Of a DNA stretch of 64,000 bases, positions 1 to 64,000 are shown piece by piece. The position numbers and the translations under genes were made by a program. Origin of the DNA: Thermaurantimonas aggregans. GTDB taxonomy: Bacteria; Bacteroidota; Bacteroidia; Flavobacteriales; Schleiferiaceae. The stretch lies in contig NZ_BHZE01000003.1 of the NCBI RefSeq assembly GCF_003851885.1, positions 124,001 to 188,000 of the forward strand, given 5' to 3'. Position 1 is the stretch's first letter. Each line of letters starts with the position of its first letter. The notes under the pieces were generated by a model, which did not search any database, was not told where the DNA came from, and saw only the letters and a program-made list of their open reading frames with translations.

Positions 1-351
1 AGGAATGTTTGGCAGATTTTTTTTTAACAATAAAGGTTCGTCTCCAACTTCCAAAAAAGCAGAAGTATCATCTACCCACAAGAATCCTTTTGACACTCGG
101 CCATATCCCCTGGAGAGAATAGCAATTTTAAATTCATTGCTCAGTTCTTTTGTCAAAAAAAGAGTCATCGGTGTCTTTCCCGTACCACCTAGCGCAAGGT
201 TACCAATTGCAAGGACTTTCGTTTTTTGGAAGTTTTCCGAAAAAAGCCATTTGCGATCGTATAAAAAATGCCTTAAGTAGATGAGGAATTTTAATAAAAA
301 ACTGACCGAAGAGAATAGGATTTTAAAAACTTTGTTATGCGATTTTTTCAA
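1..351 (-). CDS. lpxK: Tetraacyldisaccharide 4'-kinase, N-terminal part (cut by window edge)
   Basis: LpxK phosphorylates the lipid A disaccharide precursor at the 4' position on the inner face of the cytoplasmic membrane. The reverse strand reads the typical amino-terminal helix (YLRHFLYDRKWLF) followed by the LpxK Walker A region GNLALGGTGKTPMT and RGYGR. There is no usable ATG before the P-loop: in-frame stop TAA lies at 355-357 and the first possible start is TTG at 351, giving LKKSHNKVFKILF. The start at TTG is therefore deduced, not proven. The gene runs off the left edge, so only about 117 codons are visible. It is divergent from the response regulator at 399. Confidence 0.85.
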   Translation of the reverse strand, partial: MKKSHNKVFKILFSSVSFLLKFLIYLRHFLYDRKWLFSENFQKTKVLAIGNLALGGTGKTPMTLFLTKELSNEFKIAILSRGYGRVSKGFLWVDDTSAFLEVGDEPLLLKKNLPNIP

Positions 352-375
352 TGTTTAAAAATCTTTTGATACTTG

Positions 376-383
376 TATTTTTG
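376..383 (+). promoter_or_regulatory. Putative -7 promoter box (TATTTTTG) of the response regulator
   Basis: The octamer TATTTTTG fits the Bacteroidota -7 consensus TAnnTTTG and ends 15 bases before the ATG at 399. I see no TTG at the usual -33 spacing, so this rests on the -7 box alone. Confidence 0.4.
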
Positions 384-398
384 TGCGGTTTTTGAAAA

Positions 399-788
399 AT
401 GGCAAATAAAAAACAAATCATGGTGGTAAACGACGATCAGATACAAAATCTGATTTGTCGCAAAGTTTTCACAATGAATTTAGATGGGGTAGAAGTTCTT
501 GATTTCGTAGATCCATCTGAAGCGTTAAAAGCAATTGTTGACAAAAGAGCTGAACCGAAATTCATTTTAGTAGATGTGAACATGCCCGGAATGAACGGTT
601 GGGAATTTATTGAAAATGTAGAAAAAAATGGTTTTGAATATCCTGTAGTAATGTTTACGGCATCTGTCGATGAAGAAGATCGCGAAAAGGCCAGCAAGAC
701 TAAAATGGTCAAAATGTTTCTTGACAAACCTATGACCAAGGACAAATTACCCCTACTCGAACCGCTGCTGAATGGCGAACACGATTAA
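399..788 (+). CDS. Single-domain response regulator (receiver only)
   Basis: A stand-alone CheY-like receiver of 129 residues with no output domain. The acidic pocket is D12-D13, the phospho-acceptor is D59 in ILVDVNMPGMNGWEF, the conserved threonine is T87 (MFTAS) and the lysine is K110 (LDKP). Such proteins normally signal by protein contact after phosphorylation by a hybrid or orphan kinase; no kinase adjoins it here. Its 3' end overlaps the start of the DUF5686 gene by 17 bases, which suggests co-translation. The partner and output cannot be read from sequence. Confidence 0.9.
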   Translation: MANKKQIMVVNDDQIQNLICRKVFTMNLDGVEVLDFVDPSEALKAIVDKRAEPKFILVDVNMPGMNGWEFIENVEKNGFEYPVVMFTASVDEEDREKASKTKMVKMFLDKPMTKDKLPLLEPLLNGEHD

Positions 789-3216
789 ATCGAAAATTCT
801 ATTTGTACTTCTTTGTAAATTATTCATTTACAGCGCTTTTTCTCAGTCTTTTTCAGGTATTTTGATTGATGCTCAAACAGGCGAACGCCTGCCCTTCGGA
901 AACATTGTTGTAAAAAATTCAAAGCGAGGTACTTCGAGCGACATTGAGGGGCGATTTCAACTAGTGCTTCTTCCTACGGATAGTGTGTTGATTTTTAGCT
1001 ACGCTGGATACGAAAAATTAGAACTAAACATTCGAAAAGCTTCTTGTACAGTCAATTGCACTATTGCGCTCAAGCCTACATCGCTCCTCATTGCTGAGGT
1101 AAAGGTGTATCCCGGTGAAAATCCTGCTCTTAGAATCATTAGTCAGGTGCGAAACAATAAAGACAGAAACGATCCGGAAGGTCTTGATTCGTATTACTAC
1201 AAGGCCTACAATAAATTAGTTATAGCATTTGATACCAACGATTTAAAGGTTATTAGAGATTCAATAAATCCAGAGAAAATCGATTCCTTTGCCCTCAGAG
1301 CTATTGAATTTTCAAACCGCCAATATCTCTTCCTCTCAGAGTCAGTATCTGAAAGGAGATATCTAAAGCCCAACAAAGTAAACGAAACTGTACTGGCTTC
1401 ACGCATTTCAGGTATTAAGAATCCTCTCTTCAGCATACTAGCTACCCAGCTACAAAGTTTTTCGTTTTACAGAGATGAATTTGAACTCTTTAACATTACT
1501 CTTGATAATCCTATCTCAAAAAAAGCTGAAAATCAGTATTTTTATCTTATTGAAGACACCTTGTATGACAGGCCTGACGCCGATACTGTTTTTGTCATTT
1601 CCTTTAGACCCAGACCCGGGCACGAACACAAAAGCATGAAAGGGCTGCTGTACATTGCTACGCCCGACTATGCCATTGCTAATGTGATTGCTTCGCCCGC
1701 TAAACAACAGAATTTTTCTGTTTCCATACAACAACTCTACGAAAAAACTACGGGCAGGTGGTTTCCGATGCAGCTTAATAGCGACTTTAAAATTTTGAAT
1801 GTCGCCATAAATGGCCTAAGTCTGTATGGAAGCATGCGTTCGTATCACCGCGATATCTATCTTTCGCCGGGATTGAGACTAAAAGATTTTCGAAGCGTTG
1901 ATATTAAAATCAATCCCGATGCAGGTGAGAAAGATAGCGTCTATTGGAGCCAGTTTCGTGCACACGATCTAACTCCGATGGAGGCAAGAACCTATGAATT
2001 CAATGACTCCATCGGTCAGGCACTAAATATTGATCGCAGGCTTGTATGGCTTACCGCCTTTACTGACGGGAAGTTTCGTGTGAAATTCATCGATTTGGAC
2101 CTGAAAAGAATTTTAAATTTCAATCTCTATGAAGGCTTGCGAACAGGTATAGGAGCCTCCACCAACGAACGCTTGCATCCTCGTCTTCGGCTTAGTGGAT
2201 TTGCCGGATACGGATGGAGCGATCGACTTTGGAAATTTGGCTATCAGGGAGCATGGCAGTTTTTGGAGGCTTACAATCTTTGGGCCGGAGCCGGATACTC
2301 TTACGACATGGTCGAGGCTGCTCAGCCTCAATTTTACTTCTATCAGAGAAGAAATTTGCTCGAGTCAGCCGTCAGAAGGCTCTACATCACAGGCTGGGAC
2401 TATGTTTCATCAGCTTATGTGTTTGTGTCGTGGGAATGGACACCTCGTTTTAAAAATATAGTGAGGTATAATCGCGAATTTCGCAAACATGCACAGCCCT
2501 ATTACTATTACAATCCTGATCAATCCATTACTCAATTAACCAACGGAATTGCCTTGCATTTGGCCGAATATTCGATGGAATATGCACCAAACGATGTAGT
2601 AACTGAAACCTTTCTCGGTCGTCGCACGGTGCGTTACACCTTTCCTAGGTATTTTTTTAATGTCACACAAGCCTTTTCATCAGATGTTGGAGAGGTGCGT
2701 TTTACAAAAGTCGATTTCAGAGCTAATTTTCGCTTCGGTCGGCGAAGGATTGGTTTTTTATATACTGAAATAGCCGGTGGACATATTCAGGGTGGAGCAC
2801 CTTATGGATATCTATACGCCGGCAGAGGGAATTTGTACAATGGCGATATTGCTCGATTGCGCCGATTTGCACTTGCCGACCGCCATAGCTTTGAAACAAT
2901 GCTTTTCAACGAATTTTCAATGGATACGTACGCTCAGATTATGCTCCGTTATGACACTTGGAATCTTTTCTTTGACCGCAAGCCTCGACGTCCTCACATC
3001 GAATTTGTGTATCGAGCATTGTATGGAGTAAACAGCCAATCTTCATATCATTACGGAGTAAATGCTACGGCTCCTTCTCAAGTTTATCAGGAATTTGGAA
3101 TTGAGATAAATAGGTTGTTTTCAGCTAATGGTATTGGAATTTACTACAGAGTTTCTCCTTCGCAAATTTCAGAAATTACTGTACCACAAATTTTGTTTAA
3201 GCTAACAACTAAATAG
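772..3216 (+). CDS. DUF5686 / carboxypeptidase-regulatory-like outer-membrane protein
   Basis: An 814-residue secreted protein. Residues 1-25 form a signal peptide ending SAFSQ. Residues 27-110 are a CarboxypepD_reg-like beta-sandwich (SGILIDAQTGERLPFGNIVV), the same plug-preceding domain seen in TonB-dependent receptors. The rest matches the Bacteroidota DUF5686 family, with an aromatic-rich, strand-turn C-terminal half (from about residue 430) that looks like an outer-membrane beta-barrel. Function of the family is not established; a surface or transport role is likely. It starts inside the preceding receiver gene, so the two are probably one transcription unit. It converges with the DUF1648 gene at 3225. 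Confidence 0.85.
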   Translation: MANTIKSKILFVLLCKLFIYSAFSQSFSGILIDAQTGERLPFGNIVVKNSKRGTSSDIEGRFQLVLLPTDSVLIFSYAGYEKLELNIRKASCTVNCTIALKPTSLLIAEVKVYPGENPALRIISQVRNNKDRNDPEGLDSYYYKAYNKLVIAFDTNDLKVIRDSINPEKIDSFALRAIEFSNRQYLFLSESVSERRYLKPNKVNETVLASRISGIKNPLFSILATQLQSFSFYRDEFELFNITLDNPISKKAENQYFYLIEDTLYDRPDADTVFVISFRPRPGHEHKSMKGLLYIATPDYAIANVIASPAKQQNFSVSIQQLYEKTTGRWFPMQLNSDFKILNVAINGLSLYGSMRSYHRDIYLSPGLRLKDFRSVDIKINPDAGEKDSVYWSQFRAHDLTPMEARTYEFNDSIGQALNIDRRLVWLTAFTDGKFRVKFIDLDLKRILNFNLYEGLRTGIGASTNERLHPRLRLSGFAGYGWSDRLWKFGYQGAWQFLEAYNLWAGAGYSYDMVEAAQPQFYFYQRRNLLESAVRRLYITGWDYVSSAYVFVSWEWTPRFKNIVRYNREFRKHAQPYYYYNPDQSITQLTNGIALHLAEYSMEYAPNDVVTETFLGRRTVRYTFPRYFFNVTQAFSSDVGEVRFTKVDFRANFRFGRRRIGFLYTEIAGGHIQGGAPYGYLYAGRGNLYNGDIARLRRFALADRHSFETMLFNEFSMDTYAQIMLRYDTWNLFFDRKPRRPHIEFVYRALYGVNSQSSYHYGVNATAPSQVYQEFGIEINRLFSANGIGIYYRVSPSQISEITVPQILFKLTTK

Positions 3217-3224
3217 CTGTTTTT

Positions 3225-3704
3225 CTATGCATTTTTTGAGGCTAATATTAGATAGATTATTAGCGTAATAAAAATCGAAGATATTTCTAATACAATTGCG
3301 AAAAAAGGCAAACTATCTTTTGCTTTTAAAACTGAGTAAAAAATATGAAAAAAAATAAGTAAAATAATCAACTTCAGAATTCGAAGCATTCTGACTGCTA
3401 AAGTGTATTGATAGCTGGCGTTATTTGAAGTTATAACTATTGGGTAATTAAAAATGTGAGGAAATTTTTTTAAAAATGTCAAAGAGAGGTAGATTAGTAT
3501 AGTAACTAATAAAAGTAACCATACTTCTCTTTTACTTCCAAATCTATCAGCTTTTCCACTTAGATCGTAATGAAGTGGAATTTCATCCGGCAAGTCTTGA
3601 TATCTACAAAAAAACAGACCAATGATACTTACTAACACGAGGAAAGACACAACCTCTAATAAATAATCAAGCCATTTGTAATGTAAACTAATTTTTGGCC
3701 TCAT
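3225..3704 (-). CDS. DUF1648-domain membrane protein
   Basis: A 159-residue integral membrane protein with about four hydrophobic segments. The first helix is followed by the DUF1648 signature YQDLPDEIPLHYDLSGKADRFGSK, i.e. the 'P..IP.H.....G..DRFGSK' loop found in SdpI-like immunity and membrane proteins (shown here in parts, DEIPLHYDLSGKADRFG). The SdpI C-terminal part is absent. It lies 85 bases downstream of arsC on the same strand and may be read through from the arsenic operon, but nothing in its sequence ties it to arsenic. Function unknown. Confidence 0.7.
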   Translation of the reverse strand: MRPKISLHYKWLDYLLEVVSFLVLVSIIGLFFCRYQDLPDEIPLHYDLSGKADRFGSKREVWLLLLVTILIYLSLTFLKKFPHIFNYPIVITSNNASYQYTLAVRMLRILKLIILLIFFHIFYSVLKAKDSLPFFAIVLEISSIFITLIIYLILASKNA

Positions 3705-3789
3705 ATTTTTGGCAATATATTTAAAAATTTAATCAGTTTGACTATTAAAAGCATATGTATAAAACATTTCTAAATAAAAAATAATCTTT

Positions 3790-4212
3790 TTAAACTGCAA
3801 TAAATTTATCGACAAATTCCTTTGCGAATTTCTTTATTTCATCGCGCACTTTTCTAAACTCTGCCATTATTTCCTCCTCTGTGCCGGTAGCCTTGGCCGG
3901 ATCTTTAAAATTGTGATGAAATTGTTGTGCATTAGATGGAATATAGGGACATACTTCGCGTGCGTGATCACATACAGTGATTACGTAGTCGAAATCAATG
4001 TTTCTATATTCATCTACGTGATTTGAGGTATGAGTAGAAATATCTATTCCATCCTCAACCATTGTAGCAATTGCTCGTGGATTTACTCCATGCGTCTCCA
4101 TTCCTGCGCTGTACACTTCAGCCCTGTCGCCGGCGAAGTATTTGAAGTATCCTTCAGCTATTTGTGATCTACAGCTATTCCCTGTACAAAGGATGAGAAT
4201 TTTTGGTTTCAT
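3790..4212 (-). CDS. arsC: Arsenate reductase, LMW-phosphatase type
   Basis: Reduces arsenate to arsenite in the cytoplasm through a three-cysteine relay. The nucleophile is C9 in the phosphatase loop CTGNSCRS (R14, S15); the relay cysteines are C81 and C88 in VCDHAREVCP; the general acid is D104 in NFKDPAKATG. Length (140) and these residues match the thioredoxin-coupled S. aureus pI258 ArsC class, not the glutaredoxin class. Its start overlaps the 3' end of the upstream Acr3 gene by 38 bases, so the two are co-translated. The arsenite made here is the substrate of Acr3. Confidence 0.95.
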   Translation of the reverse strand: MKPKILILCTGNSCRSQIAEGYFKYFAGDRAEVYSAGMETHGVNPRAIATMVEDGIDISTHTSNHVDEYRNIDFDYVITVCDHAREVCPYIPSNAQQFHHNFKDPAKATGTEEEIMAEFRKVRDEIKKFAKEFVDKFIAV

Positions 4213-5251
4213 TGCTATATTTTATATTATATTTCTCTTTTAAAAACAAACTTACTTTTACTAACAAAATCAAAACAGGAACTTCAATCAATGGGCCTAT
4301 AACACCGACAAAAGCCTGAGGAGAATTTAGACCGAAAACAGATATAGCTACTGCTATAGCCAATTCAAAATTATTTCCCGATGCTGTAAATGAAATGGCA
4401 GCATTTTTATCATAGGGTATTCCCATTTTAATTCCAATGAAAAAACTTGTGAAAAACATTAATATAAAATAAAATACAAGTGGTATTGCAATCTTAATAA
4501 CATCAAAAGGGAGCTCAACGAGTGTATCGCCTTTTAAACTAAACATTACAACAATGGTGAACAATAAAGCGATTAGAGTTATAGGTGAAATAATGGGAAT
4601 GAATTTTCTATTGTACCAATCAATCCCCTTGCTTCTAATTAATAATAATCTACTCAAGTAACCACTTATAAAGGGAATTCCAAGATAAATGAGAACACTC
4701 TGAGCAATTTCTTTGAATGAAACTGAAATTTCTTGGCTATTTAAACCCAAAAAATTAGGTAAAAAATATACAAAAATCCATGCATAAAAACTATAAGTGA
4801 ATACCTGAAAGATGCTGTTAAGAGCTACTAACATGGCACCGTATTCTCTGTTGCCTCCGGCCAAATCGTTCCACACGATTACCATCGCAATACATCTGGC
4901 AATGCCAATCAGGACTAGACCTGTAAAATATTCCGGCTCTTTTTTAAGAAAAAATACAGCGAGAAGAAACATCAATACTGGGCCAACAATCCAATTGAGT
5001 AGAAGAGAAAGGACAAGAATTTTTCGATTTTTAAGCGCTTGAGGTATTAATGAATAATCTACTTTGGCTAACGGGGGATAGATCATCAGTATCAATCCGA
5101 TGGCTAAAGGAATGCTCGTGCTTCCATAGCTCATCTTTTCATTCCATTCTTTGACATCTGTAAAAATGTTTCCTATCAAAATACCAAAGACCATCGCCAA
5201 AAAAATCCACAAGGTGAGGTATCTGTCAAAGAATTTTAAACGTTTATTCAT
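4175..5251 (-). CDS. acr3: Arsenite efflux permease, ACR3 family
   Basis: A 358-residue permease with about ten hydrophobic segments, starting with MNKRLKFFDRYLTLWIFLAM, characteristic of Acr3. The family's essential cysteine is present in the fourth-helix region (GIARCIAMVIVWN). It exports As(III) across the inner membrane and is the first gene of the operon acr3-arsC (possibly plus the DUF1648 gene). A well-formed Bacteroidota promoter lies just upstream (5274-5303). No arsR repressor gene is found within the flanking kilobases, so regulation is either constitutive or by a distant ArsR. Confidence 0.93.
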   Translation of the reverse strand: MNKRLKFFDRYLTLWIFLAMVFGILIGNIFTDVKEWNEKMSYGSTSIPLAIGLILMIYPPLAKVDYSLIPQALKNRKILVLSLLLNWIVGPVLMFLLAVFFLKKEPEYFTGLVLIGIARCIAMVIVWNDLAGGNREYGAMLVALNSIFQVFTYSFYAWIFVYFLPNFLGLNSQEISVSFKEIAQSVLIYLGIPFISGYLSRLLLIRSKGIDWYNRKFIPIISPITLIALLFTIVVMFSLKGDTLVELPFDVIKIAIPLVFYFILMFFTSFFIGIKMGIPYDKNAAISFTASGNNFELAIAVAISVFGLNSPQAFVGVIGPLIEVPVLILLVKVSLFLKEKYNIKYSNETKNSHPLYRE

Positions 5252-5273
5252 TTTATCTATTAAGAAGGCGAGT

Positions 5274-5303
5274 CAAAAGTAGTTTTAGAATTAAAATGCT
5301 CAA
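5274..5303 (-). promoter_or_regulatory. Promoter of the acr3-arsC operon
   Basis: On the minus strand TTG (5303-5301) and TACTTTTG (5281-5274) are 19 bases apart, matching the Bacteroidota -33/-7 consensus TTG-N(17-23)-TAnnTTTG. The -7 box ends 22 bases before the acr3 ATG. No clear ArsR-type inverted repeat is seen across it. Confidence 0.65.
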
Positions 5304-5377
5304 CTTAGTATGGTATTAAGTAATTGTTAGGAATAAAAATGCTTGAATGCTTGATTGATAAATAAAAATAGGCCTTA

Positions 5378-6331
5378 TTAATTTTCCGTGTATTTATCTA
5401 AAAGATTTCGGTATGACTTATTCTTTTTAAAGAAGTAAAAAACCAATGAATTATATTTTATGTTGTGGTAGAATTTTGTGGAATGATTATATATCATCGA
5501 TAATCCATTTATACCGAAATGATTCATAATATCTTTTAAAAAATATGAAGCTTTTTCTCTAGATATATTATTGAATTTTTCGGGTTCTCTTGTAATTACT
5601 TCAAGACAAGATTTCAGCAATTTATCTTTAAGTATATCATCTGGTTTCGTAAAGTCGATGATGAAATAATCAGGATTATATTTATTGTAAATTACTGTAT
5701 ATGTATCACTTTTATAAGCCGGAAAACCATTTGGTAAATAGGTTGTTTCATTGAAGTAATTACATCTCAGCTCTTTTCTCTTTTCACCATATAGCGTTTG
5801 GTAAACTATACCTACTTGATACCCTAATGTATAATTGATAGATGCTACTGATTCTAACGGATTTTTGAATACAATAAATTTTGTGTAGGACGTTGAAAGA
5901 AAAGGATAAATAATATTAGAAAAAATAGTGAAAAGTATGGCCCATATCATGCCGGTTTTCAAAGCTTTATAAGCTTCTTCAGAGTTTTTTTGTCTTATGC
6001 GTTCAGAAGCAGCTTTTCTCTTGAGCCATTCTTCTTTTGAAATTCCATATTTTCTTCGAAAATCATCCGATTTTTTATGCGAAAAGGTAGTTTTTCTGTT
6101 TACGGTAGAATAATTATTAAAAGTAGAAAAAGATGCTGAAAATCTTGGTCGCTGTTTACCAGTGAGTATTTCGTATGCAGTTTGTATTTGTCTGAACTTT
6201 TGTAAGTCAGAAGGATTTTTAGCTACATCGGGATGAAATTTTTTTGCAAGACGACGGTAAGCCCGCTTAATGTCTTCTTGAGAGGCACCGGGCGAGAGAC
6301 CTAAAACGTAATAGCAATGGCGTCTGTCTAT
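5378..6331 (-). CDS. J-domain (DnaJ-like) membrane-anchored protein, start codon unclear
   Basis: A continuous frame of about 317 codons. It opens with a J domain: YYVLGLSPGASQEDIKRAY, then RRLAKKFHPD with the essential HPD tripeptide (codons 33-35 counted from 6331). A charged linker (about 65-122), one transmembrane segment (MIWAILFTIFSNIIYPF, about 128-146) and a 170-residue, N/Y/K-rich C-terminal region of unknown family follow. It probably recruits an Hsp70 to the membrane. No ATG, GTG or TTG precedes the J domain: reading back there is ATA (6331), ACG, AAA, AAA and then TAA in an A9 tract. A non-AUG start, reinitiation after the upstream stop 18 bases away, or an error in the homopolymer are all possible. 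A TTG at 5962 would skip the J domain and is unlikely to be the real start. Confidence 0.75.
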   Translation of the reverse strand: MDRRHCYYVLGLSPGASQEDIKRAYRRLAKKFHPDVAKNPSDLQKFRQIQTAYEILTGKQRPRFSASFSTFNNYSTVNRKTTFSHKKSDDFRRKYGISKEEWLKRKAASERIRQKNSEEAYKALKTGMIWAILFTIFSNIIYPFLSTSYTKFIVFKNPLESVASINYTLGYQVGIVYQTLYGEKRKELRCNYFNETTYLPNGFPAYKSDTYTVIYNKYNPDYFIIDFTKPDDILKDKLLKSCLEVITREPEKFNNISREKASYFLKDIMNHFGINGLSMIYNHSTKFYHNIKYNSLVFYFFKKNKSYRNLLDKYTEN

Positions 6332-6348
6332 CGTTTTTTTTTACAAAG

Positions 6349-7050
6349 TTAACTTTTTTTGCTTGCGAGATGCAATGATTGTGTACTTTTTACACAAATC
6401 GGTTGCTTCGACACGGGATGAATGAATTCTAATTGGTAAGCCTGCAAACTGATGGAACCGTCAGGATTAGCCCTTTTTGCGCCGTACTTCACATCTCCTT
6501 TTATACAATGGCCTAGGTGGGCGAGTTGACAGCGAATCTGATGGTGACGGCCAGTGTATAATCGCACTTCTAATAGACTGTAATGATCAAAATTTTGAAT
6601 GCATTGATATTCGAGCTTAGCTAATTTTGATTGAGGTGTATCTGGCGCTACTACATAAGTTTTGTTGTTTTTTGGATTTTTTATAAGGTTGTTTTCCAGA
6701 ATCTTACGTTCACCAAAAGCTAATTGACCTTCTACAATAGCTCTGTACGTTTTTGAAATACTGCCTGTTCGCAGCAGTGCATTGATGCGTTCGAGAGCTT
6801 TGCTGGTTTTTGCGAAAATTACTAACCCTAGTGTAGGTCGGTCGAGGCGATGTGTTACTCCTAAAAATACATTTCCCGGTTTTTGGCGGGTAATCTTTAT
6901 ATAGTTTTTTAAAATTTCTAAAAGCGGTGTATCACCCGTTTTATCTCCTTGAACTAACTCACCAGCGCGCTTATCGAATATCAGAAGGTGGTTATCTTCA
7001 TAGACAATTCTATTTGCAATATCTTGCAAATCAATATCTTTCATGTTCAT
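6349..7050 (-). CDS. RluA-family RNA pseudouridine synthase
   Basis: Converts specific uridines in rRNA or tRNA to pseudouridine. The catalytic aspartate is D70 in the family motif [11 protein letters not shown], and the second conserved stretch [14 protein letters not shown] is present. At 233 residues it lacks the N-terminal S4 domain of RluC/RluD, so it resembles the shorter RluA/TruC-like members; the target site cannot be named. The ATG at 7050 overlaps the end of panB by 20 bases; a second ATG lies at 7044. The gene ends in a run of seven A and is followed 18 bases later by the J-domain gene. Confidence 0.9.
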
Positions 7051-7852
7051 TTGGGAAGTCGCCAGACTTTACATCAACTACGTACTGACTTATAGCATTC
7101 GTAATTTCTTGGTAAAGATTGAGATATCGCCTCAAAAAGCGCGGATGGAACTGATAGGTCATTCCAAGCATGTCGTGAGTCACAAGTACCTGGCCATCTA
7201 CATCAGGACCCGCACCTATACCTATGATGGGTATTTTTACGGCTCGAGCTACTTTTTTTCCAAGTTCTGAAGGGATTTTTTCTAAAACAATCGAGAAGCA
7301 ACCTGTTTGTTCGAGTAGCAGGGCATCTTCGTAGAGCTTAGCGGCTTCAGCCTCTTCTCGTGCTCTTACTGTATATGTTCCAAATTTGTAAATACTTTGG
7401 GGGGTTAGGCCTAAATGTCCCATTACGGGGATACCGGCGGATAAAATGCGCTTTATTGAATCAATAATTTCAACCCCACCTTCCAATTTTACGGCATGTG
7501 CGCCTGATTCTTTCATGATGCGTATAGCGCTGTTGAGGGCTTGTTTGCTATCGCCCTGATATGATCCAAAAGGAAGATCTACGACTACTAACGCTCGCTT
7601 TACTGCCCTTACTACCGATGATGCGTGGTAGATCATCTGGTCGAGGGTGATGGGTAAGGTGGTTTCATGTCCCGCCATTACGTTTGATGCTGAGTCACCT
7701 ACCAAGATTATATCAATACCTGCTGCATCTACCATCTTGGCCATAGTGTAATCATATGCCGTGAGCATGCTGATTTTTTCACCACGGCGTTTCATTTCTT
7801 GTACTGTATTGGTGGTAACCTTTTTTTCAGGTGTTGATTGGGCGGTTGACAT
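7031..7852 (-). CDS. panB: 3-methyl-2-oxobutanoate hydroxymethyltransferase
   Basis: First committed enzyme of pantothenate (coenzyme A) synthesis: adds a hydroxymethyl group from methylene-tetrahydrofolate to 2-oxoisovalerate to make ketopantoate. Typical length (273) and motifs: [17 protein letters not shown], the metal-binding [19 protein letters not shown] (D53), [20 protein letters not shown] and [16 protein letters not shown]. It heads the operon panB - pseudouridine synthase - J-domain gene, with overlapping ends. A terminator hairpin 35 bases upstream separates it from rpmA. Confidence 0.97.
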
Positions 7853-7886
7853 TACTTATTAATCGATTTGAATGCAAATAAAATAA

Positions 7887-7919
7887 AAAAAGCTGTCAAA
7901 ACTATTCTGACAGCTTTTT
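7887..7919 (-). terminator. Rho-independent terminator after rplU-rpmA
   Basis: Perfect 12-bp stem (AAAAAGCTGTCA / TGACAGCTTTTT) with a 9-base loop, T tract on both sides, so it can work in both directions. It sits 31 bases past the rpmA stop and before panB. Confidence 0.8.
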
Positions 7920-7949
7920 GAAAAGATAGATTGTGATTTTATGCTTCAG

Positions 7950-8207
7950 CTACCTGAACGGTATAACTGAAACGTAAGATTTGTTATCTTTTTTCTTTTT
8001 GAATTCTACGATTCCATCTACAAGAGCGTAGAGGGTGTGATCCTTACCCATGCCGACATTTTTGCCTGGGTGATGACGTGTGCCGCGCTGACGCACAATG
8101 ATGTTGCCTGCAATAGCAGCCTGACCACCGAAAATTTTTACGCCAAGGCGTTTGCTTTCTGATTCACGTCCGTTCTTAGAGCTACCTACCCCTTTTTTAT
8201 GTGCCAT
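7950..8207 (-). CDS. rpmA: 50S ribosomal protein bL27
   Basis: 85 residues with the canonical start [20 protein letters not shown] and the glycine/arginine-rich core [24 protein letters not shown]. bL27 reaches into the peptidyl-transferase centre. No extra N-terminal extension of the kind cleaved in Firmicutes is present. It follows rplU by 12 bases, the usual rplU-rpmA pair, and is closed by the terminator at 7887-7919. Confidence 0.98.
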
Positions 8208-8219
8208 GACTTTAAGGTT

Positions 8220-8531
8220 TTATGCAATTATGTCTTTAACTGTTATTTTACTGATTGACTGACGGAAACCATTGAGCTTTTGGTACCCTTTTCTTCTCTT
8301 CTTCTTAAAGATTAACACTTTATCAGCTTTCAGGTGCTGATCAACTACGGCCTTCACTGAGGCACCTTCTATAACCGGGGCGCCAACCTTTACTCCGTTG
8401 TCATCGCCTATTAGCAATACTCTGTCGATGGTGATTTCTTCACCCTCGGCATTGGCAAGGCGATTTACGAAGATAGATTGGTCTTTTCGTACTTTGTACT
8501 GATGCCCTGCTATCTCTACAATTGCGTACAT
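8220..8531 (-). CDS. rplU: 50S ribosomal protein bL21
   Basis: 103 residues from MYAIVEIAGHQYKVRKDQ, the normal bL21 start and length; the frame is open further upstream to 8588 but that would run through the promoter, so the ATG at 8531 is chosen. The C-terminal KKKRRKGYQKLNGFRQ motif that binds 23S rRNA is present. First gene of the rplU-rpmA operon. Confidence 0.97.
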   Translation of the reverse strand: MYAIVEIAGHQYKVRKDQSIFVNRLANAEGEEITIDRVLLIGDDNGVKVGAPVIEGASVKAVVDQHLKADKVLIFKKKRRKGYQKLNGFRQSISKITVKDIIA

Positions 8532-8555
8532 TTTGTTGGTTTTAATTTCGGGCCG

Positions 8556-8588
8556 CAAAAGTACAATTTTTTTATCATTAATTATCAA
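8556..8588 (-). promoter_or_regulatory. Promoter of rplU-rpmA
   Basis: Minus-strand TTG (8588-8586), 22-base spacer, TACTTTTG (8563-8556): a full match to the Bacteroidota -33/-7 consensus. The -7 box ends 24 bases before the rplU ATG. Confidence 0.7.
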
Positions 8589-8597
8589 TTGAGATAC

Positions 8598-9005
8598 TTA
8601 TGGCAAAATTTTTTTAAGATTTTGAGAAGATTCTAAAGAACAAATCTCTTTCCTTCCAAACCAAGCAAAGCGCTTTTTTGCTACATATCGATATAAGAAC
8701 CAATTGATTTTGGTGGGTAAAAGTTTAAATACCAAAAAAATAGAATATGGAAACCCAAGTGTGCGCAAAATCTCAAATATTGCCATAGGCCCATCAAACC
8801 ACCTGCCGTGAGAGTACACTTCAACGTATTGCAATTGATTGGGAGGCTGTGGATTTTGGGCAAGCATTCGGTAGGTTTCGCCTGTCAAAGAAGCTATTCG
8901 GAAATAATCTTTCTTATCGGCCCAAAGAATTACTTTGGATAAAAAGTCACATAGCACACACTGTGCATCAATAAAAACGATAACCTTCTCCGTATCTTTG
9001 TTCAT
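8598..9005 (-). CDS. DCC-family (DUF393, YuxK-like) thiol oxidoreductase-like protein
   Basis: 135 residues. The name-giving DxxCxxC motif is DAQCVLC (D13, C16, C19), followed by the family's FRIASL and DGPMAIFEILRTLG stretches and the C-terminal RYVAKKRFAWFGRK. DCC proteins are predicted thioredoxin-fold disulfide oxidoreductases; the substrate is unknown. Its start is 19 bases from the divergent protease gene at 9025, so their control regions must overlap each other's coding sequence. Confidence 0.85.
   Translation of the reverse strand: MNKDTEKVIVFIDAQCVLCDFLSKVILWADKKDYFRIASLTGETYRMLAQNPQPPNQLQYVEVYSHGRWFDGPMAIFEILRTLGFPYSIFLVFKLLPTKINWFLYRYVAKKRFAWFGRKEICSLESSQNLKKILP
8993..9000 (+). 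promoter_or_regulatory. Putative -7 promoter box (TATCTTTG) of the metalloprotease gene
   Basis: A perfect TAnnTTTG octamer on the plus strand, 24 bases before the protease ATG, lying inside the first codons of the divergent DCC gene. No TTG at -33 spacing. Confidence 0.45.
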
Positions 9006-9024
9006 TATAAAGTAAACACAATAA

Positions 9025-11232
9025 ATGATAAAAAAGTTAGCATTCTCAATTTTAGCAGTAAGTTTTGGAATCTTTGCTTTCGCTCAGTCAAACTTATTTG
9101 TAAAAGTTGATAAAGAGCTTTACAAAAGAACAGATGCACAGATTGTGGCTAATCATTTTGAGCTATATGAGTTTGATCGGGCAAAAGTGTTAGAACTTTT
9201 TCAATCGACGCCATCATGTGAATTTTGGGAGAGTTGTGCATTCACCTACATGAATATACCAGCACCTGACGGCAGAGTTTTTACTTTCACATTGGCCCAA
9301 TCGGGTGTAATGCCACCAGCCATGATGGATGAATTTCCTCAGATTCGTGCTATCAGAGGGTATTTTATTAGTGGTGATACTTCTTTGTACCTGAAAGCCG
9401 AAATTGGTCCGCGCGGTTTTACAGCTATGGTTACTGGCCATCCTGAAGGCAGCTGGTTCATCGATCCGGTGTATCGCAATGAGCCTCAACTTTCGATATG
9501 CTACTTCAAAAAAGATTTTATCACCGACAAACAAGCGGTTTGTCATTTTTCAGGTACACCCATCGAACGCGATGACGAGTACGAAACGTCTGAAAGAACG
9601 CAGAACAATGTAGTAGTGGTGGAGAAAATCAGAAGAGAATACCGCTTGGCCGTAACTACTACCGGCGAATACAGCCAATTTCACGGAGGTACCATCCCAA
9701 CAGTGATGAATGCGATAATTACTACTGTTAATAGAGTGAACAGCGTGTATGAACGGGATATTGCAATTCGCTTGGTCCTTGTTCCAAACAATAGTCAGCT
9801 TATTTTTTTAAATCCGGCTACCGATCCTTTTCAAAACAATAGTGCAAGCCAGCTTTTATCCACCAATCCAAATGTAATAAATAATGCCATTGGTTTTAAT
9901 GCGTACGATATTGGTCATAATTTTAGCACAGGTGGGGGAGGTTTAGCTTCTCTAGGATGTGTGTGCCTTACAAATAAGGCTCAAGGAGTAACAGGCAGTT
10001 CAGCACCGGTAGGCGATCCGTTTGACATTGACTATGTGGCACATGAAATGGGACATCAATTCGGTGCAAATCATACCCAAAACAACAGTTGCCAGCGCAA
10101 TGGCAGTACCGCATGGGAACCAGGAAGTGCTTCAACGATAATGGGATATGCCGGAATATGCCCACCAAATCTGCAGAACAACAGCGATGATTATTTTCAC
10201 ATAGGTTCTATTGGCGAAATGTATAACTATGCGATCATTGGCCCCGGAAATTCATGTGCTAATAAGATCACTACCCCAAACAACGCACCGGTAATAGATA
10301 GCATTCGCCTGCCTAATACCACCATACCAAAGGAAACACCTTTTCGTCTTGATGGATTTGCTTCCGATCCTGATGGCAATCCAATCACCTACACTTGGGA
10401 GCAATTTGATACCGGCCCCTCAGGTGCACCTACTAGCCCTAGTGGCAACGCGCCTATTTTCAGAAGCTTCAGTCCGGTGAATACCGGTACGCGATTCTTG
10501 CCTCGTTATACATCTATTCTCACGGGTGTAAATGTTATTGGAGAGATTTTGCCAACCTATGCTCGTAACCTTCGCTTTAGGCTTACTGTGCGCGATGGTT
10601 CAGCTGTGAGCTATCGACAAATTCAGCTGGCAGTTGATGGAAATGCTGGCCCTTTTACAGTCACATATCCCACTCAGGGTGCCCAGCTTCGTTCAGGTAC
10701 CATCACACGCATCATATGGAATGTAGCTGGTACCGACGCAGGAAACATCAATTGTAAAGAAGTGGACATTTATTTAAGTACTGACAATGGACAAACTTGG
10801 GCGCACTACCTCGGTCGCCGGCCGAATAACGGTGAGGCTTTGGTCATCATTCCTCCAGGTTTAAATACCTCTATTGCGCGTTTTAGAATTGATGGGGTAA
10901 ATCAGTTATTTTTCGCTGTATCAAGATTTGTAACACTAACACCAGCCGTGCTTTCTGCCGATGAACAGAGTTCATTGTCTTCTGCTTCAGTCCATCCTAA
11001 TCCGGTATCGGGAGGTCAAAGAGCCTACTTGACCTTTGAAAAACTGCTGCCAGGCAATGTTGATATCCAGATTCTTACGATGGAGGGTAAAATTTTGTAC
11101 AGTCAAAAGCACGCTCTGCAAGTAGGTCTGCGGTCGATTGATCTTTCAACAGAATCGCTCAAGACTGGTATGTACTTGATTCGCCTTAATGCTGATGAAG
11201 GCAGTAAAACCTTTAAGTGGATCGTACAGTAA
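9025..11232 (+). CDS. Secreted metzincin (M12B-like) metalloprotease with type IX sorting domain
   Basis: 735 residues. Signal peptide 1-20 (IFAFAQ). Propeptide-like N-terminal region to about 195. The metzincin zinc motif HEMGHQFGANH gives ligands H340, H344, H350 and catalytic E341; the Met-turn is M373 (STIMGYAG). Residues 415-640 hold Ig/PKD-like beta-sandwich repeats (NAPVIDSIRLPNTTIP; PFTVTYPTQGAQL). The last 75 residues are a type A T9SS tail (VHPNPVSGG ... LKTGMYLIRLNADEGSKTFK). It is thus expected to leave the cell by the type IX system and act on extracellular protein. It converges with the LytTR regulator and ends in a terminator within that gene. Confidence 0.92.
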   Translation: MIKKLAFSILAVSFGIFAFAQSNLFVKVDKELYKRTDAQIVANHFELYEFDRAKVLELFQSTPSCEFWESCAFTYMNIPAPDGRVFTFTLAQSGVMPPAMMDEFPQIRAIRGYFISGDTSLYLKAEIGPRGFTAMVTGHPEGSWFIDPVYRNEPQLSICYFKKDFITDKQAVCHFSGTPIERDDEYETSERTQNNVVVVEKIRREYRLAVTTTGEYSQFHGGTIPTVMNAIITTVNRVNSVYERDIAIRLVLVPNNSQLIFLNPATDPFQNNSASQLLSTNPNVINNAIGFNAYDIGHNFSTGGGGLASLGCVCLTNKAQGVTGSSAPVGDPFDIDYVAHEMGHQFGANHTQNNSCQRNGSTAWEPGSASTIMGYAGICPPNLQNNSDDYFHIGSIGEMYNYAIIGPGNSCANKITTPNNAPVIDSIRLPNTTIPKETPFRLDGFASDPDGNPITYTWEQFDTGPSGAPTSPSGNAPIFRSFSPVNTGTRFLPRYTSILTGVNVIGEILPTYARNLRFRLTVRDGSAVSYRQIQLAVDGNAGPFTVTYPTQGAQLRSGTITRIIWNVAGTDAGNINCKEVDIYLSTDNGQTWAHYLGRRPNNGEALVIIPPGLNTSIARFRIDGVNQLFFAVSRFVTLTPAVLSADEQSSLSSASVHPNPVSGGQRAYLTFEKLLPGNVDIQILTMEGKILYSQKHALQVGLRSIDLSTESLKTGMYLIRLNADEGSKTFKWIVQ

Positions 11233-11241
11233 TCTTTAAAC

Positions 11242-12003
11242 TCACTGATAATAGGGAGAGATTCGCTTAAGAATCATCTCCCTTTTTCTACTCGAAATTG
11301 AAATAATACTTCCGTCCGACATTTCTACGAATCCCCCGCTGTAAGGCAGATATTTCTTAATGTGTTCACAATTGCAGATATACGATTTATGTACGCGCAT
11401 CATTTTCGAATTCTGAAGCATGGCGTCGTAAAAACGTATAGGGCGGGTCGATTCAATTTTTTCTCCATTAGCCTTAACTACCAATGTGTGTGCTTTATAT
11501 GTCTCTATCCATAGAATGTCGTTGATGTTCAGAAATTCTACACCATCGTTAGTATAAATCGGAATACGCTCGTTTTGATAAACGACATGTTGAGTGTGGG
11601 TAAGCGGTTGTGTAAACTCCTGAAGCTTTTTGGATTGCACTTTCTTCACCTTTTCAAGTGCAGCCTGTAGCTCATCTACATTTACAGGTTTGAGTAAGTA
11701 GTCAATAGCATTTACTTTAAAAGCTTTAACTGCATACTCGTCATAGGCGGTAATAAAAATGATAGCCGGTTCGTATTCTTCGAATTCAAGTTGTAATTCA
11801 TTTACCAATTCAAAACCGCTTTCATCGTTGAGATGTATATCGAGCAAAATAGCATCTGGCCTTTGGCTGTCGATTACTTTAAGTGCATCATCGATGTTAG
11901 TAGCAGTGCCTACCACCACTGTATCTGGGCAAAACATTTCAATTTTCGACCTTAGTGATTCAATGATGGTGTTTTCGTCATCTACCAATACTACTTTTAG
12001 CAT
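11242..12003 (-). CDS. LytTR-family response regulator
   Basis: 253 residues: receiver domain (1-120; D8-D9, phospho-acceptor D55 in ILLDIHLND, conserved T in FITAYDEYA, K in LLKPVNVDEL) and a LytTR DNA-binding domain (about 145-250; IETYKAHTLVV, MRVHKSYICNCEHI). Its start overlaps the stop of the histidine kinase by 7 bases, the usual translational coupling of LytS/LytR pairs. It should act as a transcription factor phosphorylated by that kinase. Its 3' end also carries the terminator of the convergent protease gene. Confidence 0.93.
   Translation of the reverse strand: MLKVVLVDDENTIIESLRSKIEMFCPDTVVVGTATNIDDALKVIDSQRPDAILLDIHLNDESGFELVNELQLEFEEYEPAIIFITAYDEYAVKAFKVNAIDYLLKPVNVDELQAALEKVKKVQSKKLQEFTQPLTHTQHVVYQNERIPIYTNDGVEFLNINDILWIETYKAHTLVVKANGEKIESTRPIRFYDAMLQNSKMMRVHKSYICNCEHIKKYLPYSGGFVEMSDGSIISISSRKREMILKRISPYYQ
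11253..11286 (+). terminator. Terminator of the protease gene, lying inside the convergent LytTR coding region
   Basis: AGGGAGAGATTC (11253-11264), a 6-base loop, GAATC-a-TCTCCCT (11271-11283) with one bulged A, then TTTTTC. The strong stem and T run follow the protease stop by 20 bases, and lie over the last codons of the regulator. Confidence 0.65.
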
Positions 12004-14861
12004 ACTTCTGTATTTTTAAGAATGGGCAAAGTCATTCGAACTCGAGTACCCGAAGGTACACCAAAGTCATCAAACAAGTCTTCGATCGAAATTAAAAATG
12101 TTTTATTGTGGGTTTGGCTCAATATTTTTAGCCTTTGTGCATTGATATTTAGTGCCATTGATTTTGATTTTACGTCATTTTTTACTGAAAATTCGGAAGA
12201 TTTTGACCGACCGACGCCATTGTCGTCTATCAGCACTTCGAGTTCATTGTTGTTTTCGTTGATTGTAAAAATTATTTTTATAAGACCTTTTCTGTCCTTT
12301 AGAGGGCGTATGCCATGTATGATTGCGTTTTCTACATGAGGTTGAATTATCATTGAAGGAATTAAAAGCTGATCAATTTCTACGTTCTCCGGAAAAATGT
12401 GTATTTGATAATCAAATTCGTTATTGGCGCGCATTCTTTCTAAATCGAGGTAATAATACAAAATTTCCTTTTCCCTTTTTAGAGAGTGAAATCCTTTGTC
12501 GCTGCCTTCTAAAATCAGACGCATCAATCGCGTGAAATTGTTTAAATGTCTGATAGCAGACACTTTATCTGATTTTAAAATAAAACCTTCAATTGACTCC
12601 AATGAATTATAAAGAAAATGAGGGTTCATTTGCAATCGAAGTGCACGAGTTTCAGTCTCGAGAAGCGTTTCTTTTAGTCTTACCTTTTCGCGGAGTTGAT
12701 TAGTTCGCCATTTGACAAAAGCAACAGAACCACTGATTAAAAACACTAATGTGCCGGTCACGACCCACCATCTTTGCCAAAGAGGTGATGCTATGGTAAA
12801 ATGAATTACATTACGATCAACTACTGTATTTTCTGGTGAAATAAGTTCATAAATCAATGTGTAATTTGCTGGATAAATGTTTGCCAAATAAAGTTCTGGA
12901 AGCGATGAATCGATTGTGTCATTTTTAAATCTATTCGATGTTAAAATATATCTGTATCTGTATTCTTTTTCTGTGAAAATATCTGAGGGAGTTGAAAAGT
13001 AAAAATGAAGTGTATTTTCGTTGCTATTAAGAAATATATTTTCTGATAAATTGCGATCGTTTCCATTAACCATTGTACGAAATAAAAGAATTTTAGGATT
13101 AGAGTAATTTGAGAATATTTTATTCGAAATTTTCAAAATAGAATTTGTAGAAATAGCATATATTTCAGATTGGTATTCGAAAAAGTCTAAAATTTGATTT
13201 ACCCCATTTATCCAATTGAAGTAGTTGAGTGTTATTAAATTTATTTTATTATTTTCGATGTAAGCCATTTGAATTTTATCGCCTAAGATTATAAGTGTAT
13301 CTTCACCTAAATTTCTAACCTTTAAAATGTTATCTATCCGTATGGATGTTGAATAAAATGTAGTTTGAATTGTATCTTTAAAAACTTTTATAGTCCCATC
13401 ATCAAGTAACCAAATTTTTCTTGATTTATCTCCATTGAATATCAATGCATTTGGCGAGATTTTAAAAGTTCTGATTAAACTTAATTCTGAATTTTTGAAA
13501 CTATAGAATTCAAGTGTATTATCTGTTTGTATCCATATTCTGTGAGTATCTGTCCAATGGTGTGATAGTATGGTTCTGTCTAAATCAATTTTTCGCTCTT
13601 CTTTTTCGCAGTGCAATGAGATAGCTGAATGACTTATGTAACTCAAACAACCTGCAGGATACTCACTAGCACTTCCAATATATTTTCCTTGCAGGGATGG
13701 ATATGGCATTGCATTTCTTTTGTAAAATGGGATTAAACCATTTTCAGTGTTAAATAAAATATCCTTTTTATCCTTTAAAATCTGTAGGACAAGACCATTT
13801 TTTGTATTAAAAGGAATTTCACGAACTTCATTTGACGATAAATCGACAAGTATAATAGAAGTTCCTGCAGATATGAACAATTGATGATTGATGATTTTTA
13901 AATCATATACTTTACTTATTCGGTCTTTGGAAAATTCGAATACTCGCTCTACTGATGGATATAAATAACACTTCACTCTATTGCCTTCAGAAATCCAGAG
14001 TTCTCCATTATCGAGCAAGGAAAATTTATTTGTCTCTGCAGGAATAGAAATATATTTTACCCTATTACTCGCATCAAGAGAAAGAAGTTTATCTTCATCA
14101 ATTCGGCATAAAAGATATTGATCATTCTTTACAAGATTTTTTACGAAATTTAATTTTTTTTTCGTTCGAATAATTGTTTTTATAGTTTTTTTAATTTTAA
14201 TGATGGAAACATCTGAGAAGATATATAATGCATCTGACAATGATCCGATATTAAGAATTTTTAAAGTGTCGACATAAAAAGCTTCAAGGATGTTGTCTTT
14301 TACTTGATAAAGGCAGGTATCGTCTTTAGCAACGATTATTCGCTGATTCCATTTGGTAATTTTCGCCGGAGAGGTAAGTTTTATTTCATTTATAAGTTGT
14401 ACTTTTTCACTCTTTTCAAAAATCCATAATTTATCATCATTTGTTAATACATAAATTCCTCTTGCATTTGAAAGTATTTTTCGCACTTTACTCTTTGATG
14501 GAAAGCTGTATAAAAGATGGAAGGTATTAGATTTTGTGGAAAAAAAATACATTTCATTTTCAGAACCAACGAGTATTGAGTCATCGTTTACAACGCAAAG
14601 TGTTGAAATAAATGGGTAGCGAAGCCCCTCTGGCAAGCCATAATAATAAAATCTGCCTTGCTGGAAATGAACTAAGCCATTACCTTCTGTAGCGAAATAC
14701 CTATCGGTGCCATTTAAAATTACGACATCGTTAATCAGAGGATTGTAAAGACCATTTTCTATTCCAAAAGATTGAAAAATCAAGGGTAATTCTGTTACTT
14801 GAGCTTTTGAATGAATGTAGAAAAAAGTCGTAAGTAGAATCAAACAACATCGAATTTGCAT
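11997..14861 (-). CDS. Beta-propeller sensor histidine kinase, LytS/YehU type
   Basis: 954 residues from ATG at 14861, chosen because it begins a clean signal peptide (MQIRCCLILLTTFFYIHSKAQ); the frame is open 35 codons further up. The periplasmic part (about 25-690) is two-component-propeller-like with a Y_Y_Y-type domain at the end (LHFYFSTPSDIFTEKEYRYRY). One transmembrane segment (about 696-717) precedes the His_kinase domain: H748 in LQMNPHFLYNSLESIEGF and an ATPase with IQPHVENAIIHGI and DDNGVGRS. The sensor is AT-rich and rich in N, I and K compared with its neighbours. It pairs with the LytTR regulator directly downstream. Ligand unknown. Confidence 0.9.
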   Translation of the reverse strand: MQIRCCLILLTTFFYIHSKAQVTELPLIFQSFGIENGLYNPLINDVVILNGTDRYFATEGNGLVHFQQGRFYYYGLPEGLRYPFISTLCVVNDDSILVGSENEMYFFSTKSNTFHLLYSFPSKSKVRKILSNARGIYVLTNDDKLWIFEKSEKVQLINEIKLTSPAKITKWNQRIIVAKDDTCLYQVKDNILEAFYVDTLKILNIGSLSDALYIFSDVSIIKIKKTIKTIIRTKKKLNFVKNLVKNDQYLLCRIDEDKLLSLDASNRVKYISIPAETNKFSLLDNGELWISEGNRVKCYLYPSVERVFEFSKDRISKVYDLKIINHQLFISAGTSIILVDLSSNEVREIPFNTKNGLVLQILKDKKDILFNTENGLIPFYKRNAMPYPSLQGKYIGSASEYPAGCLSYISHSAISLHCEKEERKIDLDRTILSHHWTDTHRIWIQTDNTLEFYSFKNSELSLIRTFKISPNALIFNGDKSRKIWLLDDGTIKVFKDTIQTTFYSTSIRIDNILKVRNLGEDTLIILGDKIQMAYIENNKINLITLNYFNWINGVNQILDFFEYQSEIYAISTNSILKISNKIFSNYSNPKILLFRTMVNGNDRNLSENIFLNSNENTLHFYFSTPSDIFTEKEYRYRYILTSNRFKNDTIDSSLPELYLANIYPANYTLIYELISPENTVVDRNVIHFTIASPLWQRWWVVTGTLVFLISGSVAFVKWRTNQLREKVRLKETLLETETRALRLQMNPHFLYNSLESIEGFILKSDKVSAIRHLNNFTRLMRLILEGSDKGFHSLKREKEILYYYLDLERMRANNEFDYQIHIFPENVEIDQLLIPSMIIQPHVENAIIHGIRPLKDRKGLIKIIFTINENNNELEVLIDDNGVGRSKSSEFSVKNDVKSKSMALNINAQRLKILSQTHNKTFLISIEDLFDDFGVPSGTRVRMTLPILKNTEVC

Positions 14862-14912
14862 GTATATATGAGTTGCAAGTGGTAAAATTGCATCGAAATA
14901 TACTTCCTTCGA

Positions 14913-15740
14913 ATGCTTAAAAAGCAGCTTTTTTTCTGGTATTCCTTCGCTGTATTTTTTTTTCAAAGTTTATGTGTGTCCTCACAAACCATCTATTCTC
15001 TAAGCGGAATGCGCTCCTTAGGATTGGCTGGTGTAAGTTCCGTACTGGTAGATGGTTTTTCGGTTATCAACAATTCAGCGGGGCTTGCTTACTTGTCACA
15101 ATCCTCAGTGGCTGTTTCAGTTCAAAATCGCTTTGGAATAAATGATTTAAATATTTTTCACCTTTCAGGTCAATATCGATTAAGGGGTGATCAGGCCATT
15201 GGTCTAGCATTAGCCTCTACTGGCATTGAAGGTTTTAGGGAAAATCATGTAACAGCCGGATATGGACTTAAACTCATGAATGCCTTTTCGATAGGGGTTA
15301 AACTCAATCTCACAAACTATCACCTAGCAGAGCGAGGTAATTTATTTCGAGCTCATGCGGATCTTGGGGCGATGTACCAGGTAAACAATCGCTTAAAGCT
15401 GGGACTGGTTTTTTTCAATCCTTTTCAAATTACACGTCTCCGGGAGTACGATGAGTATTTCCCAACAGGAGTTTCTTTTGGCGCTTCTTATTTAGTGGGC
15501 AACGGATTGGGTTTGTATAGTGAAGTAAGCAAGACTGAACTATCGCCCATGCAGTTCAAAATTGGTATCGAGTGGCATTGGTTGGAGCAGCTTTGGCTGA
15601 GAACTGGTTATTCACACACTAACTCTGCCTTCAGTCTGGGAGTAGGCATCCACCGGAAATATCTTACAGCCAATTTTTCGTTTGTGCATATGGCTCTACC
15701 GGGTGGAGTTTCTGGAGCTGATTTTGGGTATTCATGGTAA
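14913..15740 (+). CDS. PorV/FadL-like outer-membrane beta-barrel protein
   Basis: 275 residues with a signal peptide (to about 25, CVSSQ). The mature start (SLSGMRSLGLAGVSSVLVDG, then INNSAGLAYL) is the 'G.R..G.AGA......DG.A..NPAGLA' pattern of PorV, PorQ and FadL-related barrels, followed by alternating strand-turn sequence to the C-terminal aromatic FGYSW. It is shorter than T9SS PorV and the exact role is not clear. Its last 7 bases overlap the next gene, so the two barrels are co-expressed. Confidence 0.7.
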   Translation: MLKKQLFFWYSFAVFFFQSLCVSSQTIYSLSGMRSLGLAGVSSVLVDGFSVINNSAGLAYLSQSSVAVSVQNRFGINDLNIFHLSGQYRLRGDQAIGLALASTGIEGFRENHVTAGYGLKLMNAFSIGVKLNLTNYHLAERGNLFRAHADLGAMYQVNNRLKLGLVFFNPFQITRLREYDEYFPTGVSFGASYLVGNGLGLYSEVSKTELSPMQFKIGIEWHWLEQLWLRTGYSHTNSAFSLGVGIHRKYLTANFSFVHMALPGGVSGADFGYSW

Positions 15741-17800
15741 AAAGAATTTTTCTTTTTTTATTCATTGTTACTTTGCACTTTAGTTCAGCTCAAGTAGAAC
15801 TCAATGAGCTGGAACAAGAAACTGAGGCCATTGCAGAACAGTTAGGCGATGAGGCTGACTTGATTCAACTAGCTGAAAATCTCGACTATTATCGCGAAAA
15901 TAAAATCAATCTCAACACTGCTACCAAAGAAGTACTGGCACAGCTCGGTTTTTTGAATGCCTTTCAGATTTACAATCTATTAGAGCATCGCCGGAAGTAT
16001 GGTCGAATTGTCACCTTCTACGAGTTAGAGTATTTGAATGGTTTTGATGCTTCAGTGCTTCAAAAGTTAGAGCTCTTCACTTATTTGGGACCCACTGAAG
16101 GAAGAAAACATTCTTTAAAGGATTATTTGACGAAGGGCAGACATCTGACGTTAATACGAGCCCAGTGGGGCCTCGAAGAGCGAAAAGGATTTGAACTAAG
16201 AAGACGAGTAGCTGGAGGGGATACGACGATCTCAAGCTATTTTGTGGGCGATCCATATCGCACCTTCGTTAGGCATAGATATGTGTATGCCAATCAGTTC
16301 AGTATAGGGTTAACTGGCGAAAAAGATGCTGGAGAACCCTTTGTATGGGAACCAGGCCAGCGCGGGTTTGACTTTTACAGTGGCCATATAGCCCTGATGA
16401 GGCAAAAAAGACTTAAGACTTTCATTTTAGGCGATTATCAGATTCAATTCGGACAGGGATTAGTGCTCTGGAGTTCACTGGCTTTTAGAAAGTCGCCGGC
16501 TGTACTTAATATTCAACGATTTGGACGGGGATTCATTCCTTACAACGGATTGGACGAGAATAGATTCTTAAGAGGAGCAGCTGCTACATATTCCTTTGGT
16601 AAAGTCGATCTTTCGGTTTTTTATTCCAGTAAAAGAATGTCTTCAGCTATTTCAACGATTGAAAATGAAGAATCTGGTGAGACCTTTGACGAGGCTGGTT
16701 CCATTCGCCTTTCAGGGTTGCATCGCACCCCTTCAGAGCGAGCTGCACGAAATACGCTTTCAATTGAAAGCTATGGCGCCCATGTAACTTCTGACTTTAG
16801 CTCTGTGCGGGTAGGTGGTACAGTGGTAGAGCATCGCTTCAATCCGCCTTTGGCCAGCTCTACTCAGCTTTATCAAAAGTATAATTTACAAGGTTCATCT
16901 GTAAGAAATGCATCGATCGATTACCAAATTCTTTTGCCCTCTGTTCAAGTTTTTGGTGAGCTGGCTACCAATTCTTTTGGCGGATATGCCATGACACATG
17001 GTGCCTATCTGAGTGCTGGCAGTAAATTCACTTACGCGCTCTTGTATCGCTATTTTCATAAAGAGTATGCGGCTCTTTTTAATGCACCCTTTGCAGAAGG
17101 CACCGGAAGGGATGCGGAACGGGGTTTTTACACAGGGTTTCGCTGGGAGGCAGCTCCACGTCTTTACATTAACGCTTTTGCCGACCTCTACCAATTTGAC
17201 TGGCCCCGTTACGATGTGAATCAACCCAGCCGAGGTAGGGATGTATTTCTACAGGCCGAATACCTTGCAAACAGAAGATACAATATGTATATACGCGTGC
17301 GCAGTGAAGACCGTCTTGTGAATGGGCCTGATGAATTTGTTGTACGGCCAATAGCTGAAGAGGGCAGAAGGAGTTTTCGATTTCATCAAAATATGGTGCC
17401 TTCCAAGAATTTTTCGCTCGCATCGCGTATAGAATATGTTCTTTTCGAATCATATAATGGAACCAGCTCCGGTTGGTTGTTATTTCAGGACATCCGATAC
17501 ATGCCCTCTACCATCCCTCTAAAGTGGACGTTTAGACTCGCTGTATACGATACTGACGATTATAACAGCCGGATTTACGCTTTTGAAAACGATGTGTTGT
17601 ATTCCTTTTCTGTGCCAGCGCTGTACGACAGAGGTGTTCGTAGTTATTTGTTGGTAGAATATACCTATGGTCGAGCTACTATTTGGTTGCGCTATGCTGT
17701 AACAAGGTTTAGTGACAGATTTACAGTCAGCTCAGGACTTCAAGAGATTAATGGAAATCGTTCATCCGAAATAAAAGTGCAGTGCAGATTAAAGCTCTAA
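15734..17800 (+). CDS. Helix-hairpin-helix outer-membrane barrel protein
   Basis: 688 residues. Signal peptide 1-19 (HFSSAQ). Residues about 57-115 form a ComEA-like helix-hairpin-helix region (KINLNTATKEVLAQLGFLNA, then HRRKYGRIVTFYELEYLNGF). The remaining 560 residues are strand-rich, aromatic and turn-rich with a terminal short charged strand, as in an outer-membrane beta-barrel. In known families the HHH motif binds DNA non-specifically; whether that holds here, on the periplasmic side, is not known. It is translationally coupled to the PorV-like gene and converges with the CpxP-like gene 5 bases away. Confidence 0.75.
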   Translation: MVKRIFLFLFIVTLHFSSAQVELNELEQETEAIAEQLGDEADLIQLAENLDYYRENKINLNTATKEVLAQLGFLNAFQIYNLLEHRRKYGRIVTFYELEYLNGFDASVLQKLELFTYLGPTEGRKHSLKDYLTKGRHLTLIRAQWGLEERKGFELRRRVAGGDTTISSYFVGDPYRTFVRHRYVYANQFSIGLTGEKDAGEPFVWEPGQRGFDFYSGHIALMRQKRLKTFILGDYQIQFGQGLVLWSSLAFRKSPAVLNIQRFGRGFIPYNGLDENRFLRGAAATYSFGKVDLSVFYSSKRMSSAISTIENEESGETFDEAGSIRLSGLHRTPSERAARNTLSIESYGAHVTSDFSSVRVGGTVVEHRFNPPLASSTQLYQKYNLQGSSVRNASIDYQILLPSVQVFGELATNSFGGYAMTHGAYLSAGSKFTYALLYRYFHKEYAALFNAPFAEGTGRDAERGFYTGFRWEAAPRLYINAFADLYQFDWPRYDVNQPSRGRDVFLQAEYLANRRYNMYIRVRSEDRLVNGPDEFVVRPIAEEGRRSFRFHQNMVPSKNFSLASRIEYVLFESYNGTSSGWLLFQDIRYMPSTIPLKWTFRLAVYDTDDYNSRIYAFENDVLYSFSVPALYDRGVRSYLLVEYTYGRATIWLRYAVTRFSDRFTVSSGLQEINGNRSSEIKVQCRLKL

Positions 17801-17804
17801 AGAA

Positions 17805-18272
17805 TTAATCTGCCCTTCGCTCGGGCATTTCTCTCAGTTCCCTTACGATCGCGCGCTTAAACTGTACTTCGCTTCGATAGAGCTCTAATGCTCTGCGCGA
17901 GCCCAGTAGCTTCTGAAAGCGCTTGTAATATTCGTTTTGCACCCGAGCATATTCATCGTTTATTTTGAGAATAGAGCTCAAGACCTTTTCAGCTTCACCG
18001 TCAGAAAGTGCATTTACAGAGTCGGATTGCATCTTTCTGTCAATGAGTTCCATGCGGTCTTGATGGAGTTTGTCTATTTTTTTGCGGTATTCATTGTACA
18101 AGGGCCAAAACTTCTCCGATTCTTCGGTAGTGAGATCAAGTCTCGAAGTGATGATGGCAATCCGCATGTTTTCAATGCGTGTCCGTGCCTTTTGATGAAT
18201 CTTATCGTGCTGAGCACCTGCGCACAAGACACTCATCAAGAGTACAGTGAGTGCAACTATTCGCTTAGCCAT
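17805..18272 (-). CDS. CpxP/Spy-like periplasmic protein
   Basis: 155 residues: signal peptide to about 20 (LMSVLCAGAQ), then a helical, charge-rich protein with the LTTEESEKFWPLYNEYRKK motif, which resembles the LTxxQ repeats of the CpxP/Spy group and is common in Bacteroidota next to ECF sigma factors. Such proteins bind misfolded proteins or sense envelope stress. It overlaps the putative anti-sigma gene by 16 bases and is the third gene of the sigma-factor operon, so it is probably a regulated target or a sensor. Confidence 0.75.
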   Translation of the reverse strand: MAKRIVALTVLLMSVLCAGAQHDKIHQKARTRIENMRIAIITSRLDLTTEESEKFWPLYNEYRKKIDKLHQDRMELIDRKMQSDSVNALSDGEAEKVLSSILKINDEYARVQNEYYKRFQKLLGSRRALELYRSEVQFKRAIVRELREMPERRAD

Positions 18273-18628
18273 AGGATGTCTTCTTCAGTGGTTGATAGGG
18301 ATTGATTTTCTAAATACCTGAAGTACTCCGTCGTAAGTATTGCTTCGTCGGTAATGGCAATCCATTCACTTTGCTTAACAAAGTATTCTTGTTCTTTGAC
18401 CTTTATATTTTGTTGATATTTATAGAGAGATAACCCAAGCAGCAGCAGAATCGCGGCTGCCACTGATGCTGACAGGTAAAACAGTTTCTTTCTCTTTGTG
18501 TTGTATGCTGTAAAATAAAGGGTAAAGTCACCTTTTGCTACTTGCGAGTTTTTATTCAAAAGGATGTTTTCCCGGATTGCTCCTAGGTGAGGAAAGTTTT
18601 TTAATTCTTTATCGAGTGAATCTTTCAT
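18257..18628 (-). CDS. Putative anti-sigma factor, single-pass membrane protein
   Basis: 123 residues with one transmembrane segment at about 49-69 (LFYLSASVAAAILLLLGLSL). The N-terminal 48 residues would face the cytoplasm. There is no recognisable zinc anti-sigma (ZAS) motif. The assignment as anti-sigma rests on topology and on its place between an ECF sigma gene (20 bases upstream) and a CpxP-like gene (16-base overlap downstream). Low sequence conservation is usual for this slot. Confidence 0.55.
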   Translation of the reverse strand: MKDSLDKELKNFPHLGAIRENILLNKNSQVAKGDFTLYFTAYNTKRKKLFYLSASVAAAILLLLGLSLYKYQQNIKVKEQEYFVKQSEWIAITDEAILTTEYFRYLENQSLSTTEEDILWLSE

Positions 18629-18648
18629 TTCAGAACATTTGACAATTT

Positions 18649-19215
18649 TTAGCGATCTTCGTTTAATTTATCAATAAGATATTTTTCTACTTTTACCATT
18701 GCGTGGTGGAAGGAGGCCTTTAGAGAGCCCTCTGAAATTCCTGTAATTTCACTTATTTTGTCGTAAGGGAGTTCGTCGTAGTATCGCATCAAGAATACAG
18801 CTCTTTGTCTAGGTGGCAGAGTGGCTATTGCCTCGTCAAACCACTCTGTTGCTTTTGAAAAATCTATTTCTTCTTCATGATAGGATGTTTTCAGAATTTC
18901 AGATGACTCGTATTCGGCGAATTTTTCAAAATCCTTTGACTTTTTCCAATTGATGCATTCGTTGTAAGCTATGCGATATATCCAGGTGTAAAGAGCAGAA
19001 TTTCCTTTAAATTTTCGGAGATTGCTAAACACTTTAATCCAAACATTTTGCATTACATCTTGAGCATCGGTTGTGTTTTTAAGAAAAGATTGCACAAACA
19101 TCGAGATTCGAATAGCGTATGCTTCATAAATCAATTTACATGCAAGCTCAAAATCCTTTCGGCTATGCGTATTTAGAAGGGATTCGATCTTCTGATTAAT
19201 GTCTTTATCTGCCAC
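18649..19215 (-). CDS. ECF-type RNA polymerase sigma factor
   Basis: 188 residues with sigma region 2 (DAQDVMQNVWIKVFSNLRKF, TWIYRIAYNECINWKK) and region 4 (LPPRQRAVFLMRYYDELPYD, ISEITGISEGSLKASFHHA). It directs RNA polymerase to a specific promoter set, probably envelope stress given the downstream anti-sigma-like and CpxP-like genes. No TAnnTTTG box is seen directly upstream, so the operon may be autoregulated by its own sigma; I cannot identify the site. Confidence 0.92.
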   Translation of the reverse strand: MADKDINQKIESLLNTHSRKDFELACKLIYEAYAIRISMFVQSFLKNTTDAQDVMQNVWIKVFSNLRKFKGNSALYTWIYRIAYNECINWKKSKDFEKFAEYESSEILKTSYHEEEIDFSKATEWFDEAIATLPPRQRAVFLMRYYDELPYDKISEITGISEGSLKASFHHAMVKVEKYLIDKLNEDR

Positions 19216-19256
19216 TCAGCAATGATCTTAGTTGTGTTTAAGCTAAAAGAACAACC

Positions 19257-19451
19257 TTAAAAAACTTTAGCGAATACAAAAATCAAAAACAGCAATGTAA
19301 TAATACCAAGCAGCAGATATACAGTACCTGAATAAAAGTACTTGTGTACCGGTGCATCTTTCTTATAACTCCAAGCCAGGTATATGACAAAAAGGGTCAT
19401 AAAAACAGCGGCAAAAATCCAGTGGCCAGTGGTAATGTGTTCGTTGATCAT
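19257..19451 (-). CDS. Small membrane protein, two transmembrane segments
   Basis: 64 residues with helices at about 10-28 (HWIFAAVFMTLFVIYLAWSY) and 43-63. A short basic loop (SYKKDAPVHKYF) separates them. Family not recognised. It follows pdxH by 19 bases on the same strand and is probably expressed with it. Confidence 0.6.
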   Translation of the reverse strand: MINEHITTGHWIFAAVFMTLFVIYLAWSYKKDAPVHKYFYSGTVYLLLGIITLLFLIFVFAKVF

Positions 19452-19470
19452 ATTTTTTAATTGTTTGATT

Positions 19471-20118
19471 TTAAGGTGCTAAACGGAACAATTTCCAGCT
19501 TTTATTTTCTGTTAGTTCATAAACTATTCGGTCGTGTAGTCTTGAGGGTCTGCCTTGCCAAAATTCAAACTTTTTTGGTTTAACGATATACCCTCCCCAA
19601 TTTTCAGGACAGGGTATTTGCTCTGTGTCTTCAAACTGTTTGGCCAATTCTTGAAAGCGCTTTTCTAAATATTCACGCGACTCGATGATTTGACTTTGAG
19701 GTGATACATGCGCTCCGATTTGGCTTTCGCGCGGACGAGTCTTGAAGTATGCTTCGCTTTCAGCTCTTGACACTTTTTCAGCCAGCCCATCGATGCGCAC
19801 TTGTCTCTCAGCTTGTGCCCAGTAGAAGAGTAGTGAAACTCTTGAATTAGCTGCTATTTCTTTTGCCTTGTCACTTACGTAATTGGTGTAAAAAACAAAA
19901 CCATCGATTGAATACTCTTTCAAAAGTACTTGGCGCGACTTCGGATAACCATCCAGTCCAACGGTGCTCAACGTCATGGCGTTAAAGTCGTAAGCATTGA
20001 TCTTTTGAAAATCTTCAAACCAGATATCAAAAAGCTTTAATGGACTGTCAGGTAGATGGGATTCTATTAATTCTCCTTTGTTGTAGTGCTCTCTAGCGTT
20101 GTGGAGTACTTTTTTCAT
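19471..20118 (-). CDS. pdxH: Pyridoxine/pyridoxamine 5'-phosphate oxidase
   Basis: FMN enzyme that makes pyridoxal 5'-phosphate. Recognisable blocks: NAREHYNKGEL and PLKLFDIWFEDF at the N-terminus, SRQVLLKEYSIDGFVFYTNY, KAKEIAANSRVSLLFYW, QAERQVRIDG, SQIGAHVSPQSQ, and the C-terminal signature WQGRPSRLHDRI. I chose the ATG at 20118 (215 residues) over the one at 20142, because a TATTTTTG promoter box covers 20140-20147 and a transcript from it would start after 20142; if that box is not used, the longer form stands. Confidence 0.93.
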   Translation of the reverse strand: MKKVLHNAREHYNKGELIESHLPDSPLKLFDIWFEDFQKINAYDFNAMTLSTVGLDGYPKSRQVLLKEYSIDGFVFYTNYVSDKAKEIAANSRVSLLFYWAQAERQVRIDGLAEKVSRAESEAYFKTRPRESQIGAHVSPQSQIIESREYLEKRFQELAKQFEDTEQIPCPENWGGYIVKPKKFEFWQGRPSRLHDRIVYELTENKSWKLFRLAP

Positions 20119-20139
20119 CGGAATATCGATAATCTTTGA

Positions 20140-20147
20140 CAAAAATA
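20140..20147 (-). promoter_or_regulatory. Putative -7 promoter box (TATTTTTG) of pdxH
   Basis: Minus-strand TATTTTTG matches TAnnTTTG and ends 21 bases before the ATG at 20118. No clear -33 TTG. It overlaps the alternative start codon at 20142. Confidence 0.4.
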
Positions 20148-20221
20148 TTTTGAGCTTACCACCTCCCAGTATGACATTTGTTTATACTTTTATACTTACA
20201 TAGCTTTAAGTTGTTCGAATT

Positions 20222-20782
20222 ATGAAAGTGTTAGACAAACCAAAGCAAGGATGTTTACTCGTTTCAGAACCGCTTCTGGGCGATCCAAACTTTGAGAAAT
20301 CTGTCATTTACCTGGTAGCATATTCCAACGAAGGAGCTGTAGGTTTTATCATCAATCACGAAAGCGATTTAATGATCAGCGACTTCTTCGACAATCTCGA
20401 CAATGTCGATATGTTTATTCTCAATGGTGGGCCAGTAGAAACGCAAAATCTTTATTTTGTTCACAAACGCCCTGATCTGGTGGAATCAAATTATCAAATT
20501 ACAGACAACTTTTACTGGGGTGGTGATACGGAAAAACTCTTTGAGAAGATCAGAAACCGCGAAATAACTGACCAAGAAGTTGTATTCTTTAGAGGTTACA
20601 GCGGCTGGGCACCCGGTCAACTTGAAAATGAGATAAAGCACAAATCGTGGATCGTGGTAGAAGACTCAGTGGATGAACTGCTGAGCATTCCACCCGAAGA
20701 GAGATGGCCACACATGCTTCGAAAAATTGGTGGGGAATATCTATTGTGGATCAACACTCCCTCTGATCCGGTTTTGAACTGA
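20222..20782 (+). CDS. YqgE/AlgH family protein (UPF0301)
   Basis: 186 residues with the whole family pattern: GCLLVSEPLLGDPNFEKSVI, EGAVGFIINH, LNGGPVETQNLYFVHK, FYWGGDTEKLF, FFRGYSGWAPGQLENEI, and SWIVVEDSVDELL. Structures of the family are known but its biochemical function is not; AlgH was named from an alginate phenotype in Pseudomonas. Divergent from pdxH. The ATG at 20222 gives the normal family N-terminus. Confidence 0.93.
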   Translation: MKVLDKPKQGCLLVSEPLLGDPNFEKSVIYLVAYSNEGAVGFIINHESDLMISDFFDNLDNVDMFILNGGPVETQNLYFVHKRPDLVESNYQITDNFYWGGDTEKLFEKIRNREITDQEVVFFRGYSGWAPGQLENEIKHKSWIVVEDSVDELLSIPPEERWPHMLRKIGGEYLLWINTPSDPVLN

Positions 20783-20875
20783 TTTTTTCCTTAACAAAAA
20801 ATTAAAGAATTGGATATACTTTTCGGTATTTTGAAAATCAATAAGTTGAAAAAATAAAAAAATTTTTCAAGGGTA

Positions 20876-20904
20876 TTGCGAGAATCGAAAGGGCTCTATC
20901 TTTG
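20876..20904 (+). promoter_or_regulatory. Promoter of tRNA-Val
   Basis: TTG (20876-20878), 18-base spacer, TATCTTTG (20897-20904): a full Bacteroidota promoter. The -7 box ends 21 bases before the mature tRNA start. Confidence 0.75.
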
Positions 20905-20925
20905 CAGCCGTTCTTTACACAATAC

Positions 20926-21000
20926 GGGTTCATAGCTCAGCTGGTTCAGAGCACCTGCCTTACAAGCAGGGGGTCACAGGTTCGAATCCTGTTGAACCCA
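20926..21000 (+). tRNA. tRNA-Val (anticodon TAC)
   Basis: 75-base cloverleaf: acceptor GGGTTCA / TGAACCC with discriminator A, D stem GCTC/GAGC, anticodon stem CCTGC/GCAGG with loop CTTACAA (anticodon TAC), 5-base variable loop, T arm ACAGG-TTCGAAT-CCTGT. All stems pair fully. CCA is not encoded. Reads GUA and, with a modified U34, other valine codons. Confidence 0.98.
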
Positions 21001-21071
21001 CTAATCACTAGGTAGTTAAGGGTAACAAAAAGTAACTCTCTGCCGAATACAGAAAAATACAAAAAAATTTT

Positions 21072-21106
21072 AGGGGTTATCACTTAAATAGTGTAACCCC
21101 TTTTTG
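21072..21106 (+). terminator. Terminator after tRNA-Val
   Basis: AGGGGTTA-t-CACT, loop, AGTG-TAACCCCT followed by TTTTTG TTTT. One bulged T. Lies 71 bases past the tRNA end. Between the tRNA and this hairpin I see no gene. Confidence 0.75.
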
Positions 21107-21196
21107 TTTTATCTCTTAAAAGTCCTTCAAATTTTTAACCTGAAAAGCCTAGTAATGCATGAGAAGTGGATTTTTCTATCCATCTGCCAATAAAAT

Positions 21197-21235
21197 TTAA
21201 AAGGGAGCAACGCCTTATGCGATGCTCCCTTTTAA
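21197..21235 (-). terminator. Terminator of the 161-residue conserved gene
   Basis: A 13-bp perfect stem (TTAAAAGGGAGCA / TGCTCCCTTTTAA) with a 13-base loop, 18 bases past the stop of the minus-strand gene at 21254. Flanking A/T runs make it usable from both sides. Confidence 0.75.
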
Positions 21236-21253
21236 TTAGATTGTAATATCTGC

Positions 21254-21739
21254 TTATTTTACGTATTGAAAATGCCAGCTCTGTTTTACAGGCACTATCC
21301 AATTGTTTTCCAAATCCTTTTTGGTATTTACCACATTGTTGAATACCAGCGTTTCGAGGCCTATTTCGCCATCTTTTACTAATCTCTTGAATGTTTGCAA
21401 GTTACAGCCTACAATTGCGTTGCCATCGCGGTAGGCTACTTGGAAGCGGTCAAAGAGTGTGATGCCGCACTCCTTTTCGATTTCGCTCAGTACGCGAACT
21501 GAAGCATCGATGGCACAGCCACTCACTTGATTAAAACTTTCGTCAACTGCCAGTACCACAAATCTGTCAAAAAAGATGGCAAACGACGCCAACAACGGCT
21601 TGTTGTGTGCCTTCCAATCCTGACAGAAGTTGTAGAGTTTTTCAGAGATTTTGTCGAGATTCGACTCTGTGAAGGTCTTATCGCTTTGAAAAATCCATAT
21701 ACGCGATGAATCCTTCATTTCGTTAAAAGGTACGTACAT
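21254..21739 (-). CDS. Conserved Bacteroidota protein of unknown function
   Basis: 161 residues, soluble, no signal peptide. Starts MYVPFNEMKDSSRIWIFQSD and carries SFAIFFDRFVVLAVDES and SGCAIDASVRVL. As I recall, homologues in Bacteroidota databases are often labelled 'ABC transporter ATPase', but there is no Walker A, signature or Walker B motif here, so that label is not supported. Monocistronic, with its own terminator. Function unknown. Confidence 0.75.
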   Translation of the reverse strand: MYVPFNEMKDSSRIWIFQSDKTFTESNLDKISEKLYNFCQDWKAHNKPLLASFAIFFDRFVVLAVDESFNQVSGCAIDASVRVLSEIEKECGITLFDRFQVAYRDGNAIVGCNLQTFKRLVKDGEIGLETLVFNNVVNTKKDLENNWIVPVKQSWHFQYVK

Positions 21740-21989
21740 AACGAAAAGTTTTTAGATTTGTTAGACGAAAGTAGGGGATTTCACTAAATTTTTTCTAAGA
21801 TTAATAAAAAAAACTAACTATTTCAAAAATCAGTAAATCAATCATTTACATGATTTTAACAAGCCAATATTATGCAAGCAGAATAAATTTTAACACTAAA
21901 AAAGAAAAAATATCCCGTTTGTTTAACTTTTTGATGGATTCGTAAAACAAACTTCGGTTTTCACAGTTTTTTCCTTCAAAAAAGTGCTC

Positions 21990-22481
21990 ATGAAATTTTG
22001 GTTTTCTCTTTGGATATGGATTACAGTTGCAGTTGCCTTGGGGCAAAATTCGGTTAAGTTCCAGATTCGCAATATGGGTTCGATTGTAGAGGGCTCCTTT
22101 GAGCGTTTCTCCCTCGACATCCGTTGGAATGCGACAAATCCATCAGCCTCAATGGTTTCAGGTAAAGTTCAGGTCGAAAGCATCAATACGGGTATCTCTC
22201 TTCGCGATAATCACCTTAGATCTTCATCGTATTTTCATGTTTCACAATATCCGGAGATTTCTTTTACATCAACCAAAATCGAAAAATCATCTTCCGATGG
22301 TTCTTACATTATTATGGGTCAATTAAGCATTAAAGGTGTAACTAAAGATCACACTTTTACAATGCGCATGCGCCCCGACGGCCGAAAAGAATTCACTACT
22401 TCCCTAAATCGACGCGACTTCGGAGTAGGTGGCTGGAGCCTGACTATGGGCGACGAAGTGCAAGTGACGGTGACGGAATAA
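21990..22481 (+). CDS. YceI-family lipid-binding-like periplasmic protein
   Basis: 163 residues. Signal peptide MKFWFSLWIWITVAVALGQ; the ATG at 21990 is preferred to a GTG two codons upstream. The mature part is the YceI lipocalin-like barrel: VKFQIRNMGSIVEGSFERF, SMVSGKVQVESINTGISLRD, HVSQYPEISFTSTKI, GQLSIKGVTKDHTF and SLNRRDFGVGGWS. YceI proteins bind isoprenoid chains in the periplasm. The 250 bases upstream are AT-rich with no gene. It lies 44 bases before the DPP IV gene. Confidence 0.9.
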   Translation: MKFWFSLWIWITVAVALGQNSVKFQIRNMGSIVEGSFERFSLDIRWNATNPSASMVSGKVQVESINTGISLRDNHLRSSSYFHVSQYPEISFTSTKIEKSSSDGSYIIMGQLSIKGVTKDHTFTMRMRPDGRKEFTTSLNRRDFGVGGWSLTMGDEVQVTVTE

Positions 22482-22525
22482 GCGGGTATTTGCCTTAGCT
22501 TAGGCGGCAAAAACAACATTACACT

Positions 22526-24712
22526 ATGAGGTTTTACAAAATTGGGACAACGCTCCTGTTTTCATTTGTTATTTCGTCATTCATATCAGCTCAAAAAAAG
22601 GACATTACCCTCGAAGACATCTGGCTGCGCGGGGCCTTTCGTTCTGCTGGCTACAGGGCGGGAGAGAGCATGAACGATGGACTGCACTACAGCTTAATGG
22701 TGCAGACTCCGGCTGGCTTTTCGGTAGTAAAAAACAGATATTCTGACGGTAAGACAATCGATACACTCATAAGTGCAGCAGCTCTAACCAAAGCGTTTGG
22801 AAATCCTTTCACCTTCAGTGGATATGAGTTTTCGGCTGATGAGAAGTTGGTGCTCTTGACCACTGATGTAGAGCCTATTTACCGCCATTCTTCACAGGCA
22901 GTGTATTACATCTACAATCCCGCTACCAACGAATTGCAAAAGCTTTCAAAAACGCCCTCGCAGCGCTTGGCCTTTTTTAATCCGGAGAAAAACATCATCG
23001 CCTTTGTAAACGACAACAATCTCTACATTAAAAACTTTCAAACCGGCGAAGAAACTCAAATCACCACCGACGGTAAGAAAAATGAGATCATCAACGGAGC
23101 TACCGATTGGGTGTATGAAGAAGAATTTGGCTTCGATCGCGGCCATTACTGGTCAGCTAAAGGCAACTTTTTAGCTTTCTACCGCTTTGATGAGAGGGAA
23201 GTTCCCATCTTTAGCATGGACATCTTTGGCAGCGACTTGTATCCGCGTCAGGAACAATTTAAATATCCGAAGGCGGGGGAAAAAAATGCCGTAGTTACTA
23301 TTAAAATCTACCAACTCGCTACCAAAAAGACTATCGTGGTACAGTTGCCCGAAGACTATGAATACATACCTCGCATCAAATGGACTCCCGATGATGCTAC
23401 ACTCATGGTATATGCCATGAACCGCCATCAAAACACACTTGATCTCTACCTTGTGGACGCAATTATTGGCAAAGCAGAAAAAATATTCACCGAAACCGAC
23501 CGTGCGTATGTAGATGTAAACGACAATATTCAATTCCTTTCAGCCAATTCCTTCATTTGGACCAGTGAGCGCAATGGATATAATCATTTGTATTTAGTTG
23601 AAAATCGCGGCAAAAAGATCACTCGCATTACCAAAGGCAAGTGGGATGTTACGGAATTCTATGGCTATGATCCATCTACGCGCACATTATTTTTTCAAGC
23701 ATCAGCTCTTCATCCGGGTCGTACGGAAGTCTACAGCATCGGCCTAAATGGACGCAACCTGCGTCGGTTAACCCCTGACGATGGCACAAATACGGCTTCC
23801 TTTAGCAAGACATTTAGATACTTCATCCACACACACTCCAGGGCCGGAAAACCACCAGTAATCGCCATGCGCGACAATACCGGTAAACTCGTGAGAACAC
23901 TTGAAACCAATGAATCTGCCCAAAACCGCTTAGAAGCCTACAACCTCTCGACAACCGAATTTTTCACATTTAAAACCTCTGAAGGCGTCGAACTCCACGG
24001 CTGGATGATTAAGCCTGTCGATTTTGATCCAAACAAAAAATATCCCGTACTGATGCACGTGTATGGCGGGCCCGGAGCTCAAACAGTGGTCGATCGCTAC
24101 GATCCGGCCAATCACTTCTGGCATCAGATGCTGGCACAAAAAGGTTTTATCGTCGTATCGGTTGATAATCGTGGCACTGGCCATCGCGGGGCTGCTTTTA
24201 AGAAGGCAACCTATCTTCAGCTTGGCAAGCTCGAGCTCATTGATCAAATCGAAACAGCTAAATACCTTGGTGATCTTCCCTATGTTGACAAAGAGCGCAT
24301 CGGCATCTGGGGTTGGAGCTTTGGCGGCTATTTGTCTTCTTTAGCCATCACTAAGGGAGCTGATTATTTTAAATTGGCAATTGCTGTGGCTCCGGTTACT
24401 CACTGGAAGTTTTACGACACCATTTACACCGAGCGGTACTTACGTACCCCCCAGGAAAATCCATCAGGCTACGACGACAATTCACCCGCTCAATTTGCCG
24501 GCCGCCTTAGAGGCAAGTATCTGCTCATACACGGTACAGCCGACGACAACGTGCATTACCAAAACGCCATGTATATGACCGAGCGCCTCGTACAAGCCAA
24601 TAAAGACTTCGACATGATGATGTACCCCGATAAAAATCACGGCATTTACGGTGGCTATACACGATTACACCTCTATCGGAAAATGACCGATTTTATTCTT
24701 AACCATTTGTGA
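22526..24712 (+). CDS. Dipeptidyl peptidase IV (S9 family)
   Basis: 728 residues. Signal peptide to about 22 (SSFISAQ), N-terminal beta-propeller to about 460, then an alpha/beta-hydrolase domain. Catalytic serine S598 in WGWSFGGY, aspartate at D673/D674 in HGTADDNVHYQ, histidine H705 in KNHGIYGG; the propeller keeps the DWVYEEEFGF double-Glu loop that anchors the free amino end of substrates in DPP IV. It removes X-Pro or X-Ala dipeptides in the periplasm. The next gene is a POT peptide importer, which would take up the products. Confidence 0.93.
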   Translation: MRFYKIGTTLLFSFVISSFISAQKKDITLEDIWLRGAFRSAGYRAGESMNDGLHYSLMVQTPAGFSVVKNRYSDGKTIDTLISAAALTKAFGNPFTFSGYEFSADEKLVLLTTDVEPIYRHSSQAVYYIYNPATNELQKLSKTPSQRLAFFNPEKNIIAFVNDNNLYIKNFQTGEETQITTDGKKNEIINGATDWVYEEEFGFDRGHYWSAKGNFLAFYRFDEREVPIFSMDIFGSDLYPRQEQFKYPKAGEKNAVVTIKIYQLATKKTIVVQLPEDYEYIPRIKWTPDDATLMVYAMNRHQNTLDLYLVDAIIGKAEKIFTETDRAYVDVNDNIQFLSANSFIWTSERNGYNHLYLVENRGKKITRITKGKWDVTEFYGYDPSTRTLFFQASALHPGRTEVYSIGLNGRNLRRLTPDDGTNTASFSKTFRYFIHTHSRAGKPPVIAMRDNTGKLVRTLETNESAQNRLEAYNLSTTEFFTFKTSEGVELHGWMIKPVDFDPNKKYPVLMHVYGGPGAQTVVDRYDPANHFWHQMLAQKGFIVVSVDNRGTGHRGAAFKKATYLQLGKLELIDQIETAKYLGDLPYVDKERIGIWGWSFGGYLSSLAITKGADYFKLAIAVAPVTHWKFYDTIYTERYLRTPQENPSGYDDNSPAQFAGRLRGKYLLIHGTADDNVHYQNAMYMTERLVQANKDFDMMMYPDKNHGIYGGYTRLHLYRKMTDFILNHL

Positions 24713-24720
24713 AAGCTGTT

Positions 24721-24728
24721 TAGATTTG
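24721..24728 (+). promoter_or_regulatory. Putative -7 promoter box (TAGATTTG) of the POT gene
   Basis: TAGATTTG fits TAnnTTTG, 34 bases before the transporter ATG and 8 bases after the DPP IV stop. No TTG with correct spacing, so the gene may also be read from upstream. Confidence 0.4.
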
Positions 24729-24762
24729 CCGCCTGTCAAAAAAAACGTAATACTCACATAAC

Positions 24763-26673
24763 ATGCATCCAGCCTACAAACTCATGTTGATTGCCTGGGC
24801 CGCCGTGGCCGCCTGGGTCGCCTTCGTAATTCTGCTCAACCGAAAAGTTCACCCCAAAGCTCTCTTCGCTCTCTTTATGGTAGAGTTGTGGGAGCGCTTT
24901 AGCTACTACGGCATGCGCGCCATTCTGGTTTTATACATGACTAGTGAATTGGCTAAGGGCGGATTTGCCTTCGACGACGCTAAGGCATACGGTATATACG
25001 GAGCTTATGGGGCTTTGGTGTACCTAACTCCCATTTTGGGCGGATTTTTCGCCGATAAGATTATGGGTTTCCGCAAGGCCATTATTTGGGGTGCCCTCCT
25101 TATGGCTGCAGGCCAGTTTACACTGTTTCTCAACAATCAAACAACCTTTTACATAGGCCTGGCCTTGCTGGTGATTGGTAACGGATTTTTCAAGCCCAAC
25201 ATCTCCAGTATGATTGGTCGCTTCTATCCTGAGGGTGACCCACGTCGCGACGGAGCTTTTACCATTTTTTACATGGGTATCAATATCGGAGCCTTCCTCA
25301 CCCCTCTGACCTGTGGTGCCATTGGCGAGATTGAAGGCTGGCAATACGGCTTCCTAACCGCTGGTATTGGTATGGTGCTCGGATTTCTCATCTTCATGTG
25401 GGCGCAGAGTGCCGGCTGGTACGAAACACATGGCCTAAAGCCTGAAGAAGAGGCCAAACCCATCATCAAAGGAATAAGCAACCAACTCATTCCCTACATT
25501 ACTACCCTTATTCTCATACCCATTGCCTGGCTTCTCATTCTTAAGAACGACGTGGTAGATGTAATGCTTGGCATTTTAGCAGTGGGCATTCTCGGCTATT
25601 TGCTCTTTTTAGCCGGCAAGTACGACACCGTGCAGAAGCAGCGCATTTGGGTCATCGTGCTCCTGTTGCTTTTCACTACCGTGTTCTGGACCTTCTTCGA
25701 GCTGGCAGGCAGCGCCATGAACCTCTTTACCGAACGCAATGTAAACAAGACTTTCCTCGGAATGACCTTCACCACTACCTTCTTTCAGAGTATCAATCCG
25801 CTCTTCATCATGCTCTTTGCCCCGGTATTTTCATGGCTGTGGATTACGCTGAGCAAGGCTGGTAAAGAGCCTGCCGCACCCTACAAGTTTGCAGTAGGTC
25901 TATCGCTGCTAGGCCTCGGATTTCTGGTGCTCACCCTTGGAAAGGCAGCTGCAGTTGCCGGGCTTGTGCCTGCTTTTTTCCTCATTATGCTTTACTTGCT
26001 CCACACACTAGGCGAGCTCACCCTTTCGCCTGTAGGTCTCAGCTTGGTGACTAAGCTTTCGCCAGCTAAAATCGTCGGTATGCTCATGGGCATTTGGTTT
26101 CTGAGTTCATCCATTGCACATCAGGCCGGTAAGCACATAGCCCGCTTTACTACCGTGAGCGAATCCAAAATCATCCAAAATCCGGAATTCAAAAAGTACA
26201 TTGAAGACCAACGACTCTTCGAGGTGCTCTCTGGCGAGGAATTCGGCCAGCTGATGAAAGAAATGTCGGTCGAAAAAGCCCTTATAAACGAAAAGACCCT
26301 TCAGCTGCTCAATCAAGGCCTCGAATCGCCCAAATACGCTGTGGCCACCCTTCAGATACAGGAAGCCATCGACCGCGCTAATAACCTCAGCAACGGAACA
26401 CAGCGCCAAAAGGCACTGGCCGAAAGCCAAAAAACCTTCCTCGTATATTCCGACAATGGAGCTACCAAAGACTACGGCATCGTACCACAAAGCAAGGCCT
26501 CTGAACTACTCGATGGCAGCATCAGCGGTACAGTGATTTCTTCCTTGCGCAACGACTCACTCGACCTCGGCCTCGGCGTATTCCGCAAGCTCGGCCTCTT
26601 TGCCATCGGTTGTGGCGTGCTGCTCTTCATCCTCGGCCCAATGGTCAGCCGCTGGATGCACGGCATTAAATAG
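24763..26673 (+). CDS. Proton-dependent oligopeptide transporter (POT/PTR2)
   Basis: 636 residues in the inner membrane. The POT proton/peptide motif ExxER is present (E41, E44, R45 in ELWERFSYYG), with FFADKIMGFRKAI and the PTR2 signature around GNGFFKPNISSMIG and FTIFYMGINIGAFL. Extra: between the last two helices there is a hydrophilic stretch of about 150 residues (roughly 465-610, from TTVSESKIIQNPEFKKY) that canonical POT proteins lack but Bacteroidota homologues often have. Imports di- and tripeptides, fitting the adjacent DPP IV. Confidence 0.93.
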   Translation: MHPAYKLMLIAWAAVAAWVAFVILLNRKVHPKALFALFMVELWERFSYYGMRAILVLYMTSELAKGGFAFDDAKAYGIYGAYGALVYLTPILGGFFADKIMGFRKAIIWGALLMAAGQFTLFLNNQTTFYIGLALLVIGNGFFKPNISSMIGRFYPEGDPRRDGAFTIFYMGINIGAFLTPLTCGAIGEIEGWQYGFLTAGIGMVLGFLIFMWAQSAGWYETHGLKPEEEAKPIIKGISNQLIPYITTLILIPIAWLLILKNDVVDVMLGILAVGILGYLLFLAGKYDTVQKQRIWVIVLLLLFTTVFWTFFELAGSAMNLFTERNVNKTFLGMTFTTTFFQSINPLFIMLFAPVFSWLWITLSKAGKEPAAPYKFAVGLSLLGLGFLVLTLGKAAAVAGLVPAFFLIMLYLLHTLGELTLSPVGLSLVTKLSPAKIVGMLMGIWFLSSSIAHQAGKHIARFTTVSESKIIQNPEFKKYIEDQRLFEVLSGEEFGQLMKEMSVEKALINEKTLQLLNQGLESPKYAVATLQIQEAIDRANNLSNGTQRQKALAESQKTFLVYSDNGATKDYGIVPQSKASELLDGSISGTVISSLRNDSLDLGLGVFRKLGLFAIGCGVLLFILGPMVSRWMHGIK

Positions 26674-26697
26674 CTACTATTTCAATGCACAACTCTT

Positions 26698-26721
26698 AAG
26701 GCCTCTTCTGAGGCCTTTTTT
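26698..26721 (+). terminator. Terminator of the POT gene
   Basis: AAGGCCTC-TTCT-GAGGCCTT followed by TTTT. Eight-base perfect stem, four-base loop, 24 bases past the stop codon. Confidence 0.85.
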
Positions 26722-26760
26722 GTTTCGTTGTTTTTTAAGAGTTTTTTCTGTTTTTTTTTG

Positions 26761-26944
26761 GGGCGTGCCCCAGGCCGAGGCGTAAAAAGGCGCCTTGGCC
26801 TGGGTCGGGCTAGAGGCTCATATTCCCCTTGCAGGTGGGCACGGTACATCGGGCTGCGTTGTCTGCCCTTGCGGGCCAGCCAGCCTCGCCCTGTGTACCG
26901 TATGCCCACCTGCTTCGGCTCATATCCGCCACTATCCCTCACGC
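26761..26944 (+). repeat. GC-rich structured intergenic element, copy 1
   Basis: A 184-base GC-rich block in an AT-rich spacer, entered through a T9 run. It opens GGGCGTGCCCC and closes CTCACGC; GCGTG and CACGC can pair to close it. Inside: a hairpin 26771-26782 / 26791-26802 (CAGGCCGAGGCG with CGCCTTGGCCTG, one G-T), the box GGGTCGG, and a long inverted repeat 26831-26848 / 26894-26913 (GCAGGTGGGCACGGTACA, with a 2-base insertion in the second arm). It shares end boxes and the internal box with the element at 54344-54473. No credible protein is encoded. It could be a structured RNA or a palindromic repeat family. Confidence 0.7.
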
Positions 26945-26947
26945 GTT

Positions 26948-26973
26948 CAAGGCTTTCAGCCTTGTTTGTTTTT
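26948..26973 (+). terminator. Terminator-like hairpin at the end of element copy 1
   Basis: CAAGGCT-TTC-AGCCTTG followed by TTTGTTTTT, 3 bases after the element's CTCACGC box. It would end a transcript that contains the element. From here to 27089 the spacer is AT-rich with nothing else recognised. Confidence 0.6.
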
Positions 26974-27089
26974 AAAAACACAATTACTAGAATACTCTTT
27001 TTATTAACAGCATTTATCTTTATTAAACAACTGATTTAGTGCTTTCTTTTCCCCAATATTGCTGATTCCCATTTTGTAAGTATCAATAC

Positions 27090-27097
27090 TACCTTTG
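27090..27097 (+). promoter_or_regulatory. Putative -7 promoter box (TACCTTTG) of purB
   Basis: TACCTTTG matches TAnnTTTG and ends 18 bases before the chosen purB ATG at 27116. TTG triplets lie 13 and 28 bases upstream, neither at ideal spacing. It would exclude an upstream ATG-like start at 27095, which overlaps it. Confidence 0.5.
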
Positions 27098-27115
27098 CCC
27101 TTTAACGAATACATT

Positions 27116-28468
27116 ATGTCACATCCGCTTTTGGCTATTTCACCTATCGATGGTCGCTATGCCGAGCTCACGCGCGAATTGTCAGAATATTTTTCAGAAT
27201 ACGCTTTTTTCAAATACAGATTTTTAGTTGAAATTGAATATTTCATCGCTTTATCACAAGTCCAAATCATCAAAGATCTACACATAGATGCTGAGAAAAG
27301 CGAAATCCTGCGTGGCTGGATTAAAGAATTCTCCCTACAGGAAGCGCTGAACATCAAAGAAATTGAAAACACCACCCGCCATGATGTAAAAGCACTCGAA
27401 TATTTCATCAAACAAAAATTTGAACAAGTAGGGTGGGGGAGTCTGAAAGAGTGGATTCACTTCGGGCTTACTTCACAAGACGTAAACAACACAGCTATTC
27501 CCCTGATGCTCAAGGAATTTACTAACAAAATCTACCTACCCCTTTTGCATCAGCTGCTCGATCGATTGAAAAACTTAGTTTCGGAATGGAAAGACATTCC
27601 CATGCTCGCCCATACCCACGGACAGCCAGCCTCACCCACTGTGCTGGGCAAAGAAATTCAAGTCTTTGTCGTACGTCTTGAAAATCAATTATCACTGCTT
27701 CAGCAGATTCCTTTTTCTGCCAAATTCGGCGGTGCCACCGGCAATATGAATGCCCACTATGCAGCCTTTCCCCAGGTCGATTGGCACGCCTTTGCCGATC
27801 GGTTTGTGAATCAGCAACTCGGACTTAAGCGATCCTACCCAACTACCCAGATTGATCATTACGACCACCTTGCGGCCTATTTCGACGCGTTAAAGCGCAT
27901 CAATACCATACTCGTTGACCTGAGTCGTGACATGTGGCAGTACATCAGCATGGAATATTTCCTCCAGAAAGTAGTGGCTGGCGAAGTCGGCTCATCAGCT
28001 ATGCCTCATAAAGTAAACCCCATCGACTTCGAAAATGCAGAAGGCAACCTTATGTACGCCAATGCACTTTTTGAATTTTTAAGTCAGAAACTCCCAATTT
28101 CAAGGCTTCAGCGCGACCTTACCGATAGCACCGTATTGCGAAACATAGGGGTACCTCTTTCGCATACCATCATTGCTTTTAAATCCCTTTTAAAAGGCCT
28201 TTCAAAAATTAAGGTCAATCACTCAGCCATTCAGCGCGATTTAGAGAATAACTGGGCAGTAGTAGCCGAAGCCATTCAAACCATCCTTCGTCGCGAAAAT
28301 TACCCCAATCCCTATGAAGCTCTAAAAGCTCTTAGCCGTCGAGAGACTCCTCCGGGTAAGCATGATTTCATTGATTTTATCAATAATCTTCAAGTTCCAC
28401 AAGCAGTAAAAGAAGAGTTATTCGCCATCAGTCCGTTCAACTACATCGGAAAATGGAAGACCTCTTAA
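27116..28468 (+). CDS. purB: Adenylosuccinate lyase
   Basis: Acts twice in purine synthesis, releasing fumarate from SAICAR and from adenylosuccinate. Start at MSHPLLAISPIDGRYAE, the standard N-terminus of the long (E. coli-type, about 455-residue) PurB class; codons before it overlap the promoter. Landmarks: TTRHDVKALEYFI region, FGLTSQDVNNTA, THGQPASPTVLGKE, GATGNMNAHYAAFP and the fumarase-superfamily loop GEVGSSAMPHKVNPIDFEN with the catalytic serine. It heads a dense run of same-strand genes (to 32862) and overlaps the next gene by 16 bases. Confidence 0.96.
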   Translation: MSHPLLAISPIDGRYAELTRELSEYFSEYAFFKYRFLVEIEYFIALSQVQIIKDLHIDAEKSEILRGWIKEFSLQEALNIKEIENTTRHDVKALEYFIKQKFEQVGWGSLKEWIHFGLTSQDVNNTAIPLMLKEFTNKIYLPLLHQLLDRLKNLVSEWKDIPMLAHTHGQPASPTVLGKEIQVFVVRLENQLSLLQQIPFSAKFGGATGNMNAHYAAFPQVDWHAFADRFVNQQLGLKRSYPTTQIDHYDHLAAYFDALKRINTILVDLSRDMWQYISMEYFLQKVVAGEVGSSAMPHKVNPIDFENAEGNLMYANALFEFLSQKLPISRLQRDLTDSTVLRNIGVPLSHTIIAFKSLLKGLSKIKVNHSAIQRDLENNWAVVAEAIQTILRRENYPNPYEALKALSRRETPPGKHDFIDFINNLQVPQAVKEELFAISPFNYIGKWKTS

Positions 28469-29397
28469 TCGATACCCAACCTGTCAGTCCGGGTACGCAC
28501 AAGCGCATCGATATCGAAGTAGCTCGTCTGCCGTCAGGTACGGTGATTCACATGCCCGTCTTTGTGTACCGCAGCAGAAATCCAGGTCCTGTTGTGATGC
28601 TATCTGGTGGCTTGCATGGCGATGAAATCAACGGCGTAGAAATCATCCGTCGTGTAGTGGCCGGCAAATGGATTCATCAATTGCTGGCCGGTACTGTGAT
28701 AGCGCTACCAATAATCAACGTGTACGGATTTATCCACTTCTCGCGCGATGTGCCCGATGGCAAGGATGTAAATCGATCCTTTCCGGGTAATCCTGATGGT
28801 TCGCTTGCCTCTATTGTAGCCTCTATCATCAGCCGCAAAATTTTACCCATCATCGACTTTGGCATTGATTTTCACACAGGTGGAGCCAGCCGCACCAATT
28901 ATCCGCAAATTCGATATGACAAGCGCGATCTAAAAGGCGCTGAGCTTGCTAAGGCATTCAACGCACCCTTCACCCTTTACTCGTCGGTAATCGATGGTTC
29001 ACTTCGTGCCACAGCTGCACAAATGGATAAAACCATCGTGGTGTACGAAGGCGGAGAGTCTATGCGCTTTGATATGCTTGCCATCGAAGAGGGCCTTAAA
29101 GGCATTAGGCGAGTGCTCAAGCACTTCGGCATGATAAAGGTCGGAGCCTCCTCTACCCAAAAGTCAATCATTTGTGCAAACTCCACTTGGGTGCGCGCTG
29201 AGGCTTCAGGGCTTTTTACTTTCCTCAAACAATCAGGCCAGGAAGTAGCCGAAGGCGAGATCATTGGGTACATTCACAATCCATATAATCTATATAACAT
29301 TCCTGTACTTTCGACTGTATCAGGTTACATCATTGGTCACAACAACATACCTTTAGTTCATAAAGGAGATGCCCTTTTTCACATCGGATATTCATAA
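28453..29397 (+). CDS. Succinylglutamate desuccinylase/aspartoacylase-like metallohydrolase
   Basis: 314 residues of the M14-related AstE/AspA superfamily. Zinc ligands are H55 and E58 in SGGLHGDEINGVE and H141 in GIDFHTGGA; DGKDVNRSFPG gives the substrate-binding Asn-Arg pair. The C-terminal 90 residues (RAEASGLFTFLKQSGQEVAE ... GDALFHIGYS) form a barrel-sandwich-like domain typical of the family's longer members. The amide substrate is unknown. It overlaps purB by 16 bases. Confidence 0.88.
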   Translation: MEDLLIDTQPVSPGTHKRIDIEVARLPSGTVIHMPVFVYRSRNPGPVVMLSGGLHGDEINGVEIIRRVVAGKWIHQLLAGTVIALPIINVYGFIHFSRDVPDGKDVNRSFPGNPDGSLASIVASIISRKILPIIDFGIDFHTGGASRTNYPQIRYDKRDLKGAELAKAFNAPFTLYSSVIDGSLRATAAQMDKTIVVYEGGESMRFDMLAIEEGLKGIRRVLKHFGMIKVGASSTQKSIICANSTWVRAEASGLFTFLKQSGQEVAEGEIIGYIHNPYNLYNIPVLSTVSGYIIGHNNIPLVHKGDALFHIGYS

Positions 29398-29427
29398 CCT
29401 GTAATTTAGCAAAAATTGCAACTGAAA

Positions 29428-30222
29428 ATGAATCAGTTTTACACCTACTATAAAGACATAAAAATAGCCTACTACACGTTCGGCAATCCGAAGGGAAAAG
29501 CAGTCGTTTGGCTTCACGGCTTTTTGGAAGACAGCCGAATGTGGACGTATTTGCTCGATCAGTTACCACAGTCGTTTCGCCACATTTTCATTGACCTACC
29601 CGGCTTCGGTAGGAGTCAATGCATCGCTTACGTTCATACAATGGACGAAATGGCCGATGTAGTAATGGCTGTGCTTCGCGAATTAAAGGTGCGCAAGGCA
29701 GCTTTTATCGGCCACTCCATGGGAGGATATGTGTCTCTAGCCTTTGGCGAAAAATATTCAGAGTCGGTAAGAGCGCTTTGTCTGTTTCACTCTACTGCTG
29801 CAGCCGATAGTCCTGAAAAAATTGAGAACCGAAACCGCGGAATTGAGCTGGCTAAAAAAAATCCGCAGCTTTTTGCGCGTACTACTTTTCAAGGTCTTTT
29901 CGCCGATTGGGCGCACGACCTCTACAAAAACGAGATCGAAGAGCAGACACAAATAGCTGTTTCTACGCCCTTACAAGGCATAGTGGCTGCTCTTGAAGGG
30001 ATGAAAATTAGACCTGACCGCACAGTTCTTCTGCACTTTGCACCGTACCAAATTTTTCACATCGTGGGCAGCGAAGATCCCGTATTCAAAGGCCATTCGC
30101 TCGACGATCAGCTCACTGCCCCAAAGGTTAAAGCCTTTGTGCTTAAAGCCGGACACATGAGCCATATCGAAAATCGAAAGGACCTACTGCCGGTGCTTCG
30201 CGAATATTTTAAATCTTTGTAA
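29428..30222 (+). CDS. Alpha/beta-hydrolase
   Basis: 264 residues from ATG 29428 (a TTG four codons upstream is less likely). Oxyanion region WLHGFLEDSRMW, IDLPGFGRS, nucleophile S97 in GHSMGGY, acid near IVGSEDPVF, and a histidine in KAGHMSHIENRKDL. This is the general MhpC/menH-like pattern; the substrate cannot be told. Sits 30 bases after the deacylase gene and 18 bases before pabB. Confidence 0.9.
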   Translation: MNQFYTYYKDIKIAYYTFGNPKGKAVVWLHGFLEDSRMWTYLLDQLPQSFRHIFIDLPGFGRSQCIAYVHTMDEMADVVMAVLRELKVRKAAFIGHSMGGYVSLAFGEKYSESVRALCLFHSTAAADSPEKIENRNRGIELAKKNPQLFARTTFQGLFADWAHDLYKNEIEEQTQIAVSTPLQGIVAALEGMKIRPDRTVLLHFAPYQIFHIVGSEDPVFKGHSLDDQLTAPKVKAFVLKAGHMSHIENRKDLLPVLREYFKSL

Positions 30223-30240
30223 TACAACTAATTGAAAAGA

Positions 30241-31527
30241 ATGCTCAACGTCGAGACTCTACGTCGTATCACACTGCCGATCGCGCATGTCTCGGCTCGA
30301 GATTTTTATACAAAACTCGTTCGTTGGGGCTTTGAATATCCCGAGTGCTTTGTTTTTGACTCGGGTGGATATACATCTGACCGCTTTTATCGATATGATT
30401 GGCTGATAATGGTCGATGCAGTGCATCGGCTTTCTTGGAGTGAAGTGGCACACATTCAGCCGAGCCAAGTCGCTGATTGGATGGGATTTCTCTTACCTTA
30501 CGATTTTAAACAAACCCTTTTAGGCCATTTAAACTCTGGCAAAGTCTTTTTTGAAATTTCAGATGGGATCTTTTTTATTCCTCGGTGGGTGTTTTACTCG
30601 AAAAACGGGAAGGTGTTTGCTGAGCTTCGGGAACCCGATGTTCACAAATTGCCGCAGATTCTCGCTTTCATTGACAATCAACCAGATCATGTACCCGAAC
30701 AGGCGAATTTACCCGCCTACAGAGCCCATACCGGTAAAGAGGAGTATCTCGCAGCATTTGAAAAAGTGGTAAATCACCTATTGAGGGGCGATATCTACGA
30801 AATGAATTACTGCGTCTATTACAGTAGCAGAAAGCCCATCGACGACATTCCGGGTGTTTGGCTCAAAATCTCTTCTCAGAAAGGCGCACCTATGAGTGGA
30901 CTCTTTAAGTTTGGCAGTACCTGCGTGTTGAGTCAATCTCCTGAGCGCTTCTTCACCCTTCGGTCTAGCACCATTTATTCACAGCCCATTAAAGGCACAA
31001 TCAGAAGAGGGTTGGATACGGCATCAGACGATTCTTTGAAAAAAAAGCTCTTTGAGAGTACCAAAGAGCGCGCTGAAAATGTAATGATCGTTGACTTGGT
31101 GCGCAACGACATATCGCGCATTAGCGAGCCTGGATCTATTTGTGTAGAGGAGTTATTTGGCATACACACCTTTGCTAAAGTACATCAGATGATCAGCACC
31201 ATAAGCGGCAAGCTTTCTGAGAATGTTACTTTAGAACAGATTTTCAAAGCCCTCTTTCCAATGGGAAGCATGACGGGTGCTCCGAAGCTCAGTGCCATGA
31301 ACATCATCAGGCAGGTTGAGTCGCATGACAGAGGTATTTATTCGGGTACAGCTGGTTATATCGATCCTAAAGGCGATATGGACTGCAATGTGATCATTCG
31401 CTCGATTGTGACTGATTTAGCCACGGGCATTTCTTACATTGGTGTAGGCTCTGCGGTAACAGTGTATGCCAACGCTGAAGATGAATACCAAGAATGTTTG
31501 CTTAAGCTCACTTCCGTAACTTGCTGA
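30241..31527 (+). CDS. pabB: Aminodeoxychorismate synthase component I
   Basis: 428 residues from ATG 30241 (a TTG lies three codons upstream). Chorismate-binding enzyme of folate synthesis, making 4-amino-4-deoxychorismate with the amidotransferase PabA. The motif QPIKGT has the lysine (K251) that distinguishes PabB from anthranilate synthase (PIAGT). Other blocks: QSPERFF, AENVMIVDLVRNDISRI, FPMGSMTGAPKLSAM, GIYSGTAGYI and the C-terminal VTVYANAEDEYQE. No glutaminase domain or lyase is fused. It is followed 3 bases later by tilS. Confidence 0.9.
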   Translation: MLNVETLRRITLPIAHVSARDFYTKLVRWGFEYPECFVFDSGGYTSDRFYRYDWLIMVDAVHRLSWSEVAHIQPSQVADWMGFLLPYDFKQTLLGHLNSGKVFFEISDGIFFIPRWVFYSKNGKVFAELREPDVHKLPQILAFIDNQPDHVPEQANLPAYRAHTGKEEYLAAFEKVVNHLLRGDIYEMNYCVYYSSRKPIDDIPGVWLKISSQKGAPMSGLFKFGSTCVLSQSPERFFTLRSSTIYSQPIKGTIRRGLDTASDDSLKKKLFESTKERAENVMIVDLVRNDISRISEPGSICVEELFGIHTFAKVHQMISTISGKLSENVTLEQIFKALFPMGSMTGAPKLSAMNIIRQVESHDRGIYSGTAGYIDPKGDMDCNVIIRSIVTDLATGISYIGVGSAVTVYANAEDEYQECLLKLTSVTC

Positions 31528-31530
31528 AAA

Positions 31531-32862
31531 TTGACACATTACAGCAATAAATTTTTTCCATTAGTAAATGCTTTTTTAAGCGAAGTCAAACGTCTTGGCC
31601 TCGAGAATAAAGTTTGCGTTTTGGGAGTAAGCGGTGGGGTCGATTCCATGAGCCTTTTGACCTTATTTCATTTACATCAGTTTAAGGCCATAGCTGTCCA
31701 CGTGAATTATCACCTGCGCGGTGAAGAGTCGGATGCCGATGAAGAGTTAGTAAAATCGTATTGCAAAAGGCTCGGAATACCTCTGCACATCATTCATTTT
31801 CAAAAAGAAAGGGAGATACTGAAAAGCGAGAGCCTTCAGATGGCCGCTCGCAGGTTCAGATACGAGAAGTTTGAATGGGTCAGAATTCAGGAAAAGGCCG
31901 ATTTCATCGCTTTAGCTCATCACTTCGACGATTGGGTAGAAACATTCTTCCTTCACCTGTCTCGCGGCTCAGGGTTAAGAGGCTTAGTACAACCTCCCGA
32001 TGACTCTTTGATTATTAGACCACTTCGATTAGCAAGCAAAGGCGATATTTTGCAATTTGCCCAAGCATATGCAGTGCCTTGGCGCGAAGATGCTTCTAAT
32101 TCAACTTCTAAATACGAGCGAAATCGCATCCGAAATGAAGTTCTGCCTCTTCTACAGTCCATACATCCCAGAGTCGCAACTGGGTTGAGGCATACTTTTG
32201 AAAATCTTGAAGTTACCTTTAAATATCTTCATCTACAAGCTCAAGAATATTTGAGACTGTATAAATTTCTTATTTTTCAAGGATACAAAATTTCGCTCAA
32301 GCCCCTATTGCCTTGGAGGGAGGAATATGGGGCCCTACTTCAGGAAATACTTTTTCTAGAAGAGCTTCCCATTTCTGATCTAAACAGTCTTTCCAAAGCT
32401 TTAACTACGACTGAATCAAAAATTTGGCATATTGGATTTCCACTGATTTTTTCCCGCAACGCTGAACTTTACATTTATCCGAACGAACATCGGTTCAATA
32501 AAATTTCCGTTGAGAAGGTATGGACAGATCTTCAGAAGCCCTGTGACCTGTCAGGATGGGGGAGAGTATATGTGACTGATCAAGATGCCGATGCCTGGAT
32601 GAGTTTAGACCCTCAAAACACTAAAATTCTCTTTCGTCCGTGGCATTCAGAAGATTTTATTTTGATTCCCAACTCAGGTCGCAAAAAGGTAAGTGCTTTG
32701 TTAAAAGATAAAAAATTGACTCTCGTTCAGCGTAACAAAACCCTTGTAATGACCGTAAATGGTGAGGTGGCTTGGGTAGTAGGGTTGCAGGTAGATGGCC
32801 GTTTTAAAGCTAAACCGGGGCAAGGTATTGGTTTAAAGGCCGTTAGTGGATGGCTTGAATAA
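31531..32862 (+). CDS. tilS: tRNA(Ile)-lysidine synthase
   Basis: Converts C34 of the CAU-anticodon isoleucine tRNA to lysidine. The PP-loop is SGGVDS (34-39), with HHFDDWVETFFLHLSRGSGLRG, and the catalytic RNRIRNEVLPLL stretch; the C-terminal TilS domain ends NGEVAWVVGLQVDGRFK. The start is TTG at 31531, 3 bases after the pabB stop: there is no ATG before the P-loop, so a TTG start coupled to pabB termination is the best reading. 443 residues is normal for the family. Confidence 0.93.
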   Translation: MTHYSNKFFPLVNAFLSEVKRLGLENKVCVLGVSGGVDSMSLLTLFHLHQFKAIAVHVNYHLRGEESDADEELVKSYCKRLGIPLHIIHFQKEREILKSESLQMAARRFRYEKFEWVRIQEKADFIALAHHFDDWVETFFLHLSRGSGLRGLVQPPDDSLIIRPLRLASKGDILQFAQAYAVPWREDASNSTSKYERNRIRNEVLPLLQSIHPRVATGLRHTFENLEVTFKYLHLQAQEYLRLYKFLIFQGYKISLKPLLPWREEYGALLQEILFLEELPISDLNSLSKALTTTESKIWHIGFPLIFSRNAELYIYPNEHRFNKISVEKVWTDLQKPCDLSGWGRVYVTDQDADAWMSLDPQNTKILFRPWHSEDFILIPNSGRKKVSALLKDKKLTLVQRNKTLVMTVNGEVAWVVGLQVDGRFKAKPGQGIGLKAVSGWLE

Positions 32863-32884
32863 AAAACCCGGCCAGAGGCCGGGT
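32861..32884 (-). terminator. Terminator of the OmpA/TPR/PD40 gene
   Basis: ACCCGGCC-AGA-GGCCGGGT stem; on the minus strand it is followed by TTTTTT. It lies 29 bases past the stop at 32914 and touches the tilS stop codon, so it separates the convergent genes. Confidence 0.85.
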
Positions 32885-32913
32885 GCAAGCTCGAGAGGAT
32901 TAAACATTCATTT

Positions 32914-35463
32914 TTACTTGACAAAGATAATCAATCCCGGGATTAAATCAGGCTCTTTAATGTTTGGATTAAGCTGTTTTAATTCTTTAACAGGTACTCC
33001 TGTTTTCTGAGAGATGGTTTTAAAGTTATCGCCTTGTTCTACGCGATAGCGCTTGCTGTCGTATTCGGTGTAATCGCCCCCAGGAGTCACCTTCAATTCA
33101 AGACCTTCGAAGACGCGCACACCTCTCAGCCCACCATTGAGTTCTCTCAGGTCGCGCAGGGTGATGTTGTATTGCTGGGCAATTTTCCCGAAGTTGTCTT
33201 TAGCATCGCAAACGTGTATTTGACCGATGGGCTTAGCAGGAGCAGCTGGTTCTTTCGAGTCAGTACCGGCAGCCGCTTCACTACCTGTAGCAGGTGTTTG
33301 TGTGGGTTTAGCTTTGGGTACGTAGTTTTCTGAAATTACTTTGAAATCCGTACGTCTGTTGATTTGGTTGGCAACTTCTTGTAATTCTGGTGACAAGGTC
33401 TTTATATATTTTTCAGTCAATACAGTTCCCGGTTTGAAGAGGCCTTTTCCGTATCCATCGTAGTTTTCCGGTACAGTAAAAGGTTCTCTCTCACCTCGAC
33501 CCACGGGTACCAGTCTTTCCGGATCAATGCCTCTTTCTATCAAATAATCTACGCATGCCTGCGCTCTGCGCTGTGAGAGCAGGTCGTTATTAGCATCTGT
33601 ATCGCGGTAGTCGGTATGTGAGCGCAGTTCTATGACAATGTTGGGGTTTTTGATCAGAATGTCGTACACCATGTCGAGTGCTTCTTTGGATTCTGGTCTC
33701 AGATCCCACTTGGCTAAGTCGAAGAACACATTTGGCAGAATGATTGGCTCTTCAATCGGGTCAAGCGATTTTGTCAATTTAAAGCTGTACAAGAAGTGGT
33801 TTTCGGCCGGGATGAATTCGTATTGTTCCATAGCTATTCCCACGGTCGAGAAGTTTATAGAACCGCTGAGAAATTTTTTCTTTTCAAAATTGATTTGATA
33901 GTTTACGTTTTCCTTAAGCGTACCTGGCTCTACAATAAACACACCATTCTTATCCGTATTAATTGTAATAGATGAACCATCACTGCCATCGATACGAGCT
34001 GTTACTTGAGGAATGGGCTTTTTGTCTTTTGAGTTGGTTACTTGTACTTCCAGCTTGTATTCGAGCGGAGCGAGGTAAATAGCATAGATATCATCGCCAC
34101 CTTTTCCTCCCTCTCGATTCGATGAGAGAAACCCTTTTTTTGCGCCACCGCTTTCGAACACTATAGCAAAGTCATCGAAGTTTGTGTTGATCGGATAGCC
34201 CATATTTTCAGGTTTACCAGTGGGCATACCTTCTTCGTTTACAGGCACTCTGAAGATGTCAAGACCGCCCATGCCCGGATGGCTAGTGCTTGAAAAGTAG
34301 AGGTAGCCATCGTCGTGTGCAAATGGGAAGAGTTCGTCGCCAGCACCATTCACCATAGGTCCGAGATTTTTGGGGGTGTCCCAGGAACGAGTGCGACGAT
34401 TGTATGTCGTGATCCAGATATCTTTTCCACCTAATCCCCCCGGCATATCGCTGGCAAAGTAGAGGTATTTATCGTCGGGCGACAGGGACGGATGCCCCAC
34501 ACTGCTTACAGAATCAGGAGCAAGGAATATTACTTCGGGCTCTTTCCAATCTTGACCTAACCGCTCGGATACATAAATTCCACAACCGAGGTTTTGGCTC
34601 TTCTGCTTGAGGCAACGCGTGAAATAAATAGTTTTTCTTCGCTTGTCAAAGGTAACACCTCCTTCGTGATACTGTGTATTGAGCATTGCGCTTTCAGGCT
34701 TGGGTTCGAGCCATTTCGTTTCAGACATGAGCGACTTATTCTCACCTCTCTTCAGCCTCTGTTGTTTTTTGGCTGTTTTGCGCTCAGCCTGAGCTAAGAA
34801 AATATCGGTAAAGTTACCTCCAAACCAGCCTTCGCGCTTCTTGCCAGTGGCACCCAATCGGTCTGAGGTAAAAACGATTTCGTCATATGAACCTGGCCTA
34901 CCCGAATAGACAACCCCAAATTCGTTCTCTTTTGTGTTGAGATCCTTTACATTTTCTACCAGGTACCTTGAGCGATTCTTCTTGTACTGCACTGCCAACT
35001 TACAGCCTTCGATGCCATTTTTTGCTCTTTGGTCATCAGGCACAAGCTTCAAATAGTTTTCATATTCTTTTGTAGCGTCTTCGTACTCACCTAAATTATG
35101 AAGCGACTGAGCCAGCAACAGACGTACTTCAGGCTCGCTATAACCGGCCGAAATTGCTCTTTGAAAATAATTAGTCGCATATTTGAAGTTGAGCATTTTA
35201 AAATAACAGATACCTAAATGATAGAGAATTTCAGTTCTTTCAGACTTGCTGCGGGTTTTAGAATACGCTTTTTTAAATTGTTCTGCAGCAAAATAGAATT
35301 CGTTTGACTTAAAGGCATCTAAAGCTTGCCGGAAGTCTTTGCTCTTTTTTTCTTCTTTTGGGGCTTGCGTCGCTGTGGTTTGTTTGGATGCGACATCTTG
35401 AGAAAATCCTGTAATTGAGAAGTTTAAAGCAACTAAAATACTTGCTATTAATGTGCGGCTCAT
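32914..35463 (-). CDS. TPR / PD40 / OmpA / LysM envelope protein (PorE-like architecture)
   Basis: 849 residues. Signal peptide to about 21 (ITGFSQ). TPR-like repeats at about 42-150, PD40 beta-propeller at about 185-450 (DEIVFTSDRLG, HPSLSPDDKYLYFASDMPGG), a carboxypeptidase-regulatory-like beta-sandwich at 470-560, and an OmpA peptidoglycan-binding domain at about 570-690 (FFDLAKWDLRPESKEAL, LRSHTDYRD, LLSQRRAQACVDYLIERGI). Two LysM domains follow (about 750-792 and 803-849). The first four modules are those of the T9SS-linked PorE, but the two C-terminal LysM domains are additional and there is no lipobox, so I do not name it PorE. It should link the outer membrane or a complex to peptidoglycan. 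Confidence 0.88.
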   Translation of the reverse strand: MSRTLIASILVALNFSITGFSQDVASKQTTATQAPKEEKKSKDFRQALDAFKSNEFYFAAEQFKKAYSKTRSKSERTEILYHLGICYFKMLNFKYATNYFQRAISAGYSEPEVRLLLAQSLHNLGEYEDATKEYENYLKLVPDDQRAKNGIEGCKLAVQYKKNRSRYLVENVKDLNTKENEFGVVYSGRPGSYDEIVFTSDRLGATGKKREGWFGGNFTDIFLAQAERKTAKKQQRLKRGENKSLMSETKWLEPKPESAMLNTQYHEGGVTFDKRRKTIYFTRCLKQKSQNLGCGIYVSERLGQDWKEPEVIFLAPDSVSSVGHPSLSPDDKYLYFASDMPGGLGGKDIWITTYNRRTRSWDTPKNLGPMVNGAGDELFPFAHDDGYLYFSSTSHPGMGGLDIFRVPVNEEGMPTGKPENMGYPINTNFDDFAIVFESGGAKKGFLSSNREGGKGGDDIYAIYLAPLEYKLEVQVTNSKDKKPIPQVTARIDGSDGSSITINTDKNGVFIVEPGTLKENVNYQINFEKKKFLSGSINFSTVGIAMEQYEFIPAENHFLYSFKLTKSLDPIEEPIILPNVFFDLAKWDLRPESKEALDMVYDILIKNPNIVIELRSHTDYRDTDANNDLLSQRRAQACVDYLIERGIDPERLVPVGRGEREPFTVPENYDGYGKGLFKPGTVLTEKYIKTLSPELQEVANQINRRTDFKVISENYVPKAKPTQTPATGSEAAAGTDSKEPAAPAKPIGQIHVCDAKDNFGKIAQQYNITLRDLRELNGGLRGVRVFEGLELKVTPGGDYTEYDSKRYRVEQGDNFKTISQKTGVPVKELKQLNPNIKEPDLIPGLIIFVK

Positions 35464-35631
35464 TCGTTTTTTGGTTGGAAACTATTTTAATTGCCAAAAT
35501 AAAGATTGATTAATGAAATATCAAAATAAGATTTTTTGTTTGCAAGTGTGCATATTTTAAAATGCTGAAAAGATACTAACACAAACGAAAGTGATCATTC
35601 GTCATTTTTTCATCTAATAAAGAATAACATT

Positions 35632-35657
35632 TTGATAATAATACACCTATACATTTG
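35632..35657 (+). promoter_or_regulatory. Promoter of the lipoprotein-propeller-porin operon
   Basis: TTG (35632-35634), 15-base spacer, TACATTTG (35650-35657). The -7 box is a full match and ends 14 bases before the ATG; the spacer is a little short. Confidence 0.55.
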
Positions 35658-35671
35658 TTCAAAAACTATTA

Positions 35672-36256
35672 ATGAAAATAGCTACAGCCTCTCTGATTGC
35701 ACTGATAGCTCTCAGTTCGTGTCTGAAAGACAGAAAGTTGCCCATCGATCAAGGTACTAACCCTCCGCCTCCGCCTGTTCGCGACACAGTTTCGTTGCTC
35801 CAATCTAACACATTGCGCATAAATGAACTGGTAGCAAGTAGCAGTAATTTGTCGGATGAGTTTGGGCAAAACAGCGATTGGGTAGAAATTTTTAATCCTT
35901 CTAACACGAGCTGGGTGAAAGTAACCGCTGGAAAAACCTTTTTGAGCGACAGTAAAGGAAATCCCACCAAATATGCATTCACGCGTGATTGGTATATACC
36001 CCCGAGAGGTTTCCTGATAGTATTTTGTAATTCCCGCAGCAGCGAAGGACAGTTTATCAATACTTCTTTTGGCCTTTCTTCAGCGGGTGAAGATTTTGTT
36101 ATTTCCTTCCAGGAGTCACCTTCATCGCCATTAGTGAGAGTTGACGAAATGTCTTATGCTCCATATGATTTTACAAAATCTATAGGTTTAAGGCCTGATG
36201 GTACTGGCACTACTTACTACGAAATGGTGATGACGCCTAATGCACCGAACCAATAA
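35672..36256 (+). CDS. Lipoprotein with a lamin-tail domain
   Basis: 194 residues. Lipoprotein signal with lipobox ALSSC (C17). After a proline-rich linker (PPPPPV) comes a lamin-tail (LTD) Ig-like domain: LRINELVASSSNLSDEFGQ, DWVEIFNPSN, GFLIVFCNS, FGLSSAGEDFVISF. In bacteria LTDs occur in secreted nucleases, phosphatases and other surface proteins, usually as an accessory module; here the LTD is the whole protein. First gene of a three-gene operon with a propeller protein and a porin. Role unknown. Confidence 0.85.
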   Translation: MKIATASLIALIALSSCLKDRKLPIDQGTNPPPPPVRDTVSLLQSNTLRINELVASSSNLSDEFGQNSDWVEIFNPSNTSWVKVTAGKTFLSDSKGNPTKYAFTRDWYIPPRGFLIVFCNSRSSEGQFINTSFGLSSAGEDFVISFQESPSSPLVRVDEMSYAPYDFTKSIGLRPDGTGTTYYEMVMTPNAPNQ

Positions 36257-36277
36257 GAAAAAAATAGAATTTCAATT

Positions 36278-37012
36278 ATGATGTATTTTAAATTTCGCAT
36301 TGCGGTTGCATTGTTTGTTCTTTCTATCGCAAGTGCTTATCCCCAAAAGATAAAAAAGACGAAGATAGCACCTTACATGTCGCATTACATCGAAGTATCA
36401 GAGCCAAGCGGATTGGTGTATTACCCAAACAACAATTCGCTCTTTATCGTAAGCGACAATGGCGATTTGTTTGAAACTACACTCGACGGAAAAATTCTTC
36501 GACAAGCTCATTACGAAGGGGTTGATTTTGAAGCAGTAACATTTGTCAACGGGCTACTTTATGTAGTCGAAGAGCGTCATAGAAACGTCTTGGTTTTCGA
36601 TCCTAAAGAGTTAAAACTGCTGCACACCTTTCACATTCCCTATTCCGGAGGTAGAAATAAAGGATTCGAATCTATTGCATACATACCCGATAGCAGAAAA
36701 TTCATTCTCATTACTGAAAAAGATCCGGTATACGTGATGGAATTTGACACCGCCTTTCGTCCATTGAACGTTTATCGCTTTGAAGCCGCTCGCGATATTT
36801 CATCGGCTACGTATTTCGAGGGTTTTCTCTATCTGCTAAGCGACGAAGACAGAACTATTTTTCAACTTTCGCCCAAGGATTATTCGATCGTACAAGCTTG
36901 GAAGGTGCCCATCATTAATCCAGAGGGTATCATGTTTTTACCTGACAGGAGCCTCCGCATTGTAAGTGATGATCGTGAAAAATTGTACTATTTCAAAAAT
37001 CCAATTCAATGA
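36278..37012 (+). CDS. SdiA-regulated (YjiK-like) beta-propeller protein
   Basis: 244 residues with a signal peptide (to about 22, SAYPQ). Propeller-like pattern: EPSGLVYYPNNNSLFIVSDN, GVDFEAVTFVNGLLYVVEER, GFESIAYIPDSRKFILITEK, NPEGIMFLPDRSLRIVSDD. This is the SdiA-regulated family, a fold related to phytase-like propellers. The GFE and D/E positions fit a metal-dependent phosphoesterase, but I cannot prove an active site. ATG at 36278 or 36281. Its stop overlaps the porin start (ATGA). Confidence 0.8.
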   Translation: MMYFKFRIAVALFVLSIASAYPQKIKKTKIAPYMSHYIEVSEPSGLVYYPNNNSLFIVSDNGDLFETTLDGKILRQAHYEGVDFEAVTFVNGLLYVVEERHRNVLVFDPKELKLLHTFHIPYSGGRNKGFESIAYIPDSRKFILITEKDPVYVMEFDTAFRPLNVYRFEAARDISSATYFEGFLYLLSDEDRTIFQLSPKDYSIVQAWKVPIINPEGIMFLPDRSLRIVSDDREKLYYFKNPIQ

Positions 37013-38187
37013 AAAAAATTATACTCATCCTTGTATGTATATTTCTATGTAATGGTCTAATTTTTAGTCAGGTAACTTTGACAAATGGCGATCATACTAT
37101 TGAGATTACTGGTGCTGTTTCTACATATTACAACAAGCGCTTTTTAAAAGAAGGTGAACTCAATAAGCGCAAAGACCGATTTAATCTGCGCGATGCACAA
37201 ATTCAAATAGAAGGTCGATACAAACGCACAGTAGAATACGAGCTTCAGGTGGACTTTTCAGACCTTGGGCAGGCAGGTACCGGAGTAATTGACCCAGAAA
37301 ATCCCGGAATAATGGATGCTTACGTGCGTTACAAAGGATTGCAGGTAGTGGATGTAACTTTCGGATACACGAAATTACCCTATTCCCGTTCATCACTCGT
37401 ACCATTTATATTTACACCTTACTGGCAAAGGGCAGAAATCGTTCGTGGCGATGTCTTTGCGCGTCGCGATGTTGGAATCTCTCTTGGAAAAACAATTTGG
37501 AGGCAGCGCGCTCACATAGTGGTAGGTGTCTATAACGGGCTTGGTGAATTAAGTCTTAGAGGTGATAACGATCCTTCAGGAACTTTAGAGTATGTAGGTA
37601 GAGCAGAAGTGGCCTATCCTTCGCGCTTCAGATACAGGGATATAGACGATCGCATCACTCCTGTTCCCATGCTTGCTTTCGGTATCAACGGTCGATACAC
37701 CGACAAGCGACAACCTTTATCCAACAGAACACTACCAGCTGGAGCCGGCGGAGAGTACGGTGTAAAAGTGATCGACGGCATTAAATATGTCTATGGCTTT
37801 GATGTAGCTTTTCAATGGATGGGTTTTTCCGCACAATACGAATTTCACTTTTACCGAGCCACACCGCGCGATTCAAACAACTTCATGCTCCTTGGTCTGC
37901 CCAAGTGGCAAACAGGTGGTTTTTATCAAGGCGGTGGTATGTACGGACAAATTAATTACTTTGCCAAACCTCTAAAATCTATTTTCTCACTTCGCTATGA
38001 AGAGCTAATGCTCAACGATTTGATACCTGGTAAACTCGTTCGGTTTGGCGGTGCCTATGCTTTTCAGTTAAATGGTTGGAAATCAATGCTAAAAGTACAA
38101 TACTGGCTTGTTGACAAGGAAGATCCCCTCGAAGAATTGAGCTGGAAGTCACAGGTAAGAGTAGGTTGGCAGTATTTGTTTCAATAG
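37009..38187 (+). CDS. Porin, OprO/OprP (phosphate-selective porin) family
   Basis: 392 residues. Signal peptide to about 20 (GLIFSQ). The N-terminal strand region RFNLRDAQIQIEGRYKRTVEYELQVDFSD (quoted in parts: RDAQIQIEGRYKR, ELQVDFSD), then VTFGYTKLPYSRSSL, match Bacteroidota OprO/P porins, and the protein ends with aromatic WQYLFQ as barrels do. Family name suggests phosphate or polyphosphate, but many members are general porins. Its start overlaps the propeller gene by 4 bases. Confidence 0.85.
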   Translation: MKKIILILVCIFLCNGLIFSQVTLTNGDHTIEITGAVSTYYNKRFLKEGELNKRKDRFNLRDAQIQIEGRYKRTVEYELQVDFSDLGQAGTGVIDPENPGIMDAYVRYKGLQVVDVTFGYTKLPYSRSSLVPFIFTPYWQRAEIVRGDVFARRDVGISLGKTIWRQRAHIVVGVYNGLGELSLRGDNDPSGTLEYVGRAEVAYPSRFRYRDIDDRITPVPMLAFGINGRYTDKRQPLSNRTLPAGAGGEYGVKVIDGIKYVYGFDVAFQWMGFSAQYEFHFYRATPRDSNNFMLLGLPKWQTGGFYQGGGMYGQINYFAKPLKSIFSLRYEELMLNDLIPGKLVRFGGAYAFQLNGWKSMLKVQYWLVDKEDPLEELSWKSQVRVGWQYLFQ

Positions 38188-38238
38188 AAATTTTAAGGAA
38201 ATACTTTTTTAGATATCTCTGTACAATCGATTTTAAAA

Positions 38239-38246
38239 TACTTTTG
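38239..38246 (+). promoter_or_regulatory. Putative -7 promoter box (TACTTTTG) of thrS-infC-rpmI-rplT
   Basis: TACTTTTG, full TAnnTTTG match, 19 bases before the thrS ATG. No -33 TTG seen. The short leader leaves no room for a T-box or attenuator. Confidence 0.55.
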
Positions 38247-38265
38247 CAGCCGTTTTTTAGGTTAA

Positions 38266-40209
38266 ATGATTGAAATAACATTTCCCGACGGTAAGAAAAG
38301 AACATACGAAGACGGCACCACGGCCTTACAAATCGCTGAAAGCATTAGCAATCAACTGGCTAAAAACGTGCTATCAGCTGAGTTAAACGGCAAGATCATT
38401 GAAGCCAATCAGCCACTGTATGAGAGCGGTTCGCTTCGACTTTTCACTTGGGATTCTGACGAAGGCAAAAGAGCCTTTTGGCACTCATCAGCCCACCTGA
38501 TGGCGCAAGCCATACTCGATTATTATCCGAATGCGAAACTCACAATAGGCCCTCCGATCGAAAATGGCTTTTATTACGACATCGACTTCGGCGACGATGT
38601 TTTCGGGGAAGCTGATTTTGAGAAAATCGAAAAGCAAATGCTCAAGCGCGCGCAGGAGAAAGCTGAGTTTAAAATGCGCAACGTATCGAAACAGGAGGCT
38701 TTGGAATTTTATAAAGATAACCCCTACAAAACAGAACTCATCCAAAACCTGGAAGATGGCACTATCACCTTCTGCGACCACAGCACCTTTACCGACCTTT
38801 GCCGTGGAGGCCATATTCCCAATACCGGCTTTATTAAAGCTGTAAAAATCTTAAATGCAGCCGGCGCTTATTGGCGTGGCGATGAGAAAAACAAACAACT
38901 CACGCGCGTTTATGGCATTTCCTTCCCAAAGCAGTCAATGCTCGACGAATACCTGCAGCGACTTGAGGAGGCAAAGAAACGCGATCATCGTCGCCTCGGC
39001 GCTGAATTAGAGTTATTTGCCTTCAGTCAACGGGTAGGGAAGGGTTTACCGCTTTGGTTGCCTAAAGGAACTGCCCTCCGTGAGCGCCTTGTTAAATTTT
39101 TGCAAGAGGCTCAGAAAAAGGCTGGTTATCAACAAGTGATCACTCCTCACATTGGTCATAAAGACCTCTATGTTTGTTCTGGCCACTATGCAAAATACGG
39201 TAAAGACAGTTTTCAACCCATCACTACTCCTGAAGAAGGTGAAGAGTTCTTACTCAAGCCGATGAACTGTCCGCATCACTGCGAAATCTATCGCGTGAAG
39301 CCCAGGTCGTACAAAGAATTGCCCTTGCGATTAGCCGAATTTGGTACCGTGTACCGCTATGAACAGAGCGGTGAGCTTCACGGCCTCACACGCGTAAGAG
39401 GTTTTACACAAGACGATGCACACATCTTCTGTACGCCTGATCAGCTAAAAGACGAATTTAAAAAAGTTATAGACCTCGTTTTATATATCTTCAAAGCCCT
39501 CGATTTCAACGAATACAAAGCTCAAGTATCGCTTCGCGATCCGAACAATCCCGATAAATACATCGGCTCGGAAGAAAACTGGCAAAAGGCCGAACAAGCC
39601 ATCATCGAAGCCGCTGCTGAAAAAGGCTTGCCTACGGTAGTTGAATATGGCGAAGCTGCCTTTTACGGTCCGAAGCTCGACTTTATGGTAAAAGATGCAC
39701 TCGGACGCATGTGGCAGTTGGGCACCATTCAGGTCGATTATAACCTTCCTGAGCGCTTTGAGCTTGAGTACAAGGGTGCCGACAATCAGATGCATCGCCC
39801 AGTGATGATTCATCGGGCACCCTTTGGCTCCATGGAGCGCTTCGTGGCAGTACTCTTAGAGCATTGTGGCGGTAACTTCCCAATCTGGTTGGCTCCTGAC
39901 CAAGTCATCATACTGCCTGTGAGCGAAAAGTACCACGAATATGCTCTGAAAGTAGCCGAACAGCTCAATCACCATGATATCCGCGCCATCATCGACGAAC
40001 GCAATGAAAAAGTAGGCCGTAAAATACGCGATGCCGAGGTATCAAAGATTCCCTACATGATCATTGTAGGTGAACGCGAACAGGAGCACAACATTCTTAA
40101 CGTTCGGAAACACGGAGGTGAAACCCTTGGAGAAATGAATATTCCTACCTTTGTAGAACGTTTAACCAATGAAATCAATAATTTAATTCCACAATTTACT
40201 AACCCTTAA
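38266..40209 (+). CDS. thrS: Threonyl-tRNA synthetase
   Basis: 647 residues with the complete class II layout: TGS domain ([20 protein letters not shown]), the editing/SAD region ([21 protein letters not shown]), motif 2/zinc site ([31 protein letters not shown] in parts), motif 3 ([13 protein letters not shown]) and the C-terminal anticodon-binding domain ([15 protein letters not shown]). Charges tRNA-Thr and edits mischarged serine. It leads thrS-infC-rpmI-rplT, a classical conserved operon. Confidence 0.98.
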
Positions 40210-40226
40210 AACCCTATAGAAATCGA

Positions 40227-40748
40227 ATGTCGAAAGACACTATATCCTTTAGAATCAATGAAGAAATCACTGAGCCTCAGGTCAGGCTCGTAGGTGATAA
40301 TGTAGAGCAAGGTATCTACAGCACTACTGAGGCACTTAGAATGGCCGAAGAACAAGGTATGGACCTCGTATTGATTACTGAAAAGGCCAATCCACCTGTA
40401 TGCAAAATCATTGATTACAAGAAGTTTCTCTACGAGCAAAAGAAAAAACAAAAAGAAATACAGGCCAATGCGGCCAAAATTATCGTAAAAGAAATCCGAT
40501 TCGGCCCGCAAACTGATGATCACGACTTTGAGTTTAAGAAAAAACATGCGAAAGCCTTTCTCGAAGAGGGTGCTAAAGTGAAAGCTTATGTTTTCTTTAA
40601 GGGAAGGTCTATTGTATACAAAGAACAAGGTGAGATACTTTTGCTCCGCCTCGCACAAGAGCTTGAGGATGTAGGAAAAGTTGAATCAATGCCTAAGCTC
40701 GAAGGTAAGCGAATGATAATGATAATAGCACCTAAGAAGAAAAAATAA
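40227..40748 (+). CDS. infC: Translation initiation factor IF-3
   Basis: 173 residues: N-domain ([20 protein letters not shown]), linker, C-domain ([35 protein letters not shown]). Keeps the 30S subunit free and checks the initiator tRNA. The start is an ordinary ATG; unlike E. coli there is no AUU start, although the frame is open 8 codons upstream without any start codon. 17 bases after thrS. Confidence 0.96.
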
Positions 40749-40781
40749 ATCGCCGAATTCTATAAATAAAGTCTGTTGGAT

Positions 40782-40976
40782 ATGCCAAAGATGAAGACCA
40801 AATCAAGCGCTAAGAAGCGCTTTGCGATCACAGCCACAGGCAAGATCAAGAGAAAACAGTCAGGTAAGCGTCACATCCTGACCAAAAAGGCTACAGACCG
40901 CAAAAGAGCTCTTACTAAGTACGCTCTTGTGCACAAAGCTGATAAGCCCAACGTAAAACTGATGCTCTGCATCTAA
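40782..40976 (+). CDS. rpmI: 50S ribosomal protein bL35
   Basis: 64 residues starting [20 protein letters not shown] (the ATG at 40782; a TTG two codons earlier is ignored). The C-terminal half, [20 protein letters not shown], is the conserved rRNA-binding region. Between infC and rplT. Confidence 0.97.
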
Positions 40977-41059
40977 TCGATTCATGGTTTAAAAACCCTG
41001 TGTCCGGCTCTTAAAGTACTTGAAAATCAAGTCGCCTATCACAAAAAAATCTAAGTAAT

Positions 41060-41404
41060 ATGCCAAGATCCGTCAATCACGTAGCTTCCAGAGAAAGAAG
41101 GAAGAAAATTATGAAGATGGCTAAGGGCTACTATGGTCGCAGAAAAAATGTGTGGACTGTAGCCAAAAATGCCGTCGAGAAAGCACTCACCTATCAATAC
41201 CGCGACCGCAAAGCACGCAAAAGAAATTTCCGCTCGCTGTGGATTATGCGTATCAATGCCGGTGCTCGCATGCACGGTATTTCTTATTCGCAGCTGATCA
41301 ATAAGCTCAAGCAAGCCAACATACAGCTCAATAGAAAAGTGCTTGCTGACTTATCGATGAATCATCCCGATGCTTTCAAAGCTGTAATCGATCAAGTAAA
41401 GTAA
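41060..41404 (+). CDS. rplT: 50S ribosomal protein bL20
   Basis: 114 residues, canonical: [80 protein letters not shown]. Early assembly protein of the 50S subunit and, in other bacteria, translational repressor of this operon; I see no obvious L20-binding leader here. A terminator follows at 41431. Confidence 0.98.
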
Positions 41405-41430
41405 ATAACAACATAGAATTTGGCGATTTT

Positions 41431-41467
41431 AAAATTCCCGGCTTGCTTCAGGTCGGGAATTTTTTTT
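41431..41467 (+). terminator. Terminator of the thrS-rplT operon
   Basis: AAAATTCCCG (41431-41440), 13-base loop, CGGGAATTTT (41454-41463), further T residues. It also reaches the stop of the convergent NarL-type regulator, so it probably serves both. Confidence 0.8.
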
Positions 41468-42113
41468 ACACGATACCCTTCTTATAGGCAATCTTAATGG
41501 CTTGTGCCTTGTTGTTTACGTGCAGCTTTTTATAAATGTTGGAAATATGCGTGCGCACGGTGTTGGGGCTTATAAAAAGTCTTTCGGAAATCTGTCGATA
41601 ATCAAGCCCATTGATCAGATGCCTCAAAATGTCCACTTCCCTTTCGCTGAGTACATCTTCTTTGTTTTTTACAACCTCCACATGTGCACGAGAAAGCAGC
41701 TGTAGGGTTTTACGAGCGATTCTCGGACTCATGGGCACTACACCAAATTCTACCACGTCGCGTACGTGTTGTATAAGCTTATCTGCACTTTCTTCTTTTA
41801 AAAGATATCCCACAGCCCCTGACTTGATGGCTTCAAAAATCTTGTCGTCGTCGTCAAATACTGTGAGCATGATGAATTTGATGGACGGATAGAGTTCAGA
41901 AGCAATAGAAACTGCTTCTATACCGTTCATCACAGGCATATCGATGTCCATAAACACTACATCTGGCAGATCTTTCGCTAGTTTGCACTTCTCTAAGAAG
42001 TCTTCCCCGTCACTAGCCGTGAAAACGATTTGAAAATCAGGACTATGGCGAATGCGGTCGATTAAACTCTGTATATTGATGCGTTTATCATCTACTAAGG
42101 CTAACTTGATCAT
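41466..42113 (-). CDS. NarL/LuxR-type response regulator
   Basis: 215 residues: receiver (D8-D9, phospho-acceptor D56 in VVFMDIDMPVMNG, T in MLTVFDDD, K in YLLKEESADKL) and a LuxR-type helix-turn-helix (LSEREVDILRHLINGLDYRQ, ISERLFISPNTVRTHISNIY). Transcription factor, output partner of the kinase 47 bases upstream. Confidence 0.95.
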   Translation of the reverse strand: MIKLALVDDKRINIQSLIDRIRHSPDFQIVFTASDGEDFLEKCKLAKDLPDVVFMDIDMPVMNGIEAVSIASELYPSIKFIMLTVFDDDDKIFEAIKSGAVGYLLKEESADKLIQHVRDVVEFGVVPMSPRIARKTLQLLSRAHVEVVKNKEDVLSEREVDILRHLINGLDYRQISERLFISPNTVRTHISNIYKKLHVNNKAQAIKIAYKKGIV

Positions 42114-42160
42114 TTTGAATGAAGTATTTTCTTTTTAAACAAAGTACGGATAAAAGCCCG

Positions 42161-45085
42161 TCAAGTCGCATACTGCATTTGATGTAAATCAATTTCAATT
42201 TCAACAAGGGTGCCATTGAGCTTTTCAGAGCGAATCACGATGGAAGCATTTATTTCATCCGCTCGAGCTTTCATATTTTTTAAGCCATAGTGGTCAAGAA
42301 ATTCTGTATTCAGATTAAATCCTACACCGTCATCGATTATTTGAATTTTAAGTTTGTTATTTAGTGTTTCAAAGTAGATTTTTATTCGATTTCCTCGACT
42401 GTGTTTAAGCGAATTGGTAATTGATTCTTGTACGATTCTGAAGAGATTGATGGCCAAAGTAGGCGGTATAATAATGGAATAATCTACATTTTCATAATAC
42501 TCGATTTCAATCGATTCATTAAGCTCACGTATCGATATAACATATTGCTTTGTTTTGTCGATAAATTGTTCTATAGAAAGCTTTTTTGAATTTAAAAGCC
42601 AAATGGTTTCTCGGATTGTTTGAATCGCTTCTTTTGATACTTTTTCTAATTTTTTCAATTTTAAACGATCATCGTCATTTAGTATCTTAAAGTATTTTTC
42701 AGTAAATAAATCGATCTGAGAAATCATATACGAAAGTTGGGCTCCGAGGTTATCGTGAAGCTCTCTTGATATGCGCATTCTTTCATTTTCTAAATTTTTC
42801 TGTACTTCGTATCTCAATAGTATCTTTTGTCGATTCCGTTCATACAGATAAATGATGAAGCCTGAAATCATTATCAAAATAGATAGTATTGCAAGTGTAT
42901 AAAACCACCACGTCTTCCAAAATGGGGGTAATACTTTAATGAAGAGCTTTTTTATATCACTTTTTTCTCCATATTGATTTACCACATAAAATTCAAGGGT
43001 ATATGATCCCTGAGGAAGATTGGTATAACGAATAAAATTGTTGTTTCCCGTGTTAATAAAATTGCTTTCAATGGGCGATAATTTGTGAAAATACTCTGAT
43101 TTTTCCTTACTTGTAAAGTTTATGTGTCTTACGGATAATGAAATTGTGTTATTTGAATAATTTAATGTAATACTATCTATTGAATTTTTTAATTCAATTT
43201 CGTCGTCCACCAAAACGTTTGTATAGTAAATATTGGGCTTTAATTGGTTATTGTAAATGTTTTCTGTATTGATAATGTTTATTCCATTTACACCACCGAA
43301 GTAGAGAAGATTTCCATTTTTATAATAGGCATTTGTGTTAAATTCGTTTGCTTGTAAACCGTCATTCAGGTTGTAATTAATTGTCTTTTTACTTTTTAAA
43401 TTAACAACATTAATGCCCCTGTTAGTTGATATCCATATGTTTCCATCCAAATCAATTAAAGTAGCATAAATAAAATTATCTGAGATATTGTGTGTTTTTT
43501 TTGTAATTACTTCTTTAATTGTTAACTGATCATCTAAAATGAACAGGCCTTCGTTGGTCGAAATGTAAATGAGCTCGTTCTCCCTCATAATAGCTTGAGC
43601 TCTGTTCGATAAAAATTTTCTTTTAGTTCCCGTATTTATATCAATAGTATAAACGCCGTCGAATGAACTACAAAGAAGTGTATGGAAGTCTTTCTGAAAT
43701 ACATTGAGAATATATAAGTCTGTTTCGTACTTATCTAGAGTTCGAAAATTATAATCTATTCGTTCAATTATAATTTTTTTTCCACTTTTATTGGTAACAG
43801 AATAGGTGAGAAAATAGTTATTTATACCTTTTGTAATGTTTAAAAAATTGATGTTTGGATTATTTCTTAATATTTTTTTAAATTTCTTATTTTCAAAATA
43901 ATATAAACTTGAAGTGCTAATTGCATAAAAATTGTCAGGAGATTCGAAAGATGCCTCAATGTCCCAAATCGCATCCATACCTGGTAAAATTATATTTTTA
44001 TAATTTCCATTTGTGTAGTAATAAATTAGCCCACCTCCATATAGTCCTGTTACGATGGTCGAATCGCTTAAAAGGTGAATACACTTCACCATATTAAGCG
44101 ATGAATTGGGATTTTTTATATGGATAAATTTGTTGTTATCTCGTGAAAAAATATAAAATCCATTAATGTTAGTATAGATATAAAGATTGTCTTTATAATC
44201 TGTAAAAAAGTCGTAAACAAATAATCTGCTGAAAGTCGGTAAAATTTCACTTTTATCTATTTTTAAATACCTTCCGGGATTTGTTTGATATATGTATAAT
44301 TCATTTTCCTGTGCAATCCAGATTTTATCGTTGTATAAGTAAAATGAACGAATATCTTCAATCGATTGAGTCTCGAGGTAGTGGATTTTAGATGAAATTT
44401 CAGCTGGTAACGTATTATTAAAGTCTTTTGTATGTATTATAATTGGTATGAATGTTTTTCTATATTTTACTTTTTTTAATCTACAATTTTTCAGTGAATA
44501 CACCTTATATTTTTCATTTAAATCAATTATTGTTGGTTTATCATAGTTGTATAAGTACAGAAAATCATCGAATGCGAATATGGTGTAAAAAGAATTTTTT
44601 AATTGTACCTTATTAATTTTTTTTAAATTGTCTAAACTAATCGTTTCGATTATGGTATCGCTTAGTATGTACAATAAATTTTTATTTACATCAAAAGTTT
44701 GATATGCTTTAAATTCATCTCTTGTGAGTATGGAGTCTTTTACAATGTCAATAATTTCAATACCAAAATCGTTAGAAACGATACAAAGATTATTATAAAG
44801 AGTTAATTTTTTGATGTTTTTTGACTTCAGATATTTAGTTCCCTTAAAAATATCAGAGTACATTTTAAATTCATGACCATCCCAAATGTTGATATCATTA
44901 GCTGTTCCTATCCAAAGTCTTCCAATGCTGTCTTGATCGATACTGTAAACAGAATTTTGGGAAAGTCCGTTGTTTGAATTAAAGTTTAAAAAGTTGTATT
45001 GTACAATTTGTCCATACAATTCAGGGATGGACACAAGAGCATACGTTGCTAAAACGATTAAAATATATCTACGTATGCTCAACAT
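42161..45085 (-). CDS. Beta-propeller sensor histidine kinase, NarX/HisKA_3 type
   Basis: 974 residues. Signal peptide to about 25 (ELYGQ). The periplasmic part (about 26-720) has two-component propeller repeats (NNGLSQNSVYSIDQDSIGRL, DLDGNIWISTNRGINVVNLK, NDGLQANEFN) and a Y_Y_Y-like domain (NYSNNTISLSVRHINFTSKE). A transmembrane segment lies at about 726-746. The kinase core has H777 in RISRELHDNLGAQLSYMIS and an ATPase with N891 (ESITNSLKHSRG) and DDGVGFNLN. Very AT-rich and N/I/K-rich. It signals to the adjacent NarL-type regulator. Ligand unknown; in gut Bacteroides such propellers often read polysaccharide fragments, but no such locus is here. Confidence 0.92.
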   Translation of the reverse strand: MLSIRRYILIVLATYALVSIPELYGQIVQYNFLNFNSNNGLSQNSVYSIDQDSIGRLWIGTANDINIWDGHEFKMYSDIFKGTKYLKSKNIKKLTLYNNLCIVSNDFGIEIIDIVKDSILTRDEFKAYQTFDVNKNLLYILSDTIIETISLDNLKKINKVQLKNSFYTIFAFDDFLYLYNYDKPTIIDLNEKYKVYSLKNCRLKKVKYRKTFIPIIIHTKDFNNTLPAEISSKIHYLETQSIEDIRSFYLYNDKIWIAQENELYIYQTNPGRYLKIDKSEILPTFSRLFVYDFFTDYKDNLYIYTNINGFYIFSRDNNKFIHIKNPNSSLNMVKCIHLLSDSTIVTGLYGGGLIYYYTNGNYKNIILPGMDAIWDIEASFESPDNFYAISTSSLYYFENKKFKKILRNNPNINFLNITKGINNYFLTYSVTNKSGKKIIIERIDYNFRTLDKYETDLYILNVFQKDFHTLLCSSFDGVYTIDINTGTKRKFLSNRAQAIMRENELIYISTNEGLFILDDQLTIKEVITKKTHNISDNFIYATLIDLDGNIWISTNRGINVVNLKSKKTINYNLNDGLQANEFNTNAYYKNGNLLYFGGVNGINIINTENIYNNQLKPNIYYTNVLVDDEIELKNSIDSITLNYSNNTISLSVRHINFTSKEKSEYFHKLSPIESNFINTGNNNFIRYTNLPQGSYTLEFYVVNQYGEKSDIKKLFIKVLPPFWKTWWFYTLAILSILIMISGFIIYLYERNRQKILLRYEVQKNLENERMRISRELHDNLGAQLSYMISQIDLFTEKYFKILNDDDRLKLKKLEKVSKEAIQTIRETIWLLNSKKLSIEQFIDKTKQYVISIRELNESIEIEYYENVDYSIIIPPTLAINLFRIVQESITNSLKHSRGNRIKIYFETLNNKLKIQIIDDGVGFNLNTEFLDHYGLKNMKARADEINASIVIRSEKLNGTLVEIEIDLHQMQYAT

Positions 45086-45103
45086 TTTTTTTAATTAACA
45101 ATC

Positions 45104-45111
45104 AAAGATAT
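45104..45111 (-). promoter_or_regulatory. Putative -7 promoter box (TATCTTTG) of the kinase-regulator pair
   Basis: Minus-strand TATCTTTG, full TAnnTTTG match, 18 bases before the kinase ATG. No TTG at the -33 position, which lies in the end of the DUF2797 gene. Confidence 0.5.
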
Positions 45112-45112
45112 T

Positions 45113-45904
45113 TTATATTACGATATCTACCATTCGTCCTTCATACGTTCGAATGTTGAGTGCGGTTGAATTATTTAAGACAATGTATTGTCCTCTTAGG
45201 GCTGTGAGTTCACCTTCTAAACTAGTATTTTTTTCAATGTTTACTGAAGTTATTTTTTCTGGAACGGCAATTTTTGGATATTCAAATCTGTATATAGTGT
45301 CGTCTGATGAAAATTCTTGAATTCTATCGGGATACATTTGTTTGACTTCTTCTTTTATTGACAGTAAATCGATATCAGGGTCTTTCCAAGTAAGCATTTC
45401 GCGCCAGGCAGTTTTATCTGAAAACTTTTTTTTGAGTTCTACTTCCCACATTCCTGCCTGGTAGCGATTTTCCACCAGCAGCAAAGGCAGGGCTGCAACA
45501 GCACCTTGGTCGATCCAACGGGTGATTTGTTGGCTTGTGCGCGTTACGCCAACTTTTAGTCCGCCGGAAATCGCCAGGTAAACAGTGTGAGGCTGAAGCT
45601 GATAGGCCTTCTCAAACTCTAAATCGCGCTCTTCGATACCCAAGTGCGCCTTGCTGAGTTCAGGCTTTAGAATAGCATCTGAAGCTTGCGGGAGTGTAAA
45701 AAAACACGATTGACAAAAATTCATTCGATATACTGAATCGACGATTTTGCCGCAAAAACACTTGATTTTATGCAAATACGATATTTTGATTTTTTTGCCC
45801 AAAAGATCGTTAAGGAAAAATAAATCGTTTTCAGTGTTTAAGTAATATCTTACTGGATTGTGCTGATATACAGCCATTTTGTTTAAATATCCGGTATAGT
45901 GCAT
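45113..45904 (-). CDS. DUF2797 protein
   Basis: 263 residues, soluble. Likely zinc site from CFCGK and FCQSC (cysteines of IKCFCGKIVDSVYRMNFCQSC in parts), followed by the family core HTVYLAISGGLKVGVTRTSQ, RWIDQGAVAALPLLLVENRY and WEVELKKKFSDKTAWREML. The VYLA/KVGVT.../RW..QGA pattern resembles the GIY-YIG-like fold seen in uncharacterised proteins, but no activity is established. The start could also be the ATG at 45877. Divergent from GH3. Confidence 0.75.
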   Translation of the reverse strand: MHYTGYLNKMAVYQHNPVRYYLNTENDLFFLNDLLGKKIKISYLHKIKCFCGKIVDSVYRMNFCQSCFFTLPQASDAILKPELSKAHLGIEERDLEFEKAYQLQPHTVYLAISGGLKVGVTRTSQQITRWIDQGAVAALPLLLVENRYQAGMWEVELKKKFSDKTAWREMLTWKDPDIDLLSIKEEVKQMYPDRIQEFSSDDTIYRFEYPKIAVPEKITSVNIEKNTSLEGELTALRGQYIVLNNSTALNIRTYEGRMVDIVI

Positions 45905-45948
45905 AAAGGTTGTATACAGTATTTTTACACGGTAAAAATATTGAGTTC

Positions 45949-47469
45949 ATGCTTAAATCCATCATCAATAATGTGCTGAAATGGAACCTGCAAGCCCGAA
46001 TGGAAGAGTTGGATTTTTTTAGAGAATTTCCTGAAAAGACACAGCGCAAAATATTGCATGAGCTCATCGATCAGGCTCGCTACACCGAATATGGAGTAAA
46101 ATACAACTTCCCGAAAATTGAATCGTACGAAGACTTTCGGCGATATGTACCTGTTGTTCAATACGAAACCATTGAACCGTATATAGCTCGCATCAAAAAG
46201 GGAGAGCACAATGTGATGTGGCCCGGCGAGATTTCCTACTTTGCCAAGTCGTCGGGCACTACCAACGACCGAAGCAAGTATATACCCGTGAGCCCGCATG
46301 CCTTGGAAGAGTGTCATTTTAAAGCAGGGCGCGATATGCTGGGCATTTACTTCAGTTTATTTCCTGAAAGTAAGCTTTTTCACGGTTTGAGCTTGCGCAT
46401 CGGCGGTAGTACACAGTTTATAAACGAAGCTAATGGCAGTTACTCTGGCGATTTAAGTGCCATTCTCATAAAAAATTTTCCTGCATGGGTGCAGTGGCGG
46501 TCTACACCGAGTCAAGACATAGCTTTGATCAGCAATTGGGAAGAGAAGATTGAAAAAATCATCGACATCACCATTCACGAAGATGTAACCAGCATGGCAG
46601 GTGTACCCTCGTGGCTGTATGTGATGGCACAGCGTATAATGGCTAAAACGGGTGCAAAACACCTACACGAAATCTGGCCAAATATGGAGCTCTACATTCA
46701 CGGTGGAGTGAGCTTTACACCCTATCGACACGCTTTTAAGAGACTATTTCCCGGTGATCGCGTCCATTATCTCGAAACGTACAACGCTTCAGAAGGTTTT
46801 TTTGGCATTCAAGACCTAAAAGAACCCGGCAGCATGCTCTTGATGCTCGATTACGGCATTTTTTACGAGCTCATTCCTGTCGATCGATTAAACGATGAAA
46901 GGGAGAAGCATATCATACCTGTGTGGGAAGCTGAGCCGGGAGTTAATTATGCATTGGTGATATCGACTAACGCAGGCCTGTGGCGCTACATGCCAGGCGA
47001 TACGGTGATCTTCACAAATACTAAACCCTTGCGTTTTTACATCTCCGGCCGCACAAAGCACTTCATCAATGCCTTTGGCGAAGAGCTAATGATCGAAAAT
47101 GCCGAACGCGCTATTGAGGCTGCTTGTGTAGCCACAAATGCAGAAGTTCGCGATTTTACTGCCGGACCTTATTATTTCGGTGAAAACTCCAGCGGTGCCC
47201 ATGAGTGGATCATCGAATTTTCAAAAGAGCCCGATAATTTTGAAAAGTTTTGTACAATACTTGACACTACGCTGCGCGAGGTAAACTCCGATTACGATGC
47301 CAAGCGTTTTAAAGATATGACGTTAAAATTTCCGATCATTCATCGCGCACCACAACATTTGTTTTACAATTGGCTGAAGTCTAAGAACAAATTAGGAGGT
47401 CAAAACAAAGTGCCAAAGCTTAAAAACGACCGCTCGATTTTAGACGAATTACTACCGCTTATCAAATGA
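45949..47469 (+). CDS. GH3 auxin-responsive promoter family protein (acyl-acid amido synthetase fold)
   Basis: 506 residues from the ATG at 45949 (MLKSIINNVLKWNLQARMEE). GH3 members are adenylating enzymes of the ANL superfamily; in plants they conjugate amino acids to auxin or jasmonate. Key blocks: FAKSSGTTNDRSKYIPVS (phosphate-binding motif), the YNASEGFFGIQD motif, and YRPGDTV-type WRYMPGDTVIF with SGRTKHFINAFGEELM. Bacterial GH3 proteins are common in Bacteroidota with unknown substrates. Overlaps the next gene by 4 bases. Confidence 0.92.
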   Translation: MLKSIINNVLKWNLQARMEELDFFREFPEKTQRKILHELIDQARYTEYGVKYNFPKIESYEDFRRYVPVVQYETIEPYIARIKKGEHNVMWPGEISYFAKSSGTTNDRSKYIPVSPHALEECHFKAGRDMLGIYFSLFPESKLFHGLSLRIGGSTQFINEANGSYSGDLSAILIKNFPAWVQWRSTPSQDIALISNWEEKIEKIIDITIHEDVTSMAGVPSWLYVMAQRIMAKTGAKHLHEIWPNMELYIHGGVSFTPYRHAFKRLFPGDRVHYLETYNASEGFFGIQDLKEPGSMLLMLDYGIFYELIPVDRLNDEREKHIIPVWEAEPGVNYALVISTNAGLWRYMPGDTVIFTNTKPLRFYISGRTKHFINAFGEELMIENAERAIEAACVATNAEVRDFTAGPYYFGENSSGAHEWIIEFSKEPDNFEKFCTILDTTLREVNSDYDAKRFKDMTLKFPIIHRAPQHLFYNWLKSKNKLGGQNKVPKLKNDRSILDELLPLIK

Positions 47470-48296
47470 AGAAATTCACGGCATTACTGCTATACACTGG
47501 ATTTATTCTTTCAGCTAAAGCCCAATTTGGCGACCTATCCACACTCGATACCGTGCTGTGGGTACCCGACCCGGCCATTAAGTCGTTTACAACTGACAAT
47601 CTCGGAAATATTTACCTGATTTACGAAGAAGAAATCAAAAAAATAGTGCCATATCCGGCTGCTAATTCTGTGAAAATTAGTTTCTCAGAGCCTCAGCTCG
47701 GCAAGGTGGCCGCTATCGATGCCTTTAATCCTATGCAGATTTTGGTGCGCTATCAACCGTTTAACAACATTATTTTTTTGGACAATAAACTCAACAAAAT
47801 TCAGCAGTCACTCCAGCTCGAGGATCTTGGCCTTATGGATGTGCAATTGGCCAGCATGACCACCCAAAACCGCATTTGGCTTTATGATCAGGTACTCGAT
47901 CAAATTGTGCTCTACAACCCACGCTTAGAAGGCATCGAGTTTTCTACTCAAAACATCACCCAACTCATTGGCATCGAGAACTCTCCGGAATACCTGCAAA
48001 GCGATGCCTCGGGTGTGTATCTGTATCTGAAAGAAGCCGGACTAATGATTTTTGACGTATTTGGTAATTTCGTAAAAGTTTTACCTATCAAAAATTTGAC
48101 TTCTGTACAGATAAAAGATAAAAAACTCTACGGATTAGAAGGTAAAAAAATACTCATTAGCGGGCTGAATGTGAATTTTTTGCGACGCATTGAGCTTCCT
48201 TACAAAGACTCCATTGAACAAGTGCGCTTCGAAAATCAATTTATTTTCCTTCTCTTTGAGGGTAAAGGATTACTTGTGGCACTGTTTCCCGGTTAA
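47466..48296 (+). CDS. Secreted propeller-like protein of unknown function
   Basis: 276 residues, signal peptide to about 19 (LSAKAQ). Repeated strand patterns such as AIKSFTTDNLGNIYLIYEEE, QNRIWLYDQVLDQIVLYNPR and ASGVYLYLKEAGLMIFDVFG suggest a beta-propeller. No catalytic motif seen. Its start codon overlaps the GH3 stop (ATGA), so it is co-translated with GH3, though the cell compartments differ. Confidence 0.7.
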   Translation: MKKFTALLLYTGFILSAKAQFGDLSTLDTVLWVPDPAIKSFTTDNLGNIYLIYEEEIKKIVPYPAANSVKISFSEPQLGKVAAIDAFNPMQILVRYQPFNNIIFLDNKLNKIQQSLQLEDLGLMDVQLASMTTQNRIWLYDQVLDQIVLYNPRLEGIEFSTQNITQLIGIENSPEYLQSDASGVYLYLKEAGLMIFDVFGNFVKVLPIKNLTSVQIKDKKLYGLEGKKILISGLNVNFLRRIELPYKDSIEQVRFENQFIFLLFEGKGLLVALFPG

Positions 48297-48533
48297 TCTT
48301 TTCCTGTCTTGCGCTCTTTTTAACAAGTCTTATAACTTCTCCTTAAAAAAAGAGGCTGTTACATCGGTTCATCTAGGATTGGTAGATGGACTATTTACTT
48401 TTGGAAGATGTTGTAGTAGTCCGTTCACGTAAAGCGGGTAAAGACGCTATATGAAGTGCCAGAATCTCTAGCCTATACCGTTAAGGAATGCACAAAATTG
48501 GAGGTGAGAGAGGAGAGGGTGGAAAGTGGAGGT
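48297..48533 (+). other. Gene-poor spacer
   Basis: 237 bases without a convincing gene. A 22-codon open frame (48386-48454) encodes LEDVVVVRSRKAGKDAI, loosely like the region after the plug-preceding domain in TonB-dependent receptors; the frame next to it stays open for about 40 more codons. This may be a decayed fragment or chance. No terminator hairpin after the propeller gene was found. Confidence 0.3.
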
Positions 48534-48541
48534 TACTTTTG
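48534..48541 (+). promoter_or_regulatory. Putative -7 promoter box (TACTTTTG) of the small acidic protein
   Basis: TACTTTTG matches TAnnTTTG and lies 44 bases before the chosen start. It shows that the ATG at 48526, upstream of it, cannot be the start on this transcript. Confidence 0.5.
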
Positions 48542-48585
48542 TAGCATTAAAAAGAATTCAACTATTTAAATTTTTACTCATGAGC

Positions 48586-48819
48586 ATGCCAAAATTTTTA
48601 ATCGCTGACAACACCGATTTTCCTGAAGATATCTTCGTAATTCATACGGAATATCCTCGCTTCATCTTAAACATGTCAACCGATGAGCTGGAATGGCTCG
48701 ACGATGTGGATCTCGGTGAAGAAGACGATATTCCGGCTGAAATCATGCAGTTGCTTGAAGAGGCTGACAGCTTTTACGATAGAGAAATGGAGCGCTACGA
48801 AAATTTTGACGCTGAATAA
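48586..48819 (+). CDS. Small acidic conserved protein
   Basis: 77 residues from MPKFLIADNTDFPEDIFVIH (ATG 48586; another ATG two codons earlier, and a longer frame to 48526 that lies before the promoter). Strongly acidic: LDDVDLGEEDDIPAEIMQLL and a Glu-rich tail. No cysteines, signal peptide or membrane segment. It resembles short conserved proteins of Bacteroidota of unknown role. Has its own promoter box and terminator. Confidence 0.7.
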   Translation: MPKFLIADNTDFPEDIFVIHTEYPRFILNMSTDELEWLDDVDLGEEDDIPAEIMQLLEEADSFYDREMERYENFDAE

Positions 48820-48844
48820 AACAAACTTTTTTCGATTTATACAT

Positions 48845-48887
48845 AAAACCTTTTCACTGTATTGCAGTGTTAAGGTTTTGTTTTTTT
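48845..48887 (+). terminator. Terminator after the small acidic protein
   Basis: AAAACCTT-tt-CACTG / CAGTG-tt-AAGGTTTT with one internal T-T mismatch pair, then a run of seven T. It ends 17 bases before the menG ATG. Confidence 0.75.
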
Positions 48888-48903
48888 ATGGTAATTGAAC
48901 AGA

Positions 48904-49626
48904 ATGGAAGTAAAACCCTACAGCGATAAAGCAGGCAGCAAGAAGGAGCAAGTGGCTGAAATGTTTGACAACATTTCGCCTAAATATGATTTTCTAAATC
49001 ATACGCTCTCACTTGGCATTGATCGAGGCTGGCGAAAGAAGCTGTTGCGCTTAGCATCGAAGGCTAAACCTAAAATCATACTCGATGTAGCTACCGGAAC
49101 AGGTGACTTAGCCATTGCATTGGCAGAACTTAATCCTGAGCACATCATTGGGGTAGATATTTCAGAAGGCATGCTCTCATACGGGCACAAGAAAATCGAG
49201 AAAAAAGGCCTAAAAGGACTTATCACTCTACAAAAAGGCGATAGTGAGGCACTTGAGTTTGCTGACAATACTTTCGATGCTGTAACGGTGGCTTTTGGGG
49301 TTAGGAATTTTGAACATCTGGAGGCAGGCCTAGCTGAGATGCTTCGTGTCACAAAGCCAGGCGGGAAAATCTACATCTTAGAGTTTTCGCAGCCTGAAGG
49401 GTTTCCATTTGCTCAGCTCTACAAGTTTTACTTTAAAAATATCCTCCCTTTGGTAGGTCGCTGGGTGAGCAAAGACAGCCGAGCTTACAGCTACCTGCCT
49501 GATTCGGTTGAGGCATTTCCCTTTGGAGAGGCTTTTGCCAACATTTTAAAAAAATTAGGTTACAAAAACATTCGACTGCATCGCTTGACGTTTGGTGTAG
49601 CTACCATCTACGAAGCTGAAAAATAA
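48904..49626 (+). CDS. ubiE: Demethylmenaquinone methyltransferase
   Basis: Last step of menaquinone synthesis (MenG/UbiE), methylating the naphthoquinone ring with S-adenosylmethionine. 240 residues from ATG 48904; a TTG three codons upstream is less likely. N-terminal VAEMFDNISPKYDFLNHTLS, SAM-binding DVATGTGDLA (61-70), GVDISEGML, and VAFGVRNFEHLEAGLAEMLR followed by KPGGKIYILEFSQP. Next to a PorT-like gene, an arrangement I recall as common in Bacteroidota. Confidence 0.95.
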   Translation: MEVKPYSDKAGSKKEQVAEMFDNISPKYDFLNHTLSLGIDRGWRKKLLRLASKAKPKIILDVATGTGDLAIALAELNPEHIIGVDISEGMLSYGHKKIEKKGLKGLITLQKGDSEALEFADNTFDAVTVAFGVRNFEHLEAGLAEMLRVTKPGGKIYILEFSQPEGFPFAQLYKFYFKNILPLVGRWVSKDSRAYSYLPDSVEAFPFGEAFANILKKLGYKNIRLHRLTFGVATIYEAEK

Positions 49627-49655
49627 TGCAGTGTATTTTGCGTTTTTCAGAGGTA

Positions 49656-50354
49656 ATGAAGATTTTTAGACAGAGCATATTGGCTGTAAGCCTTCTGATA
49701 GGCAGCTCAGTGTACGGGCAACGCATTCTGAACATGCCCACCTACACGAGTAAACCGTACCACTTCGGATTTTACCTCGGAATCAATTGGTATAACTTTC
49801 ACATTCGCCACAAACCCAATCTCGACGACTACCCTGGGTATTATTCTACGATTACGCGAGTAGATCCAGGCTATCACGTAGGTATTATTTCTGATCTTCG
49901 CTTGGCCAATCACTTAAATCTGCGCTTTAATCCAGCTTTTGCCGCTACTGTACGCCGGCTTGAGATCGATACCTATAATCCGAATTTTTTACGAAGGCAG
50001 GTGTATGTCAAGGATGTGGAATCGTCGTTTGTCGAGCTTCCGCTCGAGCTGAAATTTTCGAGTAAAAGAATTCATAACTACTTGGTGTATATCACTGGTG
50101 GTCTGCGCTATAACATTGACCTTGCCTCTCAAGAAAAGGTGCTCGACGACGAGCTGTTTAAAATTCGGCGCAACGATTTTGCTTATGAAGTGGGCTTTGG
50201 AATTGATATCTTCTTCGAATACTTTAAAATGTCGCCACAGCTAAAGGCGGGTTTTGGCTTTGCCAACTTGCTGGTAAACGACGGCTCGGTGTATGTAAAC
50301 AATATTGATAAAATTTACACGCGGTCGGTGTTGTTTTGTATCACATTTGAATAA
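49656..50354 (+). CDS. porT: PorT-like outer-membrane barrel (type IX secretion)
   Basis: 232 residues from ATG 49656, which opens the signal peptide MKIFRQSILAVSLLIGSSVYGQ; an ATG at 49626 overlapping the menG stop is also possible. An eight-strand-like barrel: YHFGFYLGINWYNFHIRH, PGYHVGIISDLRLANHLNLR, FVELPLELKFSSK, YVITGGLRYNID-like YLVYITGGLRYNIDLAS, EVGFGIDIFFEYFKMSPQLK. PorT is a T9SS component of the outer membrane. Assignment rests on length, barrel pattern and the menG neighbour; an unrelated OmpW-like barrel is the alternative. Confidence 0.75.
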   Translation: MKIFRQSILAVSLLIGSSVYGQRILNMPTYTSKPYHFGFYLGINWYNFHIRHKPNLDDYPGYYSTITRVDPGYHVGIISDLRLANHLNLRFNPAFAATVRRLEIDTYNPNFLRRQVYVKDVESSFVELPLELKFSSKRIHNYLVYITGGLRYNIDLASQEKVLDDELFKIRRNDFAYEVGFGIDIFFEYFKMSPQLKAGFGFANLLVNDGSVYVNNIDKIYTRSVLFCITFE

Positions 50355-50366
50355 GCTGCCCAAAGG

Positions 50367-51935
50367 GTGATCAAGGAAGTTGAAATCAAATCGTTGCCGG
50401 CTCTGGCGTACAACGATGAGTTTGTAAAATCAGAAATATTAAAGCAACTAAAGGCAGAACCCGGTGAACTGACCGGCTATCGCACTTTGCGCTATTCGAT
50501 CGATGCACGTAGGTCACCGGTTCAGATCGTACAGCGAGTGCAGGTAGCACTCGACGAGCCCTTGCCAGCTGATGAGCTCACCCCTTTGATGTATAAAAAT
50601 GTGGGAGATGCGCAAAAGCGCGTGTTAATCGTGGGCTTAGGCCCGGCAGGCATGTTTGCTGCCCTCCGACTCATTGAGTTGGGCGTAAAACCCGTAGTGC
50701 TGGAGCGTGGATACGATGTGCGCACGCGTCGTCGTGATCTAAAAGCCGTAAACCGCGACCACATTGTAAATCCCGACAGCAACTACTGCTTTGGCGAAGG
50801 AGGAGCCGGTACCTACTCCGATGGAAAGCTCTACACGCGCTCCACTAAGCGCGGAGATGTGCGTCGCATCTATGATTTGCTGGTCCATCACGGCGCTAAT
50901 CCCTTTATCCGGGTTGATGCTCATCCACACATCGGTACCAATAAATTGCCTGGAGTAGTACAGGCCATTAGAGAACGCATCTTAGAACATGGCGGAGAGA
51001 TTTACTTTGGCACTCGGGTAGTTGATTTTGTTCTCCAGGGAGGCCGAGTGACCGGCGTGGTGACTCGCGATGGAGCAGTGATCGAAGGTGACGCTTTGAT
51101 CTTAGCTACAGGTCATTCAGCTCGCGACATTTTTGAATTGCTGCAACGAAAGCAAATTTCACTTGAGCTGAAACCCTTTGCCCTAGGCGTGCGCGTAGAG
51201 CATCCGCAGGCTCTGATTGACCATATTCAATATCACGGTATGGAGCGAGGCGAACATCTGCCGGCTGCCAGGTACAAACTGGTGCATCAGGTAGCAGGTA
51301 GAGGTGTTTACAGCTTCTGCATGTGTCCAGGTGGCTTTATCGTACCGGCTGCTACAGCTCAGGAAGAAATTGTGGTAAACGGTATGTCGCCCAGCAAACG
51401 CGACAGTAGGTTTGCCAATTCGGGGATTGTGGTCGAAATACTTCCGGACGACGTGGCTGAATTTAAAAAAGATGGTCCGCTAGCAGCTTTGCGCTTTCAG
51501 CAGATGGTGGAACGCCGAGTATGGGAGGCCGGCGGTAAAACGCAATCAGCACCTGCTCAAAGGCTTATCGATTTTATCAATGGTAAGGTGAGTACCTCGC
51601 TACCGGAGTGTTCGTATATACCCGGCCTCACGCCGGTAAATATGCACGAGGTGTTGCCCGAGTTTGTAAGCTTTCGGCTCAAGGAGGGTTTTAAAGCCTT
51701 TGGACGTAAGATGAAAGGCTACTTGAACGAAGAAGCTCAAATCGTGGCAACAGAGAGCCGCACTTCATCGCCGGTAAAAATTCCCAGAAATCCGGAAACA
51801 CTTATGCATCCGGAGGTAGGAGGACTGTTTCCGGCTGGTGAGGGCGGTGGCTATGCTGGTGGCATCGTTTCAGCGGCTATGGATGGCGAACGTGTGGCAG
51901 AAAAAGTTGTTGAATTTTTGCAAAAACTTCCATAG
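50367..51935 (+). CDS. FAD-dependent dehydrogenase-like protein, COG2509
   Basis: 522 residues from a GTG start at 50367. N-terminal 80 residues are a ferredoxin-like module (LRYSIDARRSPVQIVQRVQV); the FAD-binding Rossmann motif is LIVGLGPAGMFAAL (G90xG92xxG95), with FGEGGAGTYSDGKLYTRS, ILATGHSARDIFELL and the C-terminal GLFPAGEGGGYAGGIVSAAM. The family is widespread and uncharacterised. It lies 12 bases after porT and 6 before an NAD(P)-binding gene, so it is likely in one transcript with them. Confidence 0.88.
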   Translation: MIKEVEIKSLPALAYNDEFVKSEILKQLKAEPGELTGYRTLRYSIDARRSPVQIVQRVQVALDEPLPADELTPLMYKNVGDAQKRVLIVGLGPAGMFAALRLIELGVKPVVLERGYDVRTRRRDLKAVNRDHIVNPDSNYCFGEGGAGTYSDGKLYTRSTKRGDVRRIYDLLVHHGANPFIRVDAHPHIGTNKLPGVVQAIRERILEHGGEIYFGTRVVDFVLQGGRVTGVVTRDGAVIEGDALILATGHSARDIFELLQRKQISLELKPFALGVRVEHPQALIDHIQYHGMERGEHLPAARYKLVHQVAGRGVYSFCMCPGGFIVPAATAQEEIVVNGMSPSKRDSRFANSGIVVEILPDDVAEFKKDGPLAALRFQQMVERRVWEAGGKTQSAPAQRLIDFINGKVSTSLPECSYIPGLTPVNMHEVLPEFVSFRLKEGFKAFGRKMKGYLNEEAQIVATESRTSSPVKIPRNPETLMHPEVGGLFPAGEGGGYAGGIVSAAMDGERVAEKVVEFLQKLP

Positions 51936-51941
51936 ACACAT

Positions 51942-52583
51942 ATGCGTGCACTGGTAATAGGCGCTACCGGAGCTGTAGGCTCTGAGGTCATAAAAGGATT
52001 GTTGAATATTGAAGGCTGGAAATTCGTGCGCGTTTTAGCGCGACAAAAAGCTTCTATTGCGCATCCCAAACTTCAATGGCATGTGGGCGATTTGTTTTCT
52101 GACGAGTTTATTTCTACTCATTTAGAAGACATTACCCACATCTTTATGTGCATTGGCACTACGCGAAAGAAGACACCAGATCGAGAGACTTATCGCACCA
52201 TTGATTATGGTATTCCGGTGCGCACAGCCCAGCTGGCTGCTAATACCGATGTGTACCATATGCTGGTGGTATCGGCTATCGGTTCTAATCCCAAAAGCTG
52301 GATTTTCTATTCTAAGCTTAAAGGCGAGATGGAGCGCGATGTAGCATCTACTGCACTACCGAGAGTTGATTTCTTTAGGCCTTCAACCATTATCGGTCAG
52401 CGACCTGAGCGCCGACCTGCTGAAGAGTGGGCCATCAAAATAGATCGTTGGCTGGGTGGCTTAATCCCAAATACATACAGAGCTGTGCGGGCAGAGCAAA
52501 TCGCACGCGCTATGATTGACCGAGCTAAACTGACGGAAGAGGGGCGCTATTACGTCGAAAACGCTGAAATTTTAAAATATTGA
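51942..52583 (+). CDS. NAD(P)H-binding short-chain oxidoreductase-like protein (HTATIP2-like)
   Basis: 213 residues, Rossmann fold with GATGAVG (7-13), IFMCIGTTRKKTPDRETYRT, MLVVSAIGSNPKSWIFYSKL-KGEME (YxxxK: Y-S-K-L-K) and FFRPSTIIGQRPERR. Atypical SDR family; substrate unknown. 6 bases after the COG2509 gene. The 188 bases that follow hold no gene. Confidence 0.85.
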   Translation: MRALVIGATGAVGSEVIKGLLNIEGWKFVRVLARQKASIAHPKLQWHVGDLFSDEFISTHLEDITHIFMCIGTTRKKTPDRETYRTIDYGIPVRTAQLAANTDVYHMLVVSAIGSNPKSWIFYSKLKGEMERDVASTALPRVDFFRPSTIIGQRPERRPAEEWAIKIDRWLGGLIPNTYRAVRAEQIARAMIDRAKLTEEGRYYVENAEILKY

Positions 52584-52771
52584 CCAGTATGGTTCAAGTC
52601 AATGTGTGAGCATTCGACTATAACATTTTGATTTTCTGTGTTTTAAAAAAATCCTAGACCTCTGTTTTTTTGATTATTTCAGCCTAATAATTTTTATAAA
52701 GATTTTAAAAAGTTATTAAAGATTCTACATTAGCTGGTGTTTTACCTAAAGGATTTGCAAATTTTTAGTAA

Positions 52772-54244
52772 ATGGTAATCGCCACTTCTATCTTCTTGGC
52801 CCTTTGGGCTGGTATTGTGTTGTACTTCACTGTAATATCCCGTAAGAGCACTGGCAGCATTCGCGACTACGCCTTGGGCTCAATGATGTTTTCGCCGGTT
52901 TTTGTTGGGCTGAGTTTAGCTGCTGGCATGACGAGTGCTGCTACGTTTATCATCAATCCTGGGTTAATTGGTTATTACGGCATTAGCGGGGTAATCAGCT
53001 ATGCCATTTCTCTGCCGCTGGCTGCGCTGATTTCGCTTGTCATTCTAACCAGGAGGTTCAGAAAGGCGGGCAGTTCTACCAAGGCGCTATCGCTGGCGCA
53101 ATGGATGGGGCACATGTATCAATGCAGGGCAGTTTCTACATTGTTTGCCGTGCTGTCGCTTTTACTTATCACTTTTCTAGTGCTTATCACAGTTGGCCTT
53201 ACTAAGGTGCTCACATCGGCTTTGAAGGTAGATTACCGATATGTTTTATTAGGCATCACCGTATTTGTGTTTGGCTATATGGCCTTTGGCGGAGCTAATA
53301 CGATGGTGTATTCCAATGCCATACAGGCTGTACTGATGCTGGTAGTGGCCATCACGCTACTGGGCAGTGGCTGGAGCTATTTTTCAGAAGGGTTCTCGGG
53401 CTTTTTTGCAAAACTGAAAAGCATAGACCCTCGGCTGGTGCAGCCCACCAATCCTGAAAGTCCGTTGTTTCGCGATTATTTTGAGATCGTGGTAGCGCAA
53501 ATGATTGTTGGCGTAGCAATTATCTGCCAGCCTCACATCATCACAAAGTCTTTGTTGCTAAAAAGTGAAAGACAGGTAAAGCCCTACTTAGTAAGCGGAG
53601 TAGTAGTGCAAACGCTTTTTTTCCTCGTGGTAATTGCAGGGCTGTACGCCCGAATTGAATTTCCAGACCTCTCCCTAAATGGACAACCCATAAAACCGGA
53701 TGCGCTTATGAGCACCTTTGTGACGCATCACTTCCAGCCGGCTGTGGCAGTACTGGTGGTGTTTGGTCTGCTGGCAGCGGGTGTTTCTACGATCGAGTCG
53801 CTCATACAATCGCTTTCAACCACCATCACGGTCGATTTGTTGCAACCCCTTCTCTTACGCGAGGCGGACCAACATCAGGTGGTGCGGATAAATCGAGTGG
53901 TAATTTTCTTACTGGCAGTAGTGACGTTTTTCATCTCAAAACAACAGATCGAGCAACCCAATCTTTCGGTAGCCATGCTGGCGCAAAACGGTGTATATGC
54001 CTTTTTTGCCTCTGCCTTCTTTCCTGTGCTGATGGGCATTTTTGGCAAGCAAAAAGTACCTTCAGCCGCCCTTGCCTCAGCCGTAACAGCCATCGTTGTG
54101 CACTTTAGCGTGTACTATCTTCGCCTGACGCCTTATATGCAGGGAGCAGTTCGTAATCCTGCAATCCCGGCAGCTCTAGCTATCGTGAGTGCACTGCTTG
54201 TGGGTTGGGTAGTGTACCGTGTAAAGTCGAAAGAGGCAATCTAA
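52772..54244 (+). CDS. Sodium:solute symporter (SSS family)
   Basis: 490 residues, about 13 hydrophobic segments. SSS features: SPVFVGLSLAAGMTSAATFI near the N-terminus, ALSLAQWMGHMYQCRAVSTL, YMAFGGANTMVYSNAIQAVL (the sodium-symporter helix 5-6 region), and GVSTIESLIQSLSTTITVDL. Closest in layout to the PanF/PutP group; substrate not clear. No TAnnTTTG box was found in the 188-base spacer upstream. Confidence 0.88.
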   Translation: MVIATSIFLALWAGIVLYFTVISRKSTGSIRDYALGSMMFSPVFVGLSLAAGMTSAATFIINPGLIGYYGISGVISYAISLPLAALISLVILTRRFRKAGSSTKALSLAQWMGHMYQCRAVSTLFAVLSLLLITFLVLITVGLTKVLTSALKVDYRYVLLGITVFVFGYMAFGGANTMVYSNAIQAVLMLVVAITLLGSGWSYFSEGFSGFFAKLKSIDPRLVQPTNPESPLFRDYFEIVVAQMIVGVAIICQPHIITKSLLLKSERQVKPYLVSGVVVQTLFFLVVIAGLYARIEFPDLSLNGQPIKPDALMSTFVTHHFQPAVAVLVVFGLLAAGVSTIESLIQSLSTTITVDLLQPLLLREADQHQVVRINRVVIFLLAVVTFFISKQQIEQPNLSVAMLAQNGVYAFFASAFFPVLMGIFGKQKVPSAALASAVTAIVVHFSVYYLRLTPYMQGAVRNPAIPAALAIVSALLVGWVVYRVKSKEAI

Positions 54245-54343
54245 AGGGAAGAAGGATTCTTGGTGGAGCGTCTTTGTTTTTTAAATGGTTTTTATGTTGC
54301 TCTTGTATAGAGGTACAAGGCCTTCTCTGTGGAAATAGTGCAT

Positions 54344-54473
54344 GCGTGAGGTGCCTGGAGGGTGCCGGCGAAGCCGGCAGTGCGAAGCGAAGCGCAGCAC
54401 CGAGCGAACAGCGAGCCCGGAAGGGACCGACCCGAGCAGATGCCCTACAGGGCAACCTGCGAGGGACACGCCC
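54344..54473 (-). repeat. GC-rich structured intergenic element, copy 2
   Basis: Read on the minus strand it opens GGGCGTGTCCC (54473-54463) directly after a T-rich tract and closes CTCACGC (54350-54344), as does copy 1. Inside: hairpin GCAGGTTGCCC-TGTA-GGGCATCTGC, the box GGGTCGG, arginine-like GC-rich stems GTGCTGCGCTTCGCTTCGCAC and TGCCGGC-TTC-GCCGGCA. Stem sequences are unlike copy 1 but occupy the same places. It sits in the spacer downstream of recN (minus strand) and convergent to the symporter gene. A small hairpin (CTTGTA/TACAAG) follows at about 54301-54320. No credible protein is encoded. Confidence 0.7.
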
Positions 54474-54506
54474 AAATAAAAAATAAAAAAAAATTAATTC
54501 ATAAGA

Positions 54507-56162
54507 TCATCGGTAGGATTGAATGATCGATTTGGCATTAAGCAATGCAGAGTCTGTAATAGTGCTGCCACTGAGCAGTCGAGCGACTTCTTGCAGGTGT
54601 TCTTCGTCGCTGAGCTTTTTTAGGTTGGTTTGGAAGCGGCCGTTTACATCGCCTTTGTAAACGAGGTAATGATGGTGCGCAGCAGCGGCTATTTGAGGCA
54701 GGTGGGTGATGGCAATCACTTGAATATCGCTGCCGAGAGCGCGTAGCAGATGGGCAATCTTTTCGGCAGATGCGCCAGATACTCCCGTGTCGATCTCGTC
54801 GAACAGTATGGTGGGCAACGACTTCTTGCGGGCGAGTACAGACTTAATGGCCAACATCAGTCGAGAGAGCTCACCGCCGGAGGCGATTTGTCGTACTGGG
54901 GCCATTGGCATGCCGGGATTGGGGCTGAAGAGCATATCGACCGCATCAGTACCTGCAGTGGAGTAGGGGGCTGCAGAAAGCTGAATTGCAAACTGAGCGC
55001 TGGCGAAGTTGAGTTGCTTGAGCAACTCGCTGATTTCGCGTTCGAGGGCAGGTATTACAGCTTCTCGCGATTGCGTAAGTGCCTGGGCTGCCTGGTGAAG
55101 CTGCTCTTCTGCTTGAGCGATTAGTGCGTCGAGCTCTTGCCGGTACGACTGATGACTTTCGAAGGCGTGAATTTCTGCTTCGAACTGTTTTTGAAGGTCG
55201 AGCAGTTGGTCGCTGTCGTGGGTACGGTGCTTGTTACACAGGTGCATAAGCAGGTCGAAGCGCTGGCGCAATTGCTCGAGGTGGGCGGGATCGAGGTCGG
55301 CTGTAGCAGCCTGGTCGTCAAGGGTTGTGGCTATGTCTTTGATCTCTGGGACTAGGGCTTCCCAACGCTGATAGAGGTTTTCGTAAGTAGGGCTCAGGCG
55401 TGCCAAATGGCGCAGATCAGCCTCTACTCTTCGAAACTGGGAGAGTATTCCGACTTCGTCTTCGTAAATCAGGGAGCTTATCAGCTGAAGTCGGTTGAGG
55501 GTGTCTTCAGCGTTTTCGGCTAATTGGATTTCCTGTTCGAGTTTCCGAAGTTCGTCGGGTTTGATTTTAGCCGATTCCAACTCCTGGAGAAGAAATTTTT
55601 TATAGTCAATGTCGCGGTCGGTGCCTTCGGTGCGCAAGAGTTCTTCTTTGTCAGCCAAAAGTTTTTTGTAGCGCTGGTAGGCTGAATGATAGCTGTTAAT
55701 GTGAGCATCATTGTCGGCAAATCGGTCGAGCAACCGTAGCAGATACGACTGCTGCGTGAGTAAGAGGGTGTCGTGCTGCGAGTGAATGTCGATGAGGAAG
55801 CCAGCGAGTTCTTTTAAAGTTTGAAGATTGACAGGGGAGTCTTGCACAAAGGCGCGCGACTTGCCACCAGGCAGCAATTCGCGACGGATGATGAGGTGAT
55901 GGTCGTAGTCGAGATCGTTTTCGGCAAAAAAAGATTCCAGTCCATAGGGCTGAATGTCGAAGACGGCCTCAACGATGCACTTCTGATCGGGATTACCGGC
56001 TATATCTGCCGAAGCTCTGCTGCCTGATAGCAGGGAAAAGGCTGAGAGAATAACAGATTTACCGGCACCAGTTTCGCCGGTAAGGATGGTTAATCCGCTC
56101 TGAAAATCAATGGACAATCGGTCGATGAGGGCCAGATTTTGGATTTTCAGATGCCTAATCAT
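54507..56162 (-). CDS. recN: DNA repair protein RecN
   Basis: SMC-like ATPase for double-strand break repair. 551 residues: MIRHLKIQNLALIDRLSIDF, Walker A GETGAGKS (29-36), DIHSQHDTLLLTQQSYLLRL (Q-loop region), a central coiled-coil (about 150-370), the ABC signature ASGGELSRLMLAIKSVLA, Walker B PTILFDEIDTGVSG, and AITHLPQIAAAAHHHYLVYK. Normal length. It is last in the same-strand run guaA, LysM protein, recN, with a 6-base gap to the LysM gene. Confidence 0.96.
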   Translation of the reverse strand: MIRHLKIQNLALIDRLSIDFQSGLTILTGETGAGKSVILSAFSLLSGSRASADIAGNPDQKCIVEAVFDIQPYGLESFFAENDLDYDHHLIIRRELLPGGKSRAFVQDSPVNLQTLKELAGFLIDIHSQHDTLLLTQQSYLLRLLDRFADNDAHINSYHSAYQRYKKLLADKEELLRTEGTDRDIDYKKFLLQELESAKIKPDELRKLEQEIQLAENAEDTLNRLQLISSLIYEDEVGILSQFRRVEADLRHLARLSPTYENLYQRWEALVPEIKDIATTLDDQAATADLDPAHLEQLRQRFDLLMHLCNKHRTHDSDQLLDLQKQFEAEIHAFESHQSYRQELDALIAQAEEQLHQAAQALTQSREAVIPALEREISELLKQLNFASAQFAIQLSAAPYSTAGTDAVDMLFSPNPGMPMAPVRQIASGGELSRLMLAIKSVLARKKSLPTILFDEIDTGVSGASAEKIAHLLRALGSDIQVIAITHLPQIAAAAHHHYLVYKGDVNGRFQTNLKKLSDEEHLQEVARLLSGSTITDSALLNAKSIIQSYR

Positions 56163-56168
56163 GCCGTT

Positions 56169-58112
56169 TTACTGATTTTGTGTATTTGAACTGTTGAGGG
56201 GTACCATCTTGTAATTGCGTGCGGTGAGTATTTGAACTGCGTCGTTTTGAAAAACGCCTTTTCGTCGAGTTGACTTAATTTGAATAAATTCGGCTTTATA
56301 ATGCGAATCGGTGAGCGATTTCAGCAAATCATAGGTACTTTGATAAGCATAAAGCGTAATGTCGCTAGCCTCCAGTTTGTGCTGTAGAGCAATGGTTTCA
56401 GCAGCAGATTGCACTAGTGGATGTGTATAGTGCACGTAGCGTGGCGCAGCAATGAGAAAATTTACTTGATTTAAGTAACGCGGTTCGAGCAAAGGGTTGT
56501 CGAGTACCTTGCGGCTTATGACTAAAGTATTCGTCTTGTTGCGACGCATGCGGTCGATGAATTGAGAGGAGAGGTAGTTGTCTTCAGCAAAGAATACCAC
56601 CACTTTAGCTTCAGCTGCATCGGTTACCACATTGAGACCTTGTAGACCAGAGCTAAGGCGTACTTCACGTACAGTTTTGTTTGTCAGGTATTTTCGAAGT
56701 TGATCATTGAGCTGGTTGGCTTTGGGCTCTTTTTCGGAATAAATGAAGTATACTGGTTGGTTGCTGTAATAAGACTGTATGGCTATAGCAAGGGCGCGCA
56801 TCTCGAGTTCTTCGTTTTCCTGCATCCAAACAGAGCCTTCGGCTGAGCTGTTAAGGGTGCCAAAGGGAAGGATAACAGGTATCTTGCCGGCATCGGGGAA
56901 ATTTTCAAGAAATGATTTCGCTTGTTGTGGCACAAAGGGGCCAATCACGATATCGCTTCCACGCACACTGCTGGTAAGACCACTACAATCTGCAGCGCTT
57001 TCAGGTAATTCTATTACGGTAAGGGTAAATTGATATCCTTGTGCCGTGAGGTTTTCGAGTGCTGTACGAACGCCGAGGTAATAATCCATAGCTATAATGT
57101 CGGAGGGACGCAGGTCGCGTACGTCTGAATCGATATTTACCGGCAATATCAGCGAGATGCGCAAACGTCGCTTTCCTAGCAAGCCAAAGTAATTGACGTA
57201 CTCTACTGAGCTCGCGTCGGCTACCTCGGGTATGACGGAATCTTTAATTTCTACAAGGGCCGGACCTCCATTACCGGGTATTTTTATTGGGATGAGCAGG
57301 AGCATGCCTACTTTGAGCGGCATTTGTTTAAGTTCGGGATTGTATCGCTCGATGTCGTCAACTTTAATTCCGTATTTGCGCGCAAGGGCAGAAAGTGTTT
57401 CTCCCTCTTCGACGCGATGCATGGTAAAGCGGACAGAGTCGGCAGACGTCGAACCATTTTGTGCTTGAGAGGCTGTAATAGAAGACTTGCCATTTTTCGC
57501 TGGGGGAAGTACGCGCAGCAATTGTCCTGGTTTGATGATGCTGTCGCTTATTTGGTTGAAATTCAATAAATCAGCTACGCTTAGTTGATAGATACGCGCA
57601 ATGGAATAGAGCGATTCACCCGGCTTTACGCGGTGAAAGCCGGGTGGTGCTGATTCTTCAGCGACCCATTCGGGCAATTGAACGGGTGCGAGCTTGGGAT
57701 TCTTGGGTATAAGCAGCCTCATACCCGGGCGGATGACCTTATCTTTAATTTCAGTATTGTTGGCTTCGATTAAATCAATAGGAACGTTGAACTGACGGCT
57801 GATGCTGTACAGTGTTTGTCCTTCTTGTACAATGATTACATGAAAGCGGTTGGTGTCAATGGCCTCATCTTTTGGTGAGGCCGCAGCAGGTATCATCACT
57901 ACATCGCCGGCCTTGATGCCTTGGCGAGTTTCGGGATTGAATTTGTAAAAATCTTCAACTGAAATATTGTATTGGCGCGAAATGGAAAATACCGTTTCAC
58001 CCGGCTGTACGCGGTGAAATTTGAATGACTCTTGAGCGAAAACTTGTAAAGAAAGCAGCGTAAGTAAGAAAGTGAAAGTTTTAAGTTTCTTATTTATCTT
58101 TTTCCAATCCAT
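56169..58112 (-). CDS. Four-LysM protein with periplasmic-binding-protein-like domain
   Basis: 647 residues from ATG 58112 (MDWKKINKKLKTF); the frame is open to 58136 but that would overlap guaA. Signal peptide ends near LQVFAQ (about 27). Four LysM domains: about 31-75 (HRVQPGETVFSISRQYN), 90-134 (VQEGQTLYSISRQFN), 153-197 (HRVKPGESLYSIARIYQ) and 225-272 (HRVEEGETLSALARKYG). Residues about 310-640 look like a type 1 periplasmic-binding fold (RISLILPVNID, AMDYYLGVRTALENL, DIVIGPFVPQQAKSFLENF, KVVVFFAEDNY, TLYAYQSTYDLLKSL). Binds peptidoglycan; the second domain may sense a ligand or contact a synthase. No transporter genes adjoin. Confidence 0.85.
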   Translation of the reverse strand: MDWKKINKKLKTFTFLLTLLSLQVFAQESFKFHRVQPGETVFSISRQYNISVEDFYKFNPETRQGIKAGDVVMIPAAASPKDEAIDTNRFHVIIVQEGQTLYSISRQFNVPIDLIEANNTEIKDKVIRPGMRLLIPKNPKLAPVQLPEWVAEESAPPGFHRVKPGESLYSIARIYQLSVADLLNFNQISDSIIKPGQLLRVLPPAKNGKSSITASQAQNGSTSADSVRFTMHRVEEGETLSALARKYGIKVDDIERYNPELKQMPLKVGMLLLIPIKIPGNGGPALVEIKDSVIPEVADASSVEYVNYFGLLGKRRLRISLILPVNIDSDVRDLRPSDIIAMDYYLGVRTALENLTAQGYQFTLTVIELPESAADCSGLTSSVRGSDIVIGPFVPQQAKSFLENFPDAGKIPVILPFGTLNSSAEGSVWMQENEELEMRALAIAIQSYYSNQPVYFIYSEKEPKANQLNDQLRKYLTNKTVREVRLSSGLQGLNVVTDAAEAKVVVFFAEDNYLSSQFIDRMRRNKTNTLVISRKVLDNPLLEPRYLNQVNFLIAAPRYVHYTHPLVQSAAETIALQHKLEASDITLYAYQSTYDLLKSLTDSHYKAEFIQIKSTRRKGVFQNDAVQILTARNYKMVPLNSSNTQNQ

Positions 58113-58126
58113 TGTTGTACAAGCAA

Positions 58127-59656
58127 TTATTCCCATTCGATGGTTGCGGGTGGTTTAGAGCTGATGTCGTACACCACGCGATTAACTCCAGGAACGCGGT
58201 TGATGATTTGATTAGAAATCCTTGCCAAAAATTCGTACGGCAAATGCACCCAATCGGCAGTCATGCCGTCGGTAGAATGTACAGCGCGTAAGGCTACTAC
58301 GTATTCATAAGTGCGTTCGTCGCCCATAACGCCGACCGATCGGCTGTCGAGCAAAATGGCTCCTGCCTGCCATACGTGGTCGTAAAGTCGTTCTTCTTTG
58401 AGGCCATTTATAAAAATGTAGTCCGCTTCTTGTACCAGGGCCACTTTTTCAGGAGTCACTTCTCCCAAGATGCGAATGGCCAATCCTGGACCGGGAAAAG
58501 GATGGCGTCCTAAAAGTTCATCAGGTATGCCAAGGGCTGCACCAACTCTACGCACTTCGTCTTTAAAGAGCATTCGGAGCGGCTCTACCACTTTAAGCTT
58601 CATTACATCAGGCAAGCCACCAACATTGTGGTGCGACTTAATGGTGGAAGATGGACCAGCCACAGAGGCACTCTCGATTACATCTGGATAAATGGTGCCT
58701 TGTGCCAAGAAGCTGACATCTTCGATTTTATGCGCTTCTTCGTCAAAAACTTCGATAAACAGTCGGCCGATGATTTTGCGCTTTTGTTCAGGGTCGGTCA
58801 CACCGCGCAGGGCTTCGAGGAAGCGCTCAGAGGCATCCACACCCTTTACGTTTAGACCCATATCGCGGTATTGGTGAAGGACGTTTTGAAATTCGTTTTT
58901 TCGCAGCAAACCGTTGTTTACAAAGATGCAGTGTAGCTGATCGCCTATGGCTTCAGAAAGCAATACTGCAGTAACGGTGCTATCAACACCACCGGAGAGG
59001 CCTAAAACGACCTTTTCGACACCGATTTTTCGACGGAGACTTTCGATGCTAGATTGTATAAAAGATTCAGGAGTCCAGCTTTGGTCGCATCCACAAATGT
59101 TTACTACAAAGTTTTTCAGGAGTTCTTTGCCGTATTCGCTGTGATATACTTCTGGATGAAACTGAATGCCCCAGGCTTTCAAAACCGGAATTTCAAAAGC
59201 GGCATTTCGGATGTCTTCAGTGGAGGCGATGCACTCAAATCCTTCGGGCAGCTCATCGATGGTGTCGCCATGACTCATCCACACTTGTGATTTTTCGGGA
59301 ATTTTGTTCAGCAGCGGATTGTTTGGTTGAAGCACGTGAAGTTTTGCTCGACCGTATTCGCGTAGGCCGCTGGCCCCCACCTTGCCGCCGTGCATATGTG
59401 TGAGCAACTGTGCACCGTAACAAATGCCCAGCACAGGTATTTTACCTAGAAATGCAGATAAGTCAGGTTTTGGAGCATTGTGGTCGTTTACAGAAAATGG
59501 ACTACCCGAAAGGATTAATCCTCTGATATGAGCAATGTGTTTGGGAATGTGGTAGAAGGGATAAATTTCGCAGTAAACATTTAACTCACGAATTTTTCGG
59601 GCTATTAATTGTGTGTATTGAGATCCGAAATCTAAAATTAAGATCATGTCTTTCAT
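58127..59656 (-). CDS. guaA: GMP synthase (glutamine-hydrolysing)
   Basis: 509 residues: class I glutaminase ([20 protein letters not shown]; nucleophile C79 in [24 protein letters not shown]) and ATP-pyrophosphatase domain ([16 protein letters not shown]), ending with the dimerisation domain [16 protein letters not shown]. Makes GMP from XMP. Two ATGs are possible, 59656 and 59647; the promoter box at 59662-59669 leaves almost no leader for the first, so 59647 ([10 protein letters not shown]) may be the real start. LysM gene follows after 14 bases. Confidence 0.97.
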
Positions 59657-59661
59657 GGGGC

Positions 59662-59669
59662 AAAGTTAG
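59662..59669 (-). promoter_or_regulatory. Putative -7 promoter box (TAACTTTG) of guaA
   Basis: Minus-strand TAACTTTG, full TAnnTTTG match, 5 bases upstream of the first guaA ATG and 14 upstream of the second. No TTG with right spacing. No purine riboswitch fits in so short a leader. Confidence 0.45.
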
Positions 59670-59731
59670 TCGCATGTGCATCGAAAAGATAATAAGATGC
59701 AACTTCGGTATGGAGATTTAGCGCTTCTTTT

Positions 59732-60268
59732 TCAGAATGAACCTAAAACAAATCCAATCGATAAAAAGGCTGAGTTGTAATTCTTAAGATTGCCAATAAG
59801 ATTAAAAGAATACCCAGCCTGTAGCTGAATATTGAATTTTTGAAAAGCTTCTAGATTGTAAAGCAAATTAGGTTCAATTCGCATTATGTTTCCATTGGTT
59901 ATATTTCGTACAGAATTGATCTCATCGATATTAGCATAAGCTCCAAAACCCAATCGTGCACCCGGTGCAAGTTTTTGATTTTGGCTTAATTCAAGAGTAG
60001 CGCCTCCAAAGATTCCACCGTATCCAAGTACAACGGTGTTGTTATTTCGTTGCGCTGTGCCACCATATCCAAAACCACCGATAAATCCATTGAGACCGAA
60101 AGCTGCACCTCCCATACCTCCATAAGCCAGTCCGGCACCGGCTCTACCAAAATTCATTATTTGCATATGAAAGCCTCCGAATCCCCCAGCATCATACTGA
60201 GCTGAAGATTTTAAGGCGTATAGACTGAAAATTAATGTACTGTAAAAAATTACTTGAATCTTTCTCAT
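59732..60268 (-). CDS. Glycine-rich secreted protein, probable outer-membrane barrel
   Basis: 178 residues, signal peptide to about 23 (LKSSAQ). N-terminal half is very glycine-rich (GRAGAGLAYGGMGGAAFGLN, GFIGGFGYGGTA), the C-terminal half has strand-like repeats with a terminal phenylalanine (SAFLSIGFVLGSF), as in small barrels. Family not recognised. Lies 23 bases after the esterase gene on the same strand. Confidence 0.6.
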   Translation of the reverse strand: MRKIQVIFYSTLIFSLYALKSSAQYDAGGFGGFHMQIMNFGRAGAGLAYGGMGGAAFGLNGFIGGFGYGGTAQRNNNTVVLGYGGIFGGATLELSQNQKLAPGARLGFGAYANIDEINSVRNITNGNIMRIEPNLLYNLEAFQKFNIQLQAGYSFNLIGNLKNYNSAFLSIGFVLGSF

Positions 60269-60291
60269 ATTAATTAGAATTTAGAGTTGCT

Positions 60292-61023
60292 TCAAAATTT
60301 AGATGACAAGACAAATGGCAACATTTTTCGCCAAGTTGGCCAGTCGTGTTCGATGTCCCAGCCCCATACGTCCAGATCGTGAGGAATGCCTTTATGGTAA
60401 AGAAGACTCGAGAGAGCTCGCGATGCGTTGGGATCTTCATAAGCACCTGAGCCAGTGAGGATGTGAATGTGACCACTTCGTCGGATTTGTTCCAACGTGT
60501 TGTGATCGTTTAAGTTTTGAAGGTAGTGCATAGGCGAGTTGAAGTAAACATTGTCGTCCCAATACCCTTGGGTGTAAACACTTAGGTCATACACTCCACT
60601 CATGGCGATGCAACCATTAATGGCCCAGGGATTCTTAAAAAACAAATTGGCCGCATGCAGTGCACCAAAAGACGCTCCCGCGATGTAGATGGGCGTCGAT
60701 GGGCTGGTTTGGCTTTTGATAAAAGGAACAACCTCGTTGTACACATAGTCGTTAAATTGGGCATGGCGCAGTGATTTATCGCGTGGATGCATGCGCGAAT
60801 TCAGCCAGCTCTCACTGTTTATCGAATTGATGCTGAAGACTTTCAGCTTTCCTGCATCTATTAAAGGTTGTATGGCGTCGATCAAGAGAAAGCGTTCGTA
60901 CTCCAGATAATCAGCTGCAGCGGTGGGCACCATAAGCAGTGCAAATCCAAAATGGCCGTATATGGCGATTTCCATTTTTCGATGCAGAGCATGGCTGTAC
61001 CAGGCGTGTATTTCGCGATGCAT
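60292..61023 (-). CDS. Putative esterase (enterochelin-esterase-like, cytoplasmic)
   Basis: 243 residues from ATG 61023 (MHREIHAWYSHALHRKMEIA); no signal peptide. Alpha/beta hydrolase of the putative-esterase family: nucleophile S118 in YIAGASFGALHAANL, acid probably in LTGSGAYEDPNASR, histidine in DIEHDWPTWRKMLP. Homologues in Bacteroidota are annotated as esterases with unknown substrates. Divergent from the beta-CASP gene at 61112. Confidence 0.82.
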   Translation of the reverse strand: MHREIHAWYSHALHRKMEIAIYGHFGFALLMVPTAAADYLEYERFLLIDAIQPLIDAGKLKVFSINSINSESWLNSRMHPRDKSLRHAQFNDYVYNEVVPFIKSQTSPSTPIYIAGASFGALHAANLFFKNPWAINGCIAMSGVYDLSVYTQGYWDDNVYFNSPMHYLQNLNDHNTLEQIRRSGHIHILTGSGAYEDPNASRALSSLLYHKGIPHDLDVWGWDIEHDWPTWRKMLPFVLSSKF

Positions 61024-61111
61024 TATATAATGAGTTTTGCACAAAGAAATTTACTTTCTTTGAAGAATTGAAATAATTGTTACAAAATTTTTCAAAATTT
61101 ACACAATTTCA

Positions 61112-62479
61112 ATGAAGATTTCGTTTTTAGGCGGTACGAGTACTGTAACCGGTTCAAAGCATTTGCTTGAGGTAGGCAATAAAAAAATTCTTTTGGATTG
61201 TGGTCTATTTCAGGGTCTTAAAGAGCTTCGATTGCTCAACCGCGCACCTTTTCCCGTTTCACCTTCGTCCATCGATGCTGTTATCATTTCGCATGGACAT
61301 TTAGATCATGTAGGCTATTTGCCAGTTTTAGTAAAAAATGGTTTTAGAGGCTACATTTTTTGCACGGAAGCTACGGCCGAAATTATGAAAATTATCTTAC
61401 AAGACAGTGCCCGAATTCAGATGGAAGAGGCTGAGCGTGCACGTAGAGAGGGGTATTCGCGCCATAGTGATCCGAAGCCGCTGTACACCACTGACGATGT
61501 AGAAGATGTATTTCCATTGGTGCGTGTGATCGCCTTTAATGAAACGATCGAGCTTACTAAATCCATTTCCTTTAGACTTACTCCGGCTGGTCACATCTTG
61601 GGGGCTTCGGTCATAACATTAGAGATAGAGGGTAAGAAGATTGTGTTCACGGGCGATTTAGGCAAATATAACGACCTGCTGCTGCCACCACCTGAGCCCG
61701 TAAGTGAGGCAGATGTTTTGTTGTGTGAATCGACCTATGGACATACTTTACATCTAACCCAATACGAGGAGATTGAAAAACGATTGATCAAGCACATCGT
61801 GTATGCATGGGAAAACAAGAGCTTGCAGTTGATACCCGGCTTTGCCGTAGAGCGCGCACAAGTGCTTATGTATCTAATCAGTAAACTGAAACACAGCGGC
61901 CGAATTCCACCCATAGCCCTCTACCTCGACTCGCCTATGGCAAGTGCCGTTTCGGATGTTTTTGGTCGTTTTTCTGAGCTTCTGAAAATTGACGGTCTTG
62001 AACTCTATCGAGCCCTCGATAGCTATGATTTTGTGGAATCTTTGGAGGAAAGCAACAAAATCGTACACAGCTCGCAGCCCAGAGTGGTGATAGCCGGAGG
62101 TGGCATGCTCGCCGGAGGCCGAGCTCTGAATTATTTGTTTGAACACTTAGAAAATCCTAAATCTATTCTCTTGCTCACCGGTTATCAGGCAGAGGGTACG
62201 CGCGGACGCGCAATACTCAATGGTATGGATGAACTCAAAATCTTTGGCCGTTATCTAAAAATTCGCATGCGCACCGATCACATCGACGGGTTATCGTCGC
62301 ATGCTGATCGGGGTGATATTTTGCGTTGGATTGAACATTTTAGGGCGTATCCCAAGCTGATTTTTCTGGTTCACGGCGAGGCCCATTCAGCCGATTCACT
62401 TCGATTAAAGTTGAAAGACACTTTTAGAAATACAGAGGTTTTAATTCCAAAAATTGGCGATTCGTTTGAACTTTTCTGA
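61112..62479 (+). CDS. MBL-fold / beta-CASP RNA-processing-like hydrolase
   Basis: 455 residues. Metallo-beta-lactamase motif HGHLDHVGY (H61, H63, D65, H66), LTPAGHILGASVITLE and FTGDLGKYNDLL (metal ligands), the beta-CASP insert (about 205-330, with CESTYGHTLH and YLDSPMASAVSDVF), and the C-terminal RNA-specificity motif GLSSHADRGDILRWI plus LVHGEAHSADSLRLKL. This is the family of YSH1/CPSF-73-like nucleases; in bacteria probable RNases. Cytoplasmic. Confidence 0.92.
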   Translation: MKISFLGGTSTVTGSKHLLEVGNKKILLDCGLFQGLKELRLLNRAPFPVSPSSIDAVIISHGHLDHVGYLPVLVKNGFRGYIFCTEATAEIMKIILQDSARIQMEEAERARREGYSRHSDPKPLYTTDDVEDVFPLVRVIAFNETIELTKSISFRLTPAGHILGASVITLEIEGKKIVFTGDLGKYNDLLLPPPEPVSEADVLLCESTYGHTLHLTQYEEIEKRLIKHIVYAWENKSLQLIPGFAVERAQVLMYLISKLKHSGRIPPIALYLDSPMASAVSDVFGRFSELLKIDGLELYRALDSYDFVESLEESNKIVHSSQPRVVIAGGGMLAGGRALNYLFEHLENPKSILLLTGYQAEGTRGRAILNGMDELKIFGRYLKIRMRTDHIDGLSSHADRGDILRWIEHFRAYPKLIFLVHGEAHSADSLRLKLKDTFRNTEVLIPKIGDSFELF

Positions 62480-62585
62480 TTTTGAGAGGTGTTTAAAACT
62501 TTGTTGAGAATTAAATAAAACTTAACAAAAAAATAACTTCGTTATTTGCAGGAACTTTTATCGTTGTTGTGCAAAAAGTACAGCT

Positions 62586-63041
62586 ATGACGTCAAAAATG
62601 GTGTTTAAAGACAATGCTGGCCGCAAAGTGACCGACATACGTGCTTTTGTGGAGCAATGGTTAGCCGACCATCCAAAAGGAAGGATTTTTATCGGCGCCG
62701 ATTCGAAGGTCAAGGGCGAGTATGTGAAATACGCCATCGTCATTTGTCTGTGGGATGTCGGAAAGGGCGTTTCAGAACTATATGCCCATACCATGATGCC
62801 TAAACCTACTGATTCGTTTTCAAGGCTATGGAATGAAGTGACAAAAGCCGTGGAGATAGCCGAATGCATAAAAGACTTGGCGCGCATCGAAATACACGTA
62901 GATATCAACTCAAAGCCGGGGTATCGTTCCCATCAGTTGTACGATGCCTCCATGGGCTTTATTAAGAGTTTTGGTTACGAGGCAGCCGGTAAGCCTTTTG
63001 CATGGGCGGCCAGCTGTGGCGCCAATAGGCATTGTCAATAG
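62586..63041 (+). CDS. YkuK-family RNase H-fold protein
   Basis: 151 residues. Family features: RIFIGADSKVKGEYVKYAIV (acidic residue D of GADS), RLWNEVTKAVEIAECI, IEIHVDINSKPGYRSHQL and GFIKSFGYEAAGKPFAWAAS. Predicted RNase H-like fold with acidic residues at the right strands; activity untested as far as I know. An ATG also lies four codons in. It lies 106 bases after the beta-CASP gene on the same strand and converges with the GT2 gene. Confidence 0.85.
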   Translation: MTSKMVFKDNAGRKVTDIRAFVEQWLADHPKGRIFIGADSKVKGEYVKYAIVICLWDVGKGVSELYAHTMMPKPTDSFSRLWNEVTKAVEIAECIKDLARIEIHVDINSKPGYRSHQLYDASMGFIKSFGYEAAGKPFAWAASCGANRHCQ

Positions 63042-63055
63042 ATAGGTCAATCTGG

Positions 63056-63895
63056 TTAATTTTTTCTTAGAAGTTTATAAACGGACTCTACAAGGCTAAC
63101 AGGCATAAGTCGCACTGTAGTCCGAATTAGGAGTTGGATCACATAGTGATACCACTTGTAAAAGCCCATTTGGTAAATCATATACATCGATTTGTACTCC
63201 AATTTTAAATATTTCCGGCCTCTTCGCCGGTAAATGAGCGAAGTGCCAGCGCGTACGCGAACGAGGGCTTTGGGAATATTTGCTGCCAAGTAGCCGGCAT
63301 GCAGCAAGCGCGTCCACAGCACATAGTCTTCGCCCATAACTTTTTCTAAGGGATACCCACCCACTGATAGTACGGCATCGCGTCTATACAGCACCGTCTG
63401 ATGATTGAAGGGGCAGCGCCAATGTGCAAATCGAAAGATATCTGCGTGCGAAGTAGGAAGCTCTCTAGATGCAAGTTTATACTTCATACCCTCATCGTAC
63501 TCGTCAATCCATGAACCGATGATGGCTACCTCTGGGTGCCTTTGTAAAAATTGCCATTGTATTTCAAATCTGTACGGCTCTGCGATGTCATCCGCATCCA
63601 TACGAGCTATCCAAGGTTGAGAAGCAGCTTGAACACCGGCGTTGAGTGCAGCAGGAATGCCCCGGTTTTCAGGGAGTTTTACTATTTTGATTTCAGGTAA
63701 ATGCTTTTGCCAACGGTGCAATTCTTCTTCCAATTCGCCCGAGATAGGACCATCTTGTACAATAATGATTTCAGAGGCTTTTGCTGTTTGAGCTTCTATG
63801 CTTTTTAGCGATTCTCGAAGCCAAAGAGCTTTATCGCCGTGATAAATGGGCAATAGTACAGTTATGGGTAGCCTGTGCTCAGAGAAGGGATTCAT
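63056..63895 (-). CDS. Family 2 glycosyltransferase
   Basis: 279 residues. GT-A fold: ITVLLPIYHGDKALWLRESL, SEIIIVQDGP, NRGIPAALNAGVQA, the metal-binding ARMDADDIAEPYRFE (D100-D102), and GEDYVLWTRLL with the catalytic acidic residues. A weakly hydrophobic C-terminal tail (YHYVIQLLIRTTVRLMPVSL) may sit at the membrane. Uses a nucleotide sugar to extend a surface glycan. Its start overlaps by 17 bases the end of the next glycosyltransferase upstream. Confidence 0.93.
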   Translation of the reverse strand: MNPFSEHRLPITVLLPIYHGDKALWLRESLKSIEAQTAKASEIIIVQDGPISGELEEELHRWQKHLPEIKIVKLPENRGIPAALNAGVQAASQPWIARMDADDIAEPYRFEIQWQFLQRHPEVAIIGSWIDEYDEGMKYKLASRELPTSHADIFRFAHWRCPFNHQTVLYRRDAVLSVGGYPLEKVMGEDYVLWTRLLHAGYLAANIPKALVRVRAGTSLIYRRRGRKYLKLEYKSMYMIYQMGFYKWYHYVIQLLIRTTVRLMPVSLVESVYKLLRKN

Positions 63896-64000
63896 ACAAG
63901 CGCAAATATGCGGTTACTACTGCCTGTGGCGAAAATTCAGCATCAAATCGAGCTTTTGCTTTAGTGCATAATGTATCTCGATGTTCGAGTGCATATCGAA
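63879..64000 (-). CDS. Glycosyltransferase family 4, C-terminal end (cut by window edge)
   Basis: The last 39 codons of a minus-strand frame that runs off the right edge: RYALEHRDTLCTKAKARFDA, then EFSPQAVVTAYLRLYESLL and stop. The ending 'F....V...YL.LYE.LL' is typical of GT4 (GT-B fold) enzymes. With the overlapping GT2 gene it points to a surface-polysaccharide cluster beyond the window. Confidence 0.6.
   Translation of the reverse strand, partial: RYALEHRDTLCTKAKARFDAEFSPQAVVTAYLRLYESLL

Follow-up and report, generated by a model that had tools for sequence, protein, structure and literature searches.

The GC-rich block at positions 26,761 to 26,944 of the window (the whole stretch of 64,000 nucleotides that was analysed, G000:C3:124001-188000, within the organism's own genome, G000, an assembly of 2.67 Mb in 57 contigs) is one copy of a real, covarying, multicopy and branched element, a conclusion that is well supported. 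The copies are likely to have spread as those of a mobile repeat that works by way of a folded single strand. The best reading, to which we would give about an even chance, is that of a non-coding, non-autonomous mobile repeat which depends on its fold and belongs to the Flavo-1 group. An earlier note on this DNA had left the choice between a structured RNA and a transposable palindromic family. The copies and the covariation on which that choice was based are borne out, and its mobile-repeat half is now favoured by the unrelated flanks of the copies, by an orientation which, outside the own genome, ignores both genes and replication, and by the indifference of Flavo-1 to transcription (PMC9723704).

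The features of the two copies in the window are collected in Table 1. Copy 1 is recovered as the covariance-model match G000:C3:150761-150944 (E = 4.1e-5); its three boxes are exactly those which the earlier note gave, and the AT-rich spacers that the note described do lie on both sides. The hairpin put there at 12 bp is P2, which comes to 15 bp in the predicted fold, while the 18-bp inverted repeat is real and forms the distal stem of P3, in two runs with a 2-nt bulge. The base of P3 is GGGCTA/..TATCCC with conserved mismatches, and one T stands between the end of P3 and the closing of P1. As RNA, the region 26755-26950 has a minimum free energy of -113.1 kcal/mol against -78.6 kcal/mol for shuffled sequences (z = -8.25); the z values are -8.25 and -8.25 for either strand and -6.22 for the fold as DNA. 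A post-element hairpin, differing in sequence, is found at many copies in G000.

Table 1. Features of the two element copies, in window coordinates
Feature	Position	Strand	Remarks
Element copy 1	26761..26944	+	184 bp, long-P3 subtype; boxes GGGCGTGCCCC ... GGGTCGGGC ... CCCTCACGC
P1, 5' strand	26763..26767	+	GCGTG; from fold and P1 complementarity across copies
P2 hairpin	26769..26804	+	CCCAGGCCGAGGCG...GGCCTGGG; from fold; sequence differs from copy to copy
Junction linker, P2 to P3	26805..26806	+	TC, conserved; part of GGGTCGG box
P3 arm	26807..26938	+	Counterpart of Rfam Flavo-1 (minus-strand sense)
P3 distal stem	26831-26848 / 26894-26913	+	11+7 bp
P1, 3' strand	26940..26944	+	CACGC; from fold and P1 complementarity across copies
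T-rich 5' flank of copy 1	26742..26759	+	Target preference or degenerate leader
Small hairpin and T-run	26948..26964	+	Immediately 3' of copy 1
Intrinsic-terminator-like hairpin of upstream gene	26698..26717	+	5' of copy 1
Element copy 2	54344..54473	-	130 bp, short-P3 subtype
Copy 2 ends	54473-54463; 54350-54344	-	5' GGGCGTGTCCC; 3' CTCACGC
Copy 2 P2 hairpin	54431..54465	-	
Copy 2 P3 arm	54350..54428	-	
Copy 2 T-rich 5' flank	54474..54495	-	Read on minus strand

When compared with one another, the copies are predicted to fold into a three-way junction of P1 (GCGTK/MACGC), P2 and P3. In a set of 25 copies the paired share of helix cells is 98.3% (85.0% after shuffling) and 82 cells are altered on both sides (25.4 after shuffling); the covariation score is 0.388, as against 0.134 after shuffling and at most 0.112 after sliding. 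The P3 base pairs vary among G-C, T-A and C-G, and the P3 stems hold several compensated types. The suggestion that GCGTG and CACGC of the two ends can pair stands as P1. Of the 202 copies compared between genomes, 201 are complementary there (shuffled mean 130, maximum 147), and the pairing exists in four versions, GCGTG/CACGC, GCGTT/AACGC, GCGCC/GGCGC and GCGCA/TGCGC. No complementarity was imposed at the variable positions in this count, and its loci were mostly fetched by a pattern restricted to K/M, the GCGCC and GCGCA versions coming from an independent DNA search; the sole exception is a chance-like match in an actinomycete. Covariation, one of the checks proposed for the copies, is strong.

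The fold also has a polarity. Among isolated mismatches in P3, on the plus strand as drawn, 325 are pyrimidine-pyrimidine and 4 purine-purine, such that on the minus strand they are of the G.A type; the corresponding counts for P2 are 38 and 8. The polarity in P3 implies that what matters is a single strand with a defined polarity, either RNA or single-stranded DNA. It is not expected of a symmetric double-stranded site.

GGGCGTGYCCC with up to one mismatch occurs four times, where 0.59 occurrences are expected, and within G000 the pair of boxes occurs 27 times with none for the reversed control pattern. This recurrence is far from chance. A covariance model built from 25 copies finds 51 matches in the genome at E<=0.01, 34 of them at E<1e-5, so that the further copies which the earlier note wished to see are present by either search. 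Elements run to some 95-220 bp from GGGCGTK to MACGC and fall in G000 into two subtypes, with short P3 (as copy 2) and long P3 (as copy 1); long-subtype relatives of copy 1 occur in its own genome, in G001 of the same genus and in G014. In four loci (L002, L394, L395 and L421) P2 is enlarged by a tandem repeat with a unit of about 42 bp, like a minisatellite that grows within one arm.

Copy 2 (covariance-model match G000:C3:178344-178473, E = 5.9e-16) does repeat the three boxes, as had been noted, but their order agrees with that in copy 1 only when the reverse complement is read, since copy 2 lies on the minus strand. Both copies then have the common layout GGGCGTGYCCC, hairpin, GGGTCGG, arm, CTCACGC. 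On its own, copy 2 folds modestly better than its shuffles (z = -1.86), and the structural evidence for it is comparative.

The family recurs in Bacteroidota, Spirochaetes, Fibrobacter and phage contigs, and the relatives in other Bacteroidota that the earlier note suggested are confirmed. The spread is sporadic: the full pattern is present in three of 31 near-relative genomes (the own genome included; G014 has 33 copies) and in 12 genomes of a phylum-wide sample of 248, while the reversed control pattern has no match in either set. Carriers among the matches listed are Flavobacterium, Pedobacter, Chryseobacterium, Epilithonimonas, Aquimarina, Lutibacter, Lacihabitans, Segetibacter, Tannerellaceae and Bacteroidales, together with Treponema socranskii, other Treponema, Fibrobacter and a Myxococcales MAG. 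Viral contigs carry the element too. One with three copies (L214) looks Mu-like, an impression gained by eye from a transposase-like ORF of 612 aa rather than from a family search. A loose viral scan gave mostly chance matches and was excluded from the statistics; by BLAST, neither a phage copy compared with phages nor copy 1 compared with plasmids gave a match. Two viral contigs (L409 and L412) have an identical element, ending in CTCACGT and not CTCACGC, though they are 82% identical overall. In another element-bearing viral contig (L212), positions 3300-3379 score 33.0 bits with the Pistol ribozyme model, just below its gathering score of 34.5.

Flavo-1 RNA (Rfam RF01705) was described by Weinberg et al. 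in 2010 (PMC2864571) and has been listed as one of the most abundant families of bacterial sRNA (PMC9029176); in the literature found, no function is given for it. In copies from Flavobacteriaceae the RF01705 model matches the minus strand of the P3 arm, reaching 63.4 bits at L152 and 58.0 bits in the element at L050, against a gathering score of 42; these two are sister copies from other genomes that share the ends of the window copies. Other copies score about 28-40 bits (39.7 at L098), below gathering. Rfam searches of both window copies, at gathering and at E<=10, returned nothing meaningful and no Flavo-1 match, and RF01705 has no match across G000. In other words, by the Rfam criterion the window copies are not Flavo-1 members; the element shares an arm with Flavo-1. 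By inspection that arm is of the Flavo-1 type, with alternating short paired runs and minus-strand purine mismatches, and the taxa overlap. Long-subtype copies retain GGGCTATCCGCT...TATCCGCTNCTATCCC in P3, of which copy 1 keeps the base and a part only. Where the two differ is in extent, the RF01705 model spanning only the arm, and canonical high-scoring Flavo-1 sequences have the common arm but end in TAGCCCCGAT...GCGGGAAATAGCTCC (minus strand), not in GGGCGTK...MACGC. Searches of the literature by box sequences and by topic found no description of the full element.

Dispersal is most apparent in G014, where the most similar pairs are 93.5-99% identical inside the element and 20-43% identical, that is near chance, in their flanks. 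Over 191 copies the 5' flank has TTT at -3..-1, each position at about 80%, and A or G opens the 3' flank, with no conserved motif beyond these in the flank base composition; all G000 copies have a T-rich 5' flank. Some pairs in G000 and in the SKYG108 MAG share their 3' flank, and the 3' boundary is therefore not always exact and is sometimes extended. In that MAG (JANWVE contigs; L094, L111 and L178) a common stretch of about 110 bp lies 3' of the copies, contains ACCTTGT/ACAAGGT repeats and follows the element in both orientations. Relative to neighbouring genes, orientation in the other genomes is balanced (++27, --26, +-16, -+16), and 59 of 114 Flavo-1 matches in four complete genomes are concordant with replication when the origin is assumed to lie at the contig start (p = 0.78). 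In G000 the gene before the copy has the same direction as the copy in 23 of 29 cases, and placement there is thus not random, fitting insertion beside the T-runs of terminators. Among the genes flanking copies there is no recurrent partner gene, gene class or regulon. No clean empty site was found between near-identical genomes; for copy 1, the POT-purB gene order was not found in G001 or G014, and in related phage contigs every relative found carries the element.

Conservation in place is seen at a locus compared in 30 Flavobacterium species, which adjoins what we take, by eye, to be a crtZ-like gene. The element is kept there in about 22 of the 30, always in the same orientation and directly after the stop codon, between flanks of ~70-83% identity. 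Some species have decayed copies (L356, L362), and in others (L353, L355, L361) the two genes almost abut with no element. Between orthologues P2 and distal P3 have been replaced, and a P1 pair is G-C in some species and T-A in others. Such retention with turnover of the arms suggests host-level selection or copy-to-copy conversion. It is what speaks most strongly against an element that is purely selfish; conversion would be another explanation for it. A transposon copy inherited passively would be expected to decay faster than this one has. For four strict-pattern copies in G170, matching flanks point to orthologues in G246.

As a mobile repeat, the element would work as follows. An enzyme supplied in trans would recognise the fold, in which P1 joins the two ends and the junction linkers are held constant, would cut at the ends and would paste copies beside T-rich sites, which in G000 would often be those that follow the terminator of a gene. 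P2 and distal P3 would then be spacers that need only to stay paired, and Rfam Flavo-1 would be the P3 arm of such an element and not a free-standing sRNA gene.

The strand-polar mismatches and the in-place retention at the one Flavobacterium locus keep an RNA or a host function in consideration, and each of these we regard as unlikely, to a similar degree. If the minus strand were transcribed and acted as a structured non-coding RNA, the purine-purine mismatches of P3 would be tertiary motifs, in keeping with their polarity (325 against 4), with the strand that the Rfam model matches, with the covariation and with the conservation in place. Against such an RNA, a scan for the sigma-70 consensus around copy 1 found no promoter-like site, a terminator-like hairpin precedes the copy, and the flanks hold no common motif other than TTT and R. 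Moreover, gene orientation is random in other genomes, and in the transcriptome of F. psychrophilum Flavo-1 matches are sense, antisense or, in many cases, untranscribed, with no consistent strand, data which are inconsistent with a uniform RNA (PMC9723704). Alternatively the element could be useful to its host as DNA or as part of an mRNA, in the manner of REP/BIME sequences, acting on transcript ends, supercoiling or replication and spreading rarely. Its retention across Flavobacterium, the G170 copies with counterparts in G246 and the position of the G000 copies just downstream of genes all agree with this; a host function sits less well with the many sampled genomes, most of them, that do without the element, with the absence of a recurring gene class, with copies that avoid neither divergent nor convergent spacers, and with recent bursts of near-identical copies.

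Two further explanations name the mobilising enzyme, and on these the search for mobilisers, which covered Y1_Tnp and RVT_1 domains, bears directly. A REP-type repeat moved by a resident RAYT/TnpA_REP (Y1 HUH) transposase would have the conserved ends, fold and multicopy dispersal that are seen, and some carriers do possess Y1 genes; a Y1 gene of G222 stands beside other structured repeats. Yet the carriers G000 (where, with 57 contigs, a missing gene falls short of proof), G246, G230 and G270 have no Y1_Tnp, none of 20 Y1 loci in other genomes has the full element ends, the sole Y1 gene of G014 is flanked by a different palindrome, and Flavo-1 shows no replication-strand bias, unlike the studied IS200/IS605 relatives, which target the lagging-strand template (PMC6006769). 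The evidence nearly refutes this explanation, and we hold it to be very improbable. More improbable still is spread in the manner of a retroelement, by way of an RNA copy that, read on the minus strand, has an A-rich 3' tail. A minus-strand A-rich tract beside one end in G000, and the extra flank sometimes shared at the opposite end, might speak for this; RVT_1 is missing from G000, G014, G230 and G234. None of the loci examined had the form of an autonomous version, in which the ends would enclose a gene.

Some of these searches brought up other repeats. In G222 (L092) the RAYT-like Y1 gene has around it a structured repeat in three copies (at ~795, 1296 and 2076) with the hairpin GACCCC..GGGGTCGG, which resembles the atypical structures reported to flank the Bacteroidetes RAYT enzymes of subclass 2.6 (PMC6006769). 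The Y1 gene of G014 (L080) lies between pairs of CCAACGATTAAAATCGTTGG palindromes (1265-1330 and 1963-2028) that are unrelated to the element, a shortened copy of which is at ~2050-2105. In G131 there are 19 reverse-transcriptase domain matches, mostly in sets of equal score, which suggests a recent retroelement burst.

Returning to the fold-dependent mobile repeat, a broader and more tentative proposal, which we think possible but somewhat short of probable, is that Flavo-1 is not an sRNA family but one arm of mobile DNA elements that are branched and strand-polar and make up a large superfamily in Bacteroidota, Spirochaetes, Fibrobacter and phages. An enzyme that reads a single-stranded three-way junction would move them, and some lineages would have captured them in place for a host function. 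To see Flavo-1 as one arm within a longer element, whose ends are defined and whose copies are dispersed, offers a testable alternative to an sRNA, and the exact boundaries of the element are now given. If true, it would put many Bacteroidota sRNA annotations in question, and it points to a new mobilising activity.

Among known systems, a MITE of the DDE type has terminal inverted repeats with a target-site duplication. The ends of the element are complementary over only 5 bp, no direct duplication is visible by inspection, and the flanking TTT and R are not direct repeats. An integron attC site is a single hairpin with RYYYAAC...GTTRRRY ends. The element is like it in having conserved ends, a variable centre, a fold that counts for more than sequence and one strand of defined polarity, but its end order is opposite (GCGTT...AACGC), its fold is branched, and neither cassette arrays nor recurrent neighbouring genes are seen, such that it is not an attC. 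REPs, for their part, are single hairpins of 20-40 bp with an unpaired GTAG or CGTC foot (PMC3733652, PMC6006769), whereas the element is a three-way junction of 95-220 bp whose two ends, GGGCGTK and MACGC, are paired together; neither a GTAG/GTGG nor a CGTC foot with such a hairpin is present, so that membership among the RAYT/REP systems fails on this count as well as on that of a Y1 gene flanked by the repeats. The resemblance to REP/REPIN sequences and to GTAG- and CGTC-tagged palindromes is that of short, non-coding, folded, multicopy and extragenic repeats, and the CGTC REPs are likewise without a known transposase and are found in Bacteroidetes and Spirochaetes (PMC3733652, PMC6006769).
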